Shown: positions 1-32,331 of the stretch, piece after piece
Layout: each line of letters opens with the position of its first letter
Numbering within the stretch: the first letter of the stretch is position 1
IMG/VR virus record: IMGVR_UViG_3300007734_000580
Location: 1-32,331 of that record
From: a virus
Reading direction: 5' to 3' (one strand)
Length of the DNA: 32,331 nt
Position numbers and translations under genes: made by a program
Notes under the pieces: generated by a model
Seen by the model: the letters and a program-made list of their open reading frames with translations, nothing else
What the model was told of the DNA's origin: nothing
Databases searched by the model: none

Positions 1-127
1 GGAAGATGGGCAGACCTCGCATGGCACCCGCGATCCTCTCCGAGGCCGTGTTGGTATCCTTCCAATTGCCCACGATCCTGCCCGTGCCCCAAATGGAGGC
101 GGCCAGCTTCAAGGCCGTGGTCTTGCC
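1..127. repeat. Left copy of the 127-bp terminal direct repeat
   Basis: These bases are identical to 32205-32331. The repeat lies inside the primase-helicase gene, and joining the two copies keeps the reading frame, so it most likely marks the closing point of a circular or circularly permuted assembly. A length of 127 equals a common maximum assembler k-mer, which favours an assembly overlap over a physical terminal repeat. That last point is inference. Confidence 0.95.
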
Positions 128-1816
128 CACGCTGCTATTGCCCGAGAGGTCTAGCGCGAAGGCGGAGCCCACGGGAGCAAAGAAGCGGAGCAGTGGGGGC
201 ACCACCGCCGCGGCCATGGCATAGGCGGCCCGTGGATGCTCCCGGAGCACGGGCTCAACAGCGGCCCGCCACCCTTGCACCGTGCCCGAGGCCACCACCG
301 CCTTCACGGTGTCACGCTGCTCACCCTCAAGGAGCCCCATGCGGAGGTCCATGGAGGCAACACCCGCCGCAAAGTGGACCCCATCAAAGCCCCGCACAAA
401 GGCGGAGCCATCCGGGAGCCATCCCGTGGAGCTGGCCAAGGCCACGGTGGGCCACTTGGGTTTGCGCCCCGCGCTCAAGGCCTCCGCCTCATCTTGGTCC
501 ATGAGCGCAAGAGCCCCATCAATGTAGTCAACCAAGACCTTGGCGGTGTTGCTACTCACGGGCAGCCCCTTCCGCCTCCAGCCCACCAAGAGCCTCGCTT
601 GGCAAGCCTCCGCCGCGGGCACCTCCTCACCCTCGGCCAGCTGGTGGCCATGGGCAAGGGTCACATAGTGGTCACGGGTCTCAAGGCTCACTGCCCGGCC
701 CTTGACCCAGATCGCGGGGTAGCAAACGGACACCCACTCCACCTTGCCCTTGGTGCTCACCACCTTACGCAAGAGGTGGCCCCTCTCCTCTCTCCACCCA
801 TCGGGCATGGGGTGGCGCATCTCCCGCGGGCTCACCACCTCCACCACGGCCTCCACCTCTTGCGGGGCAACCTTGGCAACCTTGGCGGCCTTCACGGGCG
901 CACCCATCAAGCCCTCCCGCACCGCCTCCAGCCCAAGCGTGGCGTGCGCATCATTCCAATCAGTGCCACGCTCCGGGTGCCCCGCTGGCCACATGGGCAC
1001 CACCAGCCGCGCCCCTACCGCTTCCGCTGCCACCTTGGCGGCCTCAAGCCCCGTGTTGCGATCGTTGCCCCAATCATCATCCGCCGCCATCACGATCTCC
1101 ACCTTGGGAGCCTTGGCCCGTGCCATCTTGGCCACCGCCAACAGCTGGCCGCTATCCATGGCGCAAAGCACGCTCCACCCCGTGGCCGCATGAATGGAGA
1201 GCCCCGTGGAGTAGCCTTCACAAATGGCCACCGTGGAGGCCGAGCCCCGGATCACATGGTAGGTTCCCGCCCGCTTGGCGCCCTTCTCATAGGTCTTGAT
1301 CCACCTCTCGCTCTCCCGCTCCCACCAAATGCGCTGGAGGTTGACCACCGCACCCGTGGCATCCTTGAGGGGTAGGATAAGCGTGGCCCCCTTCCGATAG
1401 GAGCCCGCCGCCGCCTCCACGCCCTTGGTGGCAAGGTAGCCAAAGGAGCCCGAGGCCTCCGCCGCATCCTCCACCACCGAGATCGCTCTTGCCGCGGCCT
1501 CACCAGCCTCCTTTGCGCGGGCAGCCTCACGGGCCTTGCCCGCCTCCGCCGCCGCCGCATGGTAGGCTTGGACCTCCGCCGCGCTCATCTCGGAGCTGGC
1601 CCCGCGGTAGCTCCACTTTGTGGCCCCCTGCCCATCGGCCCAATTGCCAAAGGCACCCGAGGCCACCCCATCGGAGTGGAGCAGATACCACCCCACCTCC
1701 TTGCCCTCTTTGCCCTCCACCTCGCAACGGTGGATCTGCCCATCCGCCACCAGCGATCTGATCACCAGCCCACGGCCCCGCGCCGCCTCCACAAAAGATG
1801 CCTCTACCTCACCCAT
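1..1816 (-). CDS. TOPRIM/DUF927 primase-helicase, N-terminal part (continues at 32204-31252)
   Basis: This is the first 605 codons of a 922-residue protein that crosses the contig join. Residues 1-70 resemble the N-terminal region of phage and plasmid primases (FGNWADG). A TOPRIM domain follows at about 195-295, with the catalytic Glu in CEGYSTG (E200), the acidic cluster AADDDWGNDRNTG (244-256) and the typical TDWNDAH near 285. The DUF927 helicase part begins near residue 340. Its Walker A GNSSVGKTT (559-567) falls across the repeat. No CHC2 zinc finger is visible. The ATG at 1816 follows GGAGG at 5-nt spacing. It is probably the phage's replicative primase-helicase, since no polymerase gene was found. 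The function is inferred from motifs. Confidence 0.9.
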   Translation of the reverse strand, partial: MGEVEASFVEAARGRGLVIRSLVADGQIHRCEVEGKEGKEVGWYLLHSDGVASGAFGNWADGQGATKWSYRGASSEMSAAEVQAYHAAAAEAGKAREAARAKEAGEAAARAISVVEDAAEASGSFGYLATKGVEAAAGSYRKGATLILPLKDATGAVVNLQRIWWERESERWIKTYEKGAKRAGTYHVIRGSASTVAICEGYSTGLSIHAATGWSVLCAMDSGQLLAVAKMARAKAPKVEIVMAADDDWGNDRNTGLEAAKVAAEAVGARLVVPMWPAGHPERGTDWNDAHATLGLEAVREGLMGAPVKAAKVAKVAPQEVEAVVEVVSPREMRHPMPDGWREERGHLLRKVVSTKGKVEWVSVCYPAIWVKGRAVSLETRDHYVTLAHGHQLAEGEEVPAAEACQARLLVGWRRKGLPVSSNTAKVLVDYIDGALALMDQDEAEALSAGRKPKWPTVALASSTGWLPDGSAFVRGFDGVHFAAGVASMDLRMGLLEGEQRDTVKAVVASGTVQGWRAAVEPVLREHPRAAYAMAAAVVPPLLRFFAPVGSAFALDLSGNSSVGKTTALKLAASIWGTGRIVGNWKDTNTASERIAGAMRGLPIF

Positions 1817-1847
1817 CCAATCCTCCAAGGTTGCAAAAAGATCGCCA

Positions 1848-1865
1848 CTCCGCTATCATGCGGAG
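1848..1865 (-). promoter_or_regulatory. Hairpin in primase leader
   Basis: CTCCGC (1848-1853) pairs perfectly with GCGGAG (1860-1865) around a 6-nt loop. It lies about 30 bases before the primase start codon, between the TGCA-loop hairpin and the ribosome binding site. Its role is unknown; it could affect translation or mRNA stability. Confidence 0.5.
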
Positions 1866-1873
1866 CACCGGGT

Positions 1874-1898
1874 GGCCGCTTGGTGCAATCTTGCGGCC
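1874..1898 (-). promoter_or_regulatory. TGCA-loop leader hairpin of the primase gene
   Basis: GGCCGC (1874-1879) pairs with GCGGCC (1893-1898) around a 13-nt loop. Read on the minus strand, the loop contains ATTGCACC. It begins about where transcription from the candidate promoter at 1905-1933 would start. It belongs to the set of TGCA-loop hairpins found in several leftward leaders (28501, 30004, 30037, 30494, 31186). Confidence 0.5.
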
Positions 1899-1904
1899 TC
1901 CTCC

Positions 1905-1933
1905 ATGATGCCAACTTGGCGGCCCCCCGTCAA
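1905..1933 (-). promoter_or_regulatory. Candidate leftward promoter for primase-helicase
   Basis: On the minus strand TTGACG (1933-1928) and CATCAT (1910-1905) are separated by 17 bp, a sigma70-like arrangement with 5/6 and 4/6 matches to consensus. It points at the primase gene and leaves a leader of about 80 nt. The -10 match is weak. Confidence 0.4.
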
Positions 1934-1952
1934 GATAGCGCATCTCTAAAGC

Positions 1953-1990
1953 GCCCCCACGGTGGATCTCATCCTCCCCACCGTGGGGGC
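1953..1990. promoter_or_regulatory. 13-bp perfect inverted repeat hairpin
   Basis: GCCCCCACGGTGG (1953-1965) is the exact reverse complement of 1978-1990, with a 12-nt loop. Rightward it is followed only by a delayed run of four T, so it is a poor terminator. Read leftward, the loop is GGAGGATGAGAT, closely matching the ribosome-binding segments of three leftward genes (GAGGATGAGA). It lies upstream of the candidate primase promoter. An operator or a relic leader are possible readings. Confidence 0.55.
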
Positions 1991-2111
1991 TGCCCCTTTT
2001 GGGCCTCGGCCAGCGGGGCAACCCTCCGGTCTTTCCAGATGGTTGCACCCCGTAACCAGCTGCCCCTATTTCGGGGAGCAGTTCGGGGAGCTCACCCGCC
2101 AACGGTCCAAA

Positions 2112-2456
2112 CCTTCCCAAACGACCCAAAACCAAAAGCGAAGTGGGAAGATAGCACTTGTGACCTAGAGCCTTTGATCTTTGGGCATTTTTTGATCTCT
2201 CTTCCCACTTTTCCCACTTTTCCCACTCATATTGCCCTATGCGCGCGCGCGACCCCCTCCCCCCTCTCTCACCACCAGCCTCTCAAAACACCCCTATAAG
2301 GCCTTCACCTAGTGGGAAGATTGGGAAGAAGCCCATTTTTGGGGTCTAACCCTTTGCAATTGCTAGGCTTTGTCTCTGTCCAGTGGTTTGGGAAGGTTTG
2401 GGAAGATTGGGAAGGTCACTCCGGGCAGCCCTTCCCACCTCTCCCACCCATCCCAC
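2112..2456. repeat. Array of about 13 copies of 9-mer KTGGGAAGR in both orientations
   Basis: Plus-oriented copies start at 2143, 2312, 2321, 2388, 2398 and 2407. Minus-oriented copies start at 2112, 2200, 2209, 2218, 2430, 2439 and 2448; the last two are degenerate. Within clusters the spacing is exactly 9 bp (once 10). The plus cluster 2388-2415 and the minus cluster 2430-2456 form an inverted pair around 14 bp. The pattern suggests an iteron-like binding array for an initiator, repressor or packaging protein. The sequence does not match the DnaA box. Confidence 0.8.
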
Positions 2457-2460
2457 CGCC

Positions 2461-2489
2461 TTGACCTTGCACCACGCTTGCACCATAGT
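2461..2489 (+). promoter_or_regulatory. Candidate rightward (virion unit) promoter with 9-bp direct repeat
   Basis: TTGACC (2461-2466) and CATAGT (2484-2489) are 17 bp apart. The direct repeat CTTGCACCA at 2466-2474 and 2477-2485 covers the spacer, as an operator would. The last 9-mer of the upstream array ends 4 bp before the -35 box, so a protein bound there could touch polymerase. The -10 match is 4/6. Confidence 0.4.
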
Positions 2490-2602
2490 GCCCCTAGGCT
2501 CCCTCCTCTCACGGCTTTAGCGGGTCACGGGGCAGAGGTAGGGGGCCGCCTCTTTGTGCTCCACCAGCCCGCCAAAAAGTAACCCTTGCGCGAGGTCGCA
2601 CC

Positions 2603-3037
2603 ATGGCCAAGCTCTCCTCCGAGACCATCAAGACCGTTTGTGATGGCATCCGCATAGGCATGACGCTGGAGGCCGCGGCCCGCCTTGGAGGCATCACCAA
2701 GGTGACCCTCCACCGTTGGCGCACCGCCGAGCCGGGCACCCTTGATGCGGAGCTGCTAGCGGAGCTGGAGGAGGCAATGGACCTTGCCTTGGCGGAGGGG
2801 CAGCGGGTCTTGCTTGAGCGGATGCAAACGCACTCGGCGGGGGCCAAGGATAAGAAGGGGCGGCCCGTCAAGGAGTTTGGTGAATGGCAGGCCACCAAGT
2901 GGCTACTAGCAGCCCGCCACAAGATGGGCGTGGAGCAGCGGGTGGATGTGACCTCGGGCGGCCAGCCCGTGAAATATGTGGTCACCATCCCGGTGGTGGG
3001 GCGCATTGATGAGGAGCCCGAGGAGGGGGAGGGATGA
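2603..3037 (+). CDS. Small terminase subunit (TerS)-like, 144 aa
   Basis: The N-terminal 40 residues form a helix-turn-helix of the transposase/terminase type (EAAARLGGITKVTLHRWR, about 24-41), followed by a helical middle and a charged tail ending EEPEEGEG. DNA recognition plus the position directly before the large terminase supports the small packaging subunit, which selects phage DNA for the motor. Length is within the family's range. The ATG at 2603 is preceded by a weak GAGG. Its stop overlaps the next start as ATGA. The 9-mer array just upstream is a possible binding target, which is inference. Confidence 0.8.
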   Translation: MAKLSSETIKTVCDGIRIGMTLEAAARLGGITKVTLHRWRTAEPGTLDAELLAELEEAMDLALAEGQRVLLERMQTHSAGAKDKKGRPVKEFGEWQATKWLLAARHKMGVEQRVDVTSGGQPVKYVVTIPVVGRIDEEPEEGEG

Positions 3038-3141
3038 GCAGCCCGCTACTCTTCACCCCCGCCGTGGCGTGGTGCCTCCTCCTTGCCCTATGGTGCGCCG
3101 TGGTGTGGGTTGCGTGGACCATCATGGGGCGCGGCAAGTGA
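3034..3141 (+). CDS. 35-residue single-TM peptide between TerS and TerL
   Basis: The ATG at 3034 overlaps the terS stop (ATGA) and follows a strong purine-rich site (GAGGAGGGGGAGGG). The product is a hydrophobic helix rich in Leu, Ala, Val and Trp (about residues 5-31) with a short GRGK tail, so an inner-membrane peptide with a cytoplasmic C-terminus is likely. Its TGA overlaps the GTG start of the large terminase (GTGA), giving tight translational coupling on both sides. I do not recognise the family. Membrane genes at this point in a packaging operon are unusual. It could be a small lysis or superinfection factor, or mainly a coupling peptide. Confidence 0.7.
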   Translation: MSSPLLFTPAVAWCLLLALWCAVVWVAWTIMGRGK

Positions 3142-4409
3142 GGGCGCCGCTGGAGGTGGCGATCACCTTGCCCAAGCTCTACCGCAAGCAAGCGGCGGCG
3201 GTGTGTGACCCCACGCGGATCACTTGCATTGAGAGCACCACCAAGGCTGGCAAGACCATCGGTTGCATTGTGTGGCAGATCGGCCAAGTGATGAGCGGGC
3301 CGCCCGATGCGGAGCATTGGTGGGTTGCCCCGGTCTATGAGCAGGCCATGATGGCCTACCGCTTGGCGTGGTCTCTCTTGCGCCAACAGCAGGGCTTCAA
3401 GCAAGCCCTAGCGGAGAAGGCGATCCTATGCCCGGGCGGGCGGCGGTGGAGCTTCCGATCGGCGGATAAGCCCGACAACCTCTTTGGCTCGGCGGTCACC
3501 AGCGCGGTCTTGGATGAGGCCTCCCGCATGAAAGATGATGCGGTGGATGCCATCTTCTCCACCACCACCCGCACCCGCGGCCCCATGCGCCTCATCGGCA
3601 ATGTGCGAGGGCGGGCAAACCGCCACTACCAATGGAGCCGCAAGGGTGAGGCTGGTGAGGAGGGCTTTGCCTACCATCGGATCACGGCGGATGATGCGGT
3701 GGAGGCGGGGGTCTTTGACCTTGAGGATGTGGAGATGGCCCGCCGCTCCATGCCCGATGCCATCTTCCGTGAGCTCTATTATTGCGAACCGAGCGACGAT
3801 GGGGGCAACCCCTTTGGCATTGAGGCTATCCGGGCTTGTGCGGAGCTCAACGGCGGCAAGGCCACGGGCAAGCCCGTTGCGGTGTGGGGGCTTGATATCG
3901 CCCGCAAGCGGGATTGGGCAGTGCTCATTGGCTTGGATCACTCAAGGCAAGTGGCAGCTTTCCACCGTTGGCACGGCCTCTCCTTTGGCGCGCTTGTGAG
4001 TGAGGTCTCCCGCATAGTGGGCAAGGGCTCCCGGGCTTGCGTGGTCTATGATGCCACGGGCGTGGGAGATGCGGTGGGTGAGCAGCTGGTGGCGGCCCGC
4101 GTATGGGTGGAGCCTTTCATTTTCTCAAGTGCCTCCAAGCAGGGGCTCATGGAAGGCTTGGCTTTGGCCCTCCAGCAGGGCCGCACCTCGGTGGTGGATG
4201 GGGTCCACCGTGCGGAGCTGGAGGCCTTTGAATATGATGTGAAGGCGGGGCGGGTGGTCTATGGTGCCCCCGCTGCCACGCATGATGACACGGTTTGCGC
4301 CCATGCCTTGGCATGGTGGGGCGCCGATCGCTTTGGTGTTACTAACGCGGTGCGCCGCGGCATTATCTCCGCCCCCACGGGGCCAACGGTTAGGGGCTCA
4401 ACATGGTGA
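3138..4409 (+). CDS. Large terminase subunit (TerL), 423 aa
   Basis: This is the ATPase-nuclease of the DNA packaging motor. A Walker A-like segment ESTTKAGKT sits at 32-40 and Walker B SAVLDEA at 122-128, with the catalytic Glu E127. The RNase H-like nuclease half carries acidic residues in WGLDIARKRDW (D253), VVYDATGVGD (D305) and THDDTV (D383/D384). I chose the GTG at 3138 because it overlaps the preceding stop (GTGA). A longer reading to 2976 would overlap terS and the small peptide and has no coding logic. The gene overlaps the portal start by 7 bp. Confidence 0.93.
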   Translation: MRAPLEVAITLPKLYRKQAAAVCDPTRITCIESTTKAGKTIGCIVWQIGQVMSGPPDAEHWWVAPVYEQAMMAYRLAWSLLRQQQGFKQALAEKAILCPGGRRWSFRSADKPDNLFGSAVTSAVLDEASRMKDDAVDAIFSTTTRTRGPMRLIGNVRGRANRHYQWSRKGEAGEEGFAYHRITADDAVEAGVFDLEDVEMARRSMPDAIFRELYYCEPSDDGGNPFGIEAIRACAELNGGKATGKPVAVWGLDIARKRDWAVLIGLDHSRQVAAFHRWHGLSFGALVSEVSRIVGKGSRACVVYDATGVGDAVGEQLVAARVWVEPFIFSSASKQGLMEGLALALQQGRTSVVDGVHRAELEAFEYDVKAGRVVYGAPAATHDDTVCAHALAWWGADRFGVTNAVRRGIISAPTGPTVRGSTW

Positions 4410-7333
4410 AGGCGCAGATCTTGGATAGCAGGGGCAACCCCATCTCAAGCGAACGGCTCAAGACGGGCACCAACCTCATCTCCGCCCGCAACTTCTTGGG
4501 CGGCCTCCCGGATGCCGATGCCAACCTTGCCCTGCTCCCCATGGAGCGGCGTGGCGTGGCGGGCTTGGTGGGCCTTTACCGGGAGATGATGGACACCCAT
4601 GTGGGCATCTCCGCTGCGGTCTATTGGGCTATCACGGAAGCGGCCTCCCTGCCCAAGGAGGTGGTGTGGTGTCACACCCAAGACCCCGATGCGGAGGCGG
4701 AGGCCTTCATGGCCCTATGCCGCACCGCGGTGCTTGATGAGGCCGTGGTCTATGATGGCCTCTTGGAGGGCAGCAACGCCCTTTGGGTCTACCCCTTGGT
4801 TGACGCGTTCGTGGGCTTTGGCCTCATGGCCCCCCGCATGATGAGCGGCGGCGCCGTGGAATGGTATCCCATTTCTCAAAATGCCGTGATGTTGTGGCGA
4901 CCGAACGGCTACCTGCTGGGTGGCGTCCGCTTCTCCACCCCCAACGGCTATGATGATATTGACGCGGCGGAGCTGGTCCACACGATCCACGGCTTTGCGG
5001 GCGCTGGTGAGTTTGAGGGGCGGTCCATGCTCCGCTCTTGCATTCAGCCCTTTGCCATCTGGAAGCAGATCGCGATCTCCGCTGGTATCTATCAGAACCT
5101 CCAAAACGGCTTCCTTGACATAAGCTTTGAGCCCTCGGTGGCGGAGGCTGATGTGGCGGAGTTCAATGCCTTTGCCCAAGCCTTCCAAGATGGCCAGCGG
5201 CGCTACCTCCTCCGCCCCAAGAATGTGGATGTGGAGATGCGCTACCCCTCGGGCACCCCCGCGGATGTGGTGGCGCAATTGGAATATTGGGATCGGCAAA
5301 TTGAGAAGCAGCTCAACGCGCCCCTTGCGGGCATAGCGCAGTTTGGCAGCCGTGCCATGGCGGAGACCCTTGACGGCGCCTCCGGGCGGAAGGCCAAAGC
5401 GTGGATCAATGGCATCTTTGAGCGGTCAAGCCGCGGGATGTTCGGATGGCTTGCGCGGCAAGTGGGCTACACGGGCAAGCTGCCCAAGGTGCAGGTGCAA
5501 TCGGCGGAGCTCACCACGGGCATGGATGGTTGGGCGGCCTATGTTACGGGCGTGCAATCGGGGCTGCTCACCCGCGGCCCGGATGATGAGGCATGGGGGC
5601 GCCGTGTGATCGGAGCCCCGGAACTGCCCGTCAAGGAGGAGCAGGATGTGGTCAAGGAAACCCCCGCGCCTCTCTTGGTGGGCAGCCTACAGATCGCGCA
5701 AGAGGTCTTGGGCAAGCTGGTGGCAACGGCGGCCAACCCCGTGCCGATCGCACCCGAGGCGGCCATGGTCTTGCTCCAAGCGGCGGGCCTCCAAGAGCCC
5801 AACGCCCGTGCCATGATTGATGCTCAAATGCGGGTGGTGCCTTTCATGGCGGCGCCCGTTGCGGAGGTGCCCGTGGAGGGCGCGGCGCTGGTGGTGGCCC
5901 CTACTGCTCCCGCCCCCGATGATGAGCCCCCAAGCGGAGGCGGAGGCGGAGGCGGAGGCGCACCACCACCAGCGGGCAAGGATGAGGTCACGATCCCGGG
6001 CTCCAAGATCACGGTGCCCGCTGCCATTGGCACGGCGCCCGCCTTTGCCCCTGCCACCTCGGCCAAGGATGGGGGCAACCTCTCCGATGGCTTGATCTTG
6101 GCGGCCAGCTTGGCGGACCACCCGGAGGTTGCGGTGCCCGACAATGTGAAGGCGGCGGCGGCGGCGGCCTTGGCAGCGCACCGAGCGGCCACGGGCAAGA
6201 CCACGGACCCGGAGGCGATCCTCCTTGCCCGTGACCTTGCGGCGGGCAAGCGGCTAGCGTGGGATCGGGTGCTCAAGCTTGCCCGCTACTTTGCGGAGGT
6301 CTACCCCAAGGCCAAGGCCTCCAAGAGCTTTGCGGACGGCGGCCCGGTCTTCCACCGCTATGAGCTCCGAGGCGGAGATGCGGCGCGGGAGTGGGTGCGC
6401 ACCCTGCTCACGGCCTATGCCATGGCAGCCCACCAGCGGGCGGCGCGGCTCAATGAGGGCGGCGGATGCGGGTGCGGGGAAGAGCATGGTGACCTTGGCG
6501 ATAAGGAGGGGGAAGGGGTCTTGGCCGTTGGCGCCGATGGCAAGGAGTTTGTGACCTACCGGGAGTTGCGGCCCGAGGAGGAGGTGGTGGCATGGGTGAC
6601 CCTAGCGGACACCCGCCGCGCCCTTGATGTGGAGCTTGGCTTCGCATTGGACCGCGTGGCAGCTGACCACCGCAACGCGGTGCGCCGTGCCTTGCGGGAT
6701 GGGTGGCAGCCCGGGGAGCAAGATGCGATCTGGTCCACCTTTGTGCCCCAATATGCCAAGGCCTTGACGGATGCGGCGGCCACCTTGCGGGGGAGCATTG
6801 AGGCCGAGGTGCTCAATGAGGCTGCCCGGAGTGCGGGCGCTGCCACGGTTGGCAAGATGGGCGCTGGTGAGGCGGCGGCGGTCTCCTCCACCATGGCGGC
6901 CAGCGCCAATGCCCAATTTGCAAAGGCGGCGGCCCTCACCCAAGTGGCGGCGGAGACCATAGCCAACAGGGTAGGGGGCGAGATCTCCGATGCCTTGCTT
7001 GGCGGTGCGGACGCCTCCAAGTGGAAGAGTAGGATCACCCCGCTTGGCTTGGCCGATAGTGCCCGCGCAAGCCGCAACCAAGTGGAGGGCGCGGCAAGGG
7101 TGGCAACCTATGCGGACACCCCCGAGGCCAAGGGCGTGGTGCCCTCCCTGCTCATCCGCTCAAGCATCCCGGACGGGAGCCGCTGCTCCATTTGTGCGGA
7201 GCGTGATGGGCAAGAGGTCAACATGGCGGGCAACCCCGATGCGGAGATCCCGGAGCTGCCCGACCCCGATTGCCTAGGCGGTGCGAACCGTTGCCGCTGC
7301 GGTTGGTTCGTGGTCTATGGCAAGGTGGGCTAG
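4403..7333 (+). CDS. Portal protein fused to F-like minor head protein, 976 aa
   Basis: Residues 1 to about 430 resemble Mu gp29-like (DUF935) portals, the dodecameric DNA gate at the capsid vertex. A disordered linker with eight consecutive glycines follows near 515-535, encoded by GGCGGA repeats at about 5935-5960. Then comes a helical segment (ARDLAAGKRLAWDRVLKLAR) and a Cys-rich GGGCGCGEE patch. The last 250 residues look like a Mu F/SPP1 gp7 head morphogenesis domain, ending in the paired cysteines of SRCSICAERDG and the PDPDCLGGANRCRC motif. Mu-like phages normally carry portal and F as separate genes, so the fusion is notable. The ORF is continuous, with no stop or frameshift visible. 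Confidence 0.85.
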   Translation: MVKAQILDSRGNPISSERLKTGTNLISARNFLGGLPDADANLALLPMERRGVAGLVGLYREMMDTHVGISAAVYWAITEAASLPKEVVWCHTQDPDAEAEAFMALCRTAVLDEAVVYDGLLEGSNALWVYPLVDAFVGFGLMAPRMMSGGAVEWYPISQNAVMLWRPNGYLLGGVRFSTPNGYDDIDAAELVHTIHGFAGAGEFEGRSMLRSCIQPFAIWKQIAISAGIYQNLQNGFLDISFEPSVAEADVAEFNAFAQAFQDGQRRYLLRPKNVDVEMRYPSGTPADVVAQLEYWDRQIEKQLNAPLAGIAQFGSRAMAETLDGASGRKAKAWINGIFERSSRGMFGWLARQVGYTGKLPKVQVQSAELTTGMDGWAAYVTGVQSGLLTRGPDDEAWGRRVIGAPELPVKEEQDVVKETPAPLLVGSLQIAQEVLGKLVATAANPVPIAPEAAMVLLQAAGLQEPNARAMIDAQMRVVPFMAAPVAEVPVEGAALVVAPTAPAPDDEPPSGGGGGGGGAPPPAGKDEVTIPGSKITVPAAIGTAPAFAPATSAKDGGNLSDGLILAASLADHPEVAVPDNVKAAAAAALAAHRAATGKTTDPEAILLARDLAAGKRLAWDRVLKLARYFAEVYPKAKASKSFADGGPVFHRYELRGGDAAREWVRTLLTAYAMAAHQRAARLNEGGGCGCGEEHGDLGDKEGEGVLAVGADGKEFVTYRELRPEEEVVAWVTLADTRRALDVELGFALDRVAADHRNAVRRALRDGWQPGEQDAIWSTFVPQYAKALTDAAATLRGSIEAEVLNEAARSAGAATVGKMGAGEAAAVSSTMAASANAQFAKAAALTQVAAETIANRVGGEISDALLGGADASKWKSRITPLGLADSARASRNQVEGAARVATYADTPEAKGVVPSLLIRSSIPDGSRCSICAERDGQEVNMAGNPDAEIPELPDPDCLGGANRCRCGWFVVYGKVG

Positions 7334-7593
7334 GGCTCGGCCACCACGGCTGGGCTAGGCTTGCACCACGGGCATGAGCAGCCCTTGAGGCGGTAGCGTG
7401 CGGGGGTGTTGCCGCTGCCCGCCTCCACCCCGTTGACCTCGCCCTCAATGATGAGGCGGCCAAGCTCCGATCGGATCGCCTTCTCTCCTCCGATGCCCAC
7501 CAGCCGTGAGAGGTGCGCTGGTGATGGGTGGAAATCCACCGCGTGGCAGCGGGTCAAAAGATCTAGGATCTCTCTTTGGCGGCGGGTGACCAT
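7330..7593 (-). CDS. LexA-like winged-helix DNA-binding protein, 87 aa
   Basis: This lone leftward gene lies inside the virion unit. The start TRRQREILDLL is very like the LexA N-terminus, and a helix-turn-helix follows (PSPAHLSRLVGI, then a recognition helix to about residue 50) with a wing near GEVNGVEAG. No LexA protease domain is present. The C-terminus has Cys72, Cys74 and Cys77 (CSCPWC), possibly metal-binding. GAGGAG precedes the ATG at 7593 at good spacing. Its stop overlaps the portal stop tail to tail. A small transcription regulator with its own promoter is likely; the target is unknown. Confidence 0.75.
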   Translation of the reverse strand: MVTRRQREILDLLTRCHAVDFHPSPAHLSRLVGIGGEKAIRSELGRLIIEGEVNGVEAGSGNTPARYRLKGCSCPWCKPSPAVVAEP

Positions 7594-7702
7594 GGGGCTC
7601 CTCAATTGGCGGCGGGCGCGGGCGCGAATTGGCACGCTAGCGGGGCAACGGGGCAGGGGCAAGGGCTTGGCAAGGTGCAAGGTGCGGTGCATTGTGGCCC
7701 CC

Positions 7703-8962
7703 ATGCGCAACGCCCGTCCAAAGCTCCGCACCACCGAGGTCAACCTTGGGGATGATTCTACCTTGCGGTGGGTCTCCCTGCTCCCGGAGGGCGTGATCCA
7801 CGCCAATGGCATGGCATGGGATCTTGCGGCTGATGTGACGGACCCCGATGCCTTGCGCTTCCGCTTTGATGATGTGGTGGCCAGCCTCCACGCTTGGCTT
7901 GCGGAGTATGCACCGCCCGTGGCCGTGGAGCACACCAAGGATGGCACCGCCGCGGGCTACCTTAGGAGGATCGTGGTGCTGACCAAGGCGGAGGCGGCGG
8001 AGCTTGGCATCAAGCAGCCCACCGAGCGCATGATCTATGGCGGCCTTGACCTCACCAGCGAACGGTGGGCCGCGGCCTTTGATGCGGGAGAGGTGCCCTA
8101 TATCTCGCCCAACATTCGCGCCTATGCCTCCACCGAGACCGAGGCGGACCCCCGCTTTGTGTTTGGCATTGGAGAGGTCTCCTTTGTCACCATCCCCCAG
8201 ATCAAGACCAACCAGATCCCCGTTGCAGAGATGCGCGGGGTTTCACTTGCGGAGCCCCAAATGAAGATGAGCATGGAAGAGTGTGCAGCCTATTGCGCGG
8301 AAAATGGCATGGATGAGGCAGCCGTGAAGGCGCTCATTGCCCAGATGTTCCCGGAGCTCCACAAGGCGGAGCATGAGGCCAACCCCGATCTGGCCGATGA
8401 CCCGGAGGCCGTGGAGGCCGCCGCCGTTGCGGAGCTTGAGCGGGCCGCGGAAATGGAGAAGGTTGCGGATGAGGAGAAGGAGGAGGAGAAGCCCGAGGCT
8501 CTCCTTGGCGAGATCGCCCGCCTCAAGGGTGCCCTGCTCAAGGAGCGCCGCTCCAATGCCATGGCCGCGGTCACGGCTGACCTCAAGGGCCGCAAGGTCT
8601 CGGAGGCCACCAAGGCCAAGCTTGCGGAGAGCTACCTCTCCGATCGCACTGCCTACCGGGCGATCGTTGCGGACCTCGGTGTGACCTCCAGCGCCCCGCG
8701 GATGAGCCCGCCCGTTGGCACGGCCCGCACCACGGCGCCGATCGCTCCGGGCGTTGGCGGCCTCACGGCCTCCCTCTCCGAGGTGCTGGCCAACCCCCGC
8801 CGCTTTGCGGACCTCACGGAAGATGCGCAGTGGGGCATGATCTCCGATCTGGCCGAGCGGGAGAAGGTTGAGCATTGGCTTGCCGCTTCTTGGCTCATGA
8901 CGGGCAAGATGCCCCAGACCGTGCAGGAGCTCCGCAATTCGCGGGGCTTTGGCGGACGCTAA
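7703..8962 (+). CDS. Mu I-like head maturation protease with scaffold tail, 419 aa
   Basis: Residues 1-180 resemble Mu gpI proteases: a His in AVEHTKDGTAAGYL, a GLDLTSERW strand and VPYISPNIRAY leading to the serine-type core. Residues 190-300 are a highly charged, Glu/Ala-rich coiled coil, typical of the internal scaffold released by cleavage, and the C-terminus is helical. The protein should shape the procapsid and then be degraded. The ATG at 7703 fits the first family-like residues; an in-frame GTG lies 9 bases upstream, and the SD is weak either way. An upstream reading to 7406 overlaps the antisense regulator and is rejected. Confidence 0.8.
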   Translation: MRNARPKLRTTEVNLGDDSTLRWVSLLPEGVIHANGMAWDLAADVTDPDALRFRFDDVVASLHAWLAEYAPPVAVEHTKDGTAAGYLRRIVVLTKAEAAELGIKQPTERMIYGGLDLTSERWAAAFDAGEVPYISPNIRAYASTETEADPRFVFGIGEVSFVTIPQIKTNQIPVAEMRGVSLAEPQMKMSMEECAAYCAENGMDEAAVKALIAQMFPELHKAEHEANPDLADDPEAVEAAAVAELERAAEMEKVADEEKEEEKPEALLGEIARLKGALLKERRSNAMAAVTADLKGRKVSEATKAKLAESYLSDRTAYRAIVADLGVTSSAPRMSPPVGTARTTAPIAPGVGGLTASLSEVLANPRRFADLTEDAQWGMISDLAEREKVEHWLAASWLMTGKMPQTVQELRNSRGFGGR

Positions 8963-9018
8963 CCCAACCCCCCACCCCTTCAACCAACGGCCCCTCCACG
9001 GGGCAAGGAGATTAGACC

Positions 9019-9450
9019 ATGGCACTTGGATCACTGACATACAAGACCCCCGTAAAGATCGCCCTCATCGGCTCGGACCTCACCAACAAGGCGGGCTATG
9101 TTGTCTCGCTTGAGAGTGATAGCGGCGTTGCCCTCAACGTTGATCAAGAGGTGCGCCCCTACGGCGTGATCGTGGTGGGATGCGATAGCCTCACCCCGGG
9201 CACCTATCCCTCGCAGATCGCCGCGGGAGCCCTTGAGATCGTGGATGCCTACGGTGCCACGATCGTGGCCATGGCGGGCGGCGCGGGTGTGACCTTTGGA
9301 AGCCCCGTTGCGGTCACCTCCACGGGTGCCCTTGAGGATGCCTCCTTGGTTAAGAATGATTGGATCGTGGGCTATGCCCTCTCCGCCGCCGCCGCTGGTG
9401 AGAGCTTCCTGCTCTCCTTCACGCCCTATCGGCAGCAGGTTGCCCCGTAA
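9019..9450 (+). CDS. Capsid decoration (cement) protein-like, 143 aa
   Basis: A small beta-rich protein with many Gly, Val and Ala residues, sitting directly before the major capsid gene, as head decoration proteins (DUF2190 type) commonly do. There is no signal peptide. AAGGAGATTAG gives a strong ribosome site before the ATG at 9019. Gln is encoded mainly by CAG and most codons are C/G-ending, as in the capsid gene, which fits high expression. The assignment rests on fold character and position more than on a specific motif. Confidence 0.65.
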   Translation: MALGSLTYKTPVKIALIGSDLTNKAGYVVSLESDSGVALNVDQEVRPYGVIVVGCDSLTPGTYPSQIAAGALEIVDAYGATIVAMAGGAGVTFGSPVAVTSTGALEDASLVKNDWIVGYALSAAAAGESFLLSFTPYRQQVAP

Positions 9451-9500
9451 CACGGGCCGCCCCCAACCTCACCACTTCAACCTTTGATCGGAGATAGACC

Positions 9501-10514
9501 ATGACCACGCCCTTCATGCCCCCCGTTGGTATCAATACCGGAGCACTCAAGCCCGGCATCCTCCAGCGCATCTCGCTTTTCCGCGGCGGTGCGCAGGACA
9601 CCAACAGCCTCACCCTTGCGCCGATCGTCAAGGTCGCCACCCGTGCGGGCTTCTACCATTTCTTTGCGGAGAATGACGCACTGCTCACGGGGCAGCCGCA
9701 GAACCCGCTGACCCCCGTTGACTATGACACCCCGGCCAGCCCGGGCGGTATGCGCATCTCGGCGGGCACCTTCAACTCCAATCTCTACCGTTGGGGCTTC
9801 CAAGTGTTCCCCCTCCAGCAGATCGCGGAATTCGCGGCGCGTGGTGAAGATATCACGGCCCGCGCCGCCTTCAAGCTTGGCGGGCAGGCCAAGCAGCACC
9901 ACGCCAAGGTCTTGGGTGCGGTCCTTGACACGGATGGTAACTTCTCCGCCACTCCGGGCTCGGCGGGCGGCGCTGCCACCCCCCTCCAGAATGAGATCAA
10001 CGCCCTCCTCATTGACCTTGCCAAGCAGGGCGTTGACCTCAACGAGGGCCGTTGGGTTGCCACCTGCAACCTCAACACCGCCAATGATATGTTGCAGTTC
10101 AACACCGTTGCGCAGCAGGGCTACGCCCTTGCCTACGCGGGCGGATCGGCCACGGCCCGCACGGGTGCCACGGATATGAGCCAGCTCAAGGCATGGTTTG
10201 CCTCCAAGCTCATCTGCCCGCTTGAGCTGGTGGTGCTCAATCAGTTCCTGCCCACCACGGCGGACACGGTTGGCGCCCCGGTGATCGCCAATGGCCGCGT
10301 GGCCATCTTCAAGGTTGCGGAGAGCTACGGCGATTCTGGTTTCGTGCAGACCATGACCCCCGACCCCAACGCGGCCCTCGGCCAGATCTACACCTATGAT
10401 GTGCGGCAGGGGCTGATCGGCATCGGCCTCCATGTTGAGAGCGACTATGGCATCACGGTCCTTGGTGGCCCGGCCAATAAGTGGGCTGCTTGCCTCACGG
10501 GTGTCTCCCTCTAA
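9501..10514 (+). CDS. Major capsid protein, 337 aa
   Basis: Length, location after protease and decoration genes, and strong codon bias support the coat protein. Around 17 of 18 Gln codons are CAG, whereas other genes use CAA freely. The protein has mixed alpha/beta character without membrane segments or enzymatic motifs. An HK97 fold is expected for this module but cannot be read directly. The ATG at 9501 follows CGGAGATAG. A structured non-coding stretch follows the stop. Confidence 0.82.
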   Translation: MTTPFMPPVGINTGALKPGILQRISLFRGGAQDTNSLTLAPIVKVATRAGFYHFFAENDALLTGQPQNPLTPVDYDTPASPGGMRISAGTFNSNLYRWGFQVFPLQQIAEFAARGEDITARAAFKLGGQAKQHHAKVLGAVLDTDGNFSATPGSAGGAATPLQNEINALLIDLAKQGVDLNEGRWVATCNLNTANDMLQFNTVAQQGYALAYAGGSATARTGATDMSQLKAWFASKLICPLELVVLNQFLPTTADTVGAPVIANGRVAIFKVAESYGDSGFVQTMTPDPNAALGQIYTYDVRQGLIGIGLHVESDYGITVLGGPANKWAACLTGVSL

Positions 10515-10608
10515 GGGGTGACACGGTGGGAGCTCCCTAGGGGGCTCTCCACTTGTGAGCCCACCGTGCCCCTTCCTTCCACGGTGGTCTCTCAAGCGGA
10601 GGATCAAG
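10515..10608 (+). promoter_or_regulatory. Structured region after the capsid gene with two competing hairpins
   Basis: CACGGTGGG (10522-10530) can pair with CCCACCGTG (10560-10568). The same right arm, CCACCGTG (10561-10568), can instead pair with CACGGTGG (10580-10587). The palindrome GGGAGCTCCC (10528-10537) lies inside the first loop. No U-run follows either stem. The layout could uncouple capsid expression from the genes behind it through partial termination, pausing or RNA processing. Confidence 0.55.
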
Positions 10609-11091
10609 ATGGCGCAAGTTTACCTCTTTGGCGTAGTGAAGGCGGATATTGGCCGCTATCTCCCGCGGATCGCCTTTGACACCGAGACCGCCCCCACGGC
10701 GCTGGAGGCGGATGAGATCTTGGTAGACCACGCGGCGGACCTTTGTGCCTACCTCTATGGCATGGGGGTGGATGTGCAATTCCTTGCCACGGCCACCACC
10801 AGCGCCCTCTACCGCACCTGCCAACGCTTCATTTTGCTCCGCTTTGCGGCGCAAGTGATGAGGCTCCGCAATCAGAATGACACCACGGCGGCGGCGGGGT
10901 GGGATGAGGCGGCGGACCGCATCATTGAACGGCTCCGCAAGCTGCCCCAAGATATGGGTGCGGAGCGGCCCACGGGGGTCAACAGCCCCAACATTCTCCA
11001 CTCCAATGCCACCTATGCGGCGGAGCTCTACGCCAAGCAAATGAACAGCCAAAGCCGCCTAGCCATCAATGCCGCACAAGATAAGATGTAG
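10609..11091 (+). CDS. Mu gp36-like head completion/connector protein, 160 aa
   Basis: The N-terminus (DIGRYLPRIAFDTE, then ALEADEILVDHAADLCAYLYG) resembles the DUF1320/Mu gp36 family of helical connector proteins that join the portal to the tail. Length is close to the family norm. GCGGAGGATC precedes the ATG at 10609, which fits better than an upstream in-frame ATG at 10555. The next gene starts 3 bases after the stop. Confidence 0.65.
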   Translation: MAQVYLFGVVKADIGRYLPRIAFDTETAPTALEADEILVDHAADLCAYLYGMGVDVQFLATATTSALYRTCQRFILLRFAAQVMRLRNQNDTTAAAGWDEAADRIIERLRKLPQDMGAERPTGVNSPNILHSNATYAAELYAKQMNSQSRLAINAAQDKM

Positions 11092-11093
11092 GC

Positions 11094-11747
11094 ATGAGCA
11101 GCTTCAAGATCACCATGGTGGATGAGACCGGGAAGGCGGTGACCACGCTGGAGGCTTGCCTCCGAGGCGCGGGCGATTGGAGCCCCTTTTGGGCGGGCAA
11201 GGATGGGCCGATCGCGGAAGCATGGGCCACCAGCCGCCGCCAAATGTTTCTCACCCAAGGGCGGTCCACGGGCACCCCATGGCCCGACTACTCCAAGCTT
11301 GAGCGCAAGTATTATGTGCCCGTCAAGAAATGGGTCACGGGTGCCACCAAGATCGGCAAGCAGCACCTCTTGCGGTGGGATAAGAGCCCCGGCCCCACTC
11401 CGGGTGGGCAAGAGCGGCTGTTCCCCTCCATGAGCCTCACCACCCACAAAGAATTTGTCTACCGGGTGAGCGGCAATGTGGCGACGATGGGCACCTCGGT
11501 GCCCTATGCCCGCAACCACAACCTTGGGCAGGGTGCATACAATCGCAAGTGGAAGACCAAGCGGGGGGTCAAGGTGATCCAAGTGCCCACCCCCAAGCGG
11601 CCCCTGCTAGCCTTTGGCACGCCCTTCATGCTTGCGGTGCGGAGTGAGCTGCAAAGGATTGCCATCAAGCAAGGCGGCAAGGTAGGAGTGACCTCGGCGG
11701 AGCTCCGGGAGCGGGCCAAGCTTGCGCGGGCAGTGGGAGGCTTTTGA
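11094..11747 (+). CDS. Mu gpG-like virion morphogenesis protein, 217 aa
   Basis: Features of phage virion morphogenesis (gpG/tail completion) proteins are visible: an early Trp-rich segment (GDWSPFW), the GTPWPDYSKLERKYY stretch, an LLRWDKS-like motif, VGT-type strands (VATMGTSVPYARNHNLGQG) and a RPLLAFGTPF segment close to the PARPFLG motif of the family. It probably acts in the neck or in tail joining. ATG at 11094 lies directly after the gp36-like stop. Its own stop shares TGATG with the next start. Confidence 0.7.
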   Translation: MSSFKITMVDETGKAVTTLEACLRGAGDWSPFWAGKDGPIAEAWATSRRQMFLTQGRSTGTPWPDYSKLERKYYVPVKKWVTGATKIGKQHLLRWDKSPGPTPGGQERLFPSMSLTTHKEFVYRVSGNVATMGTSVPYARNHNLGQGAYNRKWKTKRGVKVIQVPTPKRPLLAFGTPFMLAVRSELQRIAIKQGGKVGVTSAELRERAKLARAVGGF

Positions 11748-12376
11748 TGATTGCAGGATCGGCCAACGGCCCCCAAGTAGTGGCCAACACGGCGAAGGCG
11801 CTGGTGGTCTCCAATTGGGGGGCAGTGTGTGACACGGCTTGGCTCAAGGCTATGGGTGCGCCCGGCCTTCCTGCCCCCGTAGCGGGCAACCTTTACACCT
11901 CCCACAGAGCACTCTTCACGGCGGAGACGCAGCCCGCCATGGGCCTCACGGTGATCCGCACCGATGCCAAGATCACGGATGCCTTGGGGGCCATGGACCA
12001 AGTGCATGAGCTGGAGATCACGGTGACCTCCGATTGGGGCTACTATGACGGCTCCACGGTCAAGCCGCTGGTGAAGGCCGCGCCCGGAGATCCCGCCATC
12101 AAGTTCACGGTGGAGGTCTATGAGACCGCCTTGCGTGCCTATGTGGAGGGGGTGATCATGGTGCTCACCAGCCCGGTCTATGGCTTCCCCAACTATGATG
12201 CCCGCATGATGGGCACCGTGGGCTTCACCCCCACGGGCATCTTCAACTGCCAACCCGCGGCGGGGGTCTCCCCCTCTGACTTTGTGGTTGGGGTGGATGA
12301 TGTGGGATCTTCTTTGATTCAACAGACCGTGCGGGCTACTATCCAAGTATTCCAGCGGCGTGCATTGGCGAGGTAA
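11747..12376 (+). CDS. Putative neck/tail terminator protein, 209 aa
   Basis: No specific family was recognised. It lies between the gpG-like gene and the tail tube, where siphophages keep a tail terminator or completion protein. It is mixed alpha/beta, without TM segments. ATG 11747 follows GGGAGG at 7 nt and overlaps the previous stop by one base (TGATG). An in-frame TTG 3 bases earlier is less likely. Confidence 0.55.
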   Translation: MIAGSANGPQVVANTAKALVVSNWGAVCDTAWLKAMGAPGLPAPVAGNLYTSHRALFTAETQPAMGLTVIRTDAKITDALGAMDQVHELEITVTSDWGYYDGSTVKPLVKAAPGDPAIKFTVEVYETALRAYVEGVIMVLTSPVYGFPNYDARMMGTVGFTPTGIFNCQPAAGVSPSDFVVGVDDVGSSLIQQTVRATIQVFQRRALAR

Positions 12377-12380
12377 AGGC

Positions 12381-13454
12381 ATGGCTTCAACTGTTATCGC
12401 GAGCAACACAAGTGCGGTCTATTTCAAGACCCAGACCACCGTGGGCACGGCGATCGCCGCCTCCGCCATTGTGGCCGGGGATGCCATCCGCGTGGTAGGG
12501 GCTCCCAAGTTTAGCCCCCGCGGCGCTGGCATCATTGAGCGCACGGATACCATGACCCCCTACGGTGGCGGTCAAGCGGTGGTCACGGGCGGGCGCGGGT
12601 GGGATATCACTTTCCAGACCGAGCTGTTTTGGAATGCCACGGTTGCGGGCGGCACGGGCGGGTTTGCCAACACCCAGCTTGCGGCCCTTTGGCTTGCTAG
12701 CCCCTTCACGGTGACCGCTTCCACCCCCGATGTGACCTTGGCGGTGCAAAGCCAATTCGCCACCGCGGGCTCGGCCAGCCGCTCCCCCGCCTATGCGGTG
12801 CAGCCCTTCACCATGTTCTATGTGGAAAGCAGCGGCAAACGCTATGCGGCATTCGATTGCATTGCCATCCCCAAGATCTCGGCGGAGTATGGGCAGCGGA
12901 TCATGATCGATTGGACGGTCAAGGGCAAGTGGATCGACCCCGATGCATACAACACCACGGCCACCATCCCCGCGCCTTCCTATGCCACTGACCAACCCCC
13001 GCTGGTGGCCCTCAATAGCGCCCTCACCCTCACCAACTACTTTGAGAATGTGACCGCCCTCACCAAGTGGACCTTTGACCCGGGCTTTGCGCTCTCCGAT
13101 GTGGGCGATAGCAGGGAGGCCAACGGCTTTGGGATCGGCTTCTCCACGCTGGCCACCTATCCCTCCCTTGAGGTGGATGTGGCGGACCTCCCGGAAGGCG
13201 CCTCCTCCAGCCCGCAGCAGGAGCCCGATTGGGATAAGGCTAGCAACAACACGGTCTTTGCCTCGGCCCTCACGCTGGCCATCACGGTGGGCACGGGTGA
13301 CACGATCACCTTCTCCCTTGCCAACCCCCAAGTTATCGCATGGCCCGCGGTGGGTGACACCGATGGGCACCGCTCCCTCACCCTCAAGTTTGGTGCCATC
13401 CCCGATGCCACCACCCCCACTCCCGCGACCATCATTTTCAACGCTACGGTCTAG
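12381..13454 (+). CDS. Major tail (tube) protein, 357 aa
   Basis: A Thr/Ala/Gly-rich, beta-dominated protein placed just before the tail chaperones and tape measure, the standard siphophage position for the tail tube. The C-terminal DGHRSLTLKFGAI segment, ending in strands (ATIIFNATV), is typical of tube proteins of this type. The early part (residues 1-200) would form the tube fold, and the latter half may be a decorating domain. The ATG at 12381 begins 4 bases after the previous stop. Confidence 0.68.
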   Translation: MASTVIASNTSAVYFKTQTTVGTAIAASAIVAGDAIRVVGAPKFSPRGAGIIERTDTMTPYGGGQAVVTGGRGWDITFQTELFWNATVAGGTGGFANTQLAALWLASPFTVTASTPDVTLAVQSQFATAGSASRSPAYAVQPFTMFYVESSGKRYAAFDCIAIPKISAEYGQRIMIDWTVKGKWIDPDAYNTTATIPAPSYATDQPPLVALNSALTLTNYFENVTALTKWTFDPGFALSDVGDSREANGFGIGFSTLATYPSLEVDVADLPEGASSSPQQEPDWDKASNNTVFASALTLAITVGTGDTITFSLANPQVIAWPAVGDTDGHRSLTLKFGAIPDATTPTPATIIFNATV

Positions 13455-13493
13455 GCCCATTCCGGGCAGCTCATTGGAAGGAAGGAAGGCAAC

Positions 13494-13850
13494 ATGGCAA
13501 TTGAGTTTGTGGAGAAACATTGGATCACGGTGGAGAGCAAGCGGGGCACTGCCCGCCTTTGCGTGCGGGAGCCCAACGCGCTGGAGGGTGCCCGCTACCT
13601 TGGGGCCATCAACCGCTCCCGCTCCCTCATGGAGCAGGATGAGGCCGCGGGCTTTGAGGCCTTGATGGAGACCCACGCGGGCCTGCTCACGGCTTGCATC
13701 ACCAGCTCCGAGGAGTGGACCCCCGCCTTCCCCACGGAAGGCAACACGGCGGAGCGGCGGGAGTGGGTGCTCCGCCTCCATTGGGAAGACCTCGCAAAGG
13801 TAGCGGGGGCCGTTGCCCAAGTGGGCTACCCAAAAACTTCCGCCGTGTAG
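13494..13850 (+). CDS. Tail assembly chaperone (lambda G analogue), 118 aa
   Basis: A small acidic helical protein between tail tube and tape measure, as for lambda gpG, a chaperone that coats the tape measure during tail building. A repeated GGAAGGAAGGAAGG site (about 13477-13490) gives a strong ribosome start at 13494. Near the end, CCCAAAA at 13829-13835 is in the correct phase (C CCA AAA) for -1 slippage, so a fraction of ribosomes should continue into the next frame. Confidence 0.85.
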   Translation: MAIEFVEKHWITVESKRGTARLCVREPNALEGARYLGAINRSRSLMEQDEAAGFEALMETHAGLLTACITSSEEWTPAFPTEGNTAERREWVLRLHWEDLAKVAGAVAQVGYPKTSAV

Positions 13851-14239
13851 AGTGGCGCGACTATGCACGGCTGACCACCTCCCACGGCTTCCGCTGTTGG
13901 GAGTGCCCGGATGAGGTGCGCCACCAGCGGGGTTGCACCGAGGGCTACACCCAAGACCTAGGCTTTGATGCCATGCCACCCAACCCAACCACCTGCCCCG
14001 TGCTGACCACCACCCCTAGCGGGTTTTGGGAGGCGCACCGCATGGCCCGATGGATCGATCGTGGCAGCCCTGCGGTGGCCTTGGCGGAGGTTGGCACGGC
14101 CAGCCTTGACCTTGCGGAGTTCGTTTCGGCGGAGCTCCGAGAGGGTGTCAACGCCTATGATGAGCGCAAGCGCAAGACCATGGAGAGACTATCCAACCTC
14201 ACGGCGGGCCTCCGCCTAGGAGCTAAGCCCAATGGCTGA
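13494..14239 (+). CDS. Frameshifted tail chaperone fusion (lambda GT analogue), about 248 aa
   Basis: Shifting -1 after AAA at 13833-13835 joins the first 114 residues to 134 residues in the second frame, starting NFRRVEWRDYARL and ending at 14239. The second part has four cysteines in its first half (FRCWECPDEV... and later) and a helical C-terminus. No independent start with a ribosome site is evident for it. A stem GCCGTG/CACGGC (13842-13847 with 13866-13871) begins 6 nt after the slippery heptamer, and another hairpin follows (13879-13903). This is the classical organisation of the tail chaperone pair. Confidence 0.85.
13829..13871 (+). promoter_or_regulatory. Programmed -1 ribosomal frameshift site
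   Basis: The heptamer CCCAAAA (13829-13835) fits X XXY YYZ with the zero frame read CCA AAA. A 6-nt spacer is followed by a stem of GCCGTG and CACGGC, ending at 13871. The zero-frame stop lies at 13848-13850. Confidence 0.85.
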
Positions 14240-16130
14240 CACCGTAGTTACGATCGGCGGAGATAGCACCGGGCTCCAAGGTGCGTTCAAGGATGCGGGC
14301 AAGAGCGCGGGCACCGTCAAGGTGGAGGCCAAGAAGCTATCTGACCAGCTCCGGGAGGTGGCCGATGATGCCGATAAGGCCGCGGGTGCCCTAGCCCAAA
14401 AGCTTGGCGGCCCCGGAGCCATCAAGGCGGTGGCGGGCATTGGTGCGGCCATGGGCATTGCCAAGAGCGCGGCGGAGGCCTTCCTTGATAGCAGTGAAAG
14501 CCTGTTCAAGAGCTACGGGGATGCCGGGCAAAAGGCGTGGGATGACACCGAGAAGAGCCTCTTTGCCATCAAGGGCGCCTTTGCGGAGGCGGTGCTTGGC
14601 GGGGGCTCCATGGAGGAGATGGCGGCCCGCCTCAAGGCTCTCTTTGAGGGCTTGAAGGTGGTGATGGATGTGATCTTGTTTCCGCTCAAGGTGGTGGCGG
14701 AGATATTGTGGAAGATTCAAGAAGCTACCAAGGCGCTGACCACCGAAAGAGAGCGCGCGGTCACCATAAACGACAAGTATGCAATAGCCATCGGGGCGAT
14801 CGCCACCTCAACGGACTTGGAGAAGAAATCAATTGACGCCCTGTTGATCTCGCTTGGTGATGTATTCATGAGCGAGCAGCAAAGGGCCGCTCTTGCATAC
14901 GAAACCACGCTCAACAATCTTGACGCGGCAATTGCAAACAACCGGGAGGCGCGGGAGTTTCGAGCAAATGCGGCGGCGGACCTTGCGGCGGCGCAAGCGG
15001 TAGAGGCTGAGATCAAGCAAGGCCTTCAAGGCAAGATGTTCCAAGCCATGAAGGATGTGCAGAGCCCGGACTCCTCACGGCGGGTGGCCATGCTAACCTA
15101 TGAGGAGCGTGCCCGTGAGCTGCTAGAGGCTGACCAAAGCTTCCAAGCTCAATTGCGGGTCTCCACAAATGCGGCCCGAGAGAATGCATACAACTCCATG
15201 AATGTGGCCAGCGCGGAAGAGTTGGCAAATGAGGCCAAGCTGCTCACCAAGCGGGAGGAGTATGTGCAAAAGGCAGCGGAGCTGCAATTTTTGATCATGA
15301 ATCCCCCCAAGGCCGCCCGCACCTCCTCCGCTCCCGCCAAGCCCGCTGGTGAGGTTGACCCGATCGCCTTTGCGCGGATGTATTCGGGGCAGCTCCAAGA
15401 GCTCACGGCGGAATCGGTGGCGGCCATCCAAGCAAGTGAAGCGGCCTATGGTGAGAGCACCACCAGCGTGATCACCACCACCCGGAGCAAGCTTGATGCC
15501 ATGCTTTCGGAGAATGCGGCGGCCTTGGCGGCCAAGGAGAAGCAAGAATCCGAGAGCATGGATCGGATCTCGGTGGAGAAGGCCAAGAGACTCCAAGAGG
15601 ATGATGCGATCGTGGCGGCCCGCACCGCAACGGCCTATCAATTTGAGGTTGATGAGGCCAATAAGAAGATCGCCCTTGCGGAGCAGACCGCGGCGGCGGA
15701 AACGGCGGCCAAAGCCAAGTTTCTCTCCGATGTGTATGTGCTCACGGTCAACAACAGCGCCAAGATGCTGGCCGTGGACCTCCAAGATAAGGAGAAGAGC
15801 AAGACCGCGGCGCAACGGGCCACGGCGGCGGTGGTGCAAGGCCTTGGAGATATGGCCATGGTCAAGAGCGGCCTTGCGGCGGCGGCGGGCAACTTTGGGG
15901 AGGCCGCCGCCTACTCGGTGGCGGGCACCCTCGCCTATGCGGTGGCGGCCAAGCTGGCCCCATCGGAGAAGACCAAGACCACGGCGCCCGCGGCTGCCAA
16001 CACGGGCGGCGGTGGCACTACCAACACTAGCTATAACTTGCGTGTTGACGCGGCCTTTGCCGATGGGGAGAGTGTTGCCCGCCGCTTTGCGGAGATGCAA
16101 CAGGGTGCGCAGCGCCGCGGCTTGATCTAG
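14232..16130 (+). CDS. Tape measure protein, 632 aa
   Basis: The longest helical virion protein after the portal fusion, located after the chaperones. It is rich in Ala, Glu and Lys coiled-coil stretches. Two hydrophobic helices lie near residues 60-80 (GAIKAVAGIGAAMGIA) and 135-160, and an Ala-rich hydrophobic part near 540-585. It should set tail length and reach the cell membrane on infection. By the usual ratio of about 0.15 nm per residue, the tail would be near 95-100 nm. Its start overlaps the chaperone fusion by 8 bp. The stretch 14740-15000 uses more A/T-ending codons than its surroundings. Confidence 0.82.
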   Translation: MADTVVTIGGDSTGLQGAFKDAGKSAGTVKVEAKKLSDQLREVADDADKAAGALAQKLGGPGAIKAVAGIGAAMGIAKSAAEAFLDSSESLFKSYGDAGQKAWDDTEKSLFAIKGAFAEAVLGGGSMEEMAARLKALFEGLKVVMDVILFPLKVVAEILWKIQEATKALTTERERAVTINDKYAIAIGAIATSTDLEKKSIDALLISLGDVFMSEQQRAALAYETTLNNLDAAIANNREAREFRANAAADLAAAQAVEAEIKQGLQGKMFQAMKDVQSPDSSRRVAMLTYEERARELLEADQSFQAQLRVSTNAARENAYNSMNVASAEELANEAKLLTKREEYVQKAAELQFLIMNPPKAARTSSAPAKPAGEVDPIAFARMYSGQLQELTAESVAAIQASEAAYGESTTSVITTTRSKLDAMLSENAAALAAKEKQESESMDRISVEKAKRLQEDDAIVAARTATAYQFEVDEANKKIALAEQTAAAETAAKAKFLSDVYVLTVNNSAKMLAVDLQDKEKSKTAAQRATAAVVQGLGDMAMVKSGLAAAAGNFGEAAAYSVAGTLAYAVAAKLAPSEKTKTTAPAAANTGGGGTTNTSYNLRVDAAFADGESVARRFAEMQQGAQRRGLI

Positions 16131-16141
16131 GAGACCTCATC

Positions 16142-17002
16142 ATGGCCAACTTTCCACTAGTCACTTGGCCCATCTCCCTCACGGGGGTGCGGGTCACCTA
16201 TGCCGGGTCCACCACCGATGTGGCGGATGTTACGGGCTACGGCTTTGGAGTGAGCAACACGGGCACCAAGGCGGCCAGCGTGGATGGCGGAGGCGTGGTG
16301 GGCAGCATTGCGGGCAACTTTGCCGCGGCCCTCAACGCGGCCATCATAGGGGCCGACCCCGTGGCCGCCACCTATGCCTACTCCAATGGCACGGCCCCCG
16401 CTCTTGGCCCTCTCAAGGTGAGCCTAGCGGTGGCGGGCTTGGCCTCGGTGGTGGTGGATTTTGGCTCGGCGGAGATGGCGGCCCGGTTGGGCTATACCAC
16501 CAGCGTGGTCACCTTGAGCCCCGCGGGCTTGAACCTAACCCCCTTCAATGTTGGCGGGGTTTGGATGCCCAACGGGGTGGCCGGGGATGTGCGCCGCTAC
16601 CTCACCCAACGGGCGGCGGCCAGCTCCAATGAGATGAGCGGGCTGGCCACCGATGTGGTCAATTGGGGGCAGATCGTGGACCTTGAGCTGATGAGCTCCG
16701 CCTTCTACGCGGCCAATGTGGCCCGCTACTTTGCCGCCACCCAGATCTATGCCACGGCGGCGGGGCGGCTGGTGACCGATCCAAATAACACCTTGGAGGG
16801 GATGGTGGAGGCCGCGGCTGGTGGGGCGCTCTTCCGCCTCTACCGTGAGGCCGCCACGGCGGAGGGCACCACTCCGGGCTACTACCAGCCCGCAAGGATG
16901 CCCGCGGTGGCCCAACAGGGCAAGGCTATGGATATGGTGGCGGCCTTGGATGAGCCCCGCCTTTGGAACACAAGCGGGATCTTCTTTAGGGCCGTGCAAT
17001 GA
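16142..17002 (+). CDS. Tail protein, possible distal tail (Dit-position), 286 aa
   Basis: Not recognised by motif. It follows the tape measure, where distal tail proteins normally lie. It begins with beta-rich Gly/Ala/Val sequence and has a helical second half. The ATG at 16142 follows GGAGACC. The last codons overlap the next gene by 4 bp (ATGA). Confidence 0.55.
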   Translation: MANFPLVTWPISLTGVRVTYAGSTTDVADVTGYGFGVSNTGTKAASVDGGGVVGSIAGNFAAALNAAIIGADPVAATYAYSNGTAPALGPLKVSLAVAGLASVVVDFGSAEMAARLGYTTSVVTLSPAGLNLTPFNVGGVWMPNGVAGDVRRYLTQRAAASSNEMSGLATDVVNWGQIVDLELMSSAFYAANVARYFAATQIYATAAGRLVTDPNNTLEGMVEAAAGGALFRLYREAATAEGTTPGYYQPARMPAVAQQGKAMDMVAALDEPRLWNTSGIFFRAVQ

Positions 17003-19488
17003 GCGATCGCATTATCCTGATCCGCATCCAAGGCTTGGGCTCCCTGCTCACCAATGCCCAAATGGTCCTCACCTCACGGGGCACGCTTTCCTACCTTGAC
17101 CCCGTTGCCACGCTGGCCGGGGTGGTCTCCAATCTTGGGGATCAATTCTCATCCGAGATCGGCTTCTTTGAGAGCATGGGCAGCGATCCCACCACCAGCT
17201 TTTCGGTGATCTCCACGGCGGAGACCCGGGAGGCGCTGCTAGGGCGGCGCAAGGTGGCGGTGCAAGATGCCAACGGTGCCCCCGTGGTGACCACCACCTA
17301 TGTGCCCCCGCTCTTTGATGGGGTAGAGATCGGAGTGAGTGACACCTCCTCCATGTTTGTGGGCCAACGCATCCGCATTGGCACCATAGCTTGGGAGGTG
17401 ACCGATGTGGTGGATGGTGTCACCATGCGGGCCTCCCGCATTTGGGGCTCACCCCGCACTCCGATCCCCATGATTCTTGCGGGGGAGGAGGCGGTGGGCA
17501 TGGTGGTCTATGACCTCTTCCTATCCACCGGGAGCGTTGAAGGTCTCCCGCTGGTGGTCTCCACGGCGGAGGTCACGGCCACCAGCCGATCGGAGGAGGA
17601 GGTGATCTTCCGCGGGCAGGTGACCAAGGTGGGAGTGGAGACCTCCCGCGGGGCATCCAACCAAATCACGGTGCAATGTGGCAGCCTCATGGGCTACCTC
17701 CGCAACGCCCCCTTTCGGCCTCCGATTGGCAGTGACACCATTTTGAGCGCAACTTTGGACAGCTTTGATCCCTTGATTCTTGGCGTTGAGGCGGGCATCG
17801 GAGCATTGCAAACCAATGTCAACACCGGGGTCTATGGCGTGCCAACATGGACCTCCGAGGGTGCGCCCGTGGACCCCGCTGATCGCTACAAGACCTCCAT
17901 GAGGGCGTGGCAGGTGCGGGATGGGGGGCGCGGGTGTGTGATCCCGTATAGCACCAGCTATTTCTCCCTTGGTATCCAAGTGGAGGGGCAAACAGCTACA
18001 ATGCCTTTTCAGACGGGTGGTTTTGGTTGGCTGATGGTCTTTGATTCAAGCTATTACACCCCCAACGGGGGCAGCCCGCTGACCGATGGCATGGTCAACT
18101 ATGCGATCCCCTACAACGATCGATCGAGGGGCCAACTTTACAATGTGACCGCGGTGAGTGAAGGCGCGTTTGTGTGCAAAACCACAACGCCCGATTATAT
18201 TATGTTGCTTGATCTGCTCTTTGGCTCGGTGGATGACTATCTAGGCACCTATGGCTGGAGGTCGGCCACCGAGGCCGCATGGTTGCCCTATGCGGAGGAT
18301 GAGGCGAGCACCGATCTCATTGACCTTGCCTCCCTTGAGGCGCTGCTCCAAGGCCGCCAAGATGTGTTCCCCAACACCAATGATGGCACCGAGGAGGCGC
18401 CACTTTTCCGCGTGCTCCCCTATGATGCGGGCAGCGCCAAGACCGTGGGGGATGTGCTTGGCCTCATCCTCAAGCGGCTTGGCGGCTTCATGGTCTATGA
18501 CCGCGGCAAGCTCCGTTTTGGCTCATGGGCAGTGAATAACCCGATCCCCACCGTGGTGGATGATGAGGCCTTGGCGGAGCCCGCGATCTCTTTGGACTTT
18601 GACCGCACGGCTTGCCTCCAATCGGTGGAGGTGGAGCTTGGGGTCTACCGCTTCCGCAATGATTCGGGCTCGGATGCCCGGAGCACCATCAAGCGGCCAG
18701 TGACCAACCTTGACCTTGGCGCGGCGGGCCTTGGCAAGACCACCCAAATGGGCTGCTTCACGGCGTGGAATGAAGGGGCCACGGTGGTCAACAACTTCAT
18801 TCTTGGCAGCTCATGGTTTGCCTTGGCCAACCAAGCGATCGTGCGATACTCCCAACCCGCTGCCCGCGTGGTGGTGACCTACCGGGATGCGGTGGCCGAT
18901 CTGGTGGTGGGTGAGACCGTGGCCTTCTCCACGGCCTATCTGCCCAGCGCCACGGGTGAGATGGGGGTGGCCCTTGCCACGGGGATCGTGCTCAAGGCCG
19001 GGCGCTCTTGGAAGACCCCAACTACCGAATACACTCTCCTCCTCTTTGGCTACACTCAAGCCACCGCAAGGGCCGTGCCCCTCATCTCGGTGGCGGCGCG
19101 GGCTACGGGTCCAGCAGTGGGAGACACCATCCCCATTGAGCCCGTATGGTTTACGCGGGGTGCCTCCGCCACGGGTGGGGCTCCCACCTCGGATGCGGCG
19201 GCCTTCCTTCAAGTGCAAGCCCTCAATGGCGGCGCCGCTGCCACCTCGGTGATCCTGCTCAACCAATATGGCACCGAGGTCGGGGGCATGGTGGAGAGCT
19301 GCCAAGCGGACCCCGCCACCAACACCTTGCGGTTTTTCTCCGGGCCTCCCTTTGGTGGCACCCCCATCTCGGCGGGCTATGTGGTCACCCTTTGCAGGGC
19401 GGGCGTGCAAGGGTGGGATGCCTACCTTGCGGACGCTGGTGGCAATGTGGACGGTGACCCCGCTCTCTCCTCCCCATGGGTGACCTAA
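16999..19488 (+). CDS. Tail tip/baseplate hub-like protein, 829 aa
   Basis: A large beta-rich protein placed where the tail-associated (Tal/hub) protein lies in siphophages. The early region has hub-like strands (VIFRGQVTKVGVETS, then ITVQCGSLMGYLRN). No peptidase or lysozyme motif was seen. The C-terminal 200 residues look like an added receptor- or carbohydrate-facing domain. The start overlaps the preceding gene as ATGA, and its TAA overlaps the next ATG (TAATG). Confidence 0.65.
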   Translation: MSDRIILIRIQGLGSLLTNAQMVLTSRGTLSYLDPVATLAGVVSNLGDQFSSEIGFFESMGSDPTTSFSVISTAETREALLGRRKVAVQDANGAPVVTTTYVPPLFDGVEIGVSDTSSMFVGQRIRIGTIAWEVTDVVDGVTMRASRIWGSPRTPIPMILAGEEAVGMVVYDLFLSTGSVEGLPLVVSTAEVTATSRSEEEVIFRGQVTKVGVETSRGASNQITVQCGSLMGYLRNAPFRPPIGSDTILSATLDSFDPLILGVEAGIGALQTNVNTGVYGVPTWTSEGAPVDPADRYKTSMRAWQVRDGGRGCVIPYSTSYFSLGIQVEGQTATMPFQTGGFGWLMVFDSSYYTPNGGSPLTDGMVNYAIPYNDRSRGQLYNVTAVSEGAFVCKTTTPDYIMLLDLLFGSVDDYLGTYGWRSATEAAWLPYAEDEASTDLIDLASLEALLQGRQDVFPNTNDGTEEAPLFRVLPYDAGSAKTVGDVLGLILKRLGGFMVYDRGKLRFGSWAVNNPIPTVVDDEALAEPAISLDFDRTACLQSVEVELGVYRFRNDSGSDARSTIKRPVTNLDLGAAGLGKTTQMGCFTAWNEGATVVNNFILGSSWFALANQAIVRYSQPAARVVVTYRDAVADLVVGETVAFSTAYLPSATGEMGVALATGIVLKAGRSWKTPTTEYTLLLFGYTQATARAVPLISVAARATGPAVGDTIPIEPVWFTRGASATGGAPTSDAAAFLQVQALNGGAAATSVILLNQYGTEVGGMVESCQADPATNTLRFFSGPPFGGTPISAGYVVTLCRAGVQGWDAYLADAGGNVDGDPALSSPWVT

Positions 19489-20879
19489 TGGCATGGACCA
19501 GAATTGATGAGGATCGGGCGGCGGCGGATCAACCTTGGAGTGCCTATCTGCTCAAGGGGCTCACGGATAACGCCAACGCTTATGCGGAGGAGCTGGCCCC
19601 GGGCTTTGCCGCCGCGTGGAGCTACCAGCACCCGCCTAAGTGGGCCTCCTTGGCAGACTTCACGGGCGGGCTGGTGACCTTCAATTGCGGGAGCAAGGCC
19701 ACGGCGGTCTCCTTCCTCCTCAACTTTGACCACCACCCCACCCTTGATGGCAAAGTGCGGGTCTTGCACCCTGCCACGGGCAGCTTGGTGGATGCGGTGA
19801 TCCCCGCGGGCACGGCGGGCCTCTCTCTCTCCTTGGTGCTATCGGCGCCGATAAGCGGCAACCAAGAGTTTCAAGTGCTCTACCGCAGCACCGTGGCGGA
19901 GACCTCCATTGGGCACTTCCACTGCTTCACGGCGATCGGAAATCAGATCGCGGTCCGCAACGCCACCCTCACGGCGGCGGGCAGCGCGGGGCGGCAATTT
20001 TGGGCGCTCCAAATAGCGGGCACCAATGTGGACGCGGGGCAACCCATCCCTCCGGGCGGCTTCCATTTCTACCAGATCGGGCGGGTCAACCCGATCGTCA
20101 ACATAGGCGGCGGCCAGCACGCCGATGGCTACCTCATCACATGGCCCGATGTGGAGACCAACCCCCCGATCCTCCGCTCCACCAGCACCTTTGTGCAACA
20201 AGCGGGCAACTATGTGCAGGGGGATATCTTCCAGCTCTCTTGGCTCTCCCTGTTAGGGGTGGGCTTCAAGGTGACCGCCAATGTGGCCTCCGAGGTGCCC
20301 ATGGTCTATGCCCACGATCTTGCCCAATCGGTGGCGGGCATCCCGCGCTCTCAACGGCTCTTTGCGGGTAACAAGCTGATCCAAGTGGCCGCGTGCGCTG
20401 CCAAGGATGCGGGCTTCTTGGGGTGCATAGTCACCCCGGAGGCTCCGCTCATCAAGCTCTATTCCGCGGATGAGGCGGGCACTGCCAACCTCACCCTCCG
20501 CTTCCGCGCTTTGCTCTACGCTCCCACCTTCACGCCTCCCACTTGCACCATCTCGGTGATGGAGGTGACCCCCGGCCCCAATTTCGCTCCGCTGGTGAGC
20601 CTTGATCTTGGCACTCTTGCGATCCCCTTGATGCGGCCTCGGAGCTCCTTTGCGCAGCGGGGCTTTGCCACGCTGGCCATCAATGGGGTCAACCTTGGCG
20701 CGGATGAGTGGGGCATGGCCGATGCAAGTTTTGGGGCGGACCTCATGACGGCCCCCATCTTTACCTCGGAGCTATCTTTCCCCGTGCAAAGCTTGGCGGC
20801 CACGGGCGCAACCTATGCCATCCAAGTGGAATTTACCTCGGCGGTCTATGTGGCCTCCTTTTACCTTGGCGGAGGTTAG
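19488..20879 (+). CDS. Virion protein of unknown function (possible tail fibre/tip), 463 aa
   Basis: A beta-rich protein without catalytic motifs, after the hub-like gene, so a tip, fibre or receptor-binding role is plausible. I chose ATG 19488, which overlaps the previous stop by one base; an in-frame ATG at 19476 would add four residues (MGDL). Neither has a strong ribosome site. Confidence 0.6.
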   Translation: MAWTRIDEDRAAADQPWSAYLLKGLTDNANAYAEELAPGFAAAWSYQHPPKWASLADFTGGLVTFNCGSKATAVSFLLNFDHHPTLDGKVRVLHPATGSLVDAVIPAGTAGLSLSLVLSAPISGNQEFQVLYRSTVAETSIGHFHCFTAIGNQIAVRNATLTAAGSAGRQFWALQIAGTNVDAGQPIPPGGFHFYQIGRVNPIVNIGGGQHADGYLITWPDVETNPPILRSTSTFVQQAGNYVQGDIFQLSWLSLLGVGFKVTANVASEVPMVYAHDLAQSVAGIPRSQRLFAGNKLIQVAACAAKDAGFLGCIVTPEAPLIKLYSADEAGTANLTLRFRALLYAPTFTPPTCTISVMEVTPGPNFAPLVSLDLGTLAIPLMRPRSSFAQRGFATLAINGVNLGADEWGMADASFGADLMTAPIFTSELSFPVQSLAATGATYAIQVEFTSAVYVASFYLGGG

Positions 20880-20881
20880 CC

Positions 20882-21337
20882 ATGGGCTTCTCGGTTCCCT
20901 CTACCTTGCCCGCGCTGCCATCCTACGGGCTGCCCCCCAATGTGATCCGGGCATCCTACGCCCTCAACCTCATCCAAACCGATGCCTACCAATTTGCCAC
21001 CTCACGGCGGAAGGTGGCCAACCTCTTCACCATCGCACCCCTGCCCGCGGGCTCGGAGGTGCGGGTGGCAGAGTTTTTTTACTACCCCCTCCCCACCTCC
21101 AGCGGAGACCTCCAGATCGTGCTTTACGGGGCGAGTGTGGTGGTCAAAGTGGCAAGCATCACGGCGGGCGTGGATGTGGAGATCGCTACGGGGTCCGATG
21201 ATGTTTACACGGCCACCCTCACGGGCGTTGGCACCGTTCCCCAATTGATCCGGGTGGCGGTCACTGATCGCGGCTCGGGCTACCTCATAGGCCTCTTCAT
21301 CTATGAGGCCTCTCTCCCCGCTTATCTGCTCCCCTAA
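20882..21337 (+). CDS. Unknown virion-cluster protein, 151 aa
   Basis: A small beta-rich protein starting at an ATG 3 bases after the previous stop, in the same operon. Aromatic-rich strands (AEFFYYPLP) and Val/Thr-rich repeats suggest a structural domain, perhaps a tip accessory. An upstream in-frame extension to 20708 overlaps the preceding gene and is rejected. Confidence 0.55.
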   Translation: MGFSVPSTLPALPSYGLPPNVIRASYALNLIQTDAYQFATSRRKVANLFTIAPLPAGSEVRVAEFFYYPLPTSSGDLQIVLYGASVVVKVASITAGVDVEIATGSDDVYTATLTGVGTVPQLIRVAVTDRGSGYLIGLFIYEASLPAYLLP

Positions 21338-21352
21338 CCCCCAAGGCAACCC

Positions 21353-21697
21353 ATGGCATTTCTCACTTTCCCCCGCGCTGCCAAGGCGCTCATTGGCTCC
21401 AAGCTCCGGGCAACCTCCACGGGGGTGAGCCTTGCCACTCCTTGGGGGTCGCACCTTGATTTTGATGTTAGCACCTCGGAGGCGGCGGAGCTGGCCAGCC
21501 TCTTTGAAGGCTTGGCGGCGGCCTTTCGCGCTAGGGGTGCGGTAGTGCCCGCTGCCACCGTAGCGGAGGAGGCCGCGCCCCCTGCTATTGAGGCCGTGGA
21601 GAGCGTGGAGGCCCGTGAGGCCTTCCCCGATGTGGACCCCCATGTGGTGGCGCTGCCCAAGGTGAAGCGGGCCTACACCAAGAAGGGGGCCAAGTGA
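21353..21697 (+). CDS. Unknown small protein before the endolysin, 114 aa
   Basis: Hydrophobic N-terminal half, Ala/Glu/Val-rich middle and a basic tail (KVKRAYTKKGAK). There is no clear TM helix or family. It begins 15 bases after the previous stop and overlaps the endolysin GTG by 4 bp (GTGA). Confidence 0.55.
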   Translation: MAFLTFPRAAKALIGSKLRATSTGVSLATPWGSHLDFDVSTSEAAELASLFEGLAAAFRARGAVVPAATVAEEAAPPAIEAVESVEAREAFPDVDPHVVALPKVKRAYTKKGAK

Positions 21698-22269
21698 GCC
21701 TCAAGGCGGGGTTGGTGACCTCGGCGCTCCATGAGCTGGCCCTCCATGTTGTGGAGGAGGGCGGCCCCAATCGCGGGATCAAGGTGGAGAGCTACCAGCG
21801 GGCCGCGGGCTTGCATCCCGGAGACCCGTGGTGCGCCGCCTTTGTGGCGTGGAATGTGGCAACGGCCAAGGCGGTGGCCAAGCCTCCCTCTTGGACCAGC
21901 GGATCGGCCATCACCACATGGCAAAAAGGCACCCGCCACCTTGCGGCTGGTGACAAAGCCACCCCCGTGGAGGCCGAGGCCTTGCCCACCAAGGTGGCAC
22001 CCGGGTGGATATGGGTGAGGGCCACCAATGCCAAGGATGCGGACGCGGCGCGGAAGGGCGGATGGGTCAAGGGCCATTGCGGGATCGTGGTGGCGGTTGA
22101 CGCGGTGGGCTTCTCCACGGTGGAGGGCAACACCAACGCAGCGGGCAGCCGTGAGGGTGATGGGGTTTGGCGGAAGCTCCACAAGTGGACCGATGCGGCG
22201 CTGATTGGGCGCACCGTGGGTTGGTTTGACCCCGATGCAACGGAAGCGGCGGCGGCCCTCAACGCTTGA
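21694..22269 (+). CDS. Endolysin, NlpC/P60-CHAP type cysteine hydrolase, 191 aa
   Basis: The catalytic cysteine sits in PWCAAFVAW (C47), the histidine in GHCGIVV (H128) and the polar third residue in VEGNTN (E144/N146). This is the Cys-His pattern of NlpC/P60 and CHAP amidases or endopeptidases that cut peptidoglycan. No signal peptide is present, so release should depend on a holin. The GTG at 21694 overlaps the previous stop. It heads the lysis cluster. Confidence 0.82.
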   Translation: MSLKAGLVTSALHELALHVVEEGGPNRGIKVESYQRAAGLHPGDPWCAAFVAWNVATAKAVAKPPSWTSGSAITTWQKGTRHLAAGDKATPVEAEALPTKVAPGWIWVRATNAKDADAARKGGWVKGHCGIVVAVDAVGFSTVEGNTNAAGSREGDGVWRKLHKWTDAALIGRTVGWFDPDATEAAAALNA

Positions 22270-22276
22270 TCTTTTG

Positions 22277-22301
22277 CCCCGCTTTGGCCAACCTAGCGGG
22301 G
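22277..22301 (+). promoter_or_regulatory. Hairpin between endolysin and holin-like genes
   Basis: CCCCGCT (22277-22283) pairs with AGCGGGG (22295-22301), with the palindrome TTGGCCAA in the loop. No U-run follows, so it is more likely an attenuator, processing site or stabilising stem than a strong terminator. Confidence 0.4.
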
Positions 22302-22330
22302 GCACTTTCGCACTCCTTTGGAGCTGGCCA

Positions 22331-22576
22331 ATGTTGAAACTCACTCACTCCAAAGGTCGGCTCAATGGTGGCCTTGCGATCGGTGCCATCCTTGGCGCTG
22401 CCATCCCCATCTTGGCGGTGGCCATCACGGGCGGGGTGGCAGCGGTGCCCCTCACGCTATGGCTCGGCCTTGGCGGTGCCATCTCGGGGCTCTTTGCGGG
22501 CAATGTGGAGCCCAAGACACCCGTGGAGCGTGCGCTTGATGCGGACGCTGCCAAGAGCGGGGCGGCGGATGAGTGA
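22331..22576 (+). CDS. Two-TM holin-like protein, 81 aa
   Basis: Basic N-terminus (LKLTHSKGR) followed by two hydrophobic helices at about 13-33 and 37-55 and a polar, acidic C-terminus. Size and position after the endolysin fit a small holin that opens the inner membrane. TTTGGAG lies about 8 bases before the ATG at 22331. Its last codons overlap the next gene by 8 bp. Confidence 0.6.
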   Translation: MLKLTHSKGRLNGGLAIGAILGAAIPILAVAITGGVAAVPLTLWLGLGGAISGLFAGNVEPKTPVERALDADAAKSGAADE

Positions 22577-22871
22577 GCCCAAGACCTCCGGGAGCTTGGA
22601 AGCGGCGGCGGCCCGTGCGGTGGTGACCCTGCCCACGGCTTGGCGGGTCTTCACGGGGATCGGATCCTTTGCCTCCACCGCGCTGCTAGTGATCCTCTCC
22701 TTTGTGGGGCAGACCTTGCGATCGGAGTGGGTGGAGCTCCGGGCGGAGCTATCGGAGATCCGGGCCAAGCTTGCGGAGCAGCCCGACCCGGAGGAGTTCA
22801 AGGCCCTGCGGGGCAAGGTGGAGCAGATCAATGAGAAGGTGATCCGCATTGAGGCGCGGTTTGATGAGTGA
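22569..22871 (+). CDS. One-TM coiled-coil protein (spanin- or holin-like), 100 aa
   Basis: Residues 28-48 are a TM helix and 52-98 a heptad-like coiled coil (WVELRAELSEIRAKL and onward). This shape fits an i-spanin or an accessory holin. No lipoprotein o-spanin partner was found in another frame. Its start overlaps the holin-like gene. Its 3' end overlaps the convergent nuclease-like gene by 44 bp. Confidence 0.6.
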   Translation: MSEPKTSGSLEAAAARAVVTLPTAWRVFTGIGSFASTALLVILSFVGQTLRSEWVELRAELSEIRAKLAEQPDPEEFKALRGKVEQINEKVIRIEARFDE

Positions 22872-23520
22872 GGGGCACCACGGGATCGGCGCTCTTGGGC
22901 TCAAGGATGCGCCACGCTGCCCATGATGCGGGGTCCATGGGCACGCTCTTGGTGGCCTCATCCCACGGGGCCATTGGGCGAAGCGGCCCCCCTTCTTGGA
23001 TGCGGTAGAGCCTCCGGGCACGGGCTCGCCCGCCTTCCCTCCGATTGACCCAAGTGGCCAGCTTCTCATCTTGGAGGAGTGGGTAGAGGTCTTCAATCTT
23101 GGCCCACCAGCAGCCCGCATAGCCCCGCGGTTTATAGACCCCATTGATGAGCACCGTGGGATCGATCCTCATCACAAATACCATCACCACGGGGGTGCGT
23201 TGCTCGGCGGCAACCTCCCAATAAGATTGGATCTGTTGATCCTCCATGACGGTCTCAATTGGCCCCTTGGTGCCCCCCTCTTGCCACCAATCATGCTTAG
23301 CCTTGACCTCCACCAGCGTGGCTCCCTTGCCATCCTCCAGCTTGATGAGGTCGGGCATGGGGCGCTTTTTGGCATCATAGTAGGAGGCTCCACCCACCGG
23401 GTGATCCGCTGGCCAAATGCGGATCTTGGGAGAGAGTGAGAGATAGGCGCCAACGGCCTCTTGCGCCACCAGCCCGATAGCATGGGCATCCTCAAAGGTG
23501 CGGTGCTCTAGGCGGCTCAC
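22828..23520 (-). CDS. PD-(D/E)XK nuclease-like protein, 230 aa
   Basis: The core PD-(D/E)XK pattern is visible: D57 in MPDLIKL, E71 and K73 in TLVEVKAKHDW, and a following QIQSYWEVA helix with a Gln typical of the fold. It could be a phage-encoded endonuclease or a Holliday junction/ssDNA nuclease. It is the last gene of the leftward operon, behind a helical protein and a methyltransferase. It overlaps the upstream gene by 4 bp (ATGA at 23517-23520) and the convergent lysis gene by 44 bp. Specific function is unknown. Confidence 0.65.
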   Translation of the reverse strand: MSRLEHRTFEDAHAIGLVAQEAVGAYLSLSPKIRIWPADHPVGGASYYDAKKRPMPDLIKLEDGKGATLVEVKAKHDWWQEGGTKGPIETVMEDQQIQSYWEVAAEQRTPVVMVFVMRIDPTVLINGVYKPRGYAGCWWAKIEDLYPLLQDEKLATWVNRREGGRARARRLYRIQEGGPLRPMAPWDEATKSVPMDPASWAAWRILEPKSADPVVPLTHQTAPQCGSPSH

Positions 23521-24611
23521 TTCTCACCCCCGCTGGAGGTCTTGCGGGCCTCCCGTTGCGCCTTCTCAAAGGCCCGTTGCAACCCTCGCTCCGCCCGCCT
23601 CACCCGCGCCTCGGCGGCAATGCCTTCCGCCACCTCCCGGAGCTTGGCCTTGGCAGCCTCCTCCTTGGCAGCCCGTTGCCGAGCAGTGCGCTCCCGCTCC
23701 TTGGCCGCGTTTTTGGCCCTCCACTTGGTGGCATAGGCGGGATCGTTGGCCATGCGGGCAAGGTGGAGATCCCGCCGCCGTGCATACTCCTTGGCCTTGC
23801 GGGCGGAGATGGCTTCCGGGGTGTTATTTGCGGCCTTGCGGGCAGCGGTGGCGGCCCGTTTCTCCGCATTGCGCTCCCGCTCCCGGGCTCTCCGCTTCTC
23901 CCCGTAGGCTTTGGCATAGGCGGCATCCTTGGCCAGCCTCTCCGCTATGCGCTTGGAGTGCGCCACATTGGCAGCCTTGGCGGTCTCCTTGCGGCGGGCC
24001 TCACGGTTGGCCTCCACCGCGGCCTTCTCGGCCTCCAGCTCTTGCTCCTTGGCGGCCTTCTCCGCTGCTATCGCGGCAATGCGGGCCACGGCCTCCGCCT
24101 TCTCCTCTTCCGTGAGGCGGGCGCGGGCGGCGGGGGCTTTGCGGGTGGAGTGGCGCGGCCCGGTCTCCTTGAGGCTCACCCATCCTTTGGCCTCCACGGG
24201 GGCGACAATGGCAGGGGCAGCGGCGGGGGCTACCGTTGGCACGGCCAGCGGCTCCACCTTGGTGAAGCGGCCATTGGCGCCCTGCTTGCCATGGCGGCGG
24301 ATGGCTTGGACCTCCCGTAGGGTGGGGGTATCTTGCGAACGGTTGCGCCCTCCGCCGTTGCGGGTGCGGGCTTCACGGTCTCGGGTCTTGCGCTGCTCAT
24401 GGGCAAGCCAAGTGTTGAGAGCGGAAACCAGATCGCATGATGCCTCCCACGGGGTGAGCTCCGGGAGCGGGAGGTTGGCAAGGAGTGGGGAGAGCCATGC
24501 GCCGCGGGCTATCACTAGGCGGCGCACTGCTATGGCCTCCGGGTGGCCAGCCTTGACGCGATCGTTGGCAACGCGGTGGCGGATGGCGGCGGGGTTGTGG
24601 GTTTGCATCAT
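23517..24611 (-). CDS. Arg/Lys/Ala-rich helical protein with internal repeats, 364 aa
   Basis: Residues 20-110 form an ordinary globular region, 120-160 a Pro/Ala linker, and 165-364 a highly charged helical tail. Two similar units, DAAYAKAYGEKRRARERER (about 229-247) and DPAYATKWRAKNAAKERER (about 290-308), repeat in the tail. It is not recognised as a known family. It could bind nucleic acid or act as a scaffold in the operon with the methyltransferase and nuclease. The ATG at 24611 overlaps the methyltransferase stop (ATGA); a second ATG at 24608 is an alternative. Confidence 0.6.
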   Translation of the reverse strand: MMQTHNPAAIRHRVANDRVKAGHPEAIAVRRLVIARGAWLSPLLANLPLPELTPWEASCDLVSALNTWLAHEQRKTRDREARTRNGGGRNRSQDTPTLREVQAIRRHGKQGANGRFTKVEPLAVPTVAPAAAPAIVAPVEAKGWVSLKETGPRHSTRKAPAARARLTEEEKAEAVARIAAIAAEKAAKEQELEAEKAAVEANREARRKETAKAANVAHSKRIAERLAKDAAYAKAYGEKRRARERERNAEKRAATAARKAANNTPEAISARKAKEYARRRDLHLARMANDPAYATKWRAKNAAKERERTARQRAAKEEAAKAKLREVAEGIAAEARVRRAERGLQRAFEKAQREARKTSSGGEK

Positions 24612-25855
24612 AGGTCACCAAAGAGAGAGAGTTGGCGGGTGGATTCATAGGCGGCGGCGGCCTCCTCCGCTTCAAGCTGGAGGCCAAAGAGGATGCGGGC
24701 TTCCGCGATCGTGAGGTAGTCGGGATCAAGGTCACACCCGCGGAAGGTTGCGCCCTCCAGCATGGCGGCCTTTCCCGTGGACCCGCTGCCCATGAAGGGG
24801 TCTAAGACCGTGCCACCGGGCGGGGTGATGAGGCGGATGAGGTAGCGCATGAGCTCGGTGGGCTTGACCGTGGGGTGATGGTTGTGGAGCATGGTGGTGC
24901 GGAGGTTGGGCACATGGTGCTCAGTTTCGCGGCCATCGGTGCGCCTCACCTCGGGCAACCCCTCACACCCCTCCTCCCGATCGGCGCGGGAGGCCTTGGC
25001 GCAATAGAAAAAGCGGGAGGCATCCCCAAGGCGGTCCACCACCTCCGGGCTGCCATCATGCATGAGGTTGGCGGGCCAACGGCCAAGGTTGGGGTTGTGA
25101 CCTCCACTTGTGCCATCGGGCAAGCCATGGCCCCATCCGTTGCCCTTCTCTTTGTTTGACACCTTAGGCAAAGAACCGGGCACCCGCTTGGAGGTGCCCA
25201 CCCTAGCCCCATCCACATTGATGGCCCCCGTGCCATGCTTGAGGAGGTTGGCGGCCACGGTGCCCTCCAGCGGCTTGCGGGCCATGATGATGGGCTCCCA
25301 CGCGGGCTTGAGGGCCGTGCCCCATCCTGCCCACTCCTTGGCCGCATCGGTGGCGGGGGCGGTGATCTTGCGATCTATGAGCGTGCGGGCTTCCGCACCT
25401 CTCCCCGCGTTGACAATCCCGCTTGGCTCATTGAACCTCGTTTCAATGCCCACCACCTCCCGCTCCGCTCCCGCTGCCCGATCGATCGCCTTGGAGGCAT
25501 CAAGCGACTTGGGGAACCCCTGACCATATAGCCAACACACACAATCGCGGATCTCCCACCCCGCATCCTCAATGGCCACGGCCATGCGGTGAAAGGCGCG
25601 GGTGCCTCCAAAGGCAAGAAGGTAGGCTCCGGGCTTGGCAACCCTCAAGGCCTCACGCCAAAAGGCCGGGCCGGGCACTCCCCGATCCCACTCCTTGCCC
25701 ATGAAGCCCCGCCCGCTGGTGGCATCCTCCAAGAAGGCGGTGGGGCCGCTGGCCAGCCCGTAGGGTGGATCGGTCACTATGGCATCCACCGAGGCCTCGG
25801 CCATGGCGGCCATGCTCACCCTGCAATCTCCAAGGTGGAGAGCGTAGCGGCTCAC
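24608..25855 (-). CDS. Beta-class DNA methyltransferase (N6-adenine or N4-cytosine), 415 aa
   Basis: The catalytic motif IV DPPY is at residues 29-32 and the AdoMet-binding motif I FMGSGSTG at about 354-361. With motif IV first, this is the beta order. Between them lies a large target-recognition region with INVDGARVG and TVKPTELMRYL. No restriction endonuclease of known specificity is fused. It may protect phage DNA from host restriction or act with the neighbouring nuclease-like protein. GTG 25855 overlaps the preceding stop. Base specificity cannot be read from sequence. Confidence 0.88.
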   Translation of the reverse strand: MSRYALHLGDCRVSMAAMAEASVDAIVTDPPYGLASGPTAFLEDATSGRGFMGKEWDRGVPGPAFWREALRVAKPGAYLLAFGGTRAFHRMAVAIEDAGWEIRDCVCWLYGQGFPKSLDASKAIDRAAGAEREVVGIETRFNEPSGIVNAGRGAEARTLIDRKITAPATDAAKEWAGWGTALKPAWEPIIMARKPLEGTVAANLLKHGTGAINVDGARVGTSKRVPGSLPKVSNKEKGNGWGHGLPDGTSGGHNPNLGRWPANLMHDGSPEVVDRLGDASRFFYCAKASRADREEGCEGLPEVRRTDGRETEHHVPNLRTTMLHNHHPTVKPTELMRYLIRLITPPGGTVLDPFMGSGSTGKAAMLEGATFRGCDLDPDYLTIAEARILFGLQLEAEEAAAAYESTRQLSLFGDL

Positions 25856-26040
25856 GGGTCACCCCAATCCCCCAAGAGGAGGGCGGTGAGGTAGACAAAG
25901 AAGAGCACCATGAGGATGCATAGGATGGCATTGGAGCGGGTGCCCGGTGGCAGGTCCATGGTGGAGACCCGCACCAACAGCCCCGCGCCTAGCATCCAAC
26001 CAACAGCCCGCCAAAGGCTAGGGGGCTCGGGCAGCCTCAC
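25852..26040 (-). CDS. Two-TM small membrane protein, 62 aa
   Basis: The GTG at 26040 overlaps the upstream stop as GTGA, and its own TGA overlaps the methyltransferase GTG in the same way. Hydrophobic helices are about 10-25 (WRAVGWMLGAGLLVRV) and 38-56 (rich in Leu, Ile, Phe), joined by DLPPGTRSN. Function is unknown. A longer reading to 26112 has no better start. Confidence 0.6.
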   Translation of the reverse strand: MRLPEPPSLWRAVGWMLGAGLLVRVSTMDLPPGTRSNAILCILMVLFFVYLTALLLGDWGDP

Positions 26041-26327
26041 GGCGCACCCTTGGGCAGTTGGGCTGCTCCCGCGTGGAAGGCCGCAAGGGTGGCGTGGCCG
26101 ATGGTGCGCCAATCCTTGCCAAAGGCGCGGAAGCCAAAATCTAGCCCGCGGGCCTTGGCGATCGCGAATTGGTAGCCCGTGAGGCTACGGTCAAGGCGCA
26201 AGTGGAGCTCAAAGCAACCATAGGTGGCGATCAGACTATGGCCCCAAGGGTCGGGGCTCCACACTCCGCCAAAGGTGGCCTCCAGCTCCTCAACGGTGGG
26301 CAAGGTCAAAGGTTCAAGGCTGCTCAT
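26037..26327 (-). CDS. Unknown phage protein, 96 aa
   Basis: A small acidic protein with many aromatics, not recognised. ATG 26327 follows TTGGAGCC at good spacing; an in-frame TTG 12 bases upstream is less likely. It overlaps the RuvC-like gene by 14 bp and the next small membrane gene by 4 bp. Confidence 0.6.
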   Translation of the reverse strand: MSSLEPLTLPTVEELEATFGGVWSPDPWGHSLIATYGCFELHLRLDRSLTGYQFAIAKARGLDFGFRAFGKDWRTIGHATLAAFHAGAAQLPKGAP

Positions 26328-26823
26328 GGTGGGCTCCAAGTGAGGGGGTTAGTTTCCAAGGGCCGTGGATGCGGCACCACTCCGCTATCCATACCGCATC
26401 ACACTCGGCCAGAGTGAAGCGGCGGCCCCATCGGGCCTCGGCCAGCTGCTTGAGGGCACGCTTGTGGGAGGTGGGGTCCACCCGCTTGGGGAGGCCAAGC
26501 TCACGCTGCCAAGCGGCGGGGGTCACGCTCTCCACCTTGATCCCGGAGCAAAGGAGGCCACCAAATGCCTCCCCATAGACCCTCCCAAAAGTGAAGGTGG
26601 AGGCAACCCCTTGGCGGGGCATGGCTCCCACCCGCTCAATGGCGGCGGAGAGGTCGGGGTTGACCTTGACCATGGCGGCAAGGTGATCCGCCACAATGAG
26701 GGCAATCATGCCATGCGTTTCGGCCTCGGAGAAGCGGGAGATCTCAAGGATCTCACCCGCGCTGGTGATGGTGGCGATCGCGCCATTGGAGCCCGGGTCC
26801 ACTCCCGTGTAAAGGCGGCTCAC
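26314..26823 (-). CDS. RuvC-like Holliday junction resolvase, 169 aa
   Basis: The RNase H-like fold shows D9 in YTGVDPGSNGAIA, E63 in AAIERV and D142 in AECDAVWIAEW, matching RuvC acidic positions. Phages use it to resolve branched recombination and replication intermediates before packaging. GTG 26823 overlaps the upstream stop (GTGA). It belongs to the same operon as RecT and the YqaJ exonuclease. Confidence 0.85.
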   Translation of the reverse strand: MSRLYTGVDPGSNGAIATITSAGEILEISRFSEAETHGMIALIVADHLAAMVKVNPDLSAAIERVGAMPRQGVASTFTFGRVYGEAFGGLLCSGIKVESVTPAAWQRELGLPKRVDPTSHKRALKQLAEARWGRRFTLAECDAVWIAEWCRIHGPWKLTPSLGAHHEQP

Positions 26824-27206
26824 GGCGCGGCCTCCAGCGCGGCCACCAAGGCCTCCGCCTCGGAGGATTGCCACTTAGTGAGCGGCTTCCAATAGGCCTC
26901 CGGCTCTGCAAAGTGATGGACCACCCATTGCTTGGTCACTGACCCCATGAGGTAGGCAGCAGGGGCATCGTGGGCCTCCCGCACAAGGGCAAGCAAGCAG
27001 CCCAAGGTGGCGGGGTCGGTGAGGTTGGGGAGAGACCGCTCATCAAGCCAAACGCGGTGGCCAGCGGTGTGGGAGTGGCCATAGGGGATGCCTTCCGGGT
27101 CAATGCCCACCAGCCGCTCATGGGCATCAAGAAGCATCCCAGGCATCCACCGCCAACGGGGGCACGCAACGGCGCGGCGGGCAAGGGTCCAATCGGGGGC
27201 GCTCAT
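26820..27206 (-). CDS. Conserved-looking unknown phage protein, 128 aa
   Basis: Contains RRAVACPRWRWMPGMLL and LTDPATLGCLLALVREA, segments that I associate with a widespread phage and prophage protein of unknown role; this is recollection, not a search. There are no TM segments. GGGAGGTG precedes the ATG at 27206, and the gene overlaps its upstream neighbour by 4 bp. Confidence 0.6.
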   Translation of the reverse strand: MSAPDWTLARRAVACPRWRWMPGMLLDAHERLVGIDPEGIPYGHSHTAGHRVWLDERSLPNLTDPATLGCLLALVREAHDAPAAYLMGSVTKQWVVHHFAEPEAYWKPLTKWQSSEAEALVAALEAAP

Positions 27207-27592
27207 TGGGCACCTCCCTTGGGCTCACACCCTGCCACCCGCTTGGCCCGCGGCTTCCGCTTGGCCTCATTGGATTGGAGCCGCTTGAAACTTGGGTAGG
27301 ATAGGCGGCCAGCAAAGACCCGCGGCCATGCGTCAACAGCGGCTTGGAGGGCCACCGCTGCCCGGATGGGGTCAAGGTCTTCCGTGGGGCTCACTCCCGC
27401 GGCAAGGCTGCCCGGGCGAAGGCCTAGCAGCTGCTCCCACCACTCATGGAGATACGGGCTGCCCAAGGTGGATCGGATCCGAACATCAAGGGCTTGGCGG
27501 GAGATGCCAAGGCCACGGGCAAGGTGGACCTTGGTGCCATAGATCGCGGCCACCCGCTCCCCGATGATGGCCGTGGTGTGAGGGTAGATCAT
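27203..27592 (-). CDS. Helix-turn-helix protein, 129 aa
   Basis: Residues 15-38 (VAAIYGTKVHLARGLGISRQALDVR) form a Cro/C1-like helix-turn-helix. The rest is helical with a basic tail. It may be a regulator of the leftward unit or bind the origin repeats, which is inference. ATG 27592 overlaps the recT stop as ATGA; an in-frame GTG at 27598 is the alternative. Confidence 0.65.
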   Translation of the reverse strand: MIYPHTTAIIGERVAAIYGTKVHLARGLGISRQALDVRIRSTLGSPYLHEWWEQLLGLRPGSLAAGVSPTEDLDPIRAAVALQAAVDAWPRVFAGRLSYPSFKRLQSNEAKRKPRAKRVAGCEPKGGAQ

Positions 27593-28449
27593 GCCCACGG
27601 AAACTCTCCCGCGCTCTCATCCTCCAAGGCCTCATCCATGCTTTGCGCGGTGGCATCCACCACGGGCGTGGCCTCATCCTCATTGGGCACCACCGCGGGC
27701 GGCGGCGGGGGCACCATGCGGGCGCCTCCGATGGCCACGGGCACCGCCTCCACCTTGACCCGCTCGGGCTGGTAGAGGGGCGCCTCCGCCTTATCGGCCA
27801 GCTCCAAGGCATCGGCCATGGAGACCGAGCGGGGGAGATACTTGGCAGCGCGGCGGAGCACGGTCTTGCGGGCCATCTCTGCCCAATCGGTGGCCCATGG
27901 GCCGCTCTTGCCCGCCCGTGCCCGGTTGCGGATGGCGTCAACATCCTCCTTGGCCATCCACTCAAAAACATGCTCCCCGCTGGTGAGCACCGCGTGGCAG
28001 TAGACCCCAAGGATAGGATCGGCGCCCTTGCGGCGGAGGTTGGGGTGGTGGCGGAAGGGCGGGGTGCTCTCCAAGGTCACCTCAAAGAGATCCGAATCAT
28101 AGACCACGCGGGCCGAGATGGCGGCAATCTCCCCGGAGCGGCGGATGAGCTGGAGGAGGCCTTGATAGCCCACAATGAGCGTGCATTCGGTGCCATGGGG
28201 CACAAGGTAGCAGCTGCCAAGCACATGGGGCTCAAGGCCGAGTTGGCTTGCCATCATGATGGCGGCCATCACGCTAGGCGGGGAGCACTTGGAGAGGCCG
28301 GGGTTGGTGCGGAAGGCCGTCAAAGCAAGGCGGACCATGCGATCGGGCGTGAGGTGGGCAGGGAGGGCGGCCCTCATCTGCTCCTTGGTGGATGCCGATA
28401 GGAGCCACTCGGCAACGGGGTGGTCTTGGCGGGCTAGTTGGGTGCTCAT
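27589..28449 (-). CDS. recT: RecT-family ssDNA annealing protein, 286 aa
   Basis: The sequence carries RecT family hallmarks: SVMAAIMMASQLGLEP, LVPHGTECTLIVGYQGLLQLIRRSG, an AVLTSGEHVFEWM-type segment and ARKTVLRRAAKYLP. It anneals complementary single strands, working with the YqaJ exonuclease encoded upstream. The C-terminus has a Pro-rich linker (PPPPPAVVP) and an acidic tail ending EFPWA, similar to SSB-type tips. ATG 28449 follows GAGAGGATGAG. The 78-nt gap before it is highly structured. Confidence 0.88.
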   Translation of the reverse strand: MSTQLARQDHPVAEWLLSASTKEQMRAALPAHLTPDRMVRLALTAFRTNPGLSKCSPPSVMAAIMMASQLGLEPHVLGSCYLVPHGTECTLIVGYQGLLQLIRRSGEIAAISARVVYDSDLFEVTLESTPPFRHHPNLRRKGADPILGVYCHAVLTSGEHVFEWMAKEDVDAIRNRARAGKSGPWATDWAEMARKTVLRRAAKYLPRSVSMADALELADKAEAPLYQPERVKVEAVPVAIGGARMVPPPPPAVVPNEDEATPVVDATAQSMDEALEDESAGEFPWA

Positions 28450-28527
28450 CTCATCCTCTCTTGGTGGTGGTGGCCCATTGTGGGCCGTGGAAGGGGGCAA
28501 GGCGGGGATTGCACCCGCCCCTTGGGG
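28450..28527 (-). promoter_or_regulatory. Structured spacer between YqaJ and recT with three possible stems
   Basis: GGCCCA (28472-28477)/TGGGCC (28481-28486) has a 3-nt loop. GGCGGG (28501-28506)/CCCGCC (28514-28519) has a 7-nt loop showing TGCA. GCCCC/GGGGC near 28517-28528 is an alternative. No U-run follows, so translation control, pausing or processing is more likely than termination. Confidence 0.5.
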
Positions 28528-29562
28528 CTACTCCCCTTTGCCCTTGCGCGGTGCGGTCACGCGGCAAGATGGGCTCACGGTGGTGACCTTGCGGAAGGCC
28601 GCCACGATCTCCGGGTGAGCAGCCTCCAGCCCCTTGGCGTCAAGCCCCACCCGCTCCGAGGCGGGGGAGAATGAGCTTTTGACACCCGAGGGCGCGGCCA
28701 GCTTGGCGGCCACCTTGTGCGCCTCAAGGATCACCCGCTTGGCCTCATCTTGCTCCGCCTCCAAGGCCTTGATCTCCGCTCCAAGGGCCACATAGCGGTC
28801 CATGGCATTGGCCACCGCGGGCTCCGCTTCCGCTGGCCCTTCCGCCGCGGGGTGGATGGTGCGGGCAATATCCTCCAGCTCATCCGCATCCGAGGCATCC
28901 GGGAGGCGGCCTTGCGGGTCCACCACCCATGCCATCACGCTCTTGGCCACGGTGGTTACGATCTCCGCCGCGTCGCGGCTTGCTTGGATGGGGATGAGGT
29001 GGAATTGGTAGACCGTCCAGACCGCAAGCCATCCAAGAGAGCACCCGGTCACGGCCAGCTGAGCTTGCACCTGCCACCAATAGGCAAGGCGGAGGTCACC
29101 AGCGGGCACGGCGGAGAAATCCCCATCGGCCACCGCATCCCAATCGGAGCGGGAGCGGTCAAGCTTGGCCTCCACGGTGGCCAGCACGCGGGAGGTCGCC
29201 ACATGGTAGACAAAGCCATCGGGCGTGGCGGAGGCTGCCCCATCGGAGAAGGCCCGCTCATTGCCTCGGAGCTCACACCCGGGGGCAAGGCTAATGTGGC
29301 GGAGGGCGATCTTGAGGATCACCTCCTCCGCATCCCTGCCCGCTGCCATAGCCTCATTGCCCGAGGGCGGGGCCACCAGCGCCAAGAGGTCACGCTTGGA
29401 GAGGATGAGGCCAAGGAGGCCGCCATAGGGAGAGACCCCGATAGCGCGGGCCACCTCGGAGGCGCCAAGGGTGGTGCCACGGGCGCGGTGCCACTCCGGG
29501 CTATCCTTGGGGAAGGCGGGCATGGCCACCGCGGAAACATTGGGGAGGATAAGGTCAAACAT
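28528..29562 (-). CDS. YqaJ-like viral recombinase exonuclease, 344 aa
   Basis: The lambda exonuclease-type core is clear: SPEWHRARGTTLGASEVA at the start, GRDAEE near 75-80, D115 in SATPDGFVY, E131 and K133 in VEAKL, and YWWQVQAQL (161-169) with the conserved Gln. It resects DNA 5' to 3' to give single strands for RecT. A charged coiled coil fills about 245-300. ATG 29562 overlaps the upstream stop by 8 bp; an upstream extension adds residues of no family value. Confidence 0.88.
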   Translation of the reverse strand: MFDLILPNVSAVAMPAFPKDSPEWHRARGTTLGASEVARAIGVSPYGGLLGLILSKRDLLALVAPPSGNEAMAAGRDAEEVILKIALRHISLAPGCELRGNERAFSDGAASATPDGFVYHVATSRVLATVEAKLDRSRSDWDAVADGDFSAVPAGDLRLAYWWQVQAQLAVTGCSLGWLAVWTVYQFHLIPIQASRDAAEIVTTVAKSVMAWVVDPQGRLPDASDADELEDIARTIHPAAEGPAEAEPAVANAMDRYVALGAEIKALEAEQDEAKRVILEAHKVAAKLAAPSGVKSSFSPASERVGLDAKGLEAAHPEIVAAFRKVTTVSPSCRVTAPRKGKGE

Positions 29563-29971
29563 TGATGTAGCCATCGGCAATGCGGGTGAGGTTGGCGGAG
29601 GCCTCTTGGGTGTAGACCATGAGCTTGGGCAACACGGTGGTCAAAGGCTCGGAGGTGGCCAGCGGCTGCCAATCCACCAAGGCGCTGGTGGTCATGGTGC
29701 TCATCACGGGGAGCACGCTGGTGGCGGGCAGCCCTGCCCATCCCTGCTTGGTGGGCTCCACGGCGCGGGAGAGGTGGAGGTGGAGAGCGCCCTTGGTGGT
29801 GGTGCTGTTGCTCACATTGAGGCGGTAGACCACCGAGGCTCCGGGCACCGTAATAGTGGTGCCAAAGGCCGCATCTCCAATGGAGCAGAGCGTGGGAGCC
29901 CAATCGGAATCCGTGGCGGCGAAGGCCTCATGCAAGAGGGGGAGCAAAATGGCGAGGGTAACATGGTCCAT
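29555..29971 (-). CDS. Unknown protein, 138 aa
   Basis: Not recognised. It starts MDHVTLAILLPLLHEAF, weakly hydrophobic, then Thr/Ser/Val-rich strands. AAGGAAG precedes the ATG at 29971. Its leader holds a TGCA-loop hairpin (30004-30019). It is coupled to the YqaJ gene by an 8-bp overlap, suggesting co-expression. Confidence 0.55.
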   Translation of the reverse strand: MDHVTLAILLPLLHEAFAATDSDWAPTLCSIGDAAFGTTITVPGASVVYRLNVSNSTTTKGALHLHLSRAVEPTKQGWAGLPATSVLPVMSTMTTSALVDWQPLATSEPLTTVLPKLMVYTQEASANLTRIADGYINV

Positions 29972-30003
29972 GGCGGATCTTCCTTTGCCCGTGAGGGCTA
30001 TGT

Positions 30004-30019
30004 GCGGGGTGCATCCCGC
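30004..30019 (-). promoter_or_regulatory. TGCA-loop hairpin H1
   Basis: GCGGG (30004-30008) pairs with CCCGC (30015-30019); the 6-nt loop reads ATGCAC on the minus strand. It lies in the leader of the 138-aa gene. A second TGCA loop on a TTGG/CCAA stem (30037-30051) lies just upstream. Confidence 0.55.
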
Positions 30020-30036
30020 GGGGTGAGTGCTCAAGG

Positions 30037-30051
30037 TTGGCATTGCACCAA
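30037..30051 (-). promoter_or_regulatory. Second TGCA-loop stem in the leader of the 138-aa gene
   Basis: TTGG (30037-30040) pairs with CCAA (30048-30051); the 7-nt loop contains TGCA. The stem is weak and A/T-rich, so it counts only as part of the repeated pattern. Confidence 0.3.
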
Positions 30052-30080
30052 CTAAGGGGCTTGGCCCGTGAGCGGGGAGG

Positions 30081-30476
30081 CTATGCGTAGAGGTGCCAAG
30101 CGGCGGCGGCTGCCTCATAGTTGGCGGTCACCTCGGCAACCCACCGCTCAAGGCTCATTTCATTCCAATAGCAGACAAAGATTGAAGCAACATTGGGGCC
30201 ATCGCAATCAGTGGTAACAATTGAGAGGTAGCCATTGCGCTTGCAAACGGTCACGGGCACCCCCGCCTTGGCAAGGGCACGGTTGACGGTGCGCTCGGTG
30301 GCAACGGGGGCGGGCTTGGCGGCCTTGCGGGCAACCTCAACAGCCACGCGGGCGGCCTCAAGCTCAGCCTCCCGCTTGGCAAGCTCAATGGAGGCCGCGG
30401 TGGCGGCGGCGCGGGCGGCCTCAAGGTTGGCAAGCGCAAGGTCAAGGGCGGCGGAGCGGGCGGGCTTGGTCTTCAT
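30081..30476 (-). CDS. Unknown small protein with coiled-coil N-terminus, 131 aa
   Basis: Residues 8-52 are an Ala/Glu/Arg-rich helix with heptad character. The C-terminal part has RTVNRALAKAGVPVTV, a CKRNGYLSIV strand and an aromatic FVCYWNEMS segment. Function is not known. The ATG at 30476 uses AAGGATGAGACC, the same start region as the 61-aa gene. It is preceded by promoter P2 and hairpin H2. Confidence 0.65.
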   Translation of the reverse strand: MKTKPARSAALDLALANLEAARAAATAASIELAKREAELEAARVAVEVARKAAKPAPVATERTVNRALAKAGVPVTVCKRNGYLSIVTTDCDGPNVASIFVCYWNEMSLERWVAEVTANYEAAAAAWHLYA

Positions 30477-30493
30477 GGTCTCATCCTTGGTGG

Positions 30494-30509
30494 CGGGGGT
30501 GCATCCCCG
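30494..30509 (-). promoter_or_regulatory. TGCA-loop hairpin H2
   Basis: CGGGG (30494-30498) pairs with CCCCG (30505-30509); the loop reads ATGCAC on the minus strand. It starts about 7 nt after the expected transcript start of P2 and ends about 18 nt before the start codon. Confidence 0.6.
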
Positions 30510-30522
30510 TGGTGTGAAAGAG

Positions 30523-30551
30523 CTACTAGGCAAGGGTTGACGGGGTGTCAA
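30523..30551 (-). promoter_or_regulatory. Promoter P2, leftward
   Basis: TTGACA (30551-30546) and TAGTAG (30528-30523) are 17 bp apart. A CAACCCTTG dyad sits in the spacer. The leader is near-identical in layout to P1. Confidence 0.6.
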
Positions 30552-30570
30552 CAACAAAGTGCGCCCCCGT

Positions 30571-30587
30571 AGATCATTTTTTGATCT
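30571..30587. promoter_or_regulatory. AGATCA-TTTTT-TGATCT inverted repeat upstream of P2
   Basis: A perfect 6-bp inverted repeat with 5-nt spacer overlaps the stop of the 59-aa gene, 19 bp upstream of the P2 -35 box. The 13-mer CATTTTTTGATCT recurs in the origin region at 2186-2198. This may be an operator or an AT-rich up-element. Confidence 0.4.
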
Positions 30588-30753
30588 TTCGCATGGCCCA
30601 CGCTGCCAAGGCGCTGGCTTCCGATAGGTTGGCACCCGCGCCACGGGCCGCATCATAGGAGGCGGAATAGGAGCGAAGATCGCTGCCCGTCCGATCGTGG
30701 GTCACTTGCGCCGCCGTGATGGCCCGAGCCGCTGCCAAGCTGGTGGTGGCCAT
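30574..30753 (-). CDS. Small unknown protein, 59 aa
   Basis: Too short for many gene finders but supported by GGGAGG before the ATG at 30753, by position 3 bases after the preceding stop, and by good codon use. The product is Ala/Ser-rich and ends in basic residues (MRKIKK). Function is unknown. Confidence 0.6.
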   Translation of the reverse strand: MATTSLAAARAITAAQVTHDRTGSDLRSYSASYDAARGAGANLSEASALAAWAMRKIKK

Positions 30754-30756
30754 GAG

Positions 30757-30951
30757 CTAGCCCTCCCAAGAGGTGGTGCGATTCATGCGGAGGCAATCCC
30801 GCACTTTCTCGGAGATGGCCAGCGCCTCGGCCTCATCCCACAAGGCCCGGTTGCGGAGGGAGAAGGTGGCATGGTCCACGCGGTTGGCATAGTAGGCGGC
30901 CACATTGGCCATGATCTCGGCCACAAGGTGGGGGGCGGTCTTGGTGCTCAT
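30757..30951 (-). CDS. Small unknown protein, 64 aa
   Basis: Helical protein (EIMANVAAYYANRVD, LWDEAEALAISEKVRD) with a C-terminal WEG. CGGAGCC precedes the ATG at 30951. It belongs to the run of small leftward genes before the recombination genes. Function is unknown. Confidence 0.6.
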   Translation of the reverse strand: MSTKTAPHLVAEIMANVAAYYANRVDHATFSLRNRALWDEAEALAISEKVRDCLRMNRTTSWEG

Positions 30952-30981
30952 TGGGGGCTCCGATGGGTGGGGGCGGGTGGG

Positions 30982-31167
30982 TTAGAGGGTGTCACAAAGG
31001 GCAACGAAGGCGGCTTCGGGGAGGCGGCGCTCCAGCTCCTCAAGGCAAGCCGAAAAGGCCGCATCCGCGCCCTCATCAAATCGGGCGGCAAGGCCTCGGG
31101 TGACCTCCACAAGTTGCGAGGTGGCAAGAGCGGCAATCTTGGTGGCAAGGGCGGCGGGGGTCTTCAT
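30982..31167 (-). CDS. Small unknown protein, 61 aa
   Basis: Starts MKTPAALATKIAALATSQLVE and continues in amphipathic helices. The ATG lies after GAGGATGAGACC. It is the first gene under promoter P1, behind hairpin H3. The promoter and leader resemble those of the 131-aa gene closely. Function is unknown. Confidence 0.6.
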   Translation of the reverse strand: MKTPAALATKIAALATSQLVEVTRGLAARFDEGADAAFSACLEELERRLPEAAFVALCDTL

Positions 31168-31185
31168 GGTCTCATCCTCGGTTGC

Positions 31186-31201
31186 GGGCGGTGCAACGCC
31201 C
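31186..31201 (-). promoter_or_regulatory. TGCA-loop hairpin H3
   Basis: GGGCG (31186-31190) pairs with CGCCC (31197-31201); the loop reads TTGCAC on the minus strand. Compared with H2, three of five stem pairs differ and pairing is kept. It starts about 8 nt after the expected P1 transcript start. Confidence 0.6.
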
Positions 31202-31215
31202 TCGGTGTGAAGATG

Positions 31216-31245
31216 CTTCTAGCGTAACGGTTGCGCCCGTGTCAA
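31216..31245 (-). promoter_or_regulatory. Promoter P1, leftward
   Basis: TTGACA (31245-31240) and TAGAAG (31221-31216) are 18 bp apart; CTAGAA at 17 bp is an alternative -10. It begins directly after the primase stop (31252-31254). The spacer contains a CAACCGTTA dyad like that of P2. Confidence 0.6.
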
Positions 31246-31251
31246 CAGATA

Positions 31252-32331
31252 CTAGGGCACCTCATCATCATTTGATCCGCCGCCACGATCGTGCTCTTCC
31301 CCGCATAATTCCGATAGATGGCGGCTCAAGCGGTAGCACCACGGGCTCCCGCCCCCAAGATAGATCTTGTGGGTCGATCTTCCCTCGCCCTTCACCAGCT
31401 CACTCCGATCCAAGAAGGTGGCCACCGTGGCCTTCACATTGAGCCCCCGCCCCTTGAGGTAGTCGTGGAGAGCATCGGGCACGAGGTAGACCGCTCGCTC
31501 CCCCTTCTCCTCCCGCATCCTGCCAATGATGGGCATGGAGTTCTCCGGGGCGTTGGCGTGCCATTGCATCCGCGCCTTATTGGAGGCCACCCAAGCCACC
31601 ACGCCCTCAATGGCATGGGCAGCCTTGTCGGCCTCCGCTCCCTTGGCCAAGATCGCCTCCAGCTCACTCTTGGAGAAGAGATCGGATAGGTCACTTTGCG
31701 CCTTCCACTCAAGCCCAACAGCCTTGCGGAAGAGCCACCAGCCCACCTCCATTTCCGCGAGGTAGAGGGCTATGCGTTGGATCGCCTCGGTGCCACTCAT
31801 GGCGGGAGGCCGCGCCAAGGCATAGGCCGCCGCCTTCCGCTCTACCATGGCCCGGAGCTCCGCCCGCTCTTCCGCGCTGGTGGCCATCACATGGTCCACA
31901 AAGGCCGCGCCCGCCGCACCGTGGTGGACCTCCACGCCCTTGGCAGCTGCTTGGAGCATCTTCTTGGTAGTGGGGCTATCTCCGCCAAAGATCGGCCCCC
32001 ATATGGTCACGCATCGGGCCACCAGCCCGCCCGCCTCCCGCATCCCTGCCAAGGGGGTCTCACCCGTGGAGATGAGCACCGATTCATAGGTTGCGCTCTT
32101 TTGGGTGCCCGTGATGGTGCCCCGCGCCTTGCCCCGCCCTTGGGTGATCTCATAGACCCAATTGCCCGCAGCCGTGAGATCGTCCGCTAGTTGGCTCTCA
32201 TCCCGGAAGATGGGCAGACCTCGCATGGCACCCGCGATCCTCTCCGAGGCCGTGTTGGTATCCTTCCAATTGCCCACGATCCTGCCCGTGCCCCAAATGG
32301 AGGCGGCCAGCTTCAAGGCCGTGGTCTTGCC
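31252..32331 (-). CDS. TOPRIM/DUF927 primase-helicase, C-terminal part (continues from 1-1816)
   Basis: The C-terminal 359 residues; the last 127 bases repeat window positions 1-127. Positions are counted in the joined protein. After Walker A (559-567) come the Walker B-like LPIFRDESQ (D607/E608), a NWKDTNTASER segment and an arginine-rich WGPIFGGDSPTTKK sensor region. The C-terminal 150 residues are helical and end with acidic DRGGGSNDDEVP. It is the ATPase half of the replicative primase-helicase. The stop at 31252 is next to promoter P1. Confidence 0.9.
   Translation of the reverse strand, partial: GKTTALKLAASIWGTGRIVGNWKDTNTASERIAGAMRGLPIFRDESQLADDLTAAGNWVYEITQGRGKARGTITGTQKSATYESVLISTGETPLAGMREAGGLVARCVTIWGPIFGGDSPTTKKMLQAAAKGVEVHHGAAGAAFVDHVMATSAEERAELRAMVERKAAAYALARPPAMSGTEAIQRIALYLAEMEVGWWLFRKAVGLEWKAQSDLSDLFSKSELEAILAKGAEADKAAHAIEGVVAWVASNKARMQWHANAPENSMPIIGRMREEKGERAVYLVPDALHDYLKGRGLNVKATVATFLDRSELVKGEGRSTHKIYLGGGSPWCYRLSRHLSELCGEEHDRGGGSNDDEVP
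32205..32331. repeat. Right copy of the 127-bp terminal direct repeat
   Basis: Identical to bases 1-127. See the left copy. Confidence 0.95.

Follow-up and report, generated by a model that had tools for sequence, protein, structure and literature searches.

The early region of this viral genome appears to carry two different RNA elements. In the reading we favour, although with rather less than even confidence, small leader hairpins (class I) are recognised through their loops, most likely for antitermination, and a three-way junction (class II) punctuates the early message.

The window, that is, the whole stretch of DNA that was analysed, comprises the 32,331 bases of the IMG/VR virus record IMGVR_UViG_3300007734_000580. 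Its ends are identical over 127 bp (positions 1–127 and 32205–32331), and because of this repeat the genome is probably circular and complete. The early genes lie on the minus strand and comprise primase, a DUF927 helicase, small genes, a 138-aa gene (29555–29971; without a match in Pfam or PHROG), a YqaJ-like recombinase/exonuclease (28531–29562; PF09588) and RecT (27589–28449; PF03837). A TerL search gave 34 relative loci at 67–97% identity, and a YqaJ search recovered the same group. Based on leader and protein similarity we use the working labels A to G for clades: clade A comprises the window, L041–L043 and probably L011; clade B, L012, L017, L022, L025, L026 and L054; clade D, L014, L020 and L021; clade E, L029–L031, L037 and L055; clade F, L032, L034 and L068; and clade G, L039. 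A host search through TerL found no relative in 84,980 bacterial and archaeal species genomes, the leader region had no near DNA match among annotated phages, and a pattern search of IMG/VR with the promoter and leader returned three close relatives only. Directly 3′ of RecT the window encodes a small helix-turn-helix-like protein (27203–27598) whose C-terminal tail is basic, a candidate early regulator with look-alikes in clades B and D and without a Pfam or PHROG match. It was also considered as a loop-binding factor and rejected, being present on by-eye reading in clades A, B and D and unseen at that place in clade E.

Class I hairpins in the early and primase leaders

An earlier note on this DNA had pointed to three hairpins, H1 (30004–30019; GCGGG-AUGCAC-CCCGC), H2 (30494–30509; CGGGG-AUGCAC-CCCCG) and H3 (31186–31201; GGGCG-UUGCAC-CGCCC), and their positions, 5-bp stems and 6-nt loops proved exact, all on the minus strand. 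Pairs 1, 2 and 4 of the five stem pairs differ among them with pairing kept, as had been claimed. Among the 81 TGCA sites of the window these are the only 6-nt TGCA loops on a stem of at least 5 bp, compared with a chance expectation of ∼0.1 (Poisson P ∼1.6e-4), a count in which H2 and H3 are not independent because they belong to a duplicated promoter–leader cassette (78% identity over 95 nt), the first genes of both beginning MKT. Each cassette runs in the order TTGACA-17/18-TAGNAG, TCACACC, hairpin, ribosome-binding site and ATG. The primase leader carries a further class I hairpin on the same strand (1874–1898; GGCCGC-AA-G-AUUGCAC-C-AA-GCGGCC), in which a G-C pair closes the loop AUUGCAC above a tandem A.A internal loop; it is identical in L041–L043, and L011 has a GA/AA internal loop.

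The orthologues change with pairing kept, which agrees with the earlier proposal of a selected RNA structure. H3 reads GGGCA-AUUGCAC-UGCCC, GGGCG-AAUGCAC-CGCCC or GGGCG-AUUGCAC-CGCCC in relatives, the G-C pair being replaced by A-U in L041; H1 gains or loses one whole base pair (GCGGGG-AUGCAC-CCCCGC in relatives); and the loop of H2 is AUUGCAC in L043, so that the clade A loop is A(U)UGCAC, of 6 or 7 nt. The sole exception to kept pairing among orthologues is the outermost H2 pair, which is C-G in the window and C.A in relatives. Loop sharing within the window alone is at chance level (one observed case of a loop of at least 6 nt on differing stems, against 1.15 under the null), and the strong evidence for it comes from the relatives.

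Behind the DUF927 helicase gene, all clades have a promoter-like sequence with a short leader. In clades A, B, D, E and G this early leader has a hairpin of at least 5 bp close to where transcription is predicted to begin, clade F having a 4-bp stem only, and a primase-leader hairpin is also present in clades A, B and E. A stem of at least 5 bp starts no more than 10 nt from the predicted start in 14 of 17 leaders against a background of 0.11–0.15, which corresponds to P ∼5e-6 if the count is taken as 8/10 roughly independent leaders. The distance is 0–3 nt in clades B, E and G and in the primase leaders, and 5–6 nt in clades A and D; all class I copies have one orientation relative to transcription. 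What the early and primase leaders of one genome have in common is the loop, on differing stems: A(U)UGCAC in clade A, CGACAA in clade B (GGCAG-CGACAA-CUGCC in the early leader and GAGCCG-CGACAA-CGGCUC in the primase leader of L022, L025 and L026) and GAGUGAG or GAGCAAG in clade E (GUCGGU-GAGUGAG-ACCGAC and CGCGGU-GAGUGAG-ACCGCG in L029; GUCGGU-GAGCAAG-ACCGAC and GCGGC-GAGCAAG-GCCGC in L031/L037). The stems of both leaders are identical in L012 and L017. Enumeration of all hairpins, with nested forms counted once, recovered these leader pairs without prior positions; the leader loop was the sole recurring loop of at least 6 nt in L012, L017, L022, L026, L029 and L037; in L025 and L031 one other distinct loop recurred beside it. 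Shuffles of L012, L022, L029 and L031 gave 0.05–0.40 shared loops on different stems. A second leader with the same loop was not found in clades D, F and G, and the two leaders of L039 have no common loop.

A lack of covariation in relatives, which the earlier note had named as evidence against its own proposal, is not what we observed. Two-sided stem changes occur at 3/6 pairs in clade B, 3/6 in clade E and 2/5 in clade A, with 4 to 8 distinct sequences per clade, and in clades B and E none remained once the partners were slid. By these sequence comparisons the RNA structure of the class I hairpins is well supported. Between L029 and L031 of clade E, moreover, GAGUGAG is replaced by GAGCAAG in both leaders, where flanks, promoters and closing pairs differ, and no other observation points as strongly as this concerted change to a loop-specific factor that acts in trans. 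The TGCA motif itself, which had been taken for a conserved family feature, is limited to the window's own clade, the leaders of other clades carrying CGACAA or GAGYRAG, and the covariance model search proposed as a check gave nothing clear outside clade A: beyond it, a model of the clade A hairpin (R1) had only matches at E 0.38 or worse.

H1 lies 3′ of copy 1 of the three-way junction and 5′ of the ribosome-binding site of the 138-aa gene upstream of YqaJ, and no promoter was found for it. In clade A it has its loop and an upstream TCAC-C string in common with H2, and its place is taken by other hairpins elsewhere: clades D and E have one there, 3′ of the junction, and clade B has one in front of the same gene. 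H1 probably belongs to class I, and it may be a class I hairpin that was relocated to the post-junction site. At H1's place, before the ribosome-binding site, the early leaders of clade B (L012, L017, L022 and L025) have a second hairpin with the loop GCUU(G)A and compensatory stems (GCCUC/GAGGC, GCUCC/GGAGC and GCCCC/GGGGC).

Transcript starts were predicted from consensus promoters with weak −10 hexamers. The predicted promoters, all on the minus strand, are at 31216–31245 for the H3 leader (TTGACA 31240–31245, 18 nt, TAGAAG 31216–31221; kept in L041–L043), 30523–30551 for the H2 leader (TTGACA 30546–30551, 17 nt, TAGTAG 30523–30528) and 1905–1933 for primase (TTGACG 1928–1933, 17 nt, CATCAT 1905–1910). 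They place H2, H3 and the primase hairpin 0–6 nt from the predicted starts, in agreement with the closeness to transcript starts suggested earlier. The first gene after H3 (30982–31167, minus strand; 61 aa) has no Pfam or PHROG match, and that after H2 (30081–30476, minus strand; 131 aa) has a weak match to PHROG 9154, of unknown function. In L041–L043 the promoter and hairpin of H2 and H3 are kept and the genes behind both leaders are completely different; flanking genes are ∼90% identical to those of the window despite the swapped small genes, and the positions behind these leaders may be sites at which accessory genes, perhaps for anti-defence, are exchanged. In the primase leader a terminator-like hairpin with a U-rich tail (1838–1867, minus strand) lies 3′ of the class I hairpin and 5′ of the ATG (1816), a position kept in clades A and B; the evidence for a terminator is weak because a scan of the window found two against 1.4 expected, which is chance level. 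In the early leaders, no terminator separates the hairpin from the gene.

Several dyads lie at or near these promoters. TTGAC-ACCCC-GTCAA (30546–30551 with 30537–30541) overlaps the −35 of the H2 promoter, and a TTGAC-N5-GTCAA dyad overlaps the −35 of early promoters of clades A and E (L029 and L031 in the latter), although not in every copy; in L031 both halves are changed (TTTAC-N5-GTAAA). This dyad resembles a DNA operator to which an early repressor would bind. On the 5′ side of the primase promoter, the window has a large dyad at ∼1955–1990 (CCCCCACGGTGG...CCACCGTGGGGG), whose counterpart in L041–L043 is a different long dyad (CACCTTGAGCGCC...GGCGCTCAAGGTGG). TTGCACC was considered as a DNA operator and rejected; two copies are present in the rightward promoter and are lost in L011.

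Readings of class I function

We propose that each phage lineage would have its own loop, repeated in its leaders on stems that are free to vary as long as they remain paired. A phage-encoded factor would recognise the loop in the nascent leftward early RNA, and the bound factor would mark the transcribing polymerase or the message. The most likely result would be passage through terminators, for example the weak one before primase, in the way that lambda N acts from boxB. The common denominator of the class I copies is a nascent leftward early transcript with a lineage-specific loop, and the primase hairpin, which is too far from the start codon to block ribosomes directly and in clades A and B has the terminator-like hairpin behind it, fits antitermination by an N-like factor. 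The earlier note had offered binding by a phage protein and loop–loop pairing as options, and of these the protein seems the likelier.

The lambdoid boxB/N systems (lambda, P22 and phi21) resemble class I in their small hairpin of 5–6 bp, in a lineage-specific loop that recurs in early transcripts of more than one operon, and in that the loop is kept and the stem varies with pairing. As at a nut site, class I places a lineage-specific loop with kept pairing on more than one early transcript. The GACAA of clade B is identical to the P22 boxB pentaloop, and the GA-GNRA-G of clade E contains a GNRA tetraloop, which is kept in the change of GUGA to GCAA; a GNRA-like loop fits clade B GACAA and clade E GUGA/GCAA, but not clade A AUUGCAC. 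Unlike in the lambdoid nut sites, the hairpin here stands at the predicted transcript 5′ end, with loops of 6–7 nt, and neither a boxA nor an N-like protein was found. Leaders read by eye showed no common boxA-like string 3′ of the hairpins, and no boxA (GCTCTTTAA-like) accompanies the hairpin in the transcript; most of the boxA-like GCTCTTTCACACC before H2 lies 5′ of the predicted start, and neither clade E nor the primase leaders have an equivalent. Pfam/PHROG-type searches and by-eye reading of the small early genes gave no match to an N-like family, and no loop-binding protein was identified among the candidates considered. Because neither boxA nor an N-like protein turned up in these readings and searches, class I is not classed as a nut site. 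HK022 put is one conserved two-hairpin structure that acts on RNA polymerase without a phage factor; it likewise consists of early-transcript hairpins near the promoter, and clade B has two in tandem, but the class I loop is lineage-specific and the hairpin is often alone. If class I is a loop-recognition code, it would be a second, independently varied example of the boxB/N role, in phages of uncultured hosts, and the concerted change in clade E pinpoints the exact bases to test.

The main rival is that the hairpins are passive 5′-terminal stem-loops which shield early mRNAs from 5′-end-dependent decay with no loop-binding factor, a reading that we consider unlikely but worth taking seriously. 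Such stem-loops are known stabilisers of mRNA, as in ompA and papA (references in PMC3997798), and B. subtilis RppH needs unpaired 5′ nucleotides (PMC3997798). Class I has the same GC-rich stem near the 5′ end, and in most clades hairpins of unrelated sequence lie 0–6 nt from the predicted starts. Passive stabilisation thereby explains the position, but not the conservation of a loop within a genome, which is not expected of stabilisers; a kept loop on a changing stem and the concerted change in both clade E leaders are left unexplained, 5–6 nt would stay unpaired in clades A and D, and H1 is internal. A loop-specific protein would account for loop sharing also if it were a phage translational regulator that blocks or aids ribosome loading on the first gene, and ∼18–25 nt separate the ends of H2, H3 and the early hairpins of clades D and E from the start codon, a distance that an initiating ribosome can span. 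This is nevertheless rather unlikely, given that the primase hairpins, which have the same loop, end ∼55–70 nt from their start codon and a further hairpin intervenes, and that the first genes behind H2 and H3 differ completely among close relatives.

Loop identity might instead be a functionless by-product of leader cassettes that were duplicated or gene-converted and whose GC-rich stems drift. H2 and H3 are indeed duplicated cassettes and the window by itself shows no more loop sharing than chance would give, but in clades B and E the early and primase leaders have only the hairpin in common, the closing pairs of L031 differ, and stems change only with pairing kept, so that we regard this as improbable. 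Near-perfect dyads beside promoters, with clade-specific sequences that would suit immunity types, could be palindromic DNA operators near +10 bound by a repressor or activator. It is the centre that is kept, however, and the half-sites that change with pairing, which makes an operator quite improbable for class I; the centres of clades B and E are asymmetric, loop length varies by 1 nt among clade A copies, and the TTGAC-N5-GTCAA over the −35 is a better operator candidate. Highly improbable, finally, is loop–loop kissing between transcripts, which the earlier note had derived from the self-complementary UGCA that is kept in H1–H3 and in the primase leader of clade A. The counterpart loops CGACAA and GAGYRAG are not self-complementary, so kissing cannot be general; in the DNA examined, no complementary site co-varies with the clade E loop and no trans-RNA partner complementary to it changes together with it; and the GGUGCA of junction arm P3 is not kept in L041.

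The class II junction at early gene boundaries

The earlier note had grouped further TGCA-loop stems with H1–H3 in one family. These stems exist, and that at 1874–1898 does group with H2 and H3, but those at 30037–30051 and 28501–28519 are the T-arms of three-way junctions, and look-alike TGCA loops in one window can come from two unrelated RNAs. Both junction copies are on the minus strand. Copy 1 (30029–30073; 45 nt) precedes H1 and the 138-aa gene and has the 30037–30051 stem as its arm P3, with the loop UGCAAUG; copy 2 (28495–28543) precedes RecT and has the 28501–28519 stem as P3, with the loop UGCAAUC. Copy 2 spans the YqaJ stop codon (28528–28530), which is placed in the P2 loop, and in most YqaJ–RecT copies the upstream stop codon is likewise inside the P2 loop. 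It is followed by a hairpin, GGCCCA-CAA-UGGGCC (28472–28486, minus strand), at the place that matches H1 after copy 1, and the order 3′ of the junction is a pyrimidine-rich linker, the hairpin (H1 or 28472–28486), a ribosome-binding site and ATG.

In clades D and E, the gene boundary that holds copy 1 has a counterpart junction of almost wholly different sequence. Paired cells in the alignment number 148/160, compared with 36–50% when the partners are slid, and P1 shows three to four pair types at every position. A model of copy 1 from clades D and E retrieves copy 2 of clades E and F at E 0.001–0.12 and that of clade B more weakly, and copy 2 of the window was found by reading the YqaJ–RecT boundary after hits there in relatives. 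A descriptor with P1 of at least 5 bp, P2 of 4 bp and P3 of at least 5 bp with a 7-nt TKCR-type loop gave 23 hits in 398 kb compared with 3 in one single shuffle; the count of known copies is not independent because the descriptor was written after examples had been seen, but the absence of hits elsewhere is. All 23 hits are at early boundaries, namely before the 138-aa gene or its counterpart, between YqaJ and RecT, or beside RecT, and class II recurs at early gene boundaries in five of the six clades. The three-way junction structure of class II is well supported.

In tRNA, a G53-C61 pair closes the TΨCRA loop, and tRNAs punctuate organelle mRNAs. Class II has the same T-arm signature, a G-C closing pair (17/17) under a 7-nt loop U-K-C-R-A-N-N of the UUCRA type (U in 16/17, K, C and R each in 17/17 and A in 13/17), and, as in tRNA, P1 and P3 meet, with 0–3 nt between their 3′ strands, and the placement is intergenic. 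It differs from tRNA in that a single 4-bp arm takes the place of the D and anticodon arms, P1 is of 5–6 bp rather than a 7-bp acceptor, and there is no CCA end. ARAGORN called no tRNA for class II, Rfam 15 at gathering score had no match in the window, and at a lax E-value, in part of the window and four relatives, Rfam gave chance-level matches elsewhere only. We suggest that the junction would mimic the acceptor and T arms of tRNA and would punctuate the early message, either as a processing site or through a coupling to translation. If the RNA were cut 5′ of P1, the upstream gene would in many cases be trimmed ahead of its stop codon, and this speaks against a simple RNase P site. If the suggestion is true, class II would be a new RNA between cistrons, a tRNA mimic without a D arm that sits at early gene boundaries and is placed alike in unrelated phages, and it raises the question of whether phage messages are targets of tRNA enzymes or ribosomes at these junctions.

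A pattern search of IMG/VR for the P2–P3 part returned 27 stretches, and most with a full junction are from the same phages. Full junctions are also found in unrelated phage contigs (L093 and L081/L095), so that the mimic may be widespread. L093 has two tRNA-like junctions ∼900 nt apart (9925–9969 and ∼9010–9055) with the loop TTCGATT, and L081 (2565–2609) and L095 (∼648–692) have an intergenic junction with the T-loop TTCAACT and a TAG stop in the P2 loop. In L095 this TAG ends the upstream frame, a placement that is partly by design because the search pattern demanded TAR there. The terminase of L081/L095 resembles that of cyanopodoviruses (∼72% DNA identity); blastn of the L095 class II region against annotated phages matched nothing, and the descriptor had no hit in P-SCSP1k, an annotated relative. 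It is a possible but doubtful conclusion that this one early region combines two undescribed RNAs, a boxB-like loop code that lacks boxA and, between cistrons, tRNA mimics which enclose the upstream stop codon, as a form of 'tRNA punctuation'.

Further copies were seen at other places. L042 has at 3557–3599 an incomplete copy of the clade D/E junction after an imported small gene ending ...RRRAAY, as if the small gene and the junction copy had moved together. In clade B, a further junction with a TAA stop in P2 follows ∼350 nt after the YqaJ–RecT copy (L054 2564, L090 ∼310–357 and L091 ∼786).
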